Below, one piece after another: positions 1 to 41,651 of a stretch of 41,651 nt of DNA. The translations under genes and the position numbers were made by a program. The stretch is from positions 1-41,651 of the forward strand of contig NZ_PVTI01000029.1 in the NCBI RefSeq assembly GCF_003002895.1, in the 5' to 3' direction. Positions within the stretch are counted from its first letter, which is position 1. The number at the start of each line of letters is the position of its first letter. The notes under the pieces were generated by a model that had not been told where the DNA came from, searched no databases, and worked only from the letters and a program-made list of their open reading frames with translations. The DNA comes from Knoellia remsis (lineage in GTDB: Bacteria; Actinomycetota; Actinomycetes; Actinomycetales; Dermatophilaceae).

Positions 1-243
1 TCCTTCCTCGCCCACCGCTACCGCCGCCTCGCCCGCCGCATCGGCAAACTCCGCGCGATCGTCGCCGTCAGCAGAACACTCCTGACCATCATCTGGCACC
101 TCCTGACCGACCCGACCCAGAGCTACACCGACCTCGGCGCCGACTACTACGACCGCCACATCGACACCACACGCCGCACCCAGCGACACGTCCGCGACCT
201 CCAAGCCCTCGGCTACCGCGTCACCCTCGAACCCGTCGCCTGA
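1..243 (+). CDS. IS110-family transposase, C-terminal fragment
   Basis: The open frame enters from the left edge and ends at TGA 241-243, giving the last 80 residues of a transposase. The sequence runs GKLRAIVAVSRTLLTIIWHL, then TDLGADYYDRHID and a tail ending VTLEPVA. This is the usual end of the IS110/IS116/IS902 (Transposase_20) C-terminal domain, which follows the conserved catalytic Ser region. The N-terminal DEDD domain is outside the window, so I cannot tell whether the copy is intact. IS110 elements lack conventional terminal inverted repeats. I cannot fix the element's right end, but it should lie within 244-323, before the end of the neighbouring anti-sigma gene. That gap of 80 bases is C/A-rich and shows no gene. 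Confidence 0.85.
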   Translation, partial: SFLAHRYRRLARRIGKLRAIVAVSRTLLTIIWHLLTDPTQSYTDLGADYYDRHIDTTRRTQRHVRDLQALGYRVTLEPVA

Positions 244-323
244 CCAAAACCCCACACACCACCGCGCCACCCACAGCACTCACCCCTGCCCCCATCACCT
301 TCATTTTCTGGATCAGTCGGGAA

Positions 324-1184
324 TCAGGTGAAGGCGAAGAGGGCGACGGGGGCGCTTGTCGGCTGCTCCGACCCAGACGCCGGTTCGAGGGTGATCCCGG
401 CGCCGGTCGCGGTGGACGCGTCACCCTCGAGCAGCACCGTCACCGTCGAGCCGGCGGGCACCATTCCGGCGCTCACCATTCCGCGGCCGGGCATGTCGAA
501 CCACAGCTGGTAGGCCTTGCCCGCCGGAGGTGTCGGCATCCCGTCGGCGACGAGGACCGCCTGCTTCTGCGATGGGCTGCGCACGATCGCCACGGTCGAG
601 CCGTTCATCGGCTGCTCGAGGCGCTGGGCATCCTCGGCGCGCAGCACCTGCTCGGTGGCGGTGAGCGGCCGCCGTGCGTCGTCGGCCCACGGCTGCCACG
701 TCGCGACTCCCACGGCCAGGACGGCGGCCGCGGCGACTCCGGCCAGCCACGGCACGACCCGGTTGCGCCGAGCCCGACGACCGGCCAGCTCGTCCGGAGA
801 GCCGACCGTCGGGGAGCCGGGGTCCGCGGCGGGGGATCCGATGGCCGCGGAGGAGGACGCGCGGTCCGTATGAGCAGCGTGGTCGCCGCCCGTGGACGCG
901 TCGCCGGCCGTGGTGTCGCGGTGGCTCTCGCTCACGTCGTCGCGGTCGACGAGCGGGGAGACCCGGCGCGTCTGCGAGACCGTCGACAGGATCGACCCGC
1001 GCAGGGCGGGCGGAGGCGTGAGCTCGACGTCGGCGGCCAGGGCGGCGGCCGCTCCGCGCAGCTCCGCGACCTCGGCACGGCAGTCGGGGCACGCCTCGAG
1101 GTGTGCCTCGAACGAGCGCCGTTCCTCGTCGGTCACGGCGTCGACGGCATACGCACCGGCCAGGGAGTGGGTGTCCGGGTTCAT
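324..1184 (-). CDS. rskA: Anti-sigma-K factor, RskA family, membrane-bound
   Basis: A 286-residue protein predicted to hold the ECF sigma factor SigK at the membrane. The N-terminus has the zinc anti-sigma motif H28-x3-C32-x2-C35 (EAHLEACPDC). A long Ser/Asp-rich cytoplasmic linker follows, then one membrane segment at about residues 144-163 (VVPWLAGVAAAAVLAVGVAT). The extracytoplasmic RskA C-terminal domain contains GKAYQLWFDM and ends SAPVALFAFT. Its ATG overlaps the sigma gene stop by four bases (ATGA at 1181-1184), so the two are translationally coupled. Regulated proteolysis, as in mycobacterial RskA, is an inference. The gene looks complete, with IS110 remnants only 80 bases beyond its stop. 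Confidence 0.9.
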   Translation of the reverse strand: MNPDTHSLAGAYAVDAVTDEERRSFEAHLEACPDCRAEVAELRGAAAALAADVELTPPPALRGSILSTVSQTRRVSPLVDRDDVSESHRDTTAGDASTGGDHAAHTDRASSSAAIGSPAADPGSPTVGSPDELAGRRARRNRVVPWLAGVAAAAVLAVGVATWQPWADDARRPLTATEQVLRAEDAQRLEQPMNGSTVAIVRSPSQKQAVLVADGMPTPPAGKAYQLWFDMPGRGMVSAGMVPAGSTVTVLLEGDASTATGAGITLEPASGSEQPTSAPVALFAFT

Positions 1185-1783
1185 GCCGTCACCTCCAACG
1201 TGTCTCGAAGTCTGATGAGCCCGTCCCGGATGCGGGTCTTCGCCGTTCCGAGCGGGATGCCGAGGAGTGCTGCGACCTCGGTGTGGGTGTGCCCGCCGAA
1301 GTAGGCGAGCTCGACGGCGCCGCGCTGGGTCTCGGTGAGCCCGTCGAGCGCCCGGCGCACGCGCTGCTGGTCGAGGCGCACCTCGACCTGTTCGAGCGTC
1401 GAGTCGTGCTCGCGCTCGGCGGACCGCACCTCGTAGGTCACCTCGCGGGCCTTGCTCGCCTGTGCGGAGCGGACCCGGTCGACGGCCTTGCGGTGCGCGA
1501 TGGTGAGCATCCAGGACAGCGCCGACCCGGCCTGCGGGTCGAAGCGGGTGCAGTGCCGCCAGATGTCGAGGTAGGCCTCCTGGGTGACCTCCTCGCTCTG
1601 CGCGCGGTCCCGCACCACGCGCACGACGAGACCGAACACGCGAGCCGCAGTCGCGTCATACAACGCGGCGAACGCCTGCTCGTCCCCGCGCGCGGAGCGC
1701 GTGATGAGTGCGGCGAGATCGGGCGTCATGGCAGCGTCGGACGAGGGTTCGCCCTCGGGTCCGACCGCTGCCATGACGCCCAT
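1181..1783 (-). CDS. sigK: ECF sigma factor, SigK type
   Basis: A 200-residue ECF sigma factor. Region 2 is at about residues 32-100 (AFAALYDATAARVFGLVVRV, then EEVTQEAYLDIWRH). Region 4 helix-turn-helix is at about 140-195 (GLTETQRGAVELAYFGGHTH, then LGIPLGTAKTRIRDGL). The chosen ATG at 1783 has an AGG about seven bases upstream. An internal ATG (MTPDLAALI, 18 codons later) is also possible. It sits between the fasciclin gene (36-base gap) and its anti-sigma partner (4-base overlap), so all three are probably cotranscribed. A promoter upstream of the fasciclin gene matches the known SigK consensus, which suggests auto-activation. Confidence 0.92.
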   Translation of the reverse strand: MGVMAAVGPEGEPSSDAAMTPDLAALITRSARGDEQAFAALYDATAARVFGLVVRVVRDRAQSEEVTQEAYLDIWRHCTRFDPQAGSALSWMLTIAHRKAVDRVRSAQASKAREVTYEVRSAEREHDSTLEQVEVRLDQQRVRRALDGLTETQRGAVELAYFGGHTHTEVAALLGIPLGTAKTRIRDGLIRLRDTLEVTA

Positions 1784-1819
1784 GATGACCTATCCGCTGG
1801 TTCCGCTCTCGTCCGCGGC

Positions 1820-2470
1820 TCAGGAGGCCGGGAGGAGGACCTTGTCGATGATGTAGACCGTGGCGTTCGCGGTCTTGACGTTGCCGCAGACGACCTTGGC
1901 CTCACCGACGGTGAACTCCTCACCGCTGCCCGCGACGGTGAGCTTGCCGCCGCCCATGGTGGTGAGCTCGCCGGCGAGCTGGTCGGGGGCGATCTTGCCC
2001 TCGACGACGTGGTTCGTCAGGACCTTGGTCAGCAGGCCCTTGGGGTCGGCCATCGCAGCGTCGAGGGTGGCCTTCGGGACGGCGGCGAACGCGTCGTTCG
2101 TCGGCGCGAAGACGGTGATCTCGGGCGCGTTGTTGAGGGTGTCGACCAGGCCGGCGGTCTTCACCGCGGAGACGAGGGTCGACAGGACCGGGTTGGCGCT
2201 CGCGGCGGTGGCGACCGGGGCGGTGGCCATGCCGTCGAACGAGCCGGCGCCGGAGGTCGGCACGGCGCTGCAGGCGGGGCCGAAGGGCTCACCGGCCATG
2301 TCGGTCGAGGACGACGACATCGACTCCGACGGCGACGCCGACTCGGTCGTGCTGGTCGTCGAGTCCCCGCCCGAGGCGTCGGTGCCGGAGTCCGAGCCAC
2401 CGCACGCAGCGAGCGTGAACGGCAGTGCGGCGGCGAGGGCAAGAGCAGCGGTGCGGTGGCTGAGCTTCAT
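1820..2470 (-). CDS. Fasciclin-domain lipoprotein (MPT83/MPT70-like)
   Basis: A 216-residue secreted lipoprotein. The signal peptide ends in lipobox LAAC with Cys23, followed by a Ser/Thr/Asp-rich linker to about residue 60. A single fasciclin (FAS1) domain follows, with VFAPTNDAFAAVP and HVVEGKI as its H1 and H2 boxes, ending NATVYIIDKVLLPAS. The longer open frame upstream is ignored because ATG 2470 has a clear GGAGG eight bases before it and starts a proper signal peptide. Fasciclin lipoproteins MPT70 and MPT83 are the classic SigK targets in the M. tuberculosis complex. Here the same pairing occurs, with a SigK-type promoter in front. A role in adhesion or at the cell surface is inference. 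Confidence 0.92.
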   Translation of the reverse strand: MKLSHRTAALALAAALPFTLAACGGSDSGTDASGGDSTTSTTESASPSESMSSSSTDMAGEPFGPACSAVPTSGAGSFDGMATAPVATAASANPVLSTLVSAVKTAGLVDTLNNAPEITVFAPTNDAFAAVPKATLDAAMADPKGLLTKVLTNHVVEGKIAPDQLAGELTTMGGGKLTVAGSGEEFTVGEAKVVCGNVKTANATVYIIDKVLLPAS

Positions 2471-2544
2471 GGTGGTGCCTCCATATCTGTGTGGCTGACA
2501 CCCGGTGTTCGGCGCGAGAGAGAATGCGGATTGGTCTGTGCCGC

Positions 2545-2570
2545 AACGATTTTTATGTCCGCGTGGATGG
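2545..2570 (-). promoter_or_regulatory. SigK-type promoter for the fasciclin-sigK-rskA operon
   Basis: On the minus strand CCATCC (2570-2565) is followed after exactly 16 bases by CGTT (2548-2545). This matches the -35/-10 pattern described for mycobacterial SigK promoters (CCATCC, N16-17, CGTT). The start site would fall near 2537, leaving a leader of about 65 bases with GGAGG before the fasciclin ATG. The -35 element lies in an inverted repeat, GCGTGGATGG (2561-2570) and CCATCCACGC (2583-2592), with a 12-base gap. That repeat could also serve as a hairpin downstream of the oxidoreductase gene. No transcription data were available. Confidence 0.7.
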
Positions 2571-2622
2571 TCAGAAACCTGGCCATCCACGCAGACGCAA
2601 GCGAGCACGGGGAGCGAGCGCG

Positions 2623-4239
2623 TCACTCGATGGTGACGGGGATGGAGTGCCACCCGGTCGCCCCGCGGGGGAACGGCTCGGCGCGCTTCTCGGTCTGCAC
2701 GGCTCCGGTCGCGTCGGTCGCGCGGACGGTGAGCTGGTGCGGCCCGGGGGTCGCGTCCCACTCGAGGTACCACTGCCGCCAGTAGTTGATGTTCGCGTCC
2801 GGGCCCATCGTGGCTTCTTGCCACTCACCCTCATCGACACGCACCTCGACCTTCCGTATGCCGCGTCCCTGCGCCCAGGCGACGCCACCGATGACGACGG
2901 GGCCGGCCGTGAGCCTGGACAACCCGCGCGGGGTGTCGATGCGGGACTGGGTGAGCACCCGTCCGTCGGTGGCCCAGCCACGTTCGGTCCAGTAGGCCTC
3001 GGCAGCCGCGTACGTCGTCGCGGTGAGCCGCTCGACCCACTTCGTCGACCCGACGAACCCGTAGAGCCCCGGCGTGACGAGCCGGACGGGGTAGCCGTGC
3101 CGGCGCGGGAGCGGCTCGCCGTTCATGCCAACGGCGAGCAGGGCGTCGCGGTCGTCGGTGAGCGCCTCGACCGGCGTGGAGATGGTCATGCCCTCGACCG
3201 AGGTGCTGAGGATCTGGTCGACTCCGGAACGGATCCCCGCCCGGGACAACAAGGTTCGCACCGGCACGCCGAGGAACGTCGCCGCGCTGATGTAGCCGCC
3301 GCCGACCTCGTTGCTCACGCAGCAGAGGGTGATGTCCTTCTCGATGAGCGGCAGGTCGAGCAGCTCGGCGTAGGTGAGGGTGAACGGCGAGTCGACCTCG
3401 CCGTCGATCGTCAGCTCCCACGAGTCGGCGTCGACGCGCGGGATGACGAGGGCCGTGTCGATCCGGTAGAAGTCGCGGTTGGCCGTGCGGAACGGCGTGA
3501 GCCCGCGGACCCGCCCCTCGAGACCTGCGGGCAGGGGAGGCGCCGTCGTCGTCGGGGTCGGCAGGGTGAGGGTCGACGGTGCGAGGGCACCCGTCGTGAG
3601 CCGCTGCCCCAGGGCCCCCACGGCCACGGTGCCGGCAGCCGTCGCGCCCGCGCCGAAGAGGAACGCCCGTCGCCCGGTCGGCGACGGTTCACCGGTCGCG
3701 CGCGCGTTGTGGTCGGTGGGCGACTCGACGTGACCCGGGACATCGCGCACGGTCTCGGTGCGGTCGAGCGGGCTCACCTCGCGCGCCCGTGAACGCCCGG
3801 CGACGAGCCGCAGCAGCACCCCGAGCACGAGCAGCCCGACGAGGCCGGTCACGAGCCCCGGCAGGACGTCGAGCTGCCCCGCCGTCGGGCGGCTCACCGC
3901 CGCGGCCGTGGCCAGCGCCGCCAGCCCCACGAGTACGAGCCGCCCCACAGTCGGCCGGGTCCGGGACAGCACCCCCGCCACGGCCGCGAGCAGCAGCGTC
4001 ACCACCGTCACCGACCCGATGAGCACCGGCTTGTCGGCCGTGCCCATCGTCGAGACGGCCCACTCCTTGACCGGTGTCGGTGTCGCGTCGATGACGGTCG
4101 ACCCCACAGCCAGCACCGGCGAGGCTTCGGGGGAGACCAGCCCCGCCACGAGGTGACCGGCGGCGGCACCGGCGGCCGCCGCGAGGAGGCCGCTCACGGC
4201 ATACGGCCATCGCGAAGCGCGCTGGGACTGGTCCGTCAT
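2623..4239 (-). CDS. Membrane-anchored molybdopterin oxidoreductase (sulfite oxidase family)
   Basis: A 538-residue enzyme. An N-terminal half has about five hydrophobic segments (to about residue 150). A twin-arginine-like GRRAFLFGAG follows at about 189-198, then a sulfite-oxidase-type molybdopterin domain whose LCCVSNEVGGGYIS motif supplies the Mo-ligand Cys307. A C-terminal dimerisation domain ends GWHSIPVTIE. The catalytic part should face outside the membrane. The natural substrate cannot be read from sequence. ATG 4239 is chosen because the membrane region begins right after it; ATG 4248 or 4323 are alternatives, and 4323 would run into purF. It is divergent from purF and upstream of the fasciclin-SigK-RskA genes, a context that suggests a shared surface or redox role. 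Confidence 0.88.
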   Translation of the reverse strand: MTDQSQRASRWPYAVSGLLAAAAGAAAGHLVAGLVSPEASPVLAVGSTVIDATPTPVKEWAVSTMGTADKPVLIGSVTVVTLLLAAVAGVLSRTRPTVGRLVLVGLAALATAAAVSRPTAGQLDVLPGLVTGLVGLLVLGVLLRLVAGRSRAREVSPLDRTETVRDVPGHVESPTDHNARATGEPSPTGRRAFLFGAGATAAGTVAVGALGQRLTTGALAPSTLTLPTPTTTAPPLPAGLEGRVRGLTPFRTANRDFYRIDTALVIPRVDADSWELTIDGEVDSPFTLTYAELLDLPLIEKDITLCCVSNEVGGGYISAATFLGVPVRTLLSRAGIRSGVDQILSTSVEGMTISTPVEALTDDRDALLAVGMNGEPLPRRHGYPVRLVTPGLYGFVGSTKWVERLTATTYAAAEAYWTERGWATDGRVLTQSRIDTPRGLSRLTAGPVVIGGVAWAQGRGIRKVEVRVDEGEWQEATMGPDANINYWRQWYLEWDATPGPHQLTVRATDATGAVQTEKRAEPFPRGATGWHSIPVTIE

Positions 4240-4316
4240 ACCCACCATTCGACACCCGCGTCCCGGCGGATGGGTCACCGGACAGGGGCGCCGCGAACTC
4301 GTGGGACACTGGAGGC

Positions 4317-5891
4317 GTGGCACGCGGAGACGGACGGCTCACCCACGACCTCATGCCCGGGGAGAAGGGCCCGCAGGACGCCTGCGGGGTCTTCGGCGTC
4401 TGGGCGCCCGGCGAGGACGTCGCCAAGCTCACGTACTACGGCCTCTACGCCCTGCAGCACCGCGGGCAGGAGTCGGCCGGCATCGCGACGAGCAACGGCC
4501 GCCGCCTCCTCGTCTACAAGGACATGGGCCTCGTCTCGCAGGTCTTCGACGAGCGCTCGCTCGGGTCGCTGACCGGCCACCTCGCCATCGGCCACTGCCG
4601 CTACTCCACGACCGGCGGCTCGACGTGGGAGAACGCCCAGCCCACGCTCGGCGGCCACGACGGCGGCACCCTCGCCCTCGCCCACAACGGCAACCTCATC
4701 AACTCTGCCGAGCTGCGCGACCTCGTCGCCGAGACCACCGCCGACGGCGCCCAGCGCGGCGAGCTCGGCCGCGGCAACACCACCGACACCGCGCTCGTCA
4801 CGGCTCTCCTCACGGCGGACCCGGACCGCACCGTCGAGGCCGCTGCGCTCGACGTCCTGCCGAAGCTGCGCGGCGCGTTCTGCTTCGTCTTCATGAACGA
4901 GCACACCCTGTATGCCGCCCGCGACCCTCAGGGGATCCGTCCGTTGGTGTTGGGTCGCCTGGAGCGTGGCTGGGTCGTCGCCTCCGAGACGGCGGCGCTC
5001 GACATCGTCGGCGCGTCGTTCATCCGCGAGGTCGAGCCGGGTGAGCTCATCGCCATCGACGAGGACGGGCTGCGGTCCCAGCGGTTCGCCGAGACCGACC
5101 GCAAGGGCTGCGTCTTCGAGTACGTCTACCTCGCCCGCCCGGACACGACGATCAACGGCCGCGTCGTCCACGAGGCCCGCGTCGAGATGGGTCGCGCCCT
5201 CGCGCGTGAGCACCTCGTCGAGGCCGACCTCGTCATGCCGACGCCGGAGTCGGGCACGCCGGCCGCGATCGGCTATGCGCAGGAGTCCGGCATCCCCTAC
5301 GGCCAGGGCCTGGTCAAGAACGCCTATGTCGGCCGCACCTTCATCGCCCCGTCGCAGACGATCCGCCAGCTCGGCATCCGCCTCAAGCTCAACCCGCTGC
5401 GCGAGGTCATCAAGGGCAAGCGCCTCGTCGTCGTCGACGACTCGATCGTGCGCGGCAACACCCAGCGTGCGCTGGTCCGGATGCTGCGTGAGGCCGGCGC
5501 CGCGGAGGTGCACGTGCGCATCTCGTCGCCGCCGGTGCGCTGGCCCTGCTTCTACGGCATCGACTTCGCGACCCGCGCCGAGCTCATCGCGACCGGCATC
5601 GGGGTCGAGGAGGTCTGCAACTCGATCGGGGCCGACTCCCTCGGCTACATCTCCGAGGAGGGCATGGTCGCCGCGACCGAGCAGCCCCTCGAGCAGCTGT
5701 GCACGGCCTGCTTCACCGGCAGCTACCCCGTCGAGCTGCCGTCCGAGGACCAGCTCGGCAAGGGCCTGCTCGAGCTCGAGTTCCCTGTCGACATGGGCGA
5801 GACCGACGCGACCCAGACCGGCACCCTCGACGTCGACCGCGTCTCCGTCACGGCGTCCGGTGGGGCCGCCGAGGCCGTCCGCCGGCCCTGA
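4317..5891 (+). CDS. purF: Amidophosphoribosyltransferase
   Basis: A 524-residue enzyme of purine synthesis that makes phosphoribosylamine from PRPP and glutamine. A 22-residue propeptide precedes the catalytic Cys23 in ACGVFGVWAP. The Ntn-hydrolase glutaminase domain follows (LQHRGQESAGIA, CRYSTTGGS). The C-terminal phosphoribosyltransferase domain contains the PRPP loop VVVDDSIVRGNT and Cys residues typical of the Fe-S type enzyme (LCTACFTGSYP). Start GTG 4317 has GGAGG immediately upstream (4311-4315), with very short spacing. purM follows after 60 bases in the usual actinobacterial order. The leader between this gene and the divergent oxidoreductase is only 77 bases and shows no purine riboswitch that I can see. 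Confidence 0.96.
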   Translation: MARGDGRLTHDLMPGEKGPQDACGVFGVWAPGEDVAKLTYYGLYALQHRGQESAGIATSNGRRLLVYKDMGLVSQVFDERSLGSLTGHLAIGHCRYSTTGGSTWENAQPTLGGHDGGTLALAHNGNLINSAELRDLVAETTADGAQRGELGRGNTTDTALVTALLTADPDRTVEAAALDVLPKLRGAFCFVFMNEHTLYAARDPQGIRPLVLGRLERGWVVASETAALDIVGASFIREVEPGELIAIDEDGLRSQRFAETDRKGCVFEYVYLARPDTTINGRVVHEARVEMGRALAREHLVEADLVMPTPESGTPAAIGYAQESGIPYGQGLVKNAYVGRTFIAPSQTIRQLGIRLKLNPLREVIKGKRLVVVDDSIVRGNTQRALVRMLREAGAAEVHVRISSPPVRWPCFYGIDFATRAELIATGIGVEEVCNSIGADSLGYISEEGMVAATEQPLEQLCTACFTGSYPVELPSEDQLGKGLLELEFPVDMGETDATQTGTLDVDRVSVTASGGAAEAVRRP

Positions 5892-5951
5892 CCCCGCCCC
5901 ACGAGAACCCACGAGTCCCCCGAGCCCACACGAGAACGAGGCAGACCCGAC

Positions 5952-7064
5952 GTGAGCGACCAGATCACCTATGCCGCAGCCGGAGTCGACGTCGAGGCGG
6001 GTGACCGGGCCGTCGAGCTGATGAAGGCCGACGTCCGCCGCGCGACCCGATCTGAGGTCCTCGGTGCTCTCGGCGGGTTCGCCGGGATGTTCGACGCCTC
6101 CGCTATCGCCCGGATGGACCGTCCGGTCCTCGCGACGTCGACCGACGGTGTCGGCACCAAGGTCGCCATCGCGCAGGCCCTCGACCGGCACGACACGATC
6201 GGCTTCGACCTCGTCGGCATGGTCGTCGACGACATCGTCGTGTGCGGCGCCGAGCCGCTCTTCATGACCGACTACATCGCCACGGGTCGGGTCGTGCCCG
6301 AGCGGATCGCCGCGATCGTGGGCGGCATCGCCCGGGCGTGCGAGCAGGCGGGCGTCGCCCTCGTCGGCGGCGAGACCGCGGAGCACCCGGGCCTGCTCGG
6401 CCCCGAGGAGTACGACGTCGCCGGTGCCGCGACCGGCGTCGTGGAGTATGCCGGTGTGCTGGGTCCGCAGCGTGTGCGTCCGGGCGACGTCGTGCTGGGT
6501 CTCGCGTCGTCGGGCCTGCACTCCAACGGCTACTCGCTCGTGCGCAAGGTCGTCGAGCACGCGGGCTGGGCCCTCGACCGCCACGTCGACGAGTTCGGCC
6601 GCACCCTCGGGGAGGAGCTGCTCGAGCCGACGCGGGTGTATGCCGCGGACCTCCTCGCGCTCATCCGCACCCCCGGTGTCGACGTGCACGCGCTGTCGCA
6701 CGTCACCGGCGGTGGTCTCGCGGCGAACCTCGCTCGGGTCCTGCCGAGCGACGTCTTCGCCCGGGTGGACCGCTCCTCGTGGACCCCGCCGGCGGTGTTC
6801 TCGACGGTCGGGCGTCTCGGCACGGTGCCGCGGACAGACCTCGAGCGCACCCTCAACATGGGGGTCGGGTTCGTCGCGATGCTGCCGGCCGACCACGTCG
6901 ATGCGGCGACCGCTGTCCTGCGCGAGCGCGGCATCCAGGCCTGGCCGATGGGTGAGGTCTCCGCTCTCGAGGATGCCGTTGTTGAGGACGGGGTCGAGGT
7001 CGTGCGCGGTGCCAAGGGCGTCGACGGTGGCTCGGTCCAGGTCGTGGGCGAGCACCCCGCCTGA
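5952..7064 (+). CDS. purM: Phosphoribosylformylglycinamidine cyclo-ligase (AIR synthetase)
   Basis: A 370-residue ATP-dependent ligase that closes the imidazole ring in purine synthesis. The start is GTG 5952 (MSDQITYAAAGVDVEAGDRA). The family signatures are all visible: ATSTDGVGTKVAIA, DDIVVCGAEPLFMTDYIATG, ALVGGETAEHPG and SSGLHSNGYSLVRK in the N-terminal half, and LSHVTGGGLAANLARVLP and MGVGFVAMLP in the C-terminal half. It follows purF on the same strand after 60 bases, so cotranscription is likely. It converges on the next gene, with only 12 bases between the stops and no obvious terminator. Confidence 0.96.
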   Translation: MSDQITYAAAGVDVEAGDRAVELMKADVRRATRSEVLGALGGFAGMFDASAIARMDRPVLATSTDGVGTKVAIAQALDRHDTIGFDLVGMVVDDIVVCGAEPLFMTDYIATGRVVPERIAAIVGGIARACEQAGVALVGGETAEHPGLLGPEEYDVAGAATGVVEYAGVLGPQRVRPGDVVLGLASSGLHSNGYSLVRKVVEHAGWALDRHVDEFGRTLGEELLEPTRVYAADLLALIRTPGVDVHALSHVTGGGLAANLARVLPSDVFARVDRSSWTPPAVFSTVGRLGTVPRTDLERTLNMGVGFVAMLPADHVDAATAVLRERGIQAWPMGEVSALEDAVVEDGVEVVRGAKGVDGGSVQVVGEHPA

Positions 7065-7076
7065 GCGCTCGCCCGC

Positions 7077-7679
7077 TCAGAGCACGGTGACCTGCGGAGC
7101 GAAGAGCCGCATCACCTCGAGCGCCTTCTCCTGGTTCTCGAGCGACGAGCCGGCGCACGCCTGCGACACCACCCGCACCGAGGCGCCGGCGTCCCCGGCC
7201 GGGATCACCGTCGCGATGACACAGCAGTCGGTGGCGACGCCGGCGACGGCCATCCGCGGCTGCTCGCCGACGACGGCCCGCAGCTGCTCGCCCCACTTGC
7301 CGAACGTCGGCTCGGTGACGACGTGGTCGGTGAGGTCCGCGAGCTCGGGCACCACGGCATACAGCGGGTCGGAGTCCGGCACGAGCGCGAACTGCCAGTC
7401 GTCGTAGTAGTCCGCCCACGAACCACCGATGCCCGGGTCCGCGACGAAGCGCGTCACGACCACCCGGCCCCGGTATGCCGCGGCGAGCCGGACGATGCGC
7501 GGCACCGTCTCGCTCCACATCGGTGAGCCCCACGGGCTCTCCTTGGGGTCGGCGAAGACCGCCTGCGGGTCGACGATGACGAGCCACTCGTCCTCGAGCG
7601 GTGTCACGTCCTCGACGGCGACGACCTCTGGCGCTGCTGCGCCCGCAGGTCCAGCCTCGGACCCCTTGGTGTCGCTCAC
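7077..7679 (-). CDS. Isochorismatase-family cysteine hydrolase
   Basis: A 200-residue cysteine hydrolase of the isochorismatase/nicotinamidase superfamily. Start GTG 7679 overlaps the upstream permease stop as GTGA (7676-7679). The longer open frame is only the permease gene read in another frame. Candidate triad residues are the Asp in LVIVDPQAVF, a Lys in TEPTFGKWGEQL and the Cys in VAGVATDCCVIATV. The family includes nicotinamidases, N-carbamoyl amide hydrolases and ureidoacrylate hydrolases, and the motifs do not settle which. Coupling to an NCS1 nucleobase or hydantoin permease suggests that the pair imports and hydrolyses an amide-containing nucleobase derivative (inference). Confidence 0.85.
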   Translation of the reverse strand: MSDTKGSEAGPAGAAAPEVVAVEDVTPLEDEWLVIVDPQAVFADPKESPWGSPMWSETVPRIVRLAAAYRGRVVVTRFVADPGIGGSWADYYDDWQFALVPDSDPLYAVVPELADLTDHVVTEPTFGKWGEQLRAVVGEQPRMAVAGVATDCCVIATVIPAGDAGASVRVVSQACAGSSLENQEKALEVMRLFAPQVTVL

Positions 7680-9169
7680 GCGAGCTCCTCCTGCCGGCGC
7701 ACGGTGCCGCGGCGGGCGGCATACGTCACGAAGAACGACAGGACGAGGGCGAGCAGGACGCCGAGGTTCGCATACGCGAAGGTGCCCTCCCAGTACGACC
7801 CGGCGGGGTCGTCGACGAAGGTGCCGAGGCCGAGGGGCTCGAGAAGGAAGCCCTGCCAGTTGTTCCAGGTGGCGTCGTCGGCGAAGTTGTTGACGACCAG
7901 TCCCCACCCAAGGACCGACGCGACGACCATGGTGCCGATCGAGGTCCAGTCCCAGGCGCCGTAGCGGCCGCGGGAGTCGAAGAGGGCGTCGTCGTCGTAG
8001 TCACGCTTGCGCAAGGCGATGTCGGCGATCATGATCCCCGCCCAGGAGGCGAGCGGCACACCGAGGGTGATGAGGAAGCTCTGGAACGGGCCGAGGAAGC
8101 TCTCCGCGACGAAGACGACGTAGAACGTGCCGAGCGTGAGGATGATGCCGTCGACGAGGGCCGCCATCGGGCGGGGGATGCGCACCCCGAGCGAGAGCAG
8201 GGTCAGCCCCGAGGAGTAGATGCCGAGCACCGCGCCCGAGACGAGCGAGAGGATCGCGGCGAGGAGGAACGGCACGAGCACCCACGTCGGCAGGAGGGTG
8301 GCGAGGGTGCCGATGGGGTCGGCGCCGATGCCCTCGAGGACGTTCGCGTCGGAGCCGGCGAGCGCGAGGCCGTAGCAGACGAGCAGGGCCGGGGCGAGGG
8401 CCCCGCCGAAGGTGTTCCAGCCGACGATGGCCGCGCCGCTGGCGTCCCGGCGCTGGTAGCGCGACCAGTCGGCGGCGATGTTGATCCAGCCGAGGCCGAA
8501 GCCGGTCATGACCATGACGAGCGCGCCGATGGTGGCGCCGATGCCGCCCGAGGGCAGCGAGCCGATCGCCGACCAGTCGAGGTGCCGGAACGTCATGACG
8601 ACGTAGAGGATCGTGATGGCGCCGGTGACCCAGGTGAGGATCGACTGGAGGCGCATGATGATGTGGTAGCCGGCGACCGACGCGAGCACGATCATCGCCG
8701 CGACGACGACGGCCGCGACGATCTTGGTGCCCGTGCCGCCGCCCCACCCGAGCCGGGTGAAGATCGTCGACGTCGCGAGCACCGCGAGGATGGCGAGGAA
8801 GGTCTCCCAGCCGATGGAGACGAGCCACGAGATGACGCCGGGCACCTTCTGGCCCTGCACCCCGAAGGCGGCCCGCGACAGGATCATCGTCGGTGCCGAG
8901 CCGCGCTTGCCCGCGATGGCGATGATGCCGCAGAGCGCGAACGAGATGACGATCCCGAGGATCGCAACGAGGACGCCCTGCCAGAAGGAGATGCCGAAGC
9001 CGAGGACGAACGCGGCATACGAGATCCCGAAGACGGAGACGTTCGCCGCGAACCACGGCCAGAACAGGTCGCGGGGTGCGGCGGTGCGGTCCGCCTCGTC
9101 GATGATCTCGATGCCGGTGGTCTCGACGCCGAGCCGCTTCGCGGCGTCGGCGGTGCGCACGTCAGTCAT
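7676..9169 (-). CDS. NCS1-family nucleobase/cytosine-type permease
   Basis: A 497-residue membrane transporter of the purine-cytosine permease family. The N-terminal cytoplasmic stretch ends in RDLFWPWFAANVSVFG, a typical NCS1 entry, followed by about 12 hydrophobic segments. Recognisable conserved blocks are SRAAFGVQGQKVPGVISWLV, GLGWINIAADWSRYQRRDAS and WAGIMIADIALRK. The C-terminal tail is short and charged. Its stop overlaps the GTG of the hydrolase gene, so the two proteins are probably made together. Cargo could be cytosine, a purine, hydantoin or a similar compound; sequence alone does not decide. The 114 bases between this gene and DUF3073 hold a small GTGGG/CCCAC hairpin (about 9241-9257) and an 11-base tandem repeat (9260-9281). 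Confidence 0.9.
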   Translation of the reverse strand: MTDVRTADAAKRLGVETTGIEIIDEADRTAAPRDLFWPWFAANVSVFGISYAAFVLGFGISFWQGVLVAILGIVISFALCGIIAIAGKRGSAPTMILSRAAFGVQGQKVPGVISWLVSIGWETFLAILAVLATSTIFTRLGWGGGTGTKIVAAVVVAAMIVLASVAGYHIIMRLQSILTWVTGAITILYVVMTFRHLDWSAIGSLPSGGIGATIGALVMVMTGFGLGWINIAADWSRYQRRDASGAAIVGWNTFGGALAPALLVCYGLALAGSDANVLEGIGADPIGTLATLLPTWVLVPFLLAAILSLVSGAVLGIYSSGLTLLSLGVRIPRPMAALVDGIILTLGTFYVVFVAESFLGPFQSFLITLGVPLASWAGIMIADIALRKRDYDDDALFDSRGRYGAWDWTSIGTMVVASVLGWGLVVNNFADDATWNNWQGFLLEPLGLGTFVDDPAGSYWEGTFAYANLGVLLALVLSFFVTYAARRGTVRRQEELA

Positions 9170-9283
9170 CCCGTGAGCATGGCAGATCGTCGCGCCGTGC
9201 TGGGGTGGGACAGGCGGGGTATGCCGGCCGCGGACGTGCGGTGGGGGTCAGCCCACCGTCGTGGTCACGTCGTGGTCACGTCG

Positions 9284-9478
9284 TCAACGGCGACTCGAGG
9301 CCCACGTGTCGTAGTCGTCCTCGTCGTCGCTGTCGTACTCGGAAGCCCGAGACGGCGGTGGCGACGACGTCTGACCGTGGAGTTCTCGCTCAAGCGCGCT
9401 CAGGTCGGTGTCGGGGCTGAAGTACTTCAGCTCGCGAGCCACCTTGGTCTGCTTGGCTTTTGCTCGGCCGCGCCCCAT
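9284..9478 (-). CDS. DUF3073 small acidic-tailed protein
   Basis: A 64-residue protein beginning MGRGRAKAKQTKVARELKYF, the near-invariant start of actinobacterial DUF3073 proteins. A basic N-terminal third is followed by TDLSALERELHG and an acidic tail rich in Asp and Glu (YDSDDEDDYD). No catalytic motif is visible and the family has no assigned function that I know of. Nucleic-acid or RNA-polymerase association would fit the charge pattern but is speculation. It stands alone between the permease gene and the repeat-rich interval 9479-9824. Confidence 0.9.
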   Translation of the reverse strand: MGRGRAKAKQTKVARELKYFSPDTDLSALERELHGQTSSPPPSRASEYDSDDEDDYDTWASSRR

Positions 9479-9660
9479 GGCGTGACCCCCTCGTGCGTCT
9501 GCCGGGACGGCATACCGCTGGGGACGGCCCCATCAGGGGGTCATCCCTCGTCGAGCTGCGGTCCCGGGAATCGTGTGTTTGTCGTGGGTCCAACGCTACA
9601 ACAGTCCGAAAGGATTCCGCTGCATGGGTCGGTCCGGTGAGACGGCGCCCTGGGTGTGCT

Positions 9661-9810
9661 GGCTCGTCCCCGTGGTGGTGAGTCGTCCCTTTCGTGGTGG
9701 CTTGTCCTCCCGTGGGTGAGTCGTCCCCCGAAGGAGGGACGAATCACCACACGAGGGACGACTCACCATGCGAGGGACGACTCACCATGCGAGGGACGAC
9801 TCACCATGCG
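9661..9810. repeat. Intergenic array of 13-19 bp direct and inverted repeats
   Basis: The interval between DUF3073 and the dehydrogenase gene holds copies of GGTGAGTCGTCCC in one orientation (9677-9689, 9715-9727, with degenerate copies near 9661 and 9697). Copies in the opposite orientation are GGGACGAATCACC (9736-9748) and GGGACGACTCACC (9755-9767, 9774-9786, 9793-9805). The last three are spaced exactly 19 bases apart. The two orientations meet at 9715-9748, which can fold as a 13-bp stem with one mismatch and an 8-base loop. The array ends about 15 bases after the dehydrogenase stop and could act as a terminator or protein-binding array. The rest of the 9479-9660 gap shows no gene. Confidence 0.9.
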
Positions 9811-9824
9811 GCGACGTCCTCAGG

Positions 9825-10994
9825 TCAGCGCTGCGGAAGCCAGATCGTCGACGAGCCGGCCGCCATGCGCTGCTCGGCGACGTGGTCGGCCGAGTCCGCG
9901 GGGCTCTCGCCGCGCTCGTCCGCCGTCCGCAGCACCTCAAGGGTGTGCTCGAAGATCGCCGTCGCGCCCCGCTTGGCCCGCTCGAAGTCGAACCCGTTCA
10001 GCTCGTCGCTGACCTGGATGACGCCACCGGCGTTGACGAGGAAGTCGGGGCAGTAGGTGATGCCGCGCGCGACGAGCCGGTCGGCGGTGCCGCCCGGGCC
10101 CTCGGTGACGAGCTGGTTGTTCGCGCCGCCGCAGACGATGCGGGCCGTGAGCGCCTCGACGGTGTCGTCGTCGAGTGCGCCACCGAGGGCGCAGGGGGCG
10201 TAGACGTCGAGCTCGCTGCGCACGAGCGCGGCGACGTCGCTCACGCTCTCGATGCCGGGGTGCGTCTGCTGCAGGGCGGCGACCGCGTCGGCGTTGACGT
10301 CGGTGACGACGACCTGCGCACCGTCCTCGACGAGGTGACCGGCGAGGATGCGGCCAACCTTGCCGACGCCGGCGATGCCGACCCGCCGGCCGCGCAGGGT
10401 CGGCTCGCCCCAGACGTGCTGGGCGGCCGCGCGCATGCCCTGGAAGACGCCGTATGCCGTGAGCACCGAGGAGTCGCCCGCGCCGCCGTTCTCGGGGGAG
10501 CGGCCGGTCGCGAACCGGGTCGTCTCGGCGACGACGTCCATGTCGGGGACGTAGGTGCCCACGTCGCAGGCCGTGACGTAGCGGCCGCCGAGGCTCTCGA
10601 CGAACCGACCGTAGGCGCGCAGCAGCTCGGGGGTCTTGGTCGTCGTCGGGTCACCGATGATGACCGCCTTGCCGCCACCGTGGGGGATGCCCGCGACCGC
10701 GTTCTTGTAGGACATGCCGCGGGAGAGGCGCAGCACGTCGGCGAGGGCCTCGTCCTGGCTGGCGTACGGGTAGAAGCGGGTGCCGCCGAGGGCCGGGCCG
10801 AGGCGGCTGTCGTGGATCGCGATGATGGCGCGCAGGCCGCTGTCCGGGTCGGAGCAGAAGACGACCTGCTCGTGGCTCGAGGTGTCGAGCGGGTCGTGCT
10901 GGGCCGGGACGGTGGGTGTCGCGGACGGTGCGGACGGGGCGGACGGCGAGGACGGGGCGGACGGCGTGGGAGAGGTGACGGACGACGCGGTCAC
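9825..10994 (-). CDS. Leu/Val (Glu-type) amino-acid dehydrogenase, probably valine dehydrogenase
   Basis: A 389-residue NAD-dependent amino-acid dehydrogenase that should deaminate a branched-chain amino acid. The Glu/Leu/Phe/Val dimerisation domain has [10 protein letters not shown] and [20 protein letters not shown], the latter containing the substrate-binding and catalytic Lys region. Asp in [13 protein letters not shown] follows. The Rossmann domain has [17 protein letters not shown] and the conserved CGGANNQL. The first 35 or so residues are an unusual Ser/Ala/Pro-rich extension ([16 protein letters not shown]) coded by GCGGACGG-like DNA repeats. A later start near the SSHEQVVF region cannot be excluded. 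Actinobacterial valine dehydrogenases are close relatives, but substrate choice between Leu and Val is not decidable here. Confidence 0.9.
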
Positions 10995-11084
10995 GGTGGT
11001 GACTCCTTTGTCAGAACTGGTGGAAGCGTGGGTCGCACGCTCCCCTCAGGCTAGCCCCGCATCGTGGCGGACCGGCGTGACCGT

Positions 11085-11789
11085 TCAGCCCTCGACCCCG
11101 GTGCTCTCGTGCGGCTCTCCCACGGGCTTGGACTCGGGCGACCCGCGCTCGCGTAGGTAGATCGCGAGCACGACCATGCTCGCGACGGCGAGGAACTCCG
11201 ACTGCCAGTTCTGGAAGGTGCGGCTCCAGAAGTCCGGGGCGGTGAGGTAGTCGCCGAACGTCAGCGGCGCCTTGAGCTCGCGCAGCTGTTCGGCGTTGTA
11301 TGCCGCGTGGCCGGCGATGAGCTGCGCCAGCCAGGAGGCGAGGAAGATCGCGCCCATCGTCAGGCCGAGCGAGTGCGAGAAGAGGGCGCGGCGCCACCCG
11401 TCTGCCCTGGCCCAGGTGGGGGAGTCGGGGTCGGCGTGCTCGCCGACCTTCTGCTCTTCGTCCGTGCCGCGGCCGATCTTGTGCAGGGGCTTGGACTCGG
11501 GCGACCCCTTCTGGACGAACCAGATGGTCAGGAGGATGAAGAGGAGGAACTGGAGGTACTCCGACTGCCAGTTCTCCGCGACGTCGACGGCGAAGCTCGA
11601 GCTCGTGAGGTACTCGAGCATGCCGATCTGCTGCAGCCCGGCGTCGCGGGCGTCGGCGTTCACCCCGGCCAGGCCCGAGATCGCCTGTCCGACAAGGGCG
11701 CCCAGCAGGAGGAGGCCGAAGACGAGCGGCAGGCTGTTCCGCCGCAGAGGACCCGGCGTCGTCGAGGACTCGTTCTTCGTCGCGTTCAT
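11085..11789 (-). CDS. DUF6766-type membrane protein with internal duplication
   Basis: A 234-residue membrane protein that resembles the DUF6766 family as I recall it. Start ATG 11789 overlaps the preceding microgene stop as ATGA. The two halves are related: ENWQSEYLQFLLFILLTIWF then VQKGSPESKPL in the first, and QNWQSEFLAVASMVVLAIYL then RERGSPESKPV in the second. Each half has two hydrophobic segments, for example LPLVFGLLLLGALVGQAISG and LTMGAIFLASWLAQLIAG. This points to an ancestral tandem duplication of a two-helix unit. No catalytic motif is visible and function is unknown. It is the last gene of a three-gene minus-strand operon. Confidence 0.85.
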   Translation of the reverse strand: MNATKNESSTTPGPLRRNSLPLVFGLLLLGALVGQAISGLAGVNADARDAGLQQIGMLEYLTSSSFAVDVAENWQSEYLQFLLFILLTIWFVQKGSPESKPLHKIGRGTDEEQKVGEHADPDSPTWARADGWRRALFSHSLGLTMGAIFLASWLAQLIAGHAAYNAEQLRELKAPLTFGDYLTAPDFWSRTFQNWQSEFLAVASMVVLAIYLRERGSPESKPVGEPHESTGVEG

Positions 11790-11878
11790 CGGCCGAGCAC
11801 CCCGATGGAGATGCACCACGCCAGCCCGAGCACGATGAAGGCGAGCCAGCCGACGAACTGCCATCGCATGCCGCTCAT
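11786..11878 (-). CDS. 30-residue single-span membrane microprotein
   Basis: A tiny open frame reading MSGMRWQFVGWLAFIVLGLA and ending WCISIGVLGR. It is essentially one transmembrane helix. ATG 11878 has GGAAGG about ten bases upstream and starts four bases after the stop of the upstream lipoprotein gene. Its TGA overlaps the ATG of the DUF6766-type gene (11786-11789). This tight packing argues for a real gene that is coupled to, and perhaps a subunit of, the larger membrane protein. The family is unrecognised. Confidence 0.6.
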   Translation of the reverse strand: MSGMRWQFVGWLAFIVLGLAWCISIGVLGR

Positions 11879-11882
11879 CGCG

Positions 11883-12302
11883 TCACCGCCCTTCCACCGT
11901 GCAGTCGTAGGGCAGGTCGTCGCCGCGGGACTCGCAGCCCGCAGCGGTGACCCGCCAGCCGTCGTCGAAGCGGCTGAGGAAGAGGGTCTGCCCGTCCCAG
12001 CGCACCATCGCCTCGCGCCCGTAGACCTCGACCTCCGGCTCGGACGTCGGGTCGCCGTCGGGTGCGACCTCCTGCATCGCCGAGGCGCAGTCCTCGCCGT
12101 CGGACTGCAGCGTCTCGACAGTGGCCGGGGCGAGGAAGGCGCACGCGCCGTCGGGCGCCGAGCTCGCCGCGGCGAGGAAGCGCGTCGCGACGTTGCCGAC
12201 CGCCTCGTCCTGGGTCGATCCACGGCCGGCGCACCCCGTCGCCAGCCCCAGGACGGCGACGGACGCGACGGCGACGCGCACGCGCGACGTGCGCCACGGC
12301 AT
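11883..12302 (-). CDS. Small lipoprotein of unknown function
   Basis: A 139-residue predicted lipoprotein. ATG 12302 ([20 protein letters not shown]) begins a signal peptide with lipobox LATGC, and an upstream ATG at 12353 would only add an Arg-rich stretch. The mature part resembles the NTF2-like or lumazine-binding-like small exported proteins of actinobacteria: it has [20 protein letters not shown], a Cys-containing FLAP...[13 protein letters not shown] segment and a final [15 protein letters not shown]. Four cysteines in the mature domain suggest disulfides. It is the first gene of the operon with the 30-residue microprotein and DUF6766, and is divergent from fgd with 89 bases between starts. 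Function is unknown. Confidence 0.75.
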
Positions 12303-12391
12303 ACGGGCCACTCTGCGTCCACGACCGGGGCGACGTGGGAGGTGAGGAGGCACACGCTCACTATCGCACCGGCATGGGAGAGGATGGGTTC

Positions 12392-13465
12392 ATGCGCATC
12401 GGCTACAAGGCCTCGGCCGAGCAGTTCGCGCCCGGCGACCTCGCGGCATACGCGATCCTCGCCGAGGAGCTGGGACTGGACTCGGTGACCATCTCGGACC
12501 ACTTCCAGCCCTGGCGGCTCGAAGGCGGGCACGCGCCCAGCTCGATCCCGTGGCTGTCGTGGGTCGCGGCACGCACCGAGCGGGTGCTCCTCGGGACGTC
12601 GGTGATGACGCCGACCTACCGCTACAACCCGGCGGTCGTGGCGCAGGCGTTCGCGACGATGGCGTGCCTCGCACCCGGGCGGATCATGCTCGGCGTCGGC
12701 ACCGGCGAGGCACTCAACGAGGTGGCTGTCGGCTCGGTGCCGGAGAGCGGGTGGCCCGAGTTCAAGGAGCGGTTCGCGCGGCTGCGTGAGGCGGTGCGGC
12801 TCATGCGCCAGCTGTGGACCGAGGACTCGGTGACGTTCGAGGGCGAGTACTACCGCACCGAGGACGCGAAGATCTTCGACCGGCCGGATTCGCCTGTGCC
12901 CGTGTACGTTGCGGCCGGCGGGCCGCTCGTCGCGCGGTATGCCGGCCGGGTCGGTGACGGTTTCATCTGCACCTCGGGCAAGGGTCGCGAGCTGTATGCC
13001 GACAAGCTGCTGCCCGCGGTGGCCGAGGGGCTGTCGAAGGCCGGGCGCCCGGCTGGCTCGATCGACCGGATGATCGAGATCAAGCTGTCCTGGGACCCCG
13101 ACCCGGACCAGGCGCTGGAGAACACGCGGTTCTGGGCGCCGCTGTCGCTGACGGCCGAGCAGAAGCACTCGATCCATTCGCCCGCGGAGATGGAGAAGGC
13201 CGCCGACGAGCTGCCCATCGAGCAGGTCGCGAAACGCTGGATCGTCGCTTCGACACCGGAGGAGGTCATCGACGCGGTGCGCGAGTACACCGACCTCGGC
13301 TTCGACCACCTCGTCTTCCACGGGCCGGGGCACGACCAGGAGCGGTTCCTGCGGACGTTCACCGAGCAGGTCGTGCCGGGGTTGCGCGAGCTCGTGCCGG
13401 GTGACGGGGTGGCCGGTGCCGCCGGCGCGGCCGGTGCTGCCGGCGCAGCCGGAGGCGCGTCGTGA
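12392..13465 (+). CDS. fgd: F420-dependent glucose-6-phosphate dehydrogenase
   Basis: A 357-residue luciferase-like flavin-analogue enzyme that oxidises glucose 6-phosphate and reduces coenzyme F420. Long blocks match mycobacterial Fgd1: [30 protein letters not shown] (His40-type catalytic region), [45 protein letters not shown] and [21 protein letters not shown] 12392 is preferred over ATG 12374 because GAGAGGA precedes it. The C-terminus carries a Gly/Ala repeat (about 12 residues of GAAGAA pattern) absent from the mycobacterial protein. Its stop overlaps the DoxX start (GTGA). The gene implies that the organism makes F420, though no F420 biosynthesis gene is in the window. Confidence 0.95.
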
Positions 13466-13986
13466 CGGTGGGCCAGAGCGAGCTCGACCTCGCCTCGCTC
13501 GTGCTGCGCCTCGCGCTCGGGCCGATGCTCGTCATCCACGGCCTCAACAAGGTCCAGGGCGGACTGTCGGGGACGGCTGGCTGGTTCGAGTCGCTCGGGT
13601 TGCGCCCGGGGTGGCTGCACGCCCGGTTCGCCGCGTTCACCGAGATCGGTGCCGGGCTGCTCGTGACGTTCGGGCTGCTCACCGGGCTGGCGGCGACGGC
13701 GTTCGTCGGGCTCATGGCGGTGGCGGCGCTCACCGACCACCGGGGTAAGGGCTACTTCATCTTCAAGGGCGGCTGGGAGTACGTCGTCCTCATCGCGATG
13801 GTCGCGGTGGGGCTCGCGGTCCTCGGCCCGGGCCGCTGGTCGCTCGACGAGGTGTTCGGGCTCGACCTCTCGGGCGTGGTGTGGGGTGTCATCGCCCTCG
13901 TCGGCGGTGTAGCCGCGGCGCTCGGACTGCTCGCCGCGTTCTACCGCCCGTCGGCCACGTCCTCGTCCTCGTCCGCCACCGACTGA
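13462..13986 (+). CDS. DoxX-family membrane protein
   Basis: A 174-residue protein with four hydrophobic segments. Start GTG 13462 overlaps the fgd stop by four bases. The DoxX pattern is clear: [20 protein letters not shown] at the first helix, [20 protein letters not shown] at the second, then [21 protein letters not shown] Ser-rich tail ends the protein. DoxX proteins are associated with thiol and oxidative-stress complexes in some actinobacteria and with quinone-linked functions in others; no specific role follows from this sequence. Coupling to the F420 dehydrogenase suggests a redox partner or simply operon convenience. Confidence 0.88.
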
Positions 13987-14029
13987 CCCGCACGCCGTCC
14001 CCGCCCGCCTCGACCCCAGGAGTCATGTC

Positions 14030-15211
14030 ATGAGCACGACCACCCTCTCGCCCCGCGACGCCGTCATCGTGGACGCCGTCCGCACGCCCGTCGGTCGCCG
14101 CAAGGGCTCCCTCGCCGACGCCCACGGGGTCGAGCTGTCCGCGCACGTGTTGCGGGCCCTCGCCTCGCGGACCGGTCTGGACCCGGCCGTCGTCGACGAC
14201 GTCGTCTGGGGCGTCGTGCAGCAGATCGGCCAGCAGTCGTTCAACCTCGGCCGCAACGCCGTCCTCACCGCCGGCTGGCCCGAGTCGGTGCCCGCGACGA
14301 CGATCGACCGCCAGTGCGGATCGTCGCAGCAGGCCGTGCACTTCGCCGCGGCCGCGATCCAGTCCGGCCAACAGGACGTCGTCATCGCCGGCGGCGTCGA
14401 GATGATGACCGCGCTGCCGCTCGGGGCGGCGCTCGCCGGTGGCGAGTTCGGCTTCCCGTACCCGCCGTCGCTGCTCGAGCGCTACCAGGTGGACACGTTC
14501 AACCAGGGCATCGGCGCCGAGCTCATTGCGGAGAAGTGGGGGCTGTCGCGGGAGGTGCTCGATGCGTATGCCGCCCGGTCCCACGAGCGTCTCGCCGCCG
14601 CGATCGACGCGGACCGTTTCTCGGACCATCTCGCGCCGGTGGAGCTCGCCGACGGGTCGACGTTCTCGGTCGACGAGGGCCTGCGTCGTGGCACGTCGGT
14701 CCAGACGCTCGCCGACCTCAAGCCGGTCTTCAAGGAGGACGGTGTCATCCACGCCGGCAACTCCTCGCAGATCAGCGACGGCGCCTCGGCGGTGCTGCTC
14801 ATGGCTGCAGAGAAGGCCGAGGCGTTGGGCCTCACGCCGATCGCCCGCTTCCACACCGGCGTCCTCGCCGGCGACGACCCGGTCATGATGCTGACCGCCC
14901 CGATCCCCGCCACCCACAAGGTGATTGAGCGCTCCGGCCTGTCGCTCGGCGACATCGGCGCCTTCGAGGTCAACGAGGCGTTCGCGTCGGTGCCGCTCGC
15001 GTGGCAGGCCGAGTTCGGGGTGGACGAGGAGCTGTTCAACCCCAACGGCGGCGCCATCGCCATCGGGCACCCGCTCGGCGGCTCGGGCGGGCGCATCATG
15101 AGCGACCTCGTCTTCCACATGAAGCGCGAGGGCATCCGCTACGGCCTGCAGACGATGTGCGAGGGCGGCGGCATGGCCAACGCGACGATCCTCGAGCTCG
15201 TCGAGGGATGA
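14030..15211 (+). CDS. Acetyl-CoA acetyltransferase / 3-ketoacyl-CoA thiolase
   Basis: A 393-residue thiolase. The nucleophile Cys96 lies in TTIDRQCGSSQQAVHFAA. The other conserved blocks are VIAGGVEMM, FEVNEAFASVPLAW, NPNGGAIAIGHPLGGSGGR with the catalytic His, and MCEGGGMANATILE with the second Cys. The steroid/long-chain 3-ketoacyl-CoA thiolases of actinobacteria (FadA5-like) share this motif style, so fatty-acid or sterol-side-chain degradation is possible, but substrate is not decided. ATG 14030 follows an AGGAG at about 14018-14022. Its stop overlaps the hydratase start (ATGA 15208-15211), making the two enzymes a coupled beta-oxidation pair. Confidence 0.93.
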   Translation: MSTTTLSPRDAVIVDAVRTPVGRRKGSLADAHGVELSAHVLRALASRTGLDPAVVDDVVWGVVQQIGQQSFNLGRNAVLTAGWPESVPATTIDRQCGSSQQAVHFAAAAIQSGQQDVVIAGGVEMMTALPLGAALAGGEFGFPYPPSLLERYQVDTFNQGIGAELIAEKWGLSREVLDAYAARSHERLAAAIDADRFSDHLAPVELADGSTFSVDEGLRRGTSVQTLADLKPVFKEDGVIHAGNSSQISDGASAVLLMAAEKAEALGLTPIARFHTGVLAGDDPVMMLTAPIPATHKVIERSGLSLGDIGAFEVNEAFASVPLAWQAEFGVDEELFNPNGGAIAIGHPLGGSGGRIMSDLVFHMKREGIRYGLQTMCEGGGMANATILELVEG

Positions 15212-16104
15212 GCACCGACGGACCCGAGGTCCGGGTCGAGACCGACGGCGCGGTCGGTCGGGTCACGCTCGCGGCGCCCGACCGGCTCAACGCGCTCGAC
15301 CCGGCGATGCTCGAGGTGCTGGCGCGCGGGGTTCGTGACCTCGACGCCGACCCGGTCGTCCGCGTCATCGTGCTGGCCGGCGAGGGGCGGGCGTTCAGCG
15401 CCGGCGCCGACCTCGGAGACGTTGGGGTGTCGGGAACGGGCGATCAGTCGGGGGGTGAGGCGAACGGAATCGGCGATCAGTCGGGTGACGGAGCGAACGG
15501 AATCGGCAATCAGTCGGGTGACGGAGCGAACGGAATCGGCAATCAGTCGAGGGAGCACCCGCTCGACGGGACGTTGGTCGGGGTCGGCGAGGCCGTGCGG
15601 GCGATCGTCGGTGCGGGCACGCCGGTGCTCGCGCTCGTGCCCGGCGTCGCTGCCGGGGCCGGGCTGTCGATCGCCCTGGCCGCCGACTACTGCCTCGTCG
15701 CCGACGACGCGACGCTCGTCCTCGCCTTCGGCGCCCTCGGCCTCATGCCGGACGGTGGTGCCACGGCCGTCGTCGCCGCCTCCATCGGGCGGGCGCGTGC
15801 CCTGCGACTCGCCCTGACCGGCGAGAAGCTCACCGGCGCGCAGGCCGCGGAGTGGGGCCTCCTCGCGGAGTCCGTTGCCGCAGAACGGTTCCCGGGCCGT
15901 GCCGCTGAGCTGACCGACCTGCTCGCGGCTCTTGCCCCGCAGGGCGCGGCCCGGACGACGGCGGCGGTCAACGACGCCACGCTCGACCTCGAGGCCGCCC
16001 TGGCGCGGGAGGAGAGCGGTCAGGCGGAGCTCATCCGGACGGACGACTTCGCCGAGGGAGCGGCGGCCTTCCGGGAGAAGCGCCGCCCCGTCTTCGGGCG
16101 ATGA
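15208..16104 (+). CDS. Enoyl-CoA hydratase/isomerase with in-frame repeat insertion
   Basis: A 298-residue crotonase-fold enzyme. The acyl-CoA oxyanion-hole blocks are present: GRAFSAGADLGD (about residues 61-72) and VPGVAAGAGLSIALAADYCL. The catalytic Glu positions of classical hydratases are not clearly kept (FGALGLMPDGGATAVV is seen), so isomerase or other crotonase chemistry is possible. Between the two blocks, residues about 78-114 consist of an 11-residue repeat (SGDGANGIGNQ, nearly four copies) coded by an exact 33-bp DNA repeat. In relatives this region is a short variable loop, so the insertion may be tolerated. The start overlaps the thiolase stop, and its stop overlaps the gpgS start. 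Confidence 0.9.
   Translation: MSTDGPEVRVETDGAVGRVTLAAPDRLNALDPAMLEVLARGVRDLDADPVVRVIVLAGEGRAFSAGADLGDVGVSGTGDQSGGEANGIGDQSGDGANGIGNQSGDGANGIGNQSREHPLDGTLVGVGEAVRAIVGAGTPVLALVPGVAAGAGLSIALAADYCLVADDATLVLAFGALGLMPDGGATAVVAASIGRARALRLALTGEKLTGAQAAEWGLLAESVAAERFPGRAAELTDLLAALAPQGAARTTAAVNDATLDLEAALAREESGQAELIRTDDFAEGAAAFREKRRPVFGR
15441..15550 (+). repeat. 33-bp tandem repeat inside the enoyl-CoA hydratase gene
   Basis: Units beginning CGATCAGTCGG or CAATCAGTCGG start at 15441, 15474, 15507 and 15540, an exact 33-base period. The second and third full units are nearly identical and differ from the first at a few bases. Each unit contains CGAACGGAATCGGC and GTGACGGAGC. The period is a multiple of three, so the reading frame survives and encodes an 11-residue repeat. 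The array lies in a loop-coding part of a conserved enzyme gene. Confidence 0.95.
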
Positions 16105-17063
16105 GCGTCACAGATCCTGCGGCCATCGCGTCCGCCGAGGACTTCACCGTCGACGCACTCCTCGAGGCCAAGGGCGACACCACCGTCTCCGTCGTCATCC
16201 CGGCCAGGGACGAGGAGGGGACCGTCGGTGAGGTCGTCCGCCGCATCATCACCGACTTCGTTGCCGCACAGGGCGGTTCGGGTCTCGTCGACGAGGTCGT
16301 CGTCATCGACTCCGACTCGACCGACCGCACCGGCGAGGTCGCCCGCGAGGCCGGCGCGACCGTGCACACGGCCGCGTCGATCCGTCCGGACGTGGGGACG
16401 GTGCCGGGCAAGGGCGAGGCGTTGTGGAAGTCGCAGTTCGTCACGCGCGGCGACGTGCTCGTCTTCATCGACGCCGACCTCGTCGACTGGGGGACGCACT
16501 TCATCACTGGGCTCGTCGGGCCGCTGCTCACCCGTGACGAGGTGCGTCTCGTCAAGGCGGTCTATGACCGGCCGATGATCGACGCCGACGGGCGCGAGGA
16601 GGAGGCCGGTGGCCGGGTGACCGAGCTCGTCGCGCGACCGTGGCTGGCGCTCCACCGGCCGGAGCTGGCCGGGATCGTGCAGCCGCTGTCGGGGGAGTGG
16701 GCCATCCGGCGAGCGGCGTTCGCAGGGTTCAGCGTTCCGGTGGGCTACGGCGTCGAGATCGCGGCGCTGCTCGACACGGCCGACCGGTTCGGGGTCGAGT
16801 CCGTCGCGCAGGTCGACCTGGGGCGGCGCACGCACCGCCACCACCGGCATGACACGCTCGGTCTCATGGCGGTTCAGGTGCTCGCGGCAGCGGACCGTCG
16901 CCGTTCGACGGCCTCGGGCGGGGACGTGCAGGACACCGTGGGCCTCACCCAGTTCGCCCGCGGCGAGGGCGGGTTCGAGCCGCGCGTCTCCGGCGTCGGG
17001 GTCGGAGAGCGGCCGGCCGCAGCATCGCTGGCCGACCCCACTGCAGATGGGGCGGCGTCGTGA
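16101..17063 (+). CDS. gpgS: Glucosyl-3-phosphoglycerate synthase
   Basis: A 320-residue GT-A fold glycosyltransferase (GT81) that transfers glucose from a sugar nucleotide to 3-phosphoglycerate, the first step to glucosylglycerate and, in mycobacteria, methylglucose lipopolysaccharide. Seen are the nucleotide-sugar entry VSVVIPARDEEGTVGEVV, the metal-binding DXD-type FIDADLVDWG, VPGKGEALWKS and the acceptor region QPLSGEWAIRRAAF followed by VGYGVEIAALLD. HRHHRHDTL near residue 250 completes the family pattern. It overlaps both neighbours by four bases. In M. tuberculosis gpgS also lies beside folP2, and the same pairing is seen here. Confidence 0.93.
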   Translation: MSVTDPAAIASAEDFTVDALLEAKGDTTVSVVIPARDEEGTVGEVVRRIITDFVAAQGGSGLVDEVVVIDSDSTDRTGEVAREAGATVHTAASIRPDVGTVPGKGEALWKSQFVTRGDVLVFIDADLVDWGTHFITGLVGPLLTRDEVRLVKAVYDRPMIDADGREEEAGGRVTELVARPWLALHRPELAGIVQPLSGEWAIRRAAFAGFSVPVGYGVEIAALLDTADRFGVESVAQVDLGRRTHRHHRHDTLGLMAVQVLAAADRRRSTASGGDVQDTVGLTQFARGEGGFEPRVSGVGVGERPAAASLADPTADGAAS

Positions 17064-17932
17064 CGAAGCTGACCTTCCGGCTCGGCCGACGCGAGTTCGA
17101 CGAGCGAGCTCGGCTCGTCATGGCCATCGTCAACCGGACGCCCGACTCCTTCTATGACAAGGGCGCCACGTGGCGCGAGGAGGCGGCGCTCGAGCGGGTG
17201 CGCGAGGTCGTGGCGCAGGGCACCGACATCGTCGACATCGGCGGCATCAAGGCCGCCCCGGGCGTCGAGATCGGCCCGGAGGAGGAGAAGGAGCGGGTCG
17301 TCGACTTCGTCGCGGCCGTGCGCGCGGAGCACCCGGACCTGCTCATCTCGGTGGACACGTGGCGCGCGTCGGTCGGTCGAGCGGTCCTCGAGGCAGGCGC
17401 GGACATCCTCAACGACGCCTGGGGCGGTGCCGACCCCGAGCTCGTCGAGGTCGCGGCCGAGTTCGACGCAGCCGTGGTGTGCACCCACACCGGAGGCGTC
17501 ACCCCGCGGACGCGACCGCACCGGATCGAGTACGACGACGTCGTCTCAGATGTCGTGGACTCCCTTGTCGCACAGGCGAACCGGGCCGAGTCAGTCGGTG
17601 TGTCACGCGACCGCCTCGTCATCGACCCCGCGCACGACTTCGGCAAGAACACGTGGCATTCGCTCGAGGTGACCCGCCGGCTCGACGAGCTGGTCGAGCT
17701 CGGCCGGCCGGTGCTCGTGTCCCTGTCGAACAAGGACTTCGTCGGGGAGTCGCTCGACCTGCCCGTGGGTGATCGGCTCACCGGAACCCTTGCCGCGACG
17801 GCGATCTCGGCGTGGCACGGCGCGCACATCTACCGCGTCCACGAGGTCGTCGAGACACGTCAGGTCCTCGACATGGTGTCCGTCATCTCCGGCGACCTGC
17901 CGCCGGCCCGCACGGCTCGGGGTCTCGCGTGA
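17060..17932 (+). CDS. folP2: Dihydropteroate-synthase homologue, FolP2 type
   Basis: A 290-residue TIM-barrel pterin-binding-family protein. Start GTG 17060 overlaps the gpgS stop. It has MAIVNRTPDSFYDKG at the N-terminus and ISVDTWRASVGRAVLEAGAD, NDAWGG and LVIDPAHDFGKN further on. Where true DHPS enzymes have DVGGESTRPG, this protein reads DIGGIKAAPG, the FolP2 form. The mycobacterial FolP2 is reported to lack DHPS activity, so folate synthesis should not be assumed. Adjacency to gpgS repeats the Rv1207-Rv1208 arrangement and hints at a role around glucosylglycerate metabolism (inference). Confidence 0.9.
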   Translation: MTKLTFRLGRREFDERARLVMAIVNRTPDSFYDKGATWREEAALERVREVVAQGTDIVDIGGIKAAPGVEIGPEEEKERVVDFVAAVRAEHPDLLISVDTWRASVGRAVLEAGADILNDAWGGADPELVEVAAEFDAAVVCTHTGGVTPRTRPHRIEYDDVVSDVVDSLVAQANRAESVGVSRDRLVIDPAHDFGKNTWHSLEVTRRLDELVELGRPVLVSLSNKDFVGESLDLPVGDRLTGTLAATAISAWHGAHIYRVHEVVETRQVLDMVSVISGDLPPARTARGLA

Positions 17933-18858
17933 GCGCGTCGTTCGCCCAGGTCGTCGTCGTGCCGGCGGCGCCACTCTTGCTGCCGGAGTACCAGGGCCGG
18001 ACGCCTGCGGCGCCCGAGGTGTATGCCGGTGCGCTGGCTGCCGTGCGCGCCGCGGTCTCGGTCGCGCCGGAGGTCGTCGCGGTGCACGCGACGGACCGCG
18101 AGCCCCGCAGCACGAGGCCCCCGGTCGGTCTGCGCGTCGCCGACCACCTGCTCGCGGAGAGCCACGCCGACTTCGACGTCGAGCACGTCGCCGTGCCGTG
18201 GGATGCCAGCGTCGAGGAGTGCATCGAGCTCGGCCGGAGCCTGACGCTCGCGCGGGGTGGGAACGTATCGCTCCCGAGAGGTTCCTTTGCTCCGGGTGAT
18301 GCAGCAAGTAACGCACTTGCTCCGGGAGACGGAGCAAATAACGCATGTGCTCCAGGTGGGGCAGCAAGTAACGCATTTGCTCCGGGATACGGGAGCAAAG
18401 GCACCTCTTCGAGCGACCCTGATTCCGTGGGACCGGCTCGGACGCTGCTTGTGGTCGCGGACGGGTCGGCTCGCCGCACCGAGAAGGCGCCCGGCCACTT
18501 CGACGAGCGGTCCGCCGCCATGGACGATGCCATCGTCGGTGCCCTCCGCGAGGCTGGCAGCGGCGGCCTCGACCGGCTGCTCGACCTCGACCCGGACCTC
18601 TGTGCCGACCTCCTCGTCGCCGGACGGGCCCCGCTTCAGGTCATGGCCGCGGCGCTGTCCCGACCCGCGACGCCAGGTGACGCCGACGCGGACGGCGAGA
18701 AGCGGGCATACGGCACGGGCGACGGCGGGTCCCACGCTCCGCGTGGGCCGGGACAGGGCACGGGCTGCGGGCCGGCATACGAGGTCGTGGACTGCGAAGC
18801 GAGCGACCCCTTCGGCGTCCTCTACGTCGTCGCCCACCTCGCCGCCGTCAGTCCCTGA
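17929..18858 (+). CDS. LigB-like (class III extradiol dioxygenase B-fold) protein with repeat insert
   Basis: A 309-residue protein that starts at GTG 17929, overlapping the folP2 stop. The N-terminus FAQVVVVPAAPLLLPEYQGR and the C-terminus SDPFGVLYVVAHLAAVSP match the actinobacterial conserved proteins that carry a LigB-type fold (as in Rv2728c homologues). Key metal-ligand histidines are not obvious, so enzymatic activity is uncertain. Residues about 117-160 are a foreign-looking Ala/Gly/Asn repeat (10-residue unit APGDAASNAL, four copies), encoded by the palindromic insert at 18277-18408. A second low-complexity stretch lies near residue 255. The last gene of the coupled run that begins at fgd; it converges on the esterase gene, with four bases between stops. 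Confidence 0.72.
   Translation: MSASFAQVVVVPAAPLLLPEYQGRTPAAPEVYAGALAAVRAAVSVAPEVVAVHATDREPRSTRPPVGLRVADHLLAESHADFDVEHVAVPWDASVEECIELGRSLTLARGGNVSLPRGSFAPGDAASNALAPGDGANNACAPGGAASNAFAPGYGSKGTSSSDPDSVGPARTLLVVADGSARRTEKAPGHFDERSAAMDDAIVGALREAGSGGLDRLLDLDPDLCADLLVAGRAPLQVMAAALSRPATPGDADADGEKRAYGTGDGGSHAPRGPGQGTGCGPAYEVVDCEASDPFGVLYVVAHLAAVSP
18277..18408 (+). repeat. 132-bp in-frame palindromic insert with internal 30-bp repeats
   Basis: The insert is bounded by 17-bp inverted repeats with one mismatch: AGAGGTTCCTTTGCTCC (18277-18293) and GGAGCAAAGGCACCTCT (18392-18408). Inside, a 30-base unit repeats at 18286, 18316, 18346 and 18376. Each unit contains a small hairpin such as TTGCTCC...GGAGCAA and a linker like GTAACGCA. 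The total length, 132 bases, is 44 codons, so the LigB-like gene stays open. The sequence is less GC-rich than its surroundings. It looks like a small palindromic mobile or amplified element. Confidence 0.9.
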
Positions 18859-18862
18859 GAAC

Positions 18863-20176
18863 TCAGCCTGCGAGGAGGCGGCGATCGACCTGGAGCGGTG
18901 CGCCGAGGCGGATCTCGACGTACTCGTTCTGGTCCGGGATGGTCGCGGAGCGGCCGCCGGTCGCCGGGAAGTTGTTGTCGTTCATGACCGCGATGGTCCG
19001 GTTGTCGATGAGCTCGACGTCCTCGATCGTGAAGAACGGGAACGTGAACGGGTCACCGAAGCCGCCGACACCCTCGGGGTTCGGCACGTTCATGAGGTCG
19101 ACGAGCAGCGTCTTGCGGACGTACTCCCCGGCCGCGACGCCGCGGGTGTCAACGAGGTAGATCCGCTTGAACTTGGCCGCCGCGCCCTGGAGGTTGTCGC
19201 GCTCGATGACGAGGAACTGGTGCTTGTTGATGGCGATGAAGTCGCCGAGCGCGTTGGCGGCGGACTCCATGCGGTAGCGGCGGAACTCGCCGGTGAACGC
19301 GGCCGACCCGTCGCGCGCGATCGGCGCCTCGTAGATCCGCAGGTCGCTGCCGAGCCCCGCGGCGGTGTCCTCGGCGACCGGTCCCTCGAGCATCGGGTAG
19401 AGCGTGCGGCCGTCGGGTGAGATCGCCATGCCCTCGAACCCCTTGGAGTTGGCGAGGTTCGGCGTCTGCGAGCCGAGGGTCGGGTTGGACGGCGACTTCA
19501 CGCCGGGCGTCGGGATCGGCGCCTCGAGCAGCCGGCCCTGCGCGTCGAAGTGCAGGAGGTAGGGCCCGAACTCCTCGCCGACCCAGTACGTCCCGTCCGG
19601 CGCGACCTGCAGTGACTCGGGGTCGAAGTCCCAGCCGGTGAGCTGGCGGTCCGGCGCGGGGCAGGTGTAGCCGGCGGGCAGGCTGCTCGCCGCGGCGCAG
19701 CCGCCGTCCCGCCACGTCGTCCACGGGATGAGCCGCTGCGGGTCGGTGAAGGTGAACAGGGTCTTCTCGTATGCCGTGTCGCCGGTCTGCGTGTTCGGCC
19801 GGATCCGGTGCATGGCCAGGAGGAAGTCGGCACTGTTGGTCTTGGCGCCGAACCCGTTGTCGCTGAGGACGAGGTAGGAGCCGTCGGCGTTGCGGTGCGT
19901 GCCCGAGAAGCCCTGCACCGGCTGGCCCGGGTATGGCGCGGGGACGGCCGCGTTGCCCGTCGTCCAGTGGCCGGACGTCTCGCTGCCCGGGACGTACGTC
20001 TTCGCCGGCAGCTGGGACCAGCCGACGACCGTCGCGCTCGACGGCGCCGCGACGGGTCGCCCGAGAGTGGGCTGACCGGGCGAGCCGGGACGGTCGGCCA
20101 CCGCGGCCGTCGGTGCCGCGAGGGCGCCGACGAGGGCGAGGGTGAGTGTGGGCAGGGTGAGACGGCGGGGAGTCAT
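18863..20176 (-). CDS. Secreted phytase-like esterase (PF13449 type)
   Basis: A 437-residue exported protein. ATG 20176 starts a signal peptide (LTLPTLTLALVGALAAPTAA, cleavage likely near AVA-DR). The mature domain is the esterase-like phytase beta-propeller: GFSGTHRNADGSYLVLSDNG, DFDPESLQVAPDGTYWVGEE, FGPYLLHFDAQGRLLEAP, NSKGFEGMAISPDGRTLYPM and a late FTIEDVELIDNRTIAVMNDN. The longer frame to 20737 overlaps a divergent gene and is rejected. Family members are annotated for phytase or esterase activity, mostly by similarity. Cellular role is not known. It is divergent from the DUF202 pair with 87 bases between starts. Confidence 0.9.
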   Translation of the reverse strand: MTPRRLTLPTLTLALVGALAAPTAAVADRPGSPGQPTLGRPVAAPSSATVVGWSQLPAKTYVPGSETSGHWTTGNAAVPAPYPGQPVQGFSGTHRNADGSYLVLSDNGFGAKTNSADFLLAMHRIRPNTQTGDTAYEKTLFTFTDPQRLIPWTTWRDGGCAAASSLPAGYTCPAPDRQLTGWDFDPESLQVAPDGTYWVGEEFGPYLLHFDAQGRLLEAPIPTPGVKSPSNPTLGSQTPNLANSKGFEGMAISPDGRTLYPMLEGPVAEDTAAGLGSDLRIYEAPIARDGSAAFTGEFRRYRMESAANALGDFIAINKHQFLVIERDNLQGAAAKFKRIYLVDTRGVAAGEYVRKTLLVDLMNVPNPEGVGGFGDPFTFPFFTIEDVELIDNRTIAVMNDNNFPATGGRSATIPDQNEYVEIRLGAPLQVDRRLLAG

Positions 20177-20263
20177 GGGCGCAGCCTGCACCGAGAAGGC
20201 GAACGGACGGCATACGGGAACATGAATGTCGGTCGAACGACACCGGCGTCCTAGGGTTGGGGC

Positions 20264-20650
20264 GTGAGCGAGCCGCACGACGACACCGGATCCCGGGACT
20301 CGCGCTTCCCGCGATGGGTCTATGGCGTGGGGGACGAGCCGGATCCCCGCTTCAGCCTCGCCAACGAGCGCACGTTCCTCGCGTGGATCCGGACCTCGCT
20401 CGCCCTCGTCGCCGGCGGTGTCGCCTTGGAGGCTGTCGCCGCACCGATGGACCCGACGCTGCGGCTCGGGGCGGCGATCCTGCTCGTCGCCCTGGGCGCG
20501 GTCGGAGCGGTGCAGGCGTGGCTCGCCTGGGCGCGGACCGAGCGCGCGCTGCGCCGGCACCGCGCACTGCCCGGCAACGGAGCCGCGCCACTGCTCGTCC
20601 TCGGGCTGCTCGTCGTCATCGTCCTCATCGCCCTGGGACTGACGCTGTGA
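20264..20650 (+). CDS. DUF202 / YidH-family membrane protein, first of a pair
   Basis: A 128-residue protein with three hydrophobic segments. The family mark RFSLANERTFLAWIRTSLAL is at about residues 29-48, before a helix; two more segments follow (AAILLVALGAVGAVQAWLAW and APLLVLGLLVVIVLIALGLT). Start GTG 20264 is chosen because it precedes the conserved region by a normal distance. The stop overlaps the start of a second DUF202 gene. Tandem DUF202 genes are common, and the two proteins probably assemble together. Function is unknown. Confidence 0.9.
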   Translation: MSEPHDDTGSRDSRFPRWVYGVGDEPDPRFSLANERTFLAWIRTSLALVAGGVALEAVAAPMDPTLRLGAAILLVALGAVGAVQAWLAWARTERALRRHRALPGNGAAPLLVLGLLVVIVLIALGLTL

Positions 20651-21000
20651 CGGCACCGCCCACAGGCGGCGTGGACGCGCCCTTCGATGCGGGTCTGCAA
20701 CCGGAGCGGACGCTGCTCGCATGGCGACGGACCGCACTGTCCCTCGCGGCCGGCAACGCGATCGCCCTGCGCGTCGCGGCCGGGGAGCTCGGCCTGCTCG
20801 CGGTCGTGCTCTGCCTCGTGGGACTCGGCGTCGCCGTGGGCGTGTGGATCCTCGCGACGCGGCGCTACCGGCGGGCGCACCTTTCCCTCGTGGCAGCGGA
20901 CGGCCCGCTCGCAGCCGGCGGCCTCACGGTGAGCGCGGTCGCGCTGTCGGCTGGCATCCTCGCGGTCCTCGGGTTCGCCCTCGTCCTCGTCCTGCAGTGA
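20647..21000 (+). CDS. DUF202-family membrane protein, second of a pair
   Basis: A 117-residue protein that starts at GTG 20647, overlapping the previous stop as GTGA. Its family motif is FDAGLQPERTLLAWRRTALS, followed by three hydrophobic segments ending LAVLGFALVLVLQ. It is a diverged paralogue of the gene before it (ERTLLAWRRT against ERTFLAWIRT). The longer open frame that begins at 20257 is only the first gene read in another phase. Directly after its stop the DNA becomes a degenerate repeat array. Confidence 0.9.
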   Translation: MTAPPTGGVDAPFDAGLQPERTLLAWRRTALSLAAGNAIALRVAAGELGLLAVVLCLVGLGVAVGVWILATRRYRRAHLSLVAADGPLAAGGLTVSAVALSAGILAVLGFALVLVLQ

Positions 21001-21115
21001 GGCGCGCCGACGCAGTCAGGCGCGCCGACCGAGCTGTGAGGCACGCAGACCGCGCTGAGCGCCCCGACCGCGCCGAGGCACGCAGACCGCGCTGAGGCAC
21101 GCAGACCGCGGTGAC
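21001..21115. repeat. Degenerate 18-19 bp repeat array after the DUF202 pair
   Basis: GAGGCACGCAGACCGCG occurs at 21038, 21075 and 21094, the last two exactly 19 bases apart. More diverged copies (GGCGCGCCGACGCAGTCAG, GGCGCGCCGACCGAGCTG and CGCCCCGACCGCGC) fill the space from 21001 and between copies. The array lies in the 227-base gap between the DUF202 pair and the methyltransferase operon. No gene is seen there; the promoter for the downstream operon should lie between about 21116 and 21215. Confidence 0.85.
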
Positions 21116-21227
21116 CATGCCGATGTGGTCATCGCGTGCATGGTCGCGATGACCTGCGGGTAGGTGGGGTGTCGAAGCGATCGATGCCGACCGTCACCGC
21201 GCGACGGTCACCTTCTCAGGAGGTTCC

Positions 21228-21995
21228 ATGGGACTGTCCGCTGCCCCGACGAGGTCGGCACCGCAGCTGAACAGCCGTCCGTCCGCGTCGGCCGGCACTG
21301 CGTGGCGCACACCGCCGGCGTGGGTGCGACTGCCCGGCTGCTACGTCGTCCAGGCGGACACGTGGCTCCTCGCCGACACCCTGTCCGAGCTGGGACTGGC
21401 GGAGGGGGCCGACGTCCTCGACCTCTGCACCGGAACGGGCGCGCTCGCCGTCGCGGCCGCCGCCGGCGGAGCCGACAGCGTGACCGCGGTCGACCTCTCG
21501 ATGCGGTCCGTGACGAGCGCCTGGCTCAACAGCCGTCGCCACGGCTCGACCGTGCGGGTGCTGCGCGGCGATCTGTTCTCGGTGCTGGGGGACGAGACCT
21601 TCGATGTCGTGGTGTGCAACCCGCCGTATGTTCCCGCCGCGACGAGCCGGCTGCCCCGGCACACGATGGCGCGCTGCTGGGACGCCGGCCCCGACGGCCG
21701 GCTGCTCCTCGACCGGATCTGCTCCGGTGTCGGCGAGCACCTGCGGCCCGGTGGATCGTTCCTCGTCGTGCACTCGACCGTCTCGGACGAGGAGCGCACC
21801 GTCGACCAGCTCGAGGAGCAGGGACTCGAGGCCGAGGTGGTGCGCCGTGCGTCGGTGCCATTCGGTCCGGTCATGCGCTCGCGAGCGGCGGACCTGCACT
21901 CGCGCAACCTCATCGCAGAGGGGCAGGACGTCGAGGAGATCGTCGTCGTCCACGCCCGCCAACCCGTCGAGGCGGCCGAGGAGGTGGCCTCATGA
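21228..21995 (+). CDS. HemK/PrmC-like SAM-dependent methyltransferase
   Basis: A 255-residue class I methyltransferase. ATG 21228 has an excellent AGGAGG six bases before it. The SAM site is VLDLCTGTGALAVAAAAGGA (motif I, about residues 64-83), followed by AVDLSMRS and the catalytic VVCNPPYVPA. NPPY enzymes methylate amide or amino nitrogens, as in glutamine methylation of release factors or N6-adenine in DNA. The protein resembles the short HemK2/Mtq2-like group rather than PrmC with its N-terminal helical domain. It is the first gene of four that overlap by ATGA, so its substrate may belong to the pathway of the three genes that follow (inference). Confidence 0.88.
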   Translation: MGLSAAPTRSAPQLNSRPSASAGTAWRTPPAWVRLPGCYVVQADTWLLADTLSELGLAEGADVLDLCTGTGALAVAAAAGGADSVTAVDLSMRSVTSAWLNSRRHGSTVRVLRGDLFSVLGDETFDVVVCNPPYVPAATSRLPRHTMARCWDAGPDGRLLLDRICSGVGEHLRPGGSFLVVHSTVSDEERTVDQLEEQGLEAEVVRRASVPFGPVMRSRAADLHSRNLIAEGQDVEEIVVVHARQPVEAAEEVAS

Positions 21996-22249
21996 ACGCT
22001 GAGCGGGACGACGTGACCCGGGTTGTCGTCACGAGCGACGGGCCGATCCTTGTGGACGGTCCCGTCGAGGTCGTGACGGCGGAGGGCACGACCGTCCACT
22101 CCGACCGCACGGTCGTCGCGATCTGCACCTGCAAGCGGAGCCGGATCCAGCCGTTCTGCGACACGAGCCACCGCAAGAAGGTGCGTCCCGAGCGCAGCGA
22201 CGATGGCGATACGAGCGACGACATCGAGCCACGGGGCGAGTCGACATGA
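21992..22249 (+). CDS. CDGSH iron-sulfur domain protein
   Basis: An 85-residue protein with one CDGSH-type [2Fe-2S] site, CTCKRSRIQPFCDTSHR at about residues 47-63. It follows the pattern C-x-C-x2-S-x3-P-x-C-D-x2-H, so three Cys and one His ligate the cluster. Before it are short strand-rich segments (GPILVDGPVEVVTAEGTTVH). ATG 21992 overlaps the methyltransferase stop, and its own stop overlaps the next start. Small CDGSH proteins are redox or cluster-transfer proteins. Here it is well placed to give electrons or iron-sulfur units to the iron enzyme coded next (inference). Confidence 0.92.
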   Translation: MNAERDDVTRVVVTSDGPILVDGPVEVVTAEGTTVHSDRTVVAICTCKRSRIQPFCDTSHRKKVRPERSDDGDTSDDIEPRGEST

Positions 22250-23367
22250 GCACCACGCTGCCGGCCCGGTCGCAGGCGTCGTCGGGTCCGGCGACGGTAC
22301 GAACCGTCCAGCCCGGCGCGCCCGTGCCACCGGCACAGCCGGCGGCGGCGCGCGCCACCGAGCGCGCGACGGCGCCAGCCCTGCCGCAACCGCGCGGCCC
22401 GATCTCGCAGGCCGTCATCGAGCACTGTGCCGGGACCGGTGGGGACGCTCCCTGGTCCACGGCGCGCGACGTCGACGCGTATGGCGAGGACCTGCACCTC
22501 GCGCTGTACGTCCTCTACGAGCTGCATTACCGCGGCTTCGCGGGGGTGGACCCCGAGCTCGAGTGGGACCTCGACCTCGTCGCGCTTCGCCTCGAGCTGG
22601 AGAAGGCGTTCCTTGCCCGGCTCCGCCGCGACACCGACGCCGACGCGGTCGAGGCACTGGACGAGACCGACCTGCGCGCCCTGCTCGACGAGGAGGTCGA
22701 CACGCTCCTCACTGAGGTGGTCGGTGCACCCAGCGTCTCCCGGCACCTCATGACGGTGGGCACGCTGGAGCAGTTCCGCGAGTACGTCACGCACCGGTCG
22801 GCATACCACCTCAAGGAGGCGGACCCGCAGCTACTCGTCGTCCCCCGCATCGAGGGGCCGGCGAAGTCCGGCCTCATGACGGTGCAGCACGACGAGTACG
22901 GCTCGGGCCGCGCCAGCGCCATGCACTCCGAGCTGTTCGCCGCGATGATGCGCGAGCTCGGGCTCGACGCCGGCTACGGCGCCCTCGTCGACCGCGTCAG
23001 CGGCACCGTCCTCGCCGAGGTCAACCTCATGTCGATGACCGGCCTGCACCGCAGCCTGCGCGGCGCGTCGGTGGGGCAGTTCGCCGTCATCGAGCTCACG
23101 TCCTCGCCCGGTTCGGCGCGCCTCGTCAAGGCCGCGCAGCGCCTCGGCTGCGGCCCGGCCACCGAGTACTACTACGCCGAGCACGTCGAGGCCGATGCCG
23201 TGCACGAGCAGATCTTGCGCCGCGACGTCCTCGCCCCGCTCGTCGAGGCCGAGCCGGAGATCGCGGCCGACATCGTCTTCGGGATCCGGGCGAGCGGGCT
23301 GCTCGCGACGCGGTTTGGCGACGCGGTGCTCGGCGCCTGGGCCGACGGCCGATCGAGCCTGGGATGA
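22246..23367 (+). CDS. Heme-oxygenase-like diiron oxidase (iron-containing redox enzyme family)
   Basis: A 373-residue protein with a Pro/Ala-rich N-terminus (to about residue 50) and a helical heme-oxygenase-like domain (PF14518 type). The metal-ligand spacing known for heme-oxygenase-like diiron oxidases is visible: Glu217-x9-His227 in DEYGSGRASAMH, Glu283 in FAVIELTSS, and His313-x3-Asp317-x2-His320 in EHVEADAVH. Members of this superfamily carry out N-oxygenation, fragmentation or decarboxylation on amino acids and fatty acids. The substrate is not evident here. It is coupled by ATGA overlaps to the CDGSH protein before it and to the ligase after it, which suggests a small oxidative modification pathway. 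Confidence 0.87.
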   Translation: MSTTLPARSQASSGPATVRTVQPGAPVPPAQPAAARATERATAPALPQPRGPISQAVIEHCAGTGGDAPWSTARDVDAYGEDLHLALYVLYELHYRGFAGVDPELEWDLDLVALRLELEKAFLARLRRDTDADAVEALDETDLRALLDEEVDTLLTEVVGAPSVSRHLMTVGTLEQFREYVTHRSAYHLKEADPQLLVVPRIEGPAKSGLMTVQHDEYGSGRASAMHSELFAAMMRELGLDAGYGALVDRVSGTVLAEVNLMSMTGLHRSLRGASVGQFAVIELTSSPGSARLVKAAQRLGCGPATEYYYAEHVEADAVHEQILRRDVLAPLVEAEPEIAADIVFGIRASGLLATRFGDAVLGAWADGRSSLG

Positions 23368-24425
23368 CGACCCGGACGGTCGGCGTCGAGGAGGAGTTCG
23401 TCCTCGCCGACGCCGAGACGAGCACGCCCGTGCCCATCGGACCCGAGCTCGTCGACGCGTCCCACGACACCGCGCTGCGCACCGAGTTCAAGCAGGAACA
23501 GCTCGAGCACGCCACGAGTCCCTGCGCGACGATGGACGACCTCGCGGCCGACCTCACTCGGGTGCGCGGGCTCGCCGTCGACCTCGCCGGCGCGCGCGGA
23601 GCCGTCGTCGTGGCGACGGGCACGTGGCCGGGCGCCCACGACCCGACGCCGGGTGACACCGACCGCTACCGCCACATCAACGAGGAGTTCGGCCACCTCG
23701 CCGTCGACCAGCTCACCTGCGGCACGCACGTCCACGTATCCGTCGAGTCCCCCGACGAGGGCATCGTCGCCCTCGACGGCATCCGCGCCTGGCTGCCGAT
23801 CCTCACTGCCCTCTGCGCGAACTCGCCGTTCTGGAAGGGTGAGGACACCGGCCACGCGAGCTATCGCACCGTCGTCATCTCGCGCCTCCCGACGGCCGGG
23901 CCGATGCCGGTGTGGGGTGACGTCGAGACGTACCGCCGGACCGTCGACGAGGTGCTCGAGACCGGCGCGGCCTTCGACGACGGCATGCTCTACTACGACG
24001 CCCGGCTGTCCGCGAGCTACCCGACCGTCGAGATCCGCGTGACCGACGTCTGCCCCGACCCGGACGTGTCGGTCGCGGTCGCGGCACTGTGCCGGGCCCT
24101 CGTCACGACCGCCGTCGACCGTGGACCGGTCGGGCCGGGGGCGCCGACGTCGACCGCACTGCGCGCGTCCGGGTGGCGCGCGGCCCGGCACGGCCTCGAG
24201 GACTGCCTCATCGACCCCGCCACCGGTCGGCTCGTCCGCGCCCGCGAGGCAGTGAGCTCGCTCCTCGGTTTCACCCGCGAGGCGCTCGAGGCCACCGGAG
24301 ACTTCGAGCGCGTCCGCGACACGACCGCGCGCCTCCTCACCGACGGCACGTATGCCGCCCGCTCCCGTTCCCGGGGCGCGCCCGGTGACGTCGCGGCGGC
24401 GGTCAAGGAGCTGCGCATCGGCTGA
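23364..24425 (+). CDS. GCS2-family carboxylate-amine ligase
   Basis: A 353-residue ATP-dependent ligase of the glutamate-cysteine ligase 2 family (YbdK-like). Start ATG 23364 overlaps the oxidase stop. The family blocks are VGVEEEFVLADAET at the N-terminus, EFKQEQLEHATSPC, RYRHINEEFG, CGTHVHVSVESPDEGI, NSPFWKGEDTGHASYRTVV and SYPTVEIRVTDVCPDPDV. These enzymes join an amine to a gamma-carboxylate, often of glutamate. True glutathione or mycothiol roles cannot be assumed, since actinobacteria make mycothiol by another route. In this operon it would supply or extend the amide or peptide substrate of the diiron enzyme (inference). Confidence 0.9.
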   Translation: MTTRTVGVEEEFVLADAETSTPVPIGPELVDASHDTALRTEFKQEQLEHATSPCATMDDLAADLTRVRGLAVDLAGARGAVVVATGTWPGAHDPTPGDTDRYRHINEEFGHLAVDQLTCGTHVHVSVESPDEGIVALDGIRAWLPILTALCANSPFWKGEDTGHASYRTVVISRLPTAGPMPVWGDVETYRRTVDEVLETGAAFDDGMLYYDARLSASYPTVEIRVTDVCPDPDVSVAVAALCRALVTTAVDRGPVGPGAPTSTALRASGWRAARHGLEDCLIDPATGRLVRAREAVSSLLGFTREALEATGDFERVRDTTARLLTDGTYAARSRSRGAPGDVAAAVKELRIG

Positions 24426-24430
24426 CGCGC

Positions 24431-24525
24431 AGCGGCGTGCGCGAGGGGAGCGGCCGGCATAGCGGCGTGCGCGAGGGGAGCGGCCGGCATACCTGCGCTG
24501 CGAGCGCGAGGCGCGCGACCGGCAT
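24431..24525. repeat. 30-bp tandem repeat between the ligase and permease genes
   Basis: Two identical 30-base units lie head to tail at 24431-24460 and 24461-24490, containing GCGTGCGCGAGGGGAGCGG and ending CCGGCAT. A third, diverged unit runs to 24525 and also ends ACCGGCAT. All three end at the CGGCATA motif that is frequent throughout the window. The array lies in the 157-base gap between a stop at 24425 and the permease start at 24583, with no gene inside. Confidence 0.9.
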
Positions 24526-24582
24526 ACCGGCGGGTAGGCGTCGCAACCGGCCCGGAAGGTGACGGGTCACTACTGTGCGGGG

Positions 24583-25941
24583 ATGGAGATCCTGCACTCG
24601 GCGATCGCGATCCTCGCGGCGATCCTGCTCATCATCCGGTTCAAGGTCGACCCGGTCATCTCGCTGCTCATCGCGTGCGTCTACCTCGGGCTCGCGACGG
24701 GGCAGGGTGCCGAGGGCACGGTTACGCAGATCACGACGGGGTTCGGCGAGATCATGGCGGAGGTCGGTCTGCTCATCGGGTTCGGCGTGCTCATCGGGGC
24801 GCTGCTGCACTCGATGGGGACGTTCGGCGACCTCGTCGACATCCTCGCGCGGCGCGTGGGCAAGCGGCTGCCCTACGCCATGGCGGGGACGCTGTCGACG
24901 ATCTTCCCGTCGATCTATGTCGACGTGCAGGTCGTCCTCGCAGCGCCGATGGCGAAGGAGTCCGCGCCGGCCGTCGACCGCCGAATCGGGCTGCCGTGGC
25001 TCGCGGGCGCGATGGGGATCGGCATCTTCGCTGGGTACGTCTTCGTCGTGCCGGGGCTCGCTGCCGTGGCGGTGGCCGGGCTCATGGACGTGCCGCTCGG
25101 GAAGTACCTCATCTTCGGGCTGCCGATCGGGCTCGCGACCGCGCTCATCACGACACTGCTCTTCAAGCTGCTGCTGCGCCGCGGGTTCTGGAACGAGTCG
25201 ACCGACCTCGACGAGGACGGCGTCGTCGAGGACGGCGTCGTGCAGGACGAGGTCGAGGCCGTGCCGGCCGCGGAGGGTGCGGCCCGGCTGCCGCTCCTCG
25301 TGCGGCTGCTGCCGATCCTCGTGCCGCTCGTCCTCATCGCGACCGCGGCCATCCTCGGCGTGCTCGAGGTCTCGAACCCCGTCCTCGACTTCCTCGGCGA
25401 CGCGAACATCGCCCTCTTCATCGGCCTGCTCATCGCGTTCCTCATGGTGCGGCGCGCGATCGGCGCCGACGGGGTCGGGTCGGTGCTGACCGCCGGGTTC
25501 CACACGACCGGTGAGATCCTCCTCGTCACCGGCGTCGGCGGCTCGCTCGGTGCGGTCATCGCCGAGAGCGGCATGCAGGACACCCTCAAGTCACTCTTCT
25601 CCGCCGACGCCAACGCCCCGGTGATCGTCTCGATCCTGCTCGCCTGGTTCATCGCGGCGGTGCTGCACTTCGCCATCGGGTCGGTGTCGGTCGGCGCGAT
25701 CACCGCGGCCGGGATCATCGCGCCGGTCGTGGGCTCGCTCGGGGTCGACCCCGTCGTCATCGCGCTCGCGATCGCGTCGGGCGCGATGTTCGCGCTGCAC
25801 GTCAACAGCAACTTCTTCTGGATGTTCGCAACGCTGTTGCGTCTGTCCACCAAGGGCGCGCTCAAGACGCTGACGCTGGCGACGTCGCTCGGTGCCGTCG
25901 TGTCGCTGCCGCTCGTCATCGTCGCGAGCCTCGTGACTTGA
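24583..25941 (+). CDS. GntP-family gluconate/organic-acid:H+ symporter
   Basis: A 452-residue transporter with about 12 hydrophobic segments. ATG 24583 (MEILHSAIAILAAILLIIRF) follows GCGGGG; the ATG eight codons earlier lacks a ribosome site. GntP family features include the early FKVDPVISLLIACVYLGL, TTGFGEIMAEVGLLIGFGVL, FPSIYVDVQVVLAAPMA, the acidic central loop (TDLDEDGVVEDGVVQDEVEA) and NSNFFWMFATLLRLSTK near the end. Gluconate is the founding substrate, but related hydroxy acids are also carried, and no catabolic gene nearby points to one. Transcription of the next gene appears separate. Confidence 0.9.
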   Translation: MEILHSAIAILAAILLIIRFKVDPVISLLIACVYLGLATGQGAEGTVTQITTGFGEIMAEVGLLIGFGVLIGALLHSMGTFGDLVDILARRVGKRLPYAMAGTLSTIFPSIYVDVQVVLAAPMAKESAPAVDRRIGLPWLAGAMGIGIFAGYVFVVPGLAAVAVAGLMDVPLGKYLIFGLPIGLATALITTLLFKLLLRRGFWNESTDLDEDGVVEDGVVQDEVEAVPAAEGAARLPLLVRLLPILVPLVLIATAAILGVLEVSNPVLDFLGDANIALFIGLLIAFLMVRRAIGADGVGSVLTAGFHTTGEILLVTGVGGSLGAVIAESGMQDTLKSLFSADANAPVIVSILLAWFIAAVLHFAIGSVSVGAITAAGIIAPVVGSLGVDPVVIALAIASGAMFALHVNSNFFWMFATLLRLSTKGALKTLTLATSLGAVVSLPLVIVASLVT

Positions 25942-26043
25942 CCAAACGTTGAACCGCGGCTGAACCACTCCTGACCGCTTCGTTCCTAGGGTCGGTGGGC
26001 AGAGCGGGTCCCCCCTGGCCCGCCACGATCCATGGAGGAACCG

Positions 26044-26937
26044 ATGCGCAGGATCACTGCACACGTCCTGTCCGCGGCCGGAGCCGGTGCTCTCGCCCTC
26101 AGCCTCATGACGGCACCCGGCGCCTCGGCCGAGGAGCAGGGCGGCAAGGTCGAGCGGCACCCCGCCGCGACGACGAAGGCCGCGCAGCAGAAGGTCATCG
26201 ACTACTGGACCCCGGAGCGGATGAAGAACGCGACCCCGCGCGGCCAGGTCCGCGAGAACGCCCGCCCCGCACCCGGTGGCGGTGCGTCCGCCGAGGCCGT
26301 GCAGGTCGCGCCGCAGAAGGAGTTCGGCAAGGTCTTCTTCACCCTCGGCGGCTCGAACTACGTCTGCTCCGGCACGGCAACGCAGAGCACGAACGGTGAC
26401 GTCGTCACCACGGCCGGTCACTGCCTCAACGAAGGCCCCGGTGCCTATGCCACGAACTTCGCCTTCGTGCCGGCATACGAGAACAACAACCGGCCCTACG
26501 GCACCTGGGTCGCCGAGACGCTGATCACCACCAACGAGTGGAAGAACAGCGGCGACTTCAACCACGACGTGGGCTTCGCCGTCATGGCAGAGAACGCCTC
26601 CGGCCAGAGCCTCACCGACGTCGTCGGCGGCTACCCGATCGCGTTCAACCTCGGCTACGGCCTGCAGTTCGACGCGTACGGCTACCCGGCCGCGTCGCCC
26701 TACAACGGCCAGCTGCTGTGGAAGTGCTCCGGCGTCGCCGGGCAGGACAGCCGCGGCACGACCGACCACCGCCTGCCGTGCTCGATGACTGGTGGCTCGT
26801 CCGGCGGTGGCTGGATCACCGGCGGCAAGCTGAACTCGGTCAACTCGTTCGGCTACCGCGGTGAGAAGGACGTCATGTACGGCCCGTACTTCGGCAACGT
26901 CGAGCAGACCGTCTACACGACGGCCGCCGCCAGCTGA
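26044..26937 (+). CDS. Secreted trypsin-like serine protease
   Basis: A 297-residue exported protease. ATG 26044 follows GGAGGA at an ideal distance; the ATG four codons earlier is part of that ribosome site. The signal peptide ends near GASA-EE. A pro-region to about residue 90 precedes the chymotrypsin-fold domain. The catalytic triad is His in VVTTAGHCLNEG, Asp in FNHDVGFAVM and Ser in MTGGSSGGGWITGG. Cys pairs flank the His and Ser sites. The overall layout is like Streptomyces and Bacillus glutamyl-endopeptidase-like proteases, but specificity is not readable. A very stable hairpin follows 23 bases after its stop. Confidence 0.93.
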   Translation: MRRITAHVLSAAGAGALALSLMTAPGASAEEQGGKVERHPAATTKAAQQKVIDYWTPERMKNATPRGQVRENARPAPGGGASAEAVQVAPQKEFGKVFFTLGGSNYVCSGTATQSTNGDVVTTAGHCLNEGPGAYATNFAFVPAYENNNRPYGTWVAETLITTNEWKNSGDFNHDVGFAVMAENASGQSLTDVVGGYPIAFNLGYGLQFDAYGYPAASPYNGQLLWKCSGVAGQDSRGTTDHRLPCSMTGGSSGGGWITGGKLNSVNSFGYRGEKDVMYGPYFGNVEQTVYTTAAAS

Positions 26938-26960
26938 GGTCGCTCCTCCTCCCGTAGACC

Positions 26961-27002
26961 GGCGAAGCCGCAGGCGCACTTCGGGTGCCCTGCGGCTTCG
27001 CC
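26961..27002 (+). terminator. Strong GC-rich hairpin after the protease gene
   Basis: GGCGAAGCCGCAGG (26961-26974) pairs perfectly with CCTGCGGCTTCGCC (26989-27002). The inner bases GCAC-TTCG-GGTGC extend the stem around a TTCG loop. No U-tract follows, which is usual for GC-rich actinobacterial terminators. It lies 23 bases after the protease stop and 36 bases before the next start. Confidence 0.8.
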
Positions 27003-27037
27003 GCGTCCGTATGCCGTGTGCGCGCCATGATGGGGAC

Positions 27038-27322
27038 ATGCTGAGATCTGAGGACGTCCAGAACAAGACCTTCACGTCGACGCAGTTCCGGCCGGGGTAC
27101 GACCAGCGGGAGGTCGACGACTTCCTCGACCAGGTCCTCGAGACCCTGCGGCAGTACGAGCAGGGCGGAGCTCCCGGTGCCGCTCCGGGCGGTGAGCCAC
27201 TGCCGGCGCCGCGTGCCGGCCACCCGCCGTACGTCCCACCGTCGTCCCCCACGCCTGACGGTGGCGAGCAAGGCTTCGCCCAGCGCGCCACCCGCTGGCT
27301 CCGCGGCGACCCACCGTCCTGA
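27038..27322 (+). CDS. Small DivIVA-domain protein
   Basis: A 94-residue protein whose first 45 residues are a DivIVA N-terminal domain: MLRSEDVQNKTFTSTQFRPG, then YDQREVDDFLDQVLETLRQY. The rest is a Pro/Gly-rich linker and a short basic end (FAQRATRWLRGDPPS). It lacks the long coiled coil of Wag31/DivIVA, so it is a truncated or mini member that could bind membranes or the polar DivIVA scaffold (inference). ATG 27038 is weakly supported by GGGG upstream. Such mini-DivIVA proteins are common in Micrococcales. Confidence 0.85.
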   Translation: MLRSEDVQNKTFTSTQFRPGYDQREVDDFLDQVLETLRQYEQGGAPGAAPGGEPLPAPRAGHPPYVPPSSPTPDGGEQGFAQRATRWLRGDPPS

Positions 27323-27403
27323 GACACGAGGAAGCCGCAAGCGCTGCGCCGCGTCCGTGGGCCGTGGGTGCGCTGGGAAGAGCCAGGAACCTCGCGGGGG
27401 GTG

Positions 27404-28231
27404 TCAGTTCTTGTTGTGTCCCAAGGACCGGGCATGGAGGACGTCCTTCCAGTAGGACTCGCGCTCAAGGACGTGTTCGTCGTCCGTCCGCATCGACCAG
27501 TACTCCAGCAGGGCGAACTGCATGTTCGTCCTGAACCACTCCTCGCCCTTCTGGTCGACGAGATCGCGTAGGCCGACATTTCCGCCGTGAAGGTTGTTCG
27601 CATAGGTGGACCATCGTTGCCAGATCCCGATATCGCCGTAGGCGGAGCCGACGTATCGCTGCCCCGTCTCCCTGTCATGGATCACGTAGACACCCTTCAT
27701 GCTCTCCAAGGCGATTCGCCAATCGGCCCGAGCTTGGCCGACGACGGCTTGGAGGTCGGCAAGTGTGTGGTTGATGCGGTCATGCCCGGGGAAGGGATCT
27801 CCAGCGAATGGCTCTTCGAGGATCGAGGACACCGTCATGGTCGGAAGCTCATTCTCCATCTTGCGGCGAATGTTCCTGCCGGTCAGCTTGTGACGGATGT
27901 ACAGCCGGCGAATGAACGGCCCCATGAGGTCCTCGCGGAGAGCTACGGAGTACGAGAACGCCTGCGGTTGTGGACGTCGCTCCAACACCTGCCAGATTCC
28001 GCCGAAGAGCCACAGCGTGGAGTCATGCTTGTCCTGAGCGAGCGAGAAGATGAACGGCCGGTTGAAGTCGTCGTTGGTGCCGCGCCACGAATTCCAGCCC
28101 TGCCACTCCTCCTGGTTCGTTGCCAATACGTCGATCGGATACTTCTCCTTGTTCCAGACCGCGAAGTGGACCTTGAACTGTTGCGGCTCAACAGGCGCGG
28201 GCAGTAGGGCGGTCAACGGAATGGCGCTCAT
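27404..28231 (-). CDS. GIY-YIG nuclease-domain protein of lower GC, probably acquired
   Basis: A 275-residue protein. The C-terminal third, from about residue 178, is a GIY-YIG-like nuclease domain, KGVYVIHDRETGQRYVGSAY, then GIWQRWSTYA and a Glu in LLEYWSMR. The N-terminal two thirds has no domain I recognise (VHFAVWNKEKYPIDVLATNQ; many aromatic residues). GC is visibly lower here (about 55-58% by eye) than in the neighbours, and codon use is less biased, as expected for transferred DNA. No integrase or mobile gene is adjacent. Lone GIY-YIG proteins of this type are often found in accessory or defence regions, but a defence role is speculation. Confidence 0.85.
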   Translation of the reverse strand: MSAIPLTALLPAPVEPQQFKVHFAVWNKEKYPIDVLATNQEEWQGWNSWRGTNDDFNRPFIFSLAQDKHDSTLWLFGGIWQVLERRPQPQAFSYSVALREDLMGPFIRRLYIRHKLTGRNIRRKMENELPTMTVSSILEEPFAGDPFPGHDRINHTLADLQAVVGQARADWRIALESMKGVYVIHDRETGQRYVGSAYGDIGIWQRWSTYANNLHGGNVGLRDLVDQKGEEWFRTNMQFALLEYWSMRTDDEHVLERESYWKDVLHARSLGHNKN

Positions 28232-28273
28232 GGGGTGAGACTAGGGGCGCTATGACTCTGGGGCGACAAACGG

Positions 28274-28311
28274 CGATCGCCGCAGGCCAGAACTCTGACC
28301 TGCGGCGATCG
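28274..28311 (-). terminator. Hairpin downstream of tRNA-Phe
   Basis: CGATCGCCGCAGG (28274-28286) and CCTGCGGCGATCG (28299-28311) form a perfect 13-bp stem with a 12-base loop. Read on the minus strand it comes three bases after the encoded CCA of tRNA-Phe and is followed by GTTTGT, a short T-containing tract. It should end tRNA transcription. Confidence 0.8.
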
Positions 28312-28314
28312 TGG

Positions 28315-28391
28315 TGGTGGCCAGGGACGGGGTCGAACCGTCGACCTTCCGATTTTCAGTCGGACGCTCGTACCAACTGAGCTACCTGGCC
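28315..28391 (-). tRNA. tRNA-Phe (GAA)
   Basis: The minus strand reads GGCCAGGTAGCTCAGTTGG at the 5' end, a five-pair anticodon stem TCCGA/TCGGA around loop CTGAAAA with anticodon GAA, and T arm GACGGTTCGACCCCGTC. The acceptor stem GGCCAGG/CCTGGCC is perfect, and discriminator A plus CCA are encoded (28317-28315). A hairpin terminator follows directly. Confidence 0.97.
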
Positions 28392-28453
28392 GAAGTCCGA
28401 GCGGCCTCGCGGCCCGCTCAAACAGTCGCGCCAGATCGCTCTGGCGCCCCGCA

Positions 28454-28459
28454 ACTATA
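28454..28459 (-). promoter_or_regulatory. Candidate -10 box for tRNA-Phe
   Basis: TATAGT on the minus strand lies about 63 bases before the tRNA 5' end in a region otherwise very GC-rich. No good -35 is visible 16-18 bases upstream (TCTGGC is the best). A GCGCCAGA/TCTGGCGC hairpin at 28428-28447 lies just after the expected start site and may also end transcription of the transporter gene upstream. Confidence 0.45.
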
Positions 28460-28521
28460 ACGTATGCCGCGGGGTCGCCAGACCGGTCCGGACGCGCCTC
28501 CGGGGGTGGTCCCCAGAAGAG

Positions 28522-30030
28522 TCAGCGCACCCCCGCCATCATCTTGGTGATCCACTTGCTGCCGGCCGCCATGAGCAGGCCGACGACGACAGACGCGAGG
28601 CCGAGGAAGAGGAAGTACGGCCGCTCGTTGCTCGTGTCGTAGAACCCCGCGAGCGAGCCCGCACCCGCCGAGCCGACGGCGACGGACAGGAAGAACAGCG
28701 CCACCATCTGCGTGTGGAACGCCTCCGGCGCGAGCTTCGTCGACAGGGACTGCCCGACCGGCGACAGGCACAGCTCGGCGATGGTGAAGAAGAACAGGAT
28801 CAGCACGAGCCACAGCAGCGGCGTCGAGTTCGCGCCCCCACCGGCATACGGCAGGAAGAGCAGGAACGCGACGCCCATGCCGATGGTGCCGAGCGCGAAC
28901 TTGATCGGCGTCGACGGCTGGCGGGGCCCGAGCCGCGTCCACATCGTCGCGAACACGCCGGCGAGGATGATGATGAAGATCGGGTTGATCGAGTTGACCC
29001 AGCTCGGCGGCATCTCCCAGCCGAAGAGCGACCGGTTGAGCCGCTCGTCGGCATACACCGCGACGACGGTGAACTGCTGCTGGAACAGCGACCAGAAGAC
29101 CGCGCTCGCGATGAACATCGGGATGAACGAGATGACCCGGCTGCGCTCGTCGCTGGTGATCCGCTTGCTCGTGAGCATGACCGCGAAGAGCGCCACCGAC
29201 GCGACGAGGGTGATGGCGACGACGATGTCGGAGAGGCGCTCGGCCCGGATGACCCCGGTGACCGACAGCAGCGCGATGAGCGCGACCACGGCAGCCGCGA
29301 TCACGGCATACCGGATCTTCCCGGCACGGTCGAGTGGGTTGGCGACCTCGGAGCCGGCCGACCCGATCGTCGAGCGGCGCAGCGCGAGGTACTGGAGCAG
29401 ACCCAGGGCCATACCGACCGCCGCGAGGCCGAAGCCCCAGTGGAAGCCCTTCATGTCCCAGAGCAGGCCGGTGAGCAGCGGGCCGACGAGCGCGCCGAGG
29501 TTGACGCCCATGTAGTAGATCGAGAAGGCGGCGTCGCGACGGTTGTCGTCGCGTGAATACATGTCTCCGAGAACGGAACTCGTCGTCGTCTTCAGCGAGC
29601 CTGACCCGATGGCGATGCAGACCAGACCGATGCCGACGCCGACGAGGTTGGGCAGCACGGCGAGGGCGATGTGCCCGATCATGATGATGACGGCGGCGGC
29701 GGTGAGGGTGCGTTCGGCGCCGAGCAGCCGGTCCGCGATCCACGCGCCGAGGACCGCGGAGAGGTAGACGAGCCCGCCGTACGCGCCGACGATCGACGTC
29801 GCCGCCTCCTGCGACAGCCCCAGACCGCCGTCGGTGACCTTGTAGTACAGGTAGAAGACGAGGATGCCCTGCATCCCGTAGAAGCTGAACCGCTCCCACA
29901 TCTCGATGCCGGCGAGGTTCGCCAGGCCCATCGGGTGACCGAAGAACCTTCGGTCGTCGGACTGGCCGTGATCGACGGCGTCAGTGTTGGGATCGGACGG
30001 CGGGGCGGTTTCTGAACCCTGCGAAGACAT
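28522..30030 (-). CDS. POT-family proton-coupled oligopeptide transporter
   Basis: A 502-residue major-facilitator transporter of di- and tripeptides. FFGHPMGLANLAGIEMWERF then SFYGMQGILVFYLYY is the POT N-terminal signature with the ExxERF-type proton-coupling region. GSGSLKTTTSSVLGDMY, SIYYMGVNLGALVGPLLTGL and the late AELCLSPVGQSLSTKLAPEA are further family blocks. About 12-14 hydrophobic segments are present. ATG 30030 is preferred for its nearby GGAG; ATG 30069 or 30156 would lengthen the poorly conserved N-terminus, and 30156 would nearly meet the divergent gene. Substrate is presumably peptides by family. Confidence 0.92.
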   Translation of the reverse strand: MSSQGSETAPPSDPNTDAVDHGQSDDRRFFGHPMGLANLAGIEMWERFSFYGMQGILVFYLYYKVTDGGLGLSQEAATSIVGAYGGLVYLSAVLGAWIADRLLGAERTLTAAAVIIMIGHIALAVLPNLVGVGIGLVCIAIGSGSLKTTTSSVLGDMYSRDDNRRDAAFSIYYMGVNLGALVGPLLTGLLWDMKGFHWGFGLAAVGMALGLLQYLALRRSTIGSAGSEVANPLDRAGKIRYAVIAAAVVALIALLSVTGVIRAERLSDIVVAITLVASVALFAVMLTSKRITSDERSRVISFIPMFIASAVFWSLFQQQFTVVAVYADERLNRSLFGWEMPPSWVNSINPIFIIILAGVFATMWTRLGPRQPSTPIKFALGTIGMGVAFLLFLPYAGGGANSTPLLWLVLILFFFTIAELCLSPVGQSLSTKLAPEAFHTQMVALFFLSVAVGSAGAGSLAGFYDTSNERPYFLFLGLASVVVGLLMAAGSKWITKMMAGVR

Positions 30031-30158
30031 GATCTCCATGAGAGCACGTTCACCTGTGCTGGTTGTCATCGGGTATGCCGTGTTCTCACCTGCCGAGAAC
30101 CGTCGCGTATGCCGGCGGGTGCGGAATGTTGTTGCGCCAGTGGGGTGTTGGCTCACCC

Positions 30159-31100
30159 ATGCGAGCCATCACCTACAGCGAGTACGGCACCACCGATGTC
30201 CTCACCTCGAGCGAGGTGCCCGACCCGAAGGTCGGCCCCGCCGAGGTTCTGATCCGGGTGCGCAGCGCCTCGGTCAACCCCGTCGACTGGAAGATCATGG
30301 CGGGCTACCTCGACCCGCTCATGCAGGCGGACTTCCCCGTGGTCCCCGGCTGGGACGTCGCCGGCGTCGTCGAGGCCGTCGGGCCCGACACCCCGGAGTT
30401 CGAGGTCGGCGACGAGGTCATCGCCTACGCCCGTAAGGACTGGGTCCAGCACGGCACCTTCGCCGAGCTCGTCGCCGCGCCCGTGCGCACCGTCGCCCGC
30501 AAGCCGAAGGCCCTCGACTGGAACGAGGCCGCCGGCCTCCCGCTCGCCGGCCTCACGGCATACCAGCTGCTGACCCGGCTCGGCGTCGGCGAGGGCGACA
30601 CGGTCCTCGTCCACGCGGCCGCGGGTGGCGTCGGCGTGCTGGCGGTCCAGATCGCCCGCGCCCTCGGCGCCCGGGTCATCGGGACCGCGTCGAGCGGCAA
30701 CCACGACTTCCTGCGCGAGCTCGGGGTCGAGCCGGTCGAGTACGGCGACGGTCTCGTTGAGCGGGTGCGTGAGCTGGCGCCGGAGGGGGTCGACGTCGTC
30801 GTGGACTTCGTCGGGGGAGTGCTCGACGTGACGCAGGCGATGCTCGCCGAGGGCGGCCGGCACGGGTCGATCATCGACCCGTCCGTGGCCGAGGCTGGGG
30901 GCATCTCGTCGTGGGCCCGGCCCGACGCCGCGCAGCTCCAGGCCCTCGCCGATCTCGCCGACGCCGGGCAGCTCACCGTGCCCGTCGCCGAGGTGTTCCC
31001 GCTCGAGAAGGTCGCGGAGGCGTTCGAGCTGAGCCAGGGCGGGCACGTGCGCGGGAAGTCTGGGGAAGATCGCCATCGAGGTGAGCCGCTGAGGGGATGA
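30159..31100 (+). CDS. MDR-family NADP-dependent quinone-type oxidoreductase with shifted C-terminus
   Basis: A 313-residue zinc-independent medium-chain reductase. ATG 30159 begins the usual MRAITYSEYGTTDVLTSSEV. The fold markers are SVNPVDWKIMAGYLD, VPGWDVAGVVEAVG, LPLAGLTAYQLL and the nucleotide loop HAAAGGVGVLAVQIARALG. The normal family ending is HVRGKIAIEV. Here HVRGK is followed by SGEDRHRGEPLRG. Removing ten bases (31059-31068, adjacent to a repeated GGGAAG) restores KIAIEVSR and a stop at 31090-31092. So the last strand is replaced by a frameshifted tail. The enzyme may still fold, but this end is part of the dimer interface in relatives. Confidence 0.88.
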   Translation: MRAITYSEYGTTDVLTSSEVPDPKVGPAEVLIRVRSASVNPVDWKIMAGYLDPLMQADFPVVPGWDVAGVVEAVGPDTPEFEVGDEVIAYARKDWVQHGTFAELVAAPVRTVARKPKALDWNEAAGLPLAGLTAYQLLTRLGVGEGDTVLVHAAAGGVGVLAVQIARALGARVIGTASSGNHDFLRELGVEPVEYGDGLVERVRELAPEGVDVVVDFVGGVLDVTQAMLAEGGRHGSIIDPSVAEAGGISSWARPDAAQLQALADLADAGQLTVPVAEVFPLEKVAEAFELSQGGHVRGKSGEDRHRGEPLRG

Positions 31101-31146
31101 CCCCGGTCGTGCGCGGCGCGCGGACGGCATACCGACGCAGGAACGG

Positions 31147-31181
31147 CGAGAGGCCCACACCGTGATGGTGTGGGCCTCTCG
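31147..31181 (-). terminator. Hairpin downstream of tRNA-Asp
   Basis: CGAGAGGCCCACACC (31147-31161) pairs perfectly with GGTGTGGGCCTCTCG (31167-31181) around loop GTGAT. On the minus strand it begins four bases after the tRNA-Asp 3' end. No long U-tract follows. It can serve both the tRNA pair and, in the other orientation, the convergent oxidoreductase gene. Confidence 0.82.
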
Positions 31182-31185
31182 TGTG

Positions 31186-31259
31186 CGACCCCGACGGGAC
31201 TCGAACCCGCGACCTCCGCCGTGACAGGGCGGCGCGCTAACCAACTGCGCTACGGGGCC
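31186..31259 (-). tRNA. tRNA-Asp (GTC)
   Basis: The minus strand starts GGCCCCGTAGCGCAGTTGG. The anticodon stem CCGCC/GGCGG encloses loop CTGTCAC with anticodon GTC. The T arm is CGGGTTCGAGTCCCG. The acceptor pairs GGCCCCG with CGGGGTC (one G-U at the end) and the discriminator is G. CCA is not encoded (CAC follows). Confidence 0.97.
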
Positions 31260-31284
31260 TTGCTGGTGCAAGACCTGACTTGCG

Positions 31285-31357
31285 TATCCCCAACGGGATT
31301 CGAACCCGTGCTACCGCCGTGAAAGGGCGGGGTCCTAGGCCGCTAGACGATGGGGAC
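31285..31357 (-). tRNA. tRNA-Glu (TTC)
   Basis: The minus strand starts GTCCCCATCGTCTAGCGGC. The anticodon stem CCGCC/GGCGG encloses CTTTCAC with anticodon TTC. The T arm is CGGGTTCGAATCCCG, and acceptor GTCCCCA/TGGGGAT has a terminal G-U pair, with discriminator A. CCA is not encoded. It lies 25 bases before tRNA-Asp on the same strand, so the two are cotranscribed. Confidence 0.97.
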
Positions 31358-31431
31358 CGGACCTGCTGTTGCCTGACCGGACCCTCCACGTCGCGCAGCG
31401 CGCAGCGCTCGGATCCGTCGAGGACTCGGAA

Positions 31432-31461
31432 AGCATAGGGGACGACCCCGGGCCCGACCAA
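31432..31461 (-). promoter_or_regulatory. Promoter of the tRNA-Glu/tRNA-Asp unit
   Basis: On the minus strand TTGGTC (31461-31456) and TATGCT (31437-31432) are separated by 18 bases, a good SigA-type pair. Transcription would start near 31425, about 68 bases before tRNA-Glu. The surrounding DNA is otherwise without a gene (31358-31551). Confidence 0.65.
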
Positions 31462-31498
31462 AACGAGGGCGGCATGGTCGGGGTGGGGGCGTGTCAAG

Positions 31499-31538
31499 GT
31501 CATGCCGGACCGGGCACATCTGCCGGGTTCGGCATGAC
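31499..31538 (-). terminator. Hairpin after the GntR gene
   Basis: GTCATGCCG (31499-31507) pairs with CGGCATGAC (31530-31538), and inner bases CCGGGCA/TGCCGG add a second stem. It lies 13 bases after the stop of the GntR gene on the minus strand. There is no U-tract. It could be a terminator of the operon or, less likely, a second regulator site. Confidence 0.6.
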
Positions 31539-31551
31539 ATTGATGCCGCCG

Positions 31552-31926
31552 TCAGGCGCGGGCCTGGCGGAGGGCGGCGCGGACGAGGTCGATCGCAGCG
31601 GAGTCGGTGAGCCCGGCGGCGGCCGCGCTCGCTGCAAAGGCCGTCGCGCTGCGGTGCACGGCCCGGTCGGCGGCCATCGCCCCACCGGCCACGACGGTCC
31701 CCGCTCGGCGGCGGGTCACGACCAAACCCTCTGCCTCGAGCTCCTTGTAGGCCCGGGCAATGGTGTTCACGGCCAGGCCGAGGTCGGCCGCGAGCGCACG
31801 CACCGTCGGCAGGCGGTCCCCCGTGGCGAGCTGGCCATGGGAGATGAGTCCGGCCAGCTGGGTGCGAACCTGCTCGTAGGGCGGTTCCGGCGCCGAGACG
31901 TCAACGGTGATGACAGGTTCGCTCAC
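31552..31926 (-). CDS. GntR-family regulator, YtrA-like
   Basis: A 124-residue repressor-type protein. The winged helix is at about residues 16-80: PPYEQVRTQLAGLISHGQLA, TGDRLPTVRALAADLGLAVN and TIARAYKELEAEGLVVTRR. The remaining 45 residues form a short Ala-rich helical tail, as in the YtrA subfamily, which lacks a large ligand domain. It is the second gene after a membrane protein (85-base gap). A perfect palindrome in front of that membrane gene (32938-32971) is the likely operator, giving autoregulation of both genes. The inducer is unknown. Confidence 0.92.
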   Translation of the reverse strand: MSEPVITVDVSAPEPPYEQVRTQLAGLISHGQLATGDRLPTVRALAADLGLAVNTIARAYKELEAEGLVVTRRRAGTVVAGGAMAADRAVHRSATAFAASAAAAGLTDSAAIDLVRAALRQARA

Positions 31927-32011
31927 CGACGGATCCCCTCATGTGTACCCGAGCAGCTCAACGTGCCCGGGTCGCTTGCGGCCACTGAGGCGCCGAGAGC
32001 GGGCACATCAT

Positions 32012-32929
32012 TCATGACGCCACCCCAGCCTTGTCCGGCGAGGGCGCCTCAGCGCTCGCGGGCATAGGCGGTCCCGGAGTGACCAAGGCTCGGATACCGG
32101 TGAGCACGAGAGCGAAACCGACGATGATCCCCGCGACCACACACCAGTAGAGAACCGTCCAGCCGAGCCCGTCGAACATCGCCGGTCCGTCCTCCTTCGC
32201 CGATCGGATCACCATGGTCCAGGAGCCGCTGAACGTGAACAGAAGGGCGCCGCCGGTGACGAGCGAGGCGAACGTGGCGCCTCGGAGCACCCGCGTCCGC
32301 GAGCTGGTGCGCACCGCCAGGTCGACGTCCTCGAGGGCCGGCCCGAGCGCGGGCCGGGCCTCGACCTCGCGAAGCCCCCACCACGTGAGCCCGGCGAGCA
32401 CGAGCCCGCCGACGAGGATTGGCCATGCGTAGAACGGGCCGGGATAGGGGCTGTGGCCGGTTGCTCCGGTCTCCCACGTGAGCTCGAGCCCGCTGCCGAT
32501 CGTGTCCGCCGTGAAGGACGCGATGGCAAGCACGACGAGACTCACCGCAGCGCCCGTGACAGCAAGTCGAGCGGACCCGCCAGGGCGCCTGTCCGGCATA
32601 CGCAGGGCGGCCGATCGAACGGGACCGGACGGACGCGGCCACGTCCGCTCGGCGACGATCGCCACGACAGTCATGGCAATGCCGACCAATGCCGGGAGCG
32701 CGGGCAGACTGCGCGACTGGTTGTCCGGGCCCAGCCAGAGCCAGAGGACGAGCGCGCCGACACCTGCGGCGCCGGCGGCTGCCGAAGCGAGCACGGAGCG
32801 ACGCCGAGCGTCCCGTGCCTCCTCGCCCAGCTCGGTACGCCGCAGCGCGATCATCGCCGGGGCGAGCGTCGAGAGCACTGCCACCAGTAGCGCGACGATG
32901 AGCAACCCGTTGAGTGCGATCCCTGCCAT
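32012..32929 (-). CDS. Multi-span membrane protein under GntR control
   Basis: A 305-residue integral membrane protein with about seven hydrophobic segments (for example LLIVALLVAVLSTLAPAMIA, LPALVGIAMTVVAIVAE, FYAWPILVGGLVLAGLTWWG and VLYWCVVAGIIVGFALVLTG). No transporter signature or catalytic motif is recognised. ATG 32929 has AGGAGGGG seven bases upstream. YtrA-type regulators commonly control a membrane protein or ABC transporter that responds to cell-envelope stress or antibiotics, so this may be a sensor or resistance protein (inference). No ABC ATPase gene is nearby. Confidence 0.85.
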   Translation of the reverse strand: MAGIALNGLLIVALLVAVLSTLAPAMIALRRTELGEEARDARRRSVLASAAAGAAGVGALVLWLWLGPDNQSRSLPALPALVGIAMTVVAIVAERTWPRPSGPVRSAALRMPDRRPGGSARLAVTGAAVSLVVLAIASFTADTIGSGLELTWETGATGHSPYPGPFYAWPILVGGLVLAGLTWWGLREVEARPALGPALEDVDLAVRTSSRTRVLRGATFASLVTGGALLFTFSGSWTMVIRSAKEDGPAMFDGLGWTVLYWCVVAGIIVGFALVLTGIRALVTPGPPMPASAEAPSPDKAGVAS

Positions 32930-32937
32930 GACCCCTC

Positions 32938-32971
32938 CTATGTCTCAATGACTCAATACATTGAGACATAG
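32938..32971. promoter_or_regulatory. Palindromic operator for the GntR operon
   Basis: CTATGTCTCAATG (32938-32950) and CATTGAGACATAG (32959-32971) are perfect inverted 13-mers with an 8-base gap. The AT-rich palindrome is unlike its GC-rich surroundings and ends nine bases before the membrane-protein ATG, overlapping the start of the AGGAGG site. Binding by the GntR protein would block transcription or initiation. A TTGACG lies upstream on the minus strand (around 32985). Confidence 0.8.
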
Positions 32972-33013
32972 GTGCGACGGGCTCGTCAAGAGCGAGCCAC
33001 TGCCCTTGTCAGC

Positions 33014-34066
33014 TCACGACGGGTTGGCCCAGGCGTGCAGCCGGTCGGCGTCCCATGTCGTGACGATCCGGTCGACGGGGATGCCGAGGCGCTCGGCGCG
33101 TTCGCACCCGTAGGCCTTCATGTCGAGCTGCCCCGGCGCGTGCGCGTCGGAGTCGATCGCGAAGAGGCAGCCGATGTCGAGGGCCAGCTCGATGAGCTCG
33201 TCCGGCGGGTCCTGGCGCTCGGGGCGGGAGTTGATCTCGACCGCCGTGTCGCCCTCCAGGCACGCCTCGAAGACCTCGCGCGCGTCGAACTCCGACTGCG
33301 GCCGCGTCCCGCGCGACCCGGTGACGAGCCGCCCGGTGCAGTGTCCGAGGACGTTGACCCGCGGGTTCGAGACGGCCGCGACCATGCGCTTGGTCATCGG
33401 CGCCCGGTTCATCTTCAGCTTGCTGTGCACCGACGCGGTGACGAGGTCGAGCCGGCCGAGCATCGCGTCGGTCTGGTCGAGCGAGCCGTCGTCGAGGATG
33501 TCGACCTCGATCCCCTTGAAGAGCCTGAACCCTTGTCCCACACCACGGTTGATCGCGTCGACGATGGCGATCTGCTTGGTCAACCGCTCCGCGGTGAGGC
33601 CGTTCGCGACGCGCAGCTGGGGGCTGTGGTCGGTGAGCACCATCCACTCGTGGCCGAGCTCGATGCCGGTGAGCACCATCTCGTCGATGGGCGAACCGCC
33701 GTCGCTCCAGTCCGAGTGCAGGTGGCAGTCGCCGCGCAGCGCGGCATACAGGTCCTCACCACCCGCTGCGAGCGGACCGCCGCTCTGCGTCTGGAGCGAG
33801 GCGAGGTATGCCGGCAGCTCGCCGCGCGCGGCCTCCTCGACGACCGCTGCGGTCGTCTTGCCGATGCCGTGGATCTGCTGGAGCGTGCCCTGCTCGGCCC
33901 GGGACGCGATCTCGTCGTCGCCGAGCTGCTTGAGCGCCTTGACGGCGTTCCGGAAGGCCTCGACCCGGTAGGTGCCGGCGCGCGAGCGCTCGAGCAGGAA
34001 CGCGATACGACGCAGCGCCTCGACGGGGTCGACCAGGGCCTGCAGTGGCTCGAGCATGTGGACCAT
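33014..34066 (-). CDS. Helix-hairpin-helix plus PHP-domain phosphoesterase
   Basis: A 350-residue protein. Residues 1-90 are helical with a helix-hairpin-helix (GTLQQIHGIGKTTAAVVEEA), like the N-terminus of polymerase X. The PHP metal-dependent phosphoesterase domain then begins, with DCHLHSDWSDG, MVLTDHSP, VTASVHSK, NVLGHCTGR, EINSRPE and AIDSDAHA. These supply the His and Asp/Glu ligands of a trinuclear site. It looks like the ends of bacterial PolX joined without the polymerase core. A DNA-repair or histidinol-phosphatase-like function is possible. ATG 34066 (with GGGGG upstream) or 34057 both fit. The 5' leader contains one copy of a 19-bp direct repeat. Confidence 0.9.
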   Translation of the reverse strand: MVHMLEPLQALVDPVEALRRIAFLLERSRAGTYRVEAFRNAVKALKQLGDDEIASRAEQGTLQQIHGIGKTTAAVVEEAARGELPAYLASLQTQSGGPLAAGGEDLYAALRGDCHLHSDWSDGGSPIDEMVLTGIELGHEWMVLTDHSPQLRVANGLTAERLTKQIAIVDAINRGVGQGFRLFKGIEVDILDDGSLDQTDAMLGRLDLVTASVHSKLKMNRAPMTKRMVAAVSNPRVNVLGHCTGRLVTGSRGTRPQSEFDAREVFEACLEGDTAVEINSRPERQDPPDELIELALDIGCLFAIDSDAHAPGQLDMKAYGCERAERLGIPVDRIVTTWDADRLHAWANPS

Positions 34067-34069
34067 GCC

Positions 34070-34263
34070 CCCAGTCTCGCCCACGACGGCGCCGGTGAGA
34101 CGAGGTCGGTGAGGTGCGCGGACGGGATACGCGTCTGCCCGATCCGGCTCGCGAGCCAAGCCGTCATACGCAAGCCGGATCGATCCGGCTTGCGAAGCAC
34201 GCGGCGGCTCGCGAGCCGGATCGTGTCGGGCCTGGCCGCCCCATCCCAGTCTCGCCCACGACG
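34070..34263. repeat. Nested palindromes bracketed by a 19-bp direct repeat
   Basis: CCCAGTCTCGCCCACGACG occurs at 34070-34088 and again at 34245-34263. Between them are GATCCGGCTCGCGAGCC (34141-34157) and its exact reverse complement GGCTCGCGAGCCGGATC (34206-34222). A perfect 26-base palindrome lies inside (34169-34194, arm GATCCGGCTTGCG). GGCTCGCGAGCC is itself palindromic. The region lies between the PHP gene start and the desulfurase-like gene stop and contains no gene. Confidence 0.92.
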
Positions 34264-34272
34264 CGGGTCCGG

Positions 34273-35481
34273 TCAGAGGAGCTCCGCGAGGGCGGTGAGG
34301 AGGCGGTCGATGTCGCCGTCGTCGGTGTAGGGCGCGAGACCGACCCGGACACCGCCGAGGTCGCCGAGTCCGAGGTGACGTGACGCCTCGAGCGCGTAGA
34401 AGTGACCCGCCGGCGCGTTGACCCCACGCTCGGCGAGGGCGCGGCTGACGTCGGCCGACGCGCGGCCCTCGACGGTGAAGAGCAGCGTGGGGGTGCGCTT
34501 GCGGGCGTTCGAGTGCAGCCGCACACCGGGCAGCTCCCGCAGGCCCGCCTCGAGGCGCGTGAGCAGCCGATGCTCGTGCTCCTCGAGGGCCGCGAACCCG
34601 GCGAGGACCCGCTCGCGCCGCGACATCCCGGAGCTCGCCGCGTCCGGGTCGAGGCCGGCGAGCACGTCGACCGCCGCCGTCGTCCCCGCGAGCAGTTCGT
34701 AGGGCAGCGTCCCCAGCTCGAACCGCTCCGGCACCGCATCGCCCGACGGCAGCAGCTTGTCCATCGTCAGCGTCTCGAGCAGCGCCGGCGCAGCCGCGAC
34801 GACGCCGACGTGCGGACCGAGGAACTTGTAGGGGGAGCACGTCCAGAAGTCCACCCCGAGCGCGTCGAGGTCAACCGAGGCATGCGCCGTCGCATGGACC
34901 CCGTCCACCCAGTGCAGCGCCCCGACCTCGTGGACGGCGCGGGCGATCTTGCAGACCGGCGGCTTCGTGCCGATGAGGTTCGACGCGGCACTCGTCGCGA
35001 CGAGGCGGGTGCGCTCGGTGATGAGGTCGGTGACCTCGCGGGAGTGCAGCTCGCCGGTATCGCCCTCGAACCCGGCCCACTTCACGACGGCGCCGATGGC
35101 CTCGGCGGCCTGCACCCATGGGCGGATGTTCGAGTCGTGGTCGAGGCGGGTCACGATGACCTCGTCACCGGGCTGCCACGTCCGGGCGAGGGCCCGGGAC
35201 AGGTCGTAGGTCAGGGCCGTCGCGCTGCGCCCGAAGACGATTCCGCGCGGGTCGGCACCGAGCAGGTCGGCCATCGCCTCGCGTGCCTCGACGACCACCG
35301 CGTCCGCGCGGCGGGCGCTCGCCGTGTCGGTGCCGCGGTTCGAGATCGCGCTGAGGAGGGTGTCGCGGACGGCGTCGCCGACGGGCATCGGGGTCTGGGA
35401 CCCGCCGGGCCCGTCGAAGTGCGCCGCACCCTCCGTGAGCGCGGGGAAGAGGGCCCGCACCGCTGCCACGTCATACGCCAT
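34273..35481 (-). CDS. Cysteine-desulfurase-like PLP aminotransferase (class V)
   Basis: A 402-residue PLP enzyme of the cysteine-desulfurase-like class V group (TIGR01976 type). HFDGPGGSQTPMPVGDAVRD near residue 20, RSATALTYDLSRALARTW, RLDHDSNIRPWVQAAEA, WVDGVHATAHASVDLDALGV and the PLP-lysine motif TCSPYKFLGPHVG are visible. ATG 35481 is chosen; the longer frame to 35568 runs into repeats. No catalytic Cys loop like that of IscS is obvious, so sulfur transfer is not certain. It lacks suf or isc neighbours. Its stop is ten bases from the repeat that separates it from the PHP gene. Confidence 0.9.
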   Translation of the reverse strand: MAYDVAAVRALFPALTEGAAHFDGPGGSQTPMPVGDAVRDTLLSAISNRGTDTASARRADAVVVEAREAMADLLGADPRGIVFGRSATALTYDLSRALARTWQPGDEVIVTRLDHDSNIRPWVQAAEAIGAVVKWAGFEGDTGELHSREVTDLITERTRLVATSAASNLIGTKPPVCKIARAVHEVGALHWVDGVHATAHASVDLDALGVDFWTCSPYKFLGPHVGVVAAAPALLETLTMDKLLPSGDAVPERFELGTLPYELLAGTTAAVDVLAGLDPDAASSGMSRRERVLAGFAALEEHEHRLLTRLEAGLRELPGVRLHSNARKRTPTLLFTVEGRASADVSRALAERGVNAPAGHFYALEASRHLGLGDLGGVRVGLAPYTDDGDIDRLLTALAELL

Positions 35482-35521
35482 GGCGCCAACGTACTGCGCG
35501 CGCTTCAGCCCCGCCGCAGCG

Positions 35522-35632
35522 CTGACCGGCAGATGGCACCGACCGGCATACCGCACAGGGTGAGACAAACCGCGCCGACCGGCATACGGCGCCGACCGGC
35601 ATCCGGGACCGCCGGCATACGTTGCCGGTCAG
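35522..35632. repeat. Dispersed CCGGCATAC copies with terminal inverted arms
   Basis: The gap between the desulfurase-like gene and the next gene holds several copies of GACCGGCAT(AC/CC) near 35541, 35575, 35595 and 35610. CTGACCGGCA (35522-35531) and TGCCGGTCAG (35623-35632) are inverted arms, the second overlapping the stop of the neighbouring gene. The region is 147 bases long and carries no gene. Confidence 0.75.
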
Positions 35633-36369
35633 GCGCAGGCAGGTGCCTTCGCCACCGCAGCGGCGGCCGCGGCGTAGGCCGGGATGCTCTTCTGCGCGCC
35701 GCCGACCGCCTTGAGCCACGCCTGGTGGTATGCGCCCATGTCGGCGTGCGCCTTGCCGGCCATCGCCCGCATGTGCAGCGACCACTCGCTCTGCACGGTC
35801 GTGCCCGTGACGCGGACCTTGTCGAGCGCGGCGAGGCGGGTCGAGCAGGCCGTGATCGTCGGGTCGTCGGGGGCGACCGCCACGGCGTCGGCGCAGGCCT
35901 TGCCCGTCGCCTGGTACTGCTTCGTCGCCGCCGCGAACTCCTTCTCGTCGGCGAGCCCGAACGCCTTCGACGCGGCATACACCTTCTGGGTCTGTTCGAA
36001 CGTCGCCTTGCCCGCGACCTTCTGCAGGTAGGCGTCGGTGTGGGTCTTCCAGTGCGCCGCCGAGTTCTTCGCGGCGGCGGCGATGCGGTCAGACGCCTTG
36101 ACCTGCGCGACGCAGGCAGAGCGCGCCTCGGCGGCGGGGTCCTCGGTCGGCGTCGGGCTGGCCGTCTCACTCGGCGCGTCACTCGTGGCCGCGCTCGTCG
36201 ACGAGGCCGCCGACCGCGACCGCTCGCTCGACGCGGTCGTGTCCGACGAGCCGTCCGAGCTCAGCATGCGACCGACGGCCCAGGACCCTCCTGCGACGAG
36301 GACGATGGCCAGGACCGCGATGACCCCGGTGAGCATCCCGAACCGGCTCTGCGATGCATGTCTCCCCAT
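35629..36369 (-). CDS. Membrane-anchored exported protein of unknown function
   Basis: A 246-residue protein. One N-terminal membrane segment (MLTGVIAVLAIVLVAGGSWA, about residues 12-31) is followed by a Ser/Thr/Ala-rich linker to about residue 80. The outer domain is helical and Ala/Lys-rich (KVAGKATFEQTQKVYAASKA). Three Cys residues (ARSACVAQ, GKACADAV and TACSTRL) plus the final APACA suggest disulfides. No family is recognised. ATG 36369 is chosen, with GGGAGACATG close by. The gene stands alone, with an 88-base gap before the next gene. Confidence 0.75.
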   Translation of the reverse strand: MGRHASQSRFGMLTGVIAVLAIVLVAGGSWAVGRMLSSDGSSDTTASSERSRSAASSTSAATSDAPSETASPTPTEDPAAEARSACVAQVKASDRIAAAAKNSAAHWKTHTDAYLQKVAGKATFEQTQKVYAASKAFGLADEKEFAAATKQYQATGKACADAVAVAPDDPTITACSTRLAALDKVRVTGTTVQSEWSLHMRAMAGKAHADMGAYHQAWLKAVGGAQKSIPAYAAAAAAVAKAPACA

Positions 36370-36457
36370 CCATCGAGCGTGACATGCACGGTGCGGCCGG
36401 TGGGCGCGTTTTTGGCGAACTCATCCGGATGGCTCGGGCGTGGTCAGATTGTGGGGG

Positions 36458-37405
36458 TCACTTGTAGCCATACCGCCGGATGACGTCCCCGTTGCGCACC
36501 GTGGTCCCCGCATCGTCCACGCGCAGCGCGCGCAGCGGGTCGTCGCCGACGACACGGCCCGTATGCCGGCCGCTCACCTCGAGCGTCGGCCTCCCGTCCC
36601 CGAACGGCCACCACCAGGAATGGACGCGCGCGGAGCGGACGGTGACGCCCGGCGCGGTCCCGGCCGCGAGTCCGCCGTTGCCCTCGGCGCAGCTGCCCGG
36701 CGTCGTCACGGTGGTGCTGCGGTCGATCGTCTCGAACGTCGTCCGTCGGCACCGGCCGCCCTGCGTCGTGCCGAGCACCAGCACCCCGTCCCGTCCGACG
36801 GCGGCCTCGGTGTCGGTGCGCAGCGTGATGCGCGACGAACTCGGGTCGACGAGGACGAGCGTGCCGTCCTTCGTCCGCAGGACCCCGACCGACGGCAGGC
36901 TGCCGTCCTCACCGACGACGGGTTCACCGGTCCCCGTCGCCGTGGGCTGCGGAGTCTGCCATGACTCCTTGCCGTTGCCGTCGACGCCGATGAGCCGGCA
37001 CGAGACCGGCGTCCCACCGCAGGCCTGGACGACCGTGGTCGACGGGCTGCCGGCGACGAGCCGCAGCGTGTGGGCCGGTGGGCCCTGCCAGGTCCACCGC
37101 GACCGGCCGTCCAGCCCGGCACCGTCCAGGGTGGAGGTGCGCAGGATGAGCAGTCGCCCGCCGCCGATGGCCTTCGTGCCACCCGTCACGGACCCGAGCG
37201 TGATGCGGGTGCCCGTGACGAGGTCGATGGCGACGTTCGCGTCGCCCGCGACGAGAGCCCGGCCGCCGAGGACGTCGCCCCCGACCGCTGCCGTCTCCCA
37301 CTCGCCCTCGAGCCCCTCGGTTCCCGGGGCGGTGAGCCAGCCGACCACCCCGGCGAGGAGGACCACGGCCGCCGCGAGGACGGCATACCGGATCCCCCGC
37401 GGCAT
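36458..37405 (-). CDS. Exported beta-propeller-like protein with N-terminal anchor
   Basis: A 315-residue protein. The N-terminus MPRGIRYAVLAAAVVLLAGV is a membrane anchor. The rest is rich in short strand-forming segments with repeats of the type VGEDGSLPSVGVLRTKDGTL and AVGRDGVLVLGTTQGG, like PQQ-type beta-propellers, with four or more Cys. GTG 37411 (overlapping the guaB1 stop as GTGA) and ATG 37405 are equally plausible starts. The gene is probably cotranscribed with guaB1. A role in surface or periplasmic scaffolding is only a guess, since no specific family is identified. Confidence 0.75.
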   Translation of the reverse strand: MPRGIRYAVLAAAVVLLAGVVGWLTAPGTEGLEGEWETAAVGGDVLGGRALVAGDANVAIDLVTGTRITLGSVTGGTKAIGGGRLLILRTSTLDGAGLDGRSRWTWQGPPAHTLRLVAGSPSTTVVQACGGTPVSCRLIGVDGNGKESWQTPQPTATGTGEPVVGEDGSLPSVGVLRTKDGTLVLVDPSSSRITLRTDTEAAVGRDGVLVLGTTQGGRCRRTTFETIDRSTTVTTPGSCAEGNGGLAAGTAPGVTVRSARVHSWWWPFGDGRPTLEVSGRHTGRVVGDDPLRALRVDDAGTTVRNGDVIRRYGYK

Positions 37406-37407
37406 GG

Positions 37408-40300
<2,893 letters not shown>

Positions 40301-40322
40301 CTGACGGCGCAGGCCAGCTGGT

Positions 40323-41063
40323 CTAGAGGTGGTCCAGCCAGTGCGCGGCGTGACGGTATTGATGACTCGGTGGACGGTCAGCATTGATGGTCGTCCACAG
40401 TGGGGGCTCCATTCCGATGACATGGGACCACCGTTCCCACCACCACGACGGGCCGAGGGGAGTCGCCATCGGTAGCCGGTGACCTGCGAGACGCCGTCCG
40501 CCACCGCGCGCCCGCGCTGCAACTTCACCGCCGTCCCAATCACGGGCATGCACGACCAGGCCCGTGTCGGCATGGGCCACGACGAGGCCATACCCGCATT
40601 GCCTCAACACAGAACGCACGGCCTTCAGGCTGAGCTGCTTGGGGTCGTCCGTGGCGCGGCTCAAGGTCGTGCGAGGCACCCCGAGCCGTTCCGCAGCTGA
40701 ACGCATCGAGGCGTGCCCATCGACGGTCTGGCGGACTGCCGACGCGATTTCTCTGCCCTCGCAACTGATCGGGTTGAGAGAAAGGGTTGGGCGTGGGCCC
40801 AGCGGAACGATGGCGAGCCCGTATGCCGTCTCCGCGAGTGCCGCGAGCACGGTTCCCAGCGCCATGTCACCTGCTCGAGACTCCAAGCGGGCGAGTTGGC
40901 TGTCGGAGAAGCCGCGACGTTCCGCATAGGCCCGCTGGCTCTCACGGTGTCGAAGCCGGTCACGACGCAGGGCCTGACCGATCATGTCGTCGTCGCCCAT
41001 CCGTTCACAGGCATGGTCGACCTTGCGCTCGCGCTCCAGTTCCCGATCCCGAACCCTGCGCAT
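40323..41063 (-). CDS. Two-HTH DNA-binding protein, accessory gene
   Basis: A 246-residue protein. ATG 41063 has a GGGGAG seven bases upstream. A first XRE-like helix-turn-helix lies at about residues 32-80 (IGQALRRDRLRHRESQRAY, RRGFSDSQLARLESRAG). A second lies at about 118-160 (MRSAAERLGVPRTTLSRATD). The tail contains PSWWWERWSHVIG, rich in aromatic residues. No toxin or catalytic motif is recognised. GC is lower than in the flanking core genes. The gene is bracketed by inverted pairs of a 30-bp repeat, 57-140 bases before its start and 23-112 bases after its stop, which could be its own binding sites or ends of a mobile cassette. Confidence 0.75.
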   Translation of the reverse strand: MRRVRDRELERERKVDHACERMGDDDMIGQALRRDRLRHRESQRAYAERRGFSDSQLARLESRAGDMALGTVLAALAETAYGLAIVPLGPRPTLSLNPISCEGREIASAVRQTVDGHASMRSAAERLGVPRTTLSRATDDPKQLSLKAVRSVLRQCGYGLVVAHADTGLVVHARDWDGGEVAARARGGGRRLAGHRLPMATPLGPSWWWERWSHVIGMEPPLWTTINADRPPSHQYRHAAHWLDHL

Positions 41064-41119
41064 GTGCTCTCCCCTCACCGATCTGACTGCAGCATCGGGC
41101 CGACCACTGACAGCGAGGG

Positions 41120-41203
41120 GTGGTCCAAAGGACGACGCAAGATCAGAGCGTTCTGTCCGATGCAATCCAGTTCGTGGTCCAAAGGACGACGCAAGATCAG
41201 AGC
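41120..41203. repeat. Paired 30-bp repeats upstream of the HTH gene, inverted
   Basis: Copies at 41120-41149 and 41174-41203 begin GTGGTCCAAAGGACGACGC and end AAGATCAGAGC, spaced 54 bases. They are the reverse complement of the pair at 40211-40300 with a single difference (T for C in GTGGTCC). They lie where the promoter of the HTH gene is expected. Confidence 0.95.
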
Positions 41204-41305
41204 ATCGCGGGACCTGTGATGACGTCCGACCCCAGTGTCCGGCGCTCGGCGTGGAGAGCGTCAGCGGCGGGGCGGGCGGGGGAAGACCATCGACGTGCGC
41301 TCCAT

Positions 41306-41651
41306 GTAGGTCAAGTCCGGATCGGTGGTGTACGACGGTGATCCGTCGAGGGTTGTGGTTTAGGCGTTGATGGCGCCGGCGATCAGCTCGGTGGTCACCT
41401 CCTCGTTCCCGGCCTGTCCCTCGCGGGCGATGAGCACGGCGCGGGCGTTCTTGAGGGCTTCGAGGCCGAGGTAGCGGCGTTGTTCGGCCCATTCGTCGTG
41501 CTGCTCCGCGAGGACGGCCCCGACGAGCCGGATCACGGACTCGCGGTTGGGGAAGATCCCGACGACGTCGGTGCGGCGGCGGATCTCTCGGTTGAGGCGC
41601 TCGTTGGGGTTGTTCGACCAGATCTGGCGCCAGATCTCCTTCGGGAACGCG
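41306..41651 (-). mobile_element. 3' end of an IS256-family element at the right edge
   Basis: The transposase end (41360 onward) and a probable outer end at about 41306-41333 (GTAGGTCAAGTCCGGATCGG, then GGTGTAC), resembling the outer end of actinobacterial IS256-type elements. The outer boundary cannot be proved without the other end, and no target duplication can be seen. Confidence 0.6.
41360..41651 (-). CDS. IS256-family (mutator-type) transposase, C-terminal fragment
   Basis: The frame enters from the right edge and ends at TAA (41362-41360), coding for the last 96 or so residues. [37 protein letters not shown] and [16 protein letters not shown] are hallmark IS256/mutator segments; the Glu in [11 protein letters not shown] lies in the region of the last catalytic acid. 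It continues to [17 protein letters not shown] and ends IAGAINA. The N-terminal part is outside the window. Confidence 0.92.

Follow-up and report, generated by a model that had tools for sequence, protein, structure and literature searches.

The window, a stretch of 41,651 nucleotides from Knoellia remsis, carries four plus-strand genes coupled by three ATGA overlaps at positions 21992, 22246 and 23364. The initial annotation had described this coupling, together with a strong AGGAGG before the first gene, and both are borne out by the window sequence. The features of the locus are as follows:

21138-21163, + strand: candidate SigB/SigF-type stress promoter, GCAT-N16-GGGTAG, a relaxed pattern match whose end lies 64 nt upstream of the first start codon
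21218-21223, + strand: ribosome-binding site AGGAGG, 4 nt upstream of the ATG that starts the first gene
21228-21995, + strand: HemK2/MTQ2-like SAM methyltransferase, 255 aa (TIGR00537, NPPY, predicted fold)
21992-22249, + strand: CDGSH-type [2Fe-2S] protein, 85 aa, CxC...CDTSH (PF09360, invariant cluster ligands); proposed electron donor of the HDO
22246-23367, + strand: heme-oxygenase-like diiron oxidase/oxygenase (HDO), 373 aa (PF14518, seven ligands, predicted fold)
23364-24425, + strand: YbdK-type GCS2 carboxylate-amine ligase, 353 aa (TIGR02050, NF010041); lineage-specific accessory gene

Neither a sigma-70 promoter nor an intrinsic terminator was found in 20900-24700. The flanking DUF202 gene (20264-20997) and GntP permease gene (24559-25941) were considered as further members; both lack a match in the 80 relative loci (best 80 of at least 577 matches) and are therefore not part of the cassette.

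Encoded proteins

The HDO matches Haem_oxygenas_2 (PF14518) with 177.5 bits in a profile search, and this is the only domain that Pfam shows in its 373 aa; no cupin domain was found, SznF itself having one at its C-terminus. The ligand set of three His and three carboxylates is present by sequence alignment, and the positions named in the initial annotation (E217, H227, E283, H313, D317 and H320) are invariant in 31 of 31 aligned group A sequences, the window included. E191 is invariant too and provides a seventh, SznF-type extra carboxylate, giving a 3His/4carboxylate (3H/4C) set; in the sequence alignment alone it pairs with the Glu of FLSEASP in SznF, which we take to be the SznF ligand Glu189. 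All seven ligands are likewise invariant in the 19 usable group B proteins, a truncated twentieth having been excluded. The AF2 model (mean pLDDT 90.6) matches the heme-oxygenase-like helical fold with Foldseek E-values down to 3.4e-9 against HDOs; the N-oxygenases HrmI, SznF and RohS stand at the top, with FlcD, CADD and BesC behind, at roughly 16-22% identity in the structural alignments, and SznF is also the best PDB match by sequence (E = 2.8e-8). As the nearest fold, HrmI, has a 3H/3C set, the fold ranking does not track the ligand set. Judged from sequence, the seven SznF-type ligands of the HDO most likely hold two irons, and the enzyme most likely activates O2; ligands, predicted fold and co-conservation all support the diiron assignment first proposed. 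SznF was the first enzyme in which a 3H/4C set was observed, and about 25% of HDOs are estimated to have one (PMC13108848, in excerpt). By sequence alignment the conserved residues R201, K207, R269 and R272 have no counterpart in SznF, and the substrate is therefore probably not that of SznF.

The 85-aa protein scores 63.1 bits against zf-CDGSH (PF09360), the sole domain found in it by Pfam. The literal CDGSH motif is absent, the window protein reading C-D-T-S-H; the cluster ligands C45, C47, C56 and H60 (3 Cys, 1 His) are invariant in 32 of 32 aligned sequences, window included, and at least 90% of them retain T58.

In the methyltransferase, the MTS profile gives 57.4 bits and the HemK2/MTQ2 model TIGR00537 gives 104.8 bits, above its cut-off of 87, whereas the PrmC equivalog model is far off (86.5 against 199.1 bits). 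NPPY lies at residues 131-134, with N131-Y134 invariant in 28 of 28 aligned sequences, and the AF2 model (mean pLDDT 90.8) finds its best Foldseek matches in KMT9/N6AMT1, followed by E. coli PrmC. Several top matches are complexes with Trm112, the small metal protein on which eukaryotic HemK2-type enzymes depend. Predicted fold and strong co-conservation support the N-methylating type assigned at the outset.

The GCS2 protein scores 164.4 bits with Pfam GCS2, 260 bits with TIGR02050 (cut-off 176.4) and 374 bits with NF010041 (cut-off 332), and YbdK (1r8g) is its second-best solved relative; the EgtA model TIGR03444 yields 23.4 bits against a cut-off of 370.8. The four proteins were also considered as an anti-phage defence system and this was rejected, the PADLOC models giving no set across them: the methyltransferase matched a portion of the mad2 model with 80.6 bits and MTase_II with 17.2 bits, and the CDGSH, HDO and GCS2 proteins had no PADLOC match.

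Conservation of the cassette and its upstream regions

The conserved core of this locus is three genes rather than four: a PF14518 HDO, a CDGSH protein and a HemK-type methyltransferase. Of the 80 nearest relatives (best 80 of at least 577), 72 keep all three at the locus, mainly as HDO-methyltransferase-CDGSH (31), as methyltransferase-CDGSH-HDO (28), in a convergent arrangement (8) or with the HDO between (3); as the same genes persist in several arrangements, their linkage has survived rearrangement. As 50 of these 80 relatives are Streptomyces, the locus counts are not independent. The methyltransferase, counted at an analyst-set floor of 36% identity, lies within 3.5 kb of the HDO in 73 of the same best 80 loci. 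Among 148 actinobacterial genomes, all 24 that have the NPPY methyltransferase also have a group A HDO, and 21 of the 25 NPPY methyltransferase matches lie within 3.5 kb of one.

In those 148 genomes a CDGSH gene stands within 3 kb of 59 of 72 strong PF14518 HDO loci and of none of 41 weaker ones (Fisher 1e-19, phylogeny ignored). The Pfam-level count is the fair one here, since CDGSH proteins encoded beside HDOs went into the alternative profile, A3. Some genomes have the HDO without an adjacent CDGSH gene or without one at all. Of the 70 strong-HDO genomes, 10 give no CDGSH match anywhere (in one of these, G069, the HDO sits at a contig end) and three more have it elsewhere: G118, where the methyltransferase-CDGSH pair is on a different contig from the HDO, G043, on another contig, and G093, 8 kb off. 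The strong co-conservation, together with the ligands and the predicted fold, supports the earlier suggestion that this protein is the likely redox partner of the HDO.

A sister HDO group is accompanied by a diverged HemK-like methyltransferase with DPPW instead of NPPY. In the sister loci of family f1, compared over about 1.5 kb on each side, CDGSH is present in 13 of 13 and the DPPW methyltransferase as well in 9 of 13, in the order HDO-CDGSH-methyltransferase on one strand. The cassette exists in two diverged versions, with NPPY and DPPW methyltransferases, and the window holds one Knoellia version of a widespread actinobacterial combination. Gene neighbourhoods, proposed initially as the check on co-conservation, uphold the three-gene set; the four-gene set does not extend beyond close relatives.

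Membership of GCS2 in the core is ruled out by co-conservation, as it is found in 8 of the 80 relative loci (best 80 of at least 577, some locus stretches being short), and its overlapping four-gene form is limited to Knoellia among the loci examined (the window, L003 = L110 and L004 = L109). Counted by hand, 4 of 26 group A loci have GCS2 no more than 6 kb from the HDO (3 of 25 if the window is left out), against a rough chance expectation of 0.12 (2.4 copies per 6.3 Mb); its mere presence is not specific, as all 25 group A genomes carry one. A GCS2 of another subfamily (35-38% identity) directly precedes the HDO in Actinomadura (L046) and Actinocorallia (L082), and in Kitasatospora (L104) it does so with one gene between. 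An EgtD-like methyltransferase occupies the same side position in 7 loci; the three scanned score 236-255 bits with TIGR03438, below the cut-off of 290.9, and it is kept as an accessory gene. An arginine pathway, considered from a dimethylargininase beside the Kitasatospora copy, was dropped because relatives of this enzyme, present in 20 of 25 group A genomes, are near the HDO in none (hand comparison). No precursor peptide candidate was found among recurrent small ORFs near the cassette; the most recurrent of these are from Streptomyces, and the example in L066 is antisense to a larger ORF family.

Upstream, a SigB-type promoter pattern (GNNT/GTTT - GGGTA) occurs in 31 of the 80 relatives (best 80 of at least 577), against 1.4 of 80 in random windows of the same loci and 26 of 490 upstream of other conserved ORFs. 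Two counts in this best-80 set speak against the link: the pattern is rarer in methyltransferase-led loci, the type of the window (6 of 28), than in HDO-led loci (25 of 52), and it also matches the opposite strand of the same upstream windows in 9 of 80. The window promoter misses the strict form GNNT-N14-17-GGGTA[CT] by its last base, G, and is a near match when that base is relaxed; the -10 boxes given for SigB-type promoters in Streptomyces include GGGTAG (PMC8346170, in excerpt). Aligning the upstream DNA of three Knoellia loci yielded no usable result. Near three annotated relatives there are genes for SigB/F sigma factors, STAS, SpoIIE, CsbD or gas-vesicle proteins. Expression of the cassette is probably driven by a general-stress sigma factor, as far as sequence patterns indicate; this suggests a stress-response product rather than an ordinary antibiotic cluster, and it indicates when to look.

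Proposed function and competing readings

The reading tentatively preferred is a stress-inducible pathway that both N-methylates and N-oxygenates an amino-acid-like substrate, the CDGSH protein passing electrons to the diiron site. The analysis demonstrates the gene content, ligands, predicted folds, co-conservation and enrichment of the promoter pattern, from which the N-oxygenation, the electron transfer, the class of substrate, the sequence of steps and the regulation are inferred. Weighing against this reading are the genomes in which CDGSH is distant from the HDO or missing, the 3H/3C set of HrmI, the low identity to the matched structures, the basic residues unlike those of SznF, the failure to find a precursor peptide and the weaker promoter signal in methyltransferase-led loci. 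The HDO would oxygenate a nitrogen of the substrate after O2 activation, and the CDGSH [2Fe-2S] protein would re-reduce the diiron site between turnovers, itself being reduced by a general flavin reductase; mitoNEET relays electrons of FMNH2 through its cluster (PMC9490426, in excerpt). The methyltransferase would act on a planar nitrogen (amide, guanidine or similar) of the same substrate, following the logic of SznE/SznF, and the pairing of HDOs with at least two HemK-like methyltransferase types points to such shared N-methyl and N-oxy chemistry. In Knoellia, GCS2 would extend the pathway, probably by forming an amide with a glutamate-like acid. Doubtful at present is the general form of this proposal, namely an actinobacterial pathway induced by general stress that leads to an N-methylated, N-oxygenated small molecule, with a CDGSH donor dedicated to the HDO and with NPPY and DPPW versions.

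The same three genes could instead serve carbon chemistry, the HDO desaturating the methylated substrate, cleaving a C-C bond in it or closing a ring. Reactions do diverge among HDOs whose ligand sets are the same or similar (PMC13108848, in excerpt), and the conserved basic residues on the pocket side are unlike SznF; however, the seven ligands are those of SznF and the nearest folds are all N-oxygenases, and this chemistry is considered somewhat unlikely. It is unlikely that no pathway exists and that separate stress proteins share one general-stress promoter, the methyltransferase modifying a protein glutamine and the HDO/CDGSH pair having another role, for example in scavenging oxygen or peroxide. 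The stress-type patterns and neighbours would fit such an island, as would the loose proximity of GCS2 and gas-vesicle genes in some loci and the HemK2/MTQ2-level score and KMT9/N6AMT1- and PrmC-like fold of the methyltransferase; yet its score falls far short of the PrmC equivalog cut-off, and the three families stay together across orders and in two diverged versions, more tightly than island membership would have it.

Two further readings redistribute the roles of the genes. The pathway of the initial annotation, in which the four genes act as one unit and GCS2 couples an amine with a glutamate-like acid before oxidation and methylation of the product, appears quite unlikely: the overlapping genes of Knoellia, the other-subfamily GCS2 before the HDO in three loci and the excess of nearby GCS2 in group A speak for it, but GCS2 is missing from 72 of the 80 relative loci (best 80 of at least 577, some stretches short), its presence is general in group A genomes, and the EgtD-like enzyme can take the same side position. 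The GCS2 step is accordingly not retained as core. Very unlikely is a role of the CDGSH protein as a Trm112-like small metal partner of the methyltransferase rather than electron donor of the HDO. Of the 72 complete loci, 68 have the two genes next to each other on one strand (31 + 28 + 8 + L054; best 80 of at least 577), the pair remains together away from the HDO in G118, and the Trm112 complexes among the fold matches agree with this; on the other hand, CDGSH accompanies the HDO with no close NPPY methyltransferase found in a Curtobacterium plasmid (L106, by annotation), L009 and L059, and in 34 of 46 group B loci, many of which possibly carry a DPPW methyltransferase. CDGSH proteins like mitoNEET, moreover, contain redox [2Fe-2S] clusters (PMC9490426, in excerpt).

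Relation to known systems

In the literature searched, no published pathway was found for the HDO, CDGSH and methyltransferase set or for the four-gene set, in keeping with the earlier statement that no product was described, and no description of CDGSH as a type of HDO redox partner was found there; PMC13061610, in excerpt, contains no mention of CDGSH. A figure legend places a CDGSH gene near alkB, another diiron system, in Rhodococcus (PMC11854999, in excerpt).

The methyltransferase resembles HemK2/MTQ2 (KMT9, N6AMT1) and PrmC in NPPY, in its TIGR00537 score and in predicted fold; it differs from them in scoring far below the PrmC equivalog models and in being seen, across the 148 genomes, solely alongside a group A HDO. 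The GCS2 protein is like YbdK-type ligases in its TIGR02050 score and its relation to 1r8g, and is set apart by its operon context with an HDO in the window; by score it is neither EgtA nor cyanobacterial GshA.

SznE is the SAM N-methyltransferase of streptozotocin biosynthesis. The present cassette shares with SznE/SznF the combination of a SAM N-methyltransferase and a 3H/4C HDO (SznF ligand class: PMC13108848, in excerpt), and differs in the CDGSH gene adjoining the HDO and in an identity of 19-22% to SznF in structural alignments. HrmI, which like BelK is a lysine N-oxygenase, and RohS are among the closest HDO folds (TMq 0.55-0.67), with HrmI having 3H/3C (PMC13108848, in excerpt) against the 3H/4C set here. 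In mangotoxin biosynthesis, MboA/MboB likewise pair an HDO with a redox protein dedicated to it that contains [2Fe-2S], the partner here being a candidate; MboB is a flavin plus Fe2S2 reductase, in contrast to the 85-aa, CDGSH-only protein of the cassette, and its authors stated in 2026 that MboAB may be the first characterised dedicated HDO-redox partner pair (PMC13185094, in excerpt). With dedicated electron donors of HDOs hardly known, the CDGSH protein found beside most strong HDO loci offers a second, different candidate partner that can be tested in vitro, and the cassette may represent a new kind of enzyme and electron-donor pair.

Gene layout and conservation of the cassette

The cassette occupies 21228-24425 on the + strand and comprises four genes:

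21228-21995, +, HemK2/MTQ2-like methyltransferase gene (family models)
21992-22249, +, CDGSH iron-sulfur protein gene (family model)
22246-23367, +, PF14518 heme-oxygenase-like diiron enzyme (HDO) gene (family model)
23364-24425, +, YbdK-type GCS2 ligase gene (family models)

Adjoining genes overlap by ATGA at every junction and an AGGAGG lies 4 nt upstream of the first start codon; the initial annotation, which described four such coupled genes of these families, was borne out on all points tested with gene calls and the sequence. The family membership of each of the four parts is firm, while the chemistry of the pathway is what we infer. A tandem pair of small membrane-type ORFs is located upstream (20264-20997), the first encoding a DUF202 protein, and no linkage of these ORFs to the cassette was seen among the best 80 of at least 577 HDO relatives. 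Imperfect repeats of a AGCGGCGTGCGCGAGGGGAGCGGCCGGCAT-like unit can be discerned by eye at 24431-24530, between GCS2 and a GntP permease.

An HDO search of genome contigs returned at least 577 relatives; the best 80 were retained, all labelled actinobacteria and 50 of them Streptomyces. Among these best 80 loci, a CDGSH gene is found within 3.5 kb of HDO in 76, a methyltransferase gene in 73 and both in 72. The 72 complete loci are arranged as HDO-methyltransferase-CDGSH (31), methyltransferase-CDGSH-HDO (28), HDO followed by convergent CDGSH and methyltransferase genes (8), HDO between the other two (3) or otherwise (2). The conserved unit is thus three genes, and as their linkage survives rearrangement, a shared function is argued for. 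The proposal of a four-gene unit co-conserved beyond close relatives therefore stands for this core (72/80 loci) and fails for GCS2, which is present in 8 of the best 80 loci and overlaps or directly follows HDO only in Knoellia among the loci examined. A different GCS2 subfamily lies immediately upstream of HDO in Actinomadura (L046) and Actinocorallia (L082), and before HDO with one gene intervening on a Kitasatospora plasmid; GCS2 is most likely a Knoellia-side addition to a three-gene pathway. On the Kitasatospora plasmid (L104), a dimethylargininase gene (4094-4915, +) directly precedes HDO, with the YbdK ligase before it. An EgtD-like Methyltransf_33 gene adjoins the cassette in 7 other loci, after HDO in L010, L013, L014 and L018 and before the methyltransferase in L011, L016 and L020; all three of the proteins scanned fall below the EgtD equivalog cut-off.

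Pairing in unselected genomes and diverged forms

In 148 genomes drawn evenly across the class, an HDO profile search gave 72 loci: group A (at least 400 bits; 26 loci in 25 genomes) and group B (251-375 bits; 46 loci), omitting five matches at 76-85 bits, two of which are second pieces of counted loci. CDGSH was found within 3 kb in 24/26 group A and 34/46 group B loci. As the CDGSH profile came from HDO neighbours, the test was redone with Pfam models alone, and CDGSH lay within 3 kb of 59/72 strong PF14518 loci (at least 150 bits) versus 0/41 weaker ones (Fisher 1e-19, without kinship correction; nine rows below 29 bits omitted), indicating that the pairing is specific to an HDO subfamily and not to PF14518 at large. 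CDGSH matches totalled 95, with 59 near a strong HDO and 36 elsewhere. The methyltransferase with the NPPY motif occurs in 24/148 genomes, all of which carry a group A HDO, and 21/25 of its matches are within 3.5 kb of one. Counting against the pairing are 10/70 strong-HDO genomes with no CDGSH match (one a contig-end case), three more with CDGSH located elsewhere, G118, where methyltransferase and CDGSH are together but apart from HDO, and G112 and G018, where the methyltransferase is about 200 kb distant.

In family f20, 7/8 strong-HDO genomes have no CDGSH match by Pfam, and in two of its loci (L097 7403-8260, -; L098 5057-5851, +) an overlapping SAM-methyltransferase-like gene joins HDO; a Pfam scan of the L098 protein gave no match. 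Double CDGSH domains, apparently in a single frame, are seen in G016:C24, G087:C11, G024:C101, G061:C75, G076:C48 and G047:C11, none with a listed HDO in the 148-genome Pfam search. The cassette or the HDO-CDGSH pair is plasmid-borne in actinobacterial loci L103, L104, L105 and L106, one on a 62-kb Curtobacterium plasmid.

Among 119 genomes of the window's own family, 16 carry HDO (E <= 1e-50): three from genus g1 (group A; 3/5 g1 genomes) and 13 others, which are group B-like at 225-341 bits. CDGSH adjoins HDO in 13/13 of the latter, and a HemK-like methyltransferase with DPPW instead of NPPY is adjacent in 9/13, in the order HDO-CDGSH-methyltransferase on one strand, the loci spanning only about 1.5 kb either side of HDO. 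The two DPPW proteins scanned score as PrmC/HemK relatives below cut-off. There are therefore two diverged forms of the trio. A glycosyltransferase-2-like gene is found in other group B loci, which suggests a second, glycosylating branch. In L093 (G016:C59, 6065-8419, +), HDO and a glycosyltransferase-2-like domain are fused in one 785-aa open frame; such genes lie within 1.2 kb of HDO in seven further loci.

Putative stress control

Plasmid neighbours include SigB/SigF sigma factor, STAS and GAF-ANTAR genes (L103), SpoIIE, STAS, SRPBCC and CsbD genes (L104) and gas-vesicle genes (L105). A SigB-type pattern (GNNT-N14-17-GGGTA[CT]) precedes the leading gene at 31 of the best 80 of at least 577 loci (HDO-led 25/52, methyltransferase-led 6/28), versus 1.0 in shuffles and 1.4 in random windows of the same loci; regions upstream of other conserved ORFs gave 26/490. 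Of the 33 sites, 15 begin 54-57 nt ahead of the point where the matched gene segment starts. The opposite strand gave 9/80, above the random rate, and divergent stress genes may account for this. With the -35 part tightened to G[GT]TT, 11/80 loci matched versus 0.2 in shuffles. The window has a candidate site under a relaxed pattern, GCAT-N16-GGGTAG at 21138-21163; the S. coelicolor SigB-type promoters listed in PMC8346170 include some with a GGGTAG -10 box and some with a weak GNNT -35 box. The cassette family is likely to be under stress control, and for the window's cassette this is plausible.

Diiron enzyme, proposed redox partner and likely substrate

The six diiron ligands named in the initial annotation proved invariant in 31/31 aligned group A proteins, the window included, as did E191, the counterpart in the alignment of the Glu in the SznF FLSEASP stretch; all seven occur in 19/19 usable group B proteins, an incomplete 20th being left out. 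According to a 2026 review (PMC13108848), SznF provided the first known case of a 3H/4C set, about 25% of HDOs are estimated to have one, and SznF, CmlI and AurF are all N-oxygenases of this 3H/4C kind. The AF2 model (pLDDT 90.6) matches best the folds of HrmI, SznF and RohS, with HrmI and RohS carrying N-oxygenase titles. HrmI, the nearest fold, is 3H/3C, unlike the window HDO, so that fold and ligand set point partly in different directions; our best guess is that HDO oxygenates nitrogen.

CDGSH proteins carry redox-active [2Fe-2S] clusters, and mitoNEET takes electrons from FMNH2 produced by flavin reductase (PMC9490426); a flavin-reductase-like gene is near HDO in 3/107 loci (L054 at 125 bp; L072 and L104 farther). 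MboA-MboB of mangotoxin is possibly the first characterised dedicated HDO-partner pair, according to its authors (PMC13185094), and CDGSH as HDO partner would, if true, be a new partner type. That CDGSH instead serves the methyltransferase is a less probable reading, favoured by the adjacency of the two genes on one strand in 68/72 complete loci. The cassette most likely represents a stress-inducible actinobacterial pathway of SznF-type diiron N-oxygenase, CDGSH donor and N-methyltransferase: a stress signal would lead to expression of this widespread pathway, HDO would N-oxygenate, CDGSH would donate electrons and the methyltransferase would act in the same pathway, GCS2 being added in Knoellia. 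The earlier statement that no described product was known for the set agrees with the open literature searched, where no account of CDGSH, HDO and methyltransferase together was found, most subscription papers being outside its reach.

The methyltransferase scores above the HemK2/MTQ2 cut-off, its predicted model has a fold nearest to KMT9/N6AMT1 and PrmC, and planar nitrogens are the methylation targets of (N/D)PP(Y/W) enzymes. Its pairing with a SznF-type HDO resembles the logic of streptozotocin synthesis, in which the methyltransferase SznE acts with SznF. In a Pfam scan, the cupin domain that completes SznF chemistry was not found in the window HDO, and the basic residues R201, K207, R269 and R272, invariant in group A, have no match in SznF in the alignment; these differences suggest that the substrate is probably not that of SznF but some other amino-acid-like compound.
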